A stretch of 6,125 nt of DNA, from NCBI GenBank assembly GCA_002455755.1, contig DKLL01000186.1:8283-14407 (forward strand), written 5' to 3'. The position numbers were made by a program, and so were the translations under genes. This document shows positions 1 to 6,125 of this stretch, one piece after another. The DNA comes from Acinetobacter sp. UBA6641. GTDB taxonomy: Bacteria > Pseudomonadota > Gammaproteobacteria > Pseudomonadales > Moraxellaceae. Positions within the stretch are counted from its first letter, which is position 1; every line of letters begins with the position of its first letter. The notes beneath the pieces are model-generated. The model saw only the letters and a list, made by a program, of their open reading frames with translations, searched no databases and had not been told where the DNA came from.

Positions 1-1
1 C

Positions 2-253
2 GGTGCAATGCACCTCATGCCTAAAACAGTTGCGGATGACTTTCCCACATCAAATACAGTCATGAATTTAAAAAAGAAAATGCCAATCAATTTCTTAACT
101 GACTGGCATCACAAGGTTGTTTGGGCTTTTTATATTTTGGATTTAGCTCTTGTTTTTAATAGAGAAAATTCCATAAATCAGTCTGATTTCATTTTAGTCG
201 TTAAAGAGCATGTGAATAAGCTAAATAAGGTTAAAAGATACAATGATTATTGA
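2..253 (+). CDS. Unrecognised protein, 3' end only (5' partial)
   Basis: This reading frame is open from the left edge of the window and ends at TGA 251-253, giving at least 83 residues. The first ATG is at position 8, but with only seven bases upstream no ribosome binding site can be judged, so the true start is probably outside the window. The visible part is lysine/asparagine-rich, with one short hydrophobic stretch around VVWAFYILDLALVF and a basic tail ending KVKRYNDY. I recognise no family, motif or signal peptide. It converges with the DUF2062 gene and their 3' ends overlap by 7 bp. It could be the tail of a longer real protein or, less likely, a chance open frame in AT-rich DNA. Confidence 0.4.
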   Translation, partial: GAMHLMPKTVADDFPTSNTVMNLKKKMPINFLTDWHHKVVWAFYILDLALVFNRENSINQSDFILVVKEHVNKLNKVKRYNDY

Positions 254-789
254 AAATCTCGGCGCCGTTTATGGTGCTGAATAATATTCCATCGCCACAA
301 TAATCGCGTAATTACGAAGAATACAACAGCAAAAATAAATGCTTCCAATATTAATCCAGATAATAAAATTTTCGCCAGGCTCAAGTCGATGTGTCCATGC
401 CCAAAGTGAGTGATAGCATGGCTGATCTGATGCAACACGCCTAGCATCATATCCTGATCAATCATATTGACCTGGAAAATTTTGCTGCCTAACCAGAAGC
501 CCAGATACAAGATCGGAACAAGAGTAAAAGGATTGGTCAGCCATGCCAGACATAGACTGAGCGGAAGGTTGACTTCAAATAGCAAGACGGTCAGTACAAT
601 CAAAACACTATGAAAAGGTAAAGGCAACATGCCCCAAAACGTGCCAATAAAAACAGCCTTTGAAATGGACTTTCTGTTCACATACCAAAGTAAAGGGTTT
701 AAGGTGCGTTGACCAAAAATCTTCATTACTTTCATCCCGGCAACTTTTTGCGGTGAGGGAAGCCATGACTGAAAGAACTGTTTTGCCAT
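247..789 (-). CDS. DUF2062 domain-containing inner-membrane protein
   Basis: A 180-residue protein read on the minus strand, matching the DUF2062 family in length and motifs. Visible hallmarks are an NRKSISKAVFIGTFWG block (residues 38-53) followed by PLPF, and a second block, LPLSLCLAWLTNPFT (75-89). The family typically shows an N-R-x-S-x-x-x-A-x-x-I-G-x-F-W core and a T-N-P motif. Hydrophobic spans at about 44-72, 79-105 and 143-164 suggest an integral membrane protein; the C-terminus is strongly basic (HHKRRRD). The molecular function of the family is unknown, so none is assigned. I chose the ATG at 789 because MAKQFFQSWLPSPQKV resembles family N-termini. A GTG at 804 would add five residues, and neither start has a convincing Shine-Dalgarno sequence. 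The gene is transcribed away from the LysE-type gene and ends convergently with the left-edge frame. Confidence 0.9.
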   Translation of the reverse strand: MAKQFFQSWLPSPQKVAGMKVMKIFGQRTLNPLLWYVNRKSISKAVFIGTFWGMLPLPFHSVLIVLTVLLFEVNLPLSLCLAWLTNPFTLVPILYLGFWLGSKIFQVNMIDQDMMLGVLHQISHAITHFGHGHIDLSLAKILLSGLILEAFIFAVVFFVITRLLWRWNIIQHHKRRRDFQ

Positions 790-1068
790 AAAAATGTGGG
801 CCACTTAAATGATGAGGTATTGTGCCTGAATCGACCCTTAAGGGACAGGTCAAGTTCGGTCAATCTAAATGATTAACCTTAAAAAATAATTTATTGAAAC
901 TTTTTCTAACAAATGACTCATGAGTTGAACCGCAATAAAGTATTTTAATTTATTGAAATTTAAATAATTTATAAAAAATATTCTGCATTTCTAAAAGATA
1001 TAAAATTTCTGATTTGCTAAGTACAATAAACTGATTTACTCTTCGCGCACTCTATAGAGAGATCGCAT
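790..1068. other. Divergent intergenic region with palindromes and direct repeats
   Basis: About 280 bp without a credible gene, lying between two divergently transcribed genes, so it should hold promoters for both. It is extremely AT-rich from about 880 to 1035. It contains three perfect 10-bp palindromes: CCCTTAAGGG (835-844), ACTCATGAGT (916-925) and CTCTATAGAG (1050-1059). It also has a GGTCAA pair 10 bp apart (848-853, 858-863), read TTGACC on the minus strand, which could be a -35 or operator element for the DUF2062 gene. Candidate -10 hexamers towards the LysE gene are TATAAA (999-1004) and TACAAT (1022-1027), but neither has a well-placed -35, so I call no specific promoter. GAGAG (1057-1061) is the probable ribosome binding site of the LysE-type gene. 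Confidence 0.5.
888..958. repeat. 12-bp direct repeat pair AATTTATTGAAA
   Basis: AATTTATTGAAA occurs exactly at 888-899 and again at 947-958, start-to-start 59 bp, within the divergent intergenic region. Each copy contains a -35-like TTGAAA. The low sequence complexity makes a chance repeat possible. A role as paired binding sites is speculation. Confidence 0.4.
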
Positions 1069-1662
1069 ATGATTTCATGGTTATTCATTGGTTTGGTTAT
1101 CACCATTTTATTAACGCCTGGCCCAACAAATACCTTACTGGCATCTTCTGGTATTCAGATCGGTGTACGTAAATCATTACGATTGATTCCTGCTGAATCT
1201 TGTGGTTACTTAATTGCAATTACGCTTTGGGGTTTAATCATTGGTACAGTTTCAGCTAAATTTCCAATATTACCGACCATTTTAAAACTTCTGAGTGCGT
1301 GCTATATCATTTTTCTGGCGATTAAACTCTGGAAAACCGCAGATATTGAAGCAAGTTATAATCTGCCGACCATTCGTGCCCGAGAGTTGTTTTGTGCAAC
1401 TTTACTCAATCCTAAAGCCTTACTGTTTGCTTCCGCTATATTTCCAAGCACAGCCTGGTTAACGCTGAATAATTATTTGGTTCATATTGTGATGTTCCTG
1501 GTTTTAATTGTCCCGATCGCCTTATTCTGGATTTTTATCGGTTCTACCCTGGCTTCTAATAAAGTACGCTGGCTCAATCAGTCAAACTTGCAAAAGACTG
1601 CTTCTATAGTCTTAATCAGTTTTTCAATTCCATTAAGTTATTCTGCTATTTTAAGTCTTTAA
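1069..1662 (+). CDS. LysE/RhtB-family exporter
   Basis: A 197-residue, highly hydrophobic protein with the layout of the LysE/RhtB (amino-acid and metabolite efflux) superfamily, whose members are usually about 200-210 residues with six membrane spans. The N-terminal TPGP signature is at residues 16-19, inside the first hydrophobic helix. The conserved NPKA motif of the central part is at 114-117, following ARELFCATLL. Hydrophobic spans lie roughly at 3-25, 45-63, 68-88, 110-127, 135-160 and 177-195. Known members export lysine, homoserine, threonine or cysteine, but the substrate cannot be read from the sequence. The ATG at 1069 is preceded by GAGAG with a 7-nt gap. The gene appears to be its own transcription unit: a hairpin follows and 125 bp separate it from dcd, on the same strand. 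Confidence 0.9.
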   Translation: MISWLFIGLVITILLTPGPTNTLLASSGIQIGVRKSLRLIPAESCGYLIAITLWGLIIGTVSAKFPILPTILKLLSACYIIFLAIKLWKTADIEASYNLPTIRARELFCATLLNPKALLFASAIFPSTAWLTLNNYLVHIVMFLVLIVPIALFWIFIGSTLASNKVRWLNQSNLQKTASIVLISFSIPLSYSAILSL

Positions 1663-1667
1663 AATAG

Positions 1668-1709
1668 GGCGGTGAAAATGTTCATTTTGTAAAAAATGAC
1701 ATCATCGCC
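1668..1709 (+). terminator. Imperfect hairpin between LysE-type gene and dcd
   Basis: Six bases after the LysE stop codon, GGCG (1668-1671) pairs with CGCC (1706-1709). An inner stem ATG-T-TCATTTT (1678-1688) pairs with AAAATGA-CAT (1693-1702) around a GTAA loop, with one bulged T and an internal loop. No clean U-run follows; the next bases are TGATCATTATTTTC. It may be a weak intrinsic terminator or a 3' stabilising/processing hairpin. It also lies in the leader region of dcd. Confidence 0.45.
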
Positions 1710-1776
1710 TGATCATTATTTTCATTGCAGCCAATTTCAGTTAAAGTACAGCGCAATAATCGAATTAACTATTTTT

Positions 1777-1779
1777 GGA
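1777..1779 (+). promoter_or_regulatory. Ribosome binding site fixing the dcd start
   Basis: GGA at 1777-1779 lies eight bases before the ATG at 1788. This supports the 189-residue start over a TTG at 1725 that would add 21 residues unlike the family N-terminus. No clear promoter for dcd was found between the hairpin and this site. Confidence 0.5.
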
Positions 1780-1787
1780 TTGAGATA

Positions 1788-2357
1788 ATGGCAATTAAGT
1801 CTGATCGTTGGATTCGCGAAATGAGCGAAAAACACGGCATGATTGAACCGTATGCAGAAAACCAGGTACGTTACGATGAAGCCGGTGAAAAACTCATTTC
1901 TTATGGTGTTTCAAGCTACGGTTATGATGTTCGTTGCGCACGTGAATTTAAAGTATTTACCAATGTGCATTCAGCAATTGTCGATCCAAAAAACTTTGAT
2001 GATAAAAGCTTTATCGATATTGAATCCGATGTCTGCATTATTCCGCCCAACTCGTTTGCCCTGGCACGTACGGTCGAGTATTTCCGTATTCCGCGTAATG
2101 TATTGACTGTATGTTTAGGTAAATCGACTTATGCACGCTGCGGTATTATTGTAAACGTCACTCCACTTGAACCTGAGTGGGAAGGTCATGTCACACTGGA
2201 ATTTTCAAATACCACCAACTTGCCAGCACGTATTTATGCGGGTGAAGGTGTGGCTCAAATGTTGTTCTTTGAATCTGATGAAGTATGTGAAACCTCTTAT
2301 AAAGACCGTGGTGGTAAATATCAGGGACAAACCGGTGTGACCTTGCCCAAAGCATAA
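1788..2357 (+). CDS. dcd: dCTP deaminase
   Basis: Deaminates dCTP to dUTP plus ammonia in the cytosol. The dUTP then feeds dUTPase and thymidylate synthase, so the enzyme supports dTTP supply. The 189-residue product has the trimeric dCTP deaminase/dUTPase-like fold motifs. These are [11 protein letters not shown] (39-49) near the N-terminus, the nucleotide-binding signature GKSTYAR (111-117, with Ser113 and Arg117), and VTLEFSN (135-141), whose Glu138 is at the position of the catalytic glutamate known from the E. coli enzyme. [10 protein letters not shown] (151-160) with Gln157 and a C-terminal KYQGQTG (177-183) follow, the latter matching the flexible tail that closes on the triphosphate. 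All key residues appear intact. [17 protein letters not shown] is, from memory, the usual Acinetobacter start. A strong terminator follows 17 bp downstream. Confidence 0.98.
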
Positions 2358-2373
2358 ATATTATAAATAATTG

Positions 2374-2406
2374 AATAAGCGGATCATTTTGGTCCGCTTA
2401 TTTTTT
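2374..2406 (+). terminator. Rho-independent terminator of dcd
   Basis: A 12-bp stem, AATAAGCGGATC (2374-2385) with GGTCCGCTTATT (2391-2402), closes an ATTTT loop with one T-G wobble and runs into six T residues (2401-2406). The A-rich left arm would also give some termination from the opposite strand. Confidence 0.92.
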
Positions 2407-2424
2407 GGTACATTCATTCATCGG

Positions 2425-2453
2425 AAACTGTGCTCAATTGGCCAGTTTTTTTT
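2425..2453 (+). terminator. Second, weaker terminator-like hairpin
   Basis: AAACTG (2425-2430) pairs with CAGTTT (2443-2448). A GC/GC pair inside (2432-2433 with 2441-2442) shortens the loop, and the right arm runs into eight T residues (2446-2453). It would act as a back-up to the terminator at 2374-2406 and insulate the downstream surface-protein operon. Its T-run touches the -35 box of the candidate promoter. Confidence 0.45.
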
Positions 2454-2479
2454 GCAATTGCAATAATATTCAGCATAAT
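2452..2479 (+). promoter_or_regulatory. Candidate sigma-70 promoter of the surface-protein operon
   Basis: TTGCAA (2452-2457) and CATAAT (2474-2479), spaced 16 bp, match sigma-70 boxes in 4/6 and 5/6 positions. Transcription would start near 2486, leaving an untranslated leader of about 115 nt before the ATG at 2604. The -35 box is half of a perfect 12-bp palindrome, TTGCAATTGCAA (2452-2463), a plausible operator. An alternative is an extended -10, TGtTGTAAT (2509-2517), for which no good -35 is seen. Confidence 0.45.
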
Positions 2480-2570
2480 AAAAAGTTGTACAGACTTGGT
2501 AAGAACATTGTTGTAATGACAAATAAATAAAAATTCGGCATACCAAGCACAGGATGAATTAAAAAATAAT

Positions 2571-2598
2571 GATGCGGAGCATCTGATAAAAAGGAAGG
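2571..2598 (+). promoter_or_regulatory. Leader hairpin plus strong ribosome binding site
   Basis: GATGC-GGA-GCATC (2571-2583) can form a tight 5-bp hairpin just before the Shine-Dalgarno sequence AGGAAGG (2592-2598). AGGA is eight bases from the ATG at 2604. A GTG directly in front (2601) would lie only five bases from AGGA, so ATG is preferred. The hairpin leaves the binding site exposed and might stabilise the 5' end of the mRNA. Confidence 0.45.
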
Positions 2599-2603
2599 TC
2601 GTG

Positions 2604-4610
2604 ATGACTCAGAGTTGGAATAATACAAGATTTAAAAAATCTTGTTTGGCGAGTATGCTCGCAACTTTACTTAGCCCATCAGTTTATGCGCTTGAATCTT
2701 TATCCGATAATCACCTTTCTGAAACTACCGGTGAGGGGATCGCATTATTGCCTGAAAACTTTAAAATGGTCTTTCAAGGTCCTAATGATCTTTCTACCGC
2801 CTCCAGTTATAACAATAATGCTATTGCTGCTGTAGACAAACCGAAATACGACACTGGTTTTATCCGTATTATTCCAACCGGTGAGAATTATGACCTATTG
2901 TACCAGCGTGCATACAATAAAATTTATCAAACAAATTATGATTCAGGGTATACGTATGCAAAAGCGAACTTGTATCAAGGAAGTTACGATTCAACTTATA
3001 ACACGGTATACAATGGAATTTATCAAAATGGTAGTACCACTACTACTACCTATACCACTACTTATGCTCAGGTAAAAACGCAAAATGAAACTGCATATCG
3101 TAATCAGGAAATAGAAGTTTATTATAATACAACGACATATCAGAACTATTATAATGACCGTTATGATCAATATTATAGATTAACCGAAGGCGTGAAAAAT
3201 GATGGTACAACTAAATATCCAGAAAGTACTTGGAATGCGGAAGCATCAGCTGAAAGTGCGTATAAAAATACGATAGAAAAAATTCTGATTGACAATAGAA
3301 GTGCAATTGATTTAGCAGTAAATAATCGTTTAAAAGATACTACTCTTGCTCAAATTAGAGCATCAGCAAACAGTACTGCCACCCAGCAGGCAACATCTGC
3401 AGCAAATACAACAGTCATAAATTATGCAAAAACCAATGCAACTAATGTAGCAAATACAACAGCTGCGGCTGCTATAAGCAATACCCGTACAAAAGCGGAT
3501 GTTTTTATTTATGGTTTGGCCTTATCTAAAAGTAATGGCGACTTAAATCAGCGTTATAGTAATACAGGTATATATTGGGGAAGTGCTGCTAATCCCTGGT
3601 TATTCCGTGCAGGTACAGCAAAAGACATTCAACAGTTTGCAGCTGCGAACAAGAGTGATATTGGTTATCTGGCACTAGAAGCGCCTTTGGCTAAGGATGG
3701 CGGCGACACAACAAGTGACCGAATCAAATTGGGGTTTTGGACAGATATTTTCTCTCGGTCTTTTGATTCAACTCGTACAGTTAATGCTATTAATGGTGCA
3801 CCTGCAAGCGGGTTAGATAAAGATTATCGTTTAAGATCACAATTTGTGGCGAATGGCCTGAGTATCAATGGTTCTCAAGTGCGATTATTCCAGACTCAAA
3901 ATGATGATATCAATAAGCTCTACGATGAAACACTGGGGATAGCTACACTATTACGTATAAACACCAATGATAATCCATCTACCTTAAAGTTTACCGATAC
4001 GAATCTGGATGAAAAAGGCATTCGTATCAGTACTGCAGCTAAAAGCGATACAGATGATGGTACTGCGGTAACGCCAGCACTGGATGGTTCCCTGGCTCCA
4101 CTCTTTAATGATAAAGAGGGTCTTTACTTGTATAGTGCCAATATCAACCTGGTATTGGGAAATATGTATCAACCTTTTATTCTGGCATCAGAAGGCAACA
4201 ATATCATTCTGGAAGTGACACGTATTCCTAAAGTGCCTGCCATATATTCCCAGATTTATACCTGGTATCCAGATACAGATCCAAATCCTCAATTTCAATC
4301 GGGTACAGGGCTAACAACAGCATCCTTTAAAGGTTCAACCTGTAACGTAAGTTATTGCGGCTCAAATTTTTCAGACATTACCACGGGAACCAGTACGGTT
4401 CGGTATCAGGGTACAAATGCGACGCACAGCAGTATTGCAATGGGTAGTGTTACCCGAAATACCACTACGAATCTTCTAAACGCCAATAGGGGTGCAGAAG
4501 CGACAGGGGTGGTATTTAAGAGTCCCACAGGAACAGCTGTCAATCTGGGTTCAGCTGTAATCGATGGTGTTCTGATTCAGCATCTTAAGTTTAAAACTAC
4601 GGGATTATAG
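2604..4610 (+). CDS. Large exported protein with Tyr-ladder repeats; fil/DUF6160-like
   Basis: A 668-residue protein, probably exported or surface-located. Residues 1-29 form a Sec signal peptide (basic FKK, hydrophobic core, SPSVYA cut site). The mature start LESLSDNHLSETTGEG carries the short module shared with the two following genes and resembles Acinetobacter DUF6160/'fil' pilus-system proteins. Residues 96-143 are three 16-residue Tyr-rich repeats. A Thr/Tyr tract (144-154), more Tyr-rich sequence to 191 and an Ala/Asn/Thr-rich helix-like segment (about 211-297) follow. The rest is beta-rich with aromatic, Asp- and Asn-rich stretches, and its only two mature cysteines are Cys580 and Cys585, a likely disulfide in the oxidising periplasm. 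No enzymatic motif, membrane anchor or LPXTG-like signal is seen. It heads an apparent three-gene-plus operon; its stop overlaps the next gene's ribosome binding site. A structural role in a pilus or fibre is inference. Confidence 0.85.
   Translation: MTQSWNNTRFKKSCLASMLATLLSPSVYALESLSDNHLSETTGEGIALLPENFKMVFQGPNDLSTASSYNNNAIAAVDKPKYDTGFIRIIPTGENYDLLYQRAYNKIYQTNYDSGYTYAKANLYQGSYDSTYNTVYNGIYQNGSTTTTTYTTTYAQVKTQNETAYRNQEIEVYYNTTTYQNYYNDRYDQYYRLTEGVKNDGTTKYPESTWNAEASAESAYKNTIEKILIDNRSAIDLAVNNRLKDTTLAQIRASANSTATQQATSAANTTVINYAKTNATNVANTTAAAAISNTRTKADVFIYGLALSKSNGDLNQRYSNTGIYWGSAANPWLFRAGTAKDIQQFAAANKSDIGYLALEAPLAKDGGDTTSDRIKLGFWTDIFSRSFDSTRTVNAINGAPASGLDKDYRLRSQFVANGLSINGSQVRLFQTQNDDINKLYDETLGIATLLRINTNDNPSTLKFTDTNLDEKGIRISTAAKSDTDDGTAVTPALDGSLAPLFNDKEGLYLYSANINLVLGNMYQPFILASEGNNIILEVTRIPKVPAIYSQIYTWYPDTDPNPQFQSGTGLTTASFKGSTCNVSYCGSNFSDITTGTSTVRYQGTNATHSSIAMGSVTRNTTTNLLNANRGAEATGVVFKSPTGTAVNLGSAVIDGVLIQHLKFKTTGL
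2889..3032 (+). repeat. Three tandem 48-bp repeats encoding 16-residue Tyr-ladder units
   Basis: Copies at 2889-2936, 2937-2984 and 2985-3032 encode YDLLYQRAYNKIYQTN, YDSGYTYAKANLYQGS and YDSTYNTVYNGIYQNG. Consensus: Y-D-x-x-Y-x-x-x-Y-N-x-[IL]-Y-Q-x-x. A tyrosine occupies 11 of 12 every-fourth positions; the exception is a lysine in copy 2. Copies 1 and 3 share a stretch near their 3' ends (CATACAATAAAATTTATC versus TATACAATGGAATTTATC). The unit length is a multiple of three, so copy-number change would keep the frame. Confidence 0.9.
3033..3065 (+). repeat. ACY trinucleotide tract encoding a Thr/Tyr run
   Basis: Mostly ACT/ACC codons with two TAT codons encode S-T5-Y-T3-Y directly after the 48-bp repeats. 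Slippage here would add or remove threonines without shifting the frame. It behaves like a linker or low-complexity joint in the large exported protein. Confidence 0.6.
3401..3462 (+). repeat. 14-bp direct repeat 48 bp apart in the Ala/Asn/Thr-rich segment
   Basis: AGCAAATACAACAG occurs exactly at 3401-3414 and 3449-3462, encoding A-N-T-T both times. The 48-bp offset equals the unit length of the Tyr repeats upstream. A related A-N-S-T lies 12 residues before the first copy. This suggests an older, decayed internal duplication in a helix-like region. Confidence 0.55.
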
Positions 4611-4613
4611 GGG
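4609..4613 (+). promoter_or_regulatory. Ribosome binding site overlapping the upstream stop codon
   Basis: AGGGG starts inside the TAG stop (4608-4610) of the large exported protein and lies seven bases before the ATG at 4621. The overlap suggests that ribosomes finishing the first gene help start the second. Confidence 0.6.
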
Positions 4614-4620
4614 TGTAAAA

Positions 4621-5307
4621 ATGTTAAATAAAATATCTATTTCTGTAGTTTTATTGATGGCTTGTGCAGCGCACGCAGAATTGGTGGGTTTAGATAACGG
4701 GGCATTACTTGAGGTTACGGGACAAGGGGGAGCTGATTTAAGCTGGACTTTGTCATTAAATCATCGCTATGCAAATGATTTAAGCATAAAAAATATTTCT
4801 GATCAGCAAGGCGTATATTATACCTATGATTGCGTATCGGATGTGCAATGCCGTTTTGCATTTTCCCCTAATAATCATGCGGATGCAGCCGGTAATCAAA
4901 GATGGCTGGTCTTTAAGCAAATTCAAGGCACTATTCAGATAGATAAGTTTTCTTTGGCGGGAAGCACGATTATCAACAAGGATATGATGCCTCAAACAGC
5001 AATGAAGCTCTCATTTTTTGATGATAAACCTTTAAAAATAAGAAATTTAGGTTTTAGTAGTCTGTCAGTTGAAACCGATGATGCAAGCTCTAAGGGTTAT
5101 TTAAAAGATATAAAATATAATCAATATAATGGTTATACATTAGATGCCCAAGGCACAAAAGTGAATAACAATATAGATGTTCCTGCTTTTGATAAAGGTG
5201 CTGAAAAAGGATTTATGGGTTTGAATGTACACGGTAATTTACATATGTCAGGTGATTTAAAAATTTTTAGTTATAACTGCGCAGGTACTGGAACCAGTCG
5301 TTGTTAA
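4621..5307 (+). CDS. Small exported protein, second gene of the fil-like operon
   Basis: A 228-residue protein of unknown function. Residues 1-19 form a Sec signal peptide with an AHA cut site. The sequence LMAC at 12-15 is a poor lipobox (Met at -2), so a soluble or assembled exported protein is favoured over a lipoprotein. The mature protein begins with the shared module LDNGALLEVTGQGG (24-37), then alternating hydrophobic/polar beta-type sequence (SWTLSLNHRY, GTIQIDKFSLAG, KPLKIRNLGFSSLSVET, GLNVHGNLHMSGDLKIF). Cysteines come in two close pairs, Cys71/Cys77 and Cys220/Cys228, the last being the C-terminal residue. Two disulfide loops are therefore likely. It lacks the catalytic motifs expected of a peptidase. 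It lies 10 bp after the large exported protein gene and 34 bp before the third gene, so co-expression is very likely. A pilus-system subunit or accessory role is inferred from context only. Confidence 0.82.
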   Translation: MLNKISISVVLLMACAAHAELVGLDNGALLEVTGQGGADLSWTLSLNHRYANDLSIKNISDQQGVYYTYDCVSDVQCRFAFSPNNHADAAGNQRWLVFKQIQGTIQIDKFSLAGSTIINKDMMPQTAMKLSFFDDKPLKIRNLGFSSLSVETDDASSKGYLKDIKYNQYNGYTLDAQGTKVNNNIDVPAFDKGAEKGFMGLNVHGNLHMSGDLKIFSYNCAGTGTSRC

Positions 5308-5329
5308 TTAAACAAAGATTTTTAAGAAT

Positions 5330-5334
5330 AAGGA
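5330..5334 (+). promoter_or_regulatory. Ribosome binding site of the third operon gene
   Basis: AAGGA lies seven bases before the ATG at 5342 in the 34-bp gap after the second gene. No terminator-like hairpin is seen in this gap, which supports read-through. Confidence 0.7.
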
Positions 5335-5341
5335 TGTTGCA

Positions 5342-6125
5342 ATGAAAAAAATAATAAAACTGAATATGCTCACGGCTTGTGTATTAATGGCTCAACAATC
5401 TTTTGCTCTCCAGCAGTTAACGGATCACTCTTTAAGTGATGTTACGGGGCAGGATGGTATTTCTATTACACATGAAGTCTCAAAGATCAATGTAGATCAG
5501 GTCAACTGGGTGGACTATACCGATACAGGTAGCATGAAATTGGGGATGCATAATGTTGAAGTCAAAGGTGTAAATAACAGTGCAATTAAAAGTACGCTTG
5601 ATTTTGATGTAGGCACAACCGATAGAGGAACCGGAGTAAAAATTCAAGCCAGTATTTCCCCATTTCAGGCAACTGTAGAAAAAATCATGTTGTTATGTGG
5701 GGCTGCAACTTGTACCACAGCTGAACAGAATTTAGGTTCTTTGAGTCTTTCAACGACTTCTCCTTTAAAATTTTATTTGCAAACTACTCATGGTTTATTT
5801 AACCGTGATGAGAAAGCACATTTAGACTTTCAGTTACAAAATGCAAGTATTGGATATGGTTTAAACGGTAAAAATTTAACCCTAAAAGATTTTAATTTTA
5901 ATTTTTCTGCCGATGGTTACATGTATCTAGACTCAAATGAGGGAATAGTGATAACCACCAAAAGTCGTGATGGCAACACGGATCATATTGTTAATTTAGA
6001 CCGAGTGGCTGATTCAAGCGATGTAGACTCGAGTCGAGTGAATGCGAAAAATCCCGGTGTAAATATTGACTTGCGCTATGGTTCAGATCCCAATAACCAG
6101 AAGAATGTGATTCGTATGGGAGCAT
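5342..6125 (+). CDS. Exported DUF6160/fil-like protein, 3' end beyond the window
   Basis: The frame is open from the ATG to the right edge, 261 residues without a stop, so the gene is cut off by the window. Residues 1-22 form a classic Sec signal peptide (MKKIIK, hydrophobic core, QSFA cut site). The mature start LQQLTDHSLSDVTGQDGISI is the clearest copy of the module shared by all three genes and resembles the N-terminus of Acinetobacter DUF6160 / 'putative pilus system' proteins. What follows is beta-rich (MKLGMHNVEVKGV, GVKIQASISPF, LDFQLQNASIGYGL, LKDFNFNFSADGYMYLD) with one close cysteine pair, Cys119/Cys124. The later part is Asp/Ser/Asn-rich. From memory this could be the protein called FilA in Acinetobacter, but I cannot assign the letter safely. 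The role, assembly of or participation in a surface appendage, is inferred from family and context. Confidence 0.85.
   Translation, partial: MKKIIKLNMLTACVLMAQQSFALQQLTDHSLSDVTGQDGISITHEVSKINVDQVNWVDYTDTGSMKLGMHNVEVKGVNNSAIKSTLDFDVGTTDRGTGVKIQASISPFQATVEKIMLLCGAATCTTAEQNLGSLSLSTTSPLKFYLQTTHGLFNRDEKAHLDFQLQNASIGYGLNGKNLTLKDFNFNFSADGYMYLDSNEGIVITTKSRDGNTDHIVNLDRVADSSDVDSSRVNAKNPGVNIDLRYGSDPNNQKNVIRMGA

Follow-up and report, generated by a model that had tools for sequence, protein, structure and literature searches.

The tyrosine ladder of an apparently exported Acinetobacter protein opens a clade-specific, block-variable insertion, predicted to fold as a two-helix hairpin. On balance this insertion is likely to be a variable spike on the cell surface that recombination swaps, its Tyr residues probably forming the packing seam. 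The ladder was described in an earlier note on the window, that is, the whole 6,125-nucleotide stretch of Acinetobacter sp. UBA6641 contig DKLL01000186.1 analyzed here; its position within a clade-restricted, block-exchangeable insertion had been missed. The ladder protein is uncharacterised and present across most of the genus Acinetobacter, its family being matched in 146 of the 175 genomes searched. No paper on it was found in the literature searched, which leaves out most subscription-journal papers. The features of the window are as follows.

1788..2357, + strand: dcd (dCTP deaminase), the upstream locus marker, with a match in 74/78 loci
2604..4610, + strand: ladder ("chassis") protein, 668 residues, no match in Pfam or NCBIfam
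2604..2690, + strand: apparent signal peptide, residues 1-29, suggested by basic residues, a hydrophobic stretch and ...SVYA, with the cut placed after Ala29 by eye
2691..2738, + strand: N-terminal motif LESLSDNHLSETTGEG, residues 30-45, of the type LxDxxLSxxxGQ/E also present in other exported proteins of the operon
2883..3491, + strand: insertion domain, residues 94-296 (203 residues), a predicted two-helix hairpin; the short form has 12-34 residues here
2889..3032, + strand: Tyr ladder, residues 96-143, the start of the ascending arm, from the Tyr register and helix prediction
3045..3179, + strand: distal ascending arm, predicted helices 148-174 and 177-192, Tyr-rich and outside the strict register
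3237..3479, + strand: descending arm, a single predicted helix 212-292, Ala-rich
3492..4607, + strand: conserved beta-rich chassis, residues 297-668, from alignment and structure prediction
4621..5307, + strand: second gene, 228 residues, DUF6160 below the Pfam cut-off (23.9 vs 27 bits), with a match in 78/78 loci
5342..6125, + strand: third gene, truncated by the window end, with a DUF6160 N-terminus (51.7 vs 27 bits) and a match in 78/78 loci

Downstream of dcd, the gene encoding the ladder protein is followed by two encoding proteins with apparent signal peptides, and a fourth such protein is encoded further downstream in L002, L012, and L036, with a match in 76 of the 78 genome loci. Matches to the dcd product and to the 228-residue, third, and fourth proteins were always on one strand across these loci, with lowest identities of 25 to 29% for the latter three; neighbor matches are the best per locus, their positions checked by median offset and strand only. 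The dcd product of the window is 93 to 99% identical to those of the best-matching Acinetobacter genomes. Searched against Pfam, the ladder protein returned no family at E values up to 1 and thus stayed below the gathering score of DUF6160 (PF19657). Against NCBIfam no family was returned at E values up to 0.001, and the A. baumannii orthologue scored 18 bits for FilA (NF050077; cut-off 220 bits). The third gene product is FilA-like, far below the same cut-off (46.3 bits).

What the ladder protein has in common with these DUF6160/FilA-like exported Acinetobacter proteins is the operon and the type of short N-terminal motif that follows the signal peptide, whereas the detected similarity is over by residue 57. 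Profile comparison matched it to the third gene product at residues 6 to 57 only (probability 79) and to the fourth at residues 11 to 49 only (probability 49), so that the aligned parts comprise the signal peptide region and the LxDxxLSxxxGQ/E motif and nothing else. Motif residues D35, L38, T42, G43, E44, and G45 were invariant across 79 alignment rows. The motif stands right after the signal peptide in the operon proteins (window 2691-2738, 4621-5307, and 5342-6125; L002 13016-14458), which have little else in common, and could act as a shared tag for export or assembly.

Tyr residues 96, 100, 104, 108, 112, 116, 124, 128, 132, 136, and 140 fill 11 of the 12 slots of a 4-residue register, confirming what the earlier note had reported for positions 2889 to 3032. 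No shuffle reached this occupancy, whether of residues 85 to 200 (0/20,000), residues 91 to 145 (0/20,000), or the whole protein (0/3,000). Tyr118 lies outside the register, and Tyr is still frequent up to residue 191. The accompanying proposal of tandem 16-residue repeats fell as regards the DNA and stands, weakly supported, as a modulation at the protein level; the fundamental period is 4 rather than 16. At non-Tyr positions the three 16-residue units gave 10 matches over three pairwise comparisons, a number reached by 6 of 20,000 non-Tyr shuffles and, when the twelve 4-residue blocks were permuted, by 67 of 20,000 rearrangements, in a test of 16-residue order that was picked after the pattern was seen. 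The units have 24 to 28 of 48 bases in common, Tandem Repeats Finder reported no array at the ladder, and site lengths across 85 alignment rows showed no steps of 16. An assembly artefact is unlikely, because the homologues P0002, P0003, P0004, and P0007 also fill 11 of the 12 slots.

The N- and C-terminal parts were conserved in an alignment of homologues, which used the 120 of 540 matches that were listed; the stretch that separates them, between residues 93 and 297 in the window's protein, was variable. The site between the conserved parts was either 12 to 34 or 166 to 253 residues long, with nothing between these ranges among the 85 rows measured. The 72 classed loci divide into 28 with the long form and 44 with the short form, the latter including L036 of A. 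baylyi; six of the 78 loci gave no reading frame by pattern (L041, L042, L056, L066, L067, and L074). A first split of the proteins failed for eight loci and a wider pattern left four without a measured length, of which L025 was classed as insert-bearing and L044, L049, and L054 as short by eye. A quick, unrooted tree of the C-terminal part (72 loci plus 17 rows, namely the window and 16 database proteins) fits two changes between long and short forms. The simplest reading is a single gain plus a single loss, the latter in P0039, which has 18 residues at the insertion site and has kept the chassis; this direction of change is an interpretation. The insertion is restricted to one branch of the genus. 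Comparison of orthologues, which the earlier note had suggested as a check on the Tyr spacing, therefore gave a divided answer, with the spacing kept in all 22 domain-bearing classes and the domain itself absent from the short-form loci. In 21 of the 44 short-form orthologues (L043, L046, L049, L061, L075, and others) a D-x-N-x-D/N-G...D stretch is present at this site and resembles what we take to be an EF-hand/dockerin-type calcium-binding loop, so one site would hold either a possible ion-binding loop or a helical insertion. In the draft A. lwoffii genome of L025, the insert-bearing gene has a disturbed start at ~7010, possibly through an error in the draft, possibly because the gene is broken.

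Single linkage at 60% identity sorted the inserts of 144 distinct insert-bearing proteins (10,296 pairs) into 22 classes among the matches listed, with pairwise identity over aligned columns down to 21.7% in the same set; P0001, which is near-identical to the window, was excluded from the classing and from the Tyr-lag statistics. Despite this divergence, Tyr pairs at lag 4 exceeded the shuffle mean in 22/22 classes, with pooled z values of 21.6, 19.9, and 11.5 at lags 4, 8, and 12 and of about 0 at lags 7, 11, and 15. One register held 151 of the 197 Tyr in the first 48 insert positions, and the spectral peak lay at 4.0. Occupancy was greatest at insert positions 3 and 15 (Tyr in 22/22 classes), followed by 19 (20), 23 (18), and 11 (15). 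Entropy at these five slots was 0 to 1.2 bits vs 1.5 to 3.4 bits elsewhere in positions 4 to 28, bar position 6, where a near-fixed Leu/Ile gave 0.44 bits. Other slots were poorly kept, Tyr occurring at position 7 in 6/22 classes and at position 27 in 4/22, and occupancy fell from position 31 onward. Ala too repeated at lag 4 (z 11.2) and made up 22.4% of the last 48 insert residues when the classes were pooled. Over the last 60 insert positions, hydrophobic residues together peaked at a period of 3.9 to 3.95 and Ala alone at 3.8.

AlphaFold2 predicted two long helical arms in the insert, with pLDDT 90 to 98 over most of it. The ladder segment itself was predicted to be helical from 96 to 122 and from 124 to 143, with a break at 123 in the window's model, near the empty slot at residue 120 (insert position 27). 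Ten-residue mean pLDDT was 93 to 98 for residues 101 to 190, 90 to 98 for 211 to 290, and 70 for 91 to 100. The prediction for the ladder region, another check that the earlier note had suggested, was thus helical with high pLDDT from residue 101 to 190. Of the roles that it had floated for the ladder, the aromatic stripe stacked along a helix agrees with both the predicted helix and the several fixed Tyr columns among mostly varying neighbors. Read from the order of helices in the model, the Tyr-rich ascending part (96-192) would run back along the Ala-rich helix 212-292. Tyr side chains on the ascending arm may then pack against small residues of the descending one, and, with this seam fixed, any allele could fold while other positions would be free to vary. 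If so, the folding rule of the spike is legible in its sequence, Tyr at fourth-residue slots staying while most else changes, and the alleles provide a natural collection of highly divergent versions of a single helical hairpin.

A more specific version of this reading, which we put forward tentatively, is that a Tyr-on-Ala tetrad hairpin with a period of 4.0 represents a new kind of helical packing and is the sequence-tolerant scaffold of a hypervariable recognition spike exchanged like a badge to alter recognition by phages, predators, or kin. Such a helix-packing period would fall outside the usual 3.5 to 3.75. PMC8203680 names hendecad and pentadecad coiled coils, with ratios of 11/3 and 15/4 by arithmetic, which resemble the ladder in having a helix stripe with a period above 3.6 and differ from it in that the Tyr period of 4.0 lies beyond both. 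Given that peak and the z values of about 0 at lags 11 and 15, the ladder was not assigned to either type. Partial likeness to the pentadecad is confined to the returning arm, where the Ala period of 3.8 is near 3.75.

The main rival to a packing seam, which we regard as somewhat improbable, is that the Tyr residues lie exposed as a stripe that binds some glycan, surface, other cell, or operon partner, with alleles tuning binding or self-recognition. It stays live because Tyr is strongly preferred over Phe and Leu. The five well-occupied slots hold 97 Tyr and 7 Phe of 110 residues, and the first 48 insert positions hold 197 Tyr vs 18 Phe when the chassis holds 281 vs 284, whereas in a buried core Leu, Ile, and Phe should turn up more often. 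Moreover, a ladder with a period of 4 spirals around an ideal helix and cannot wholly face one partner helix. However, most residues between the Tyr slots vary, though a specific binding face should keep them, and we continue to favor the packing seam.

Close relatives differed at the insert in a blockwise manner. Between the window and P0005, the chassis was 100% (76 residues; P0005 begins later) and 98.9% identical and the insert 49%; between L012 (A. towneri) and P0068, the C-terminal chassis was 100% identical and the insert 33.8%. The DNA of L012 and L024, both A. towneri, was 85 to 100% identical over ~8 kb, but 58 to 65% at gene bases 300 to 1050. At 12-codon steps, identity dropped near residue 97 and recovered at residue 337, where the L012 insert spans residues 91 to 336, so the right edge coincides with the insert end to within one step. 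L008/L015 and L013/L033 showed a similar divergent block, whereas L002/L003, L005/L006, and L007/L015 showed little excess insert divergence. In the reverse case of L017/L018, dS was 0.019 in the insert vs 0.371 in the C-terminal chassis, a contrast that transfer of the insert would produce; the shared stretch extends ~90 residues beyond the insert. Across the 1,308 pairs with a C-terminal chassis at least 95% identical, inserts were less than 60% identical in 113, pairs that are not independent of each other, and similar in 1,195. Wholesale insert difference between close relatives is therefore not the common case.

The DNA at the insert is mosaic, and it takes the CarO-like form of a divergent block within otherwise near-identical alleles of the same locus. 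From these alignments we infer homologous recombination as its source, and, given block divergence amid near-identical neighbors, the insert is likely a variable surface spike swapped in this way. Searches of six genomes for the L012 insert found one place in each of five and none in the sixth; at that sensitivity there were thus no silent copies, which makes other strains a likelier source of exchanged inserts than shuffling inside one genome. Some species of Acinetobacter are naturally transformable. The spike would face outward from the cell and be exchanged by homologous recombination of imported DNA, and the selecting agent would most plausibly be phages, predators, or antibodies that bind it, with a swap allowing escape. 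Were this so, an uncharacterised Acinetobacter operon would offer a candidate phage or immune target.

Less probable than the exposed stripe, in our judgment, is that the protein is periplasmic or secreted and its insertion drifts fast under relaxed constraint, ordinary recombination having reshuffled old alleles without any selection for variety. dN/dS was 0.12 to 0.62 for inserts vs 0.03 to 0.14 for the C-terminal chassis in the 16 of 18 pairs computable for both. Insert values, raised yet below 1 in 16/16 pairs, with dS saturated in several, would suit drift, as would the apparent loss of the insert in P0039 and the similar inserts of most near-identical chassis (the 1,195 pairs above). Drift does not sit well with the lag-4 Tyr excess in every class, nor with L012/L024, whose divergence is limited to the insert with 85 to 100% identity for kilobases on both sides, a pattern that drift in place would not yield. 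An amyloid-like or adhesive fiber segment, as proposed in the earlier note, would suit the first 48 insert positions, whose commonest four residues are Tyr, Asn, Thr, and Gln, but is very unlikely because AlphaFold2 confidently predicts two long helices, with no Pfam or NCBIfam match to any amyloid family, no tandem DNA repeats, and no 16-residue steps in site length.

For a swapped surface spike, the nearest allele-exchange precedent found in Acinetobacter appears, by analogy, to be CarO of A. baumannii. PMC7733888 (citing Mussi et al. 2011) describes it as a mosaic outer-membrane protein with four variants 80.2 to 83.2% identical, its alleles exchanged by recombination and its variation concentrated in exposed loops. 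Both are single-locus Acinetobacter proteins with recombining alleles and variation in defined regions. In contrast to four similar loop variants, the ladder protein has 22 insert classes, with pairs down to ~22% identity, in a predicted helical insertion of 166 to 253 residues; the two are likened by pattern, not by sequence. The name "tyrosine ladder" is used for ice nucleation proteins, which, according to PMC10727499, have 16-residue repeats with one conserved Tyr per beta-solenoid coil (65 repeats in P. borealis). The likeness lies in a bacterial Tyr ladder and in the 16-residue spacing first noted here; the difference is that Tyr recurs there once per 16-residue coil and here at every fourth residue of a predicted helix. 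With a helix predicted, no Tandem Repeats Finder array, and no Pfam match, the ladder protein was not classed among them.

Elsewhere in the operon, the large third protein of A. baumannii (L001, 14743-17193) is annotated as a "heme utilization protein". DUF6160 alone was above the Pfam cut-off, and that name looks unsupported; a carbohydrate-binding match lay below the Pfam threshold. In the same A. baumannii locus (L001, 10266-11744) and in the A. nosocomialis locus L043 (6240-7745), a relative of the fourth protein precedes the ladder orthologue rather than standing at the operon end.
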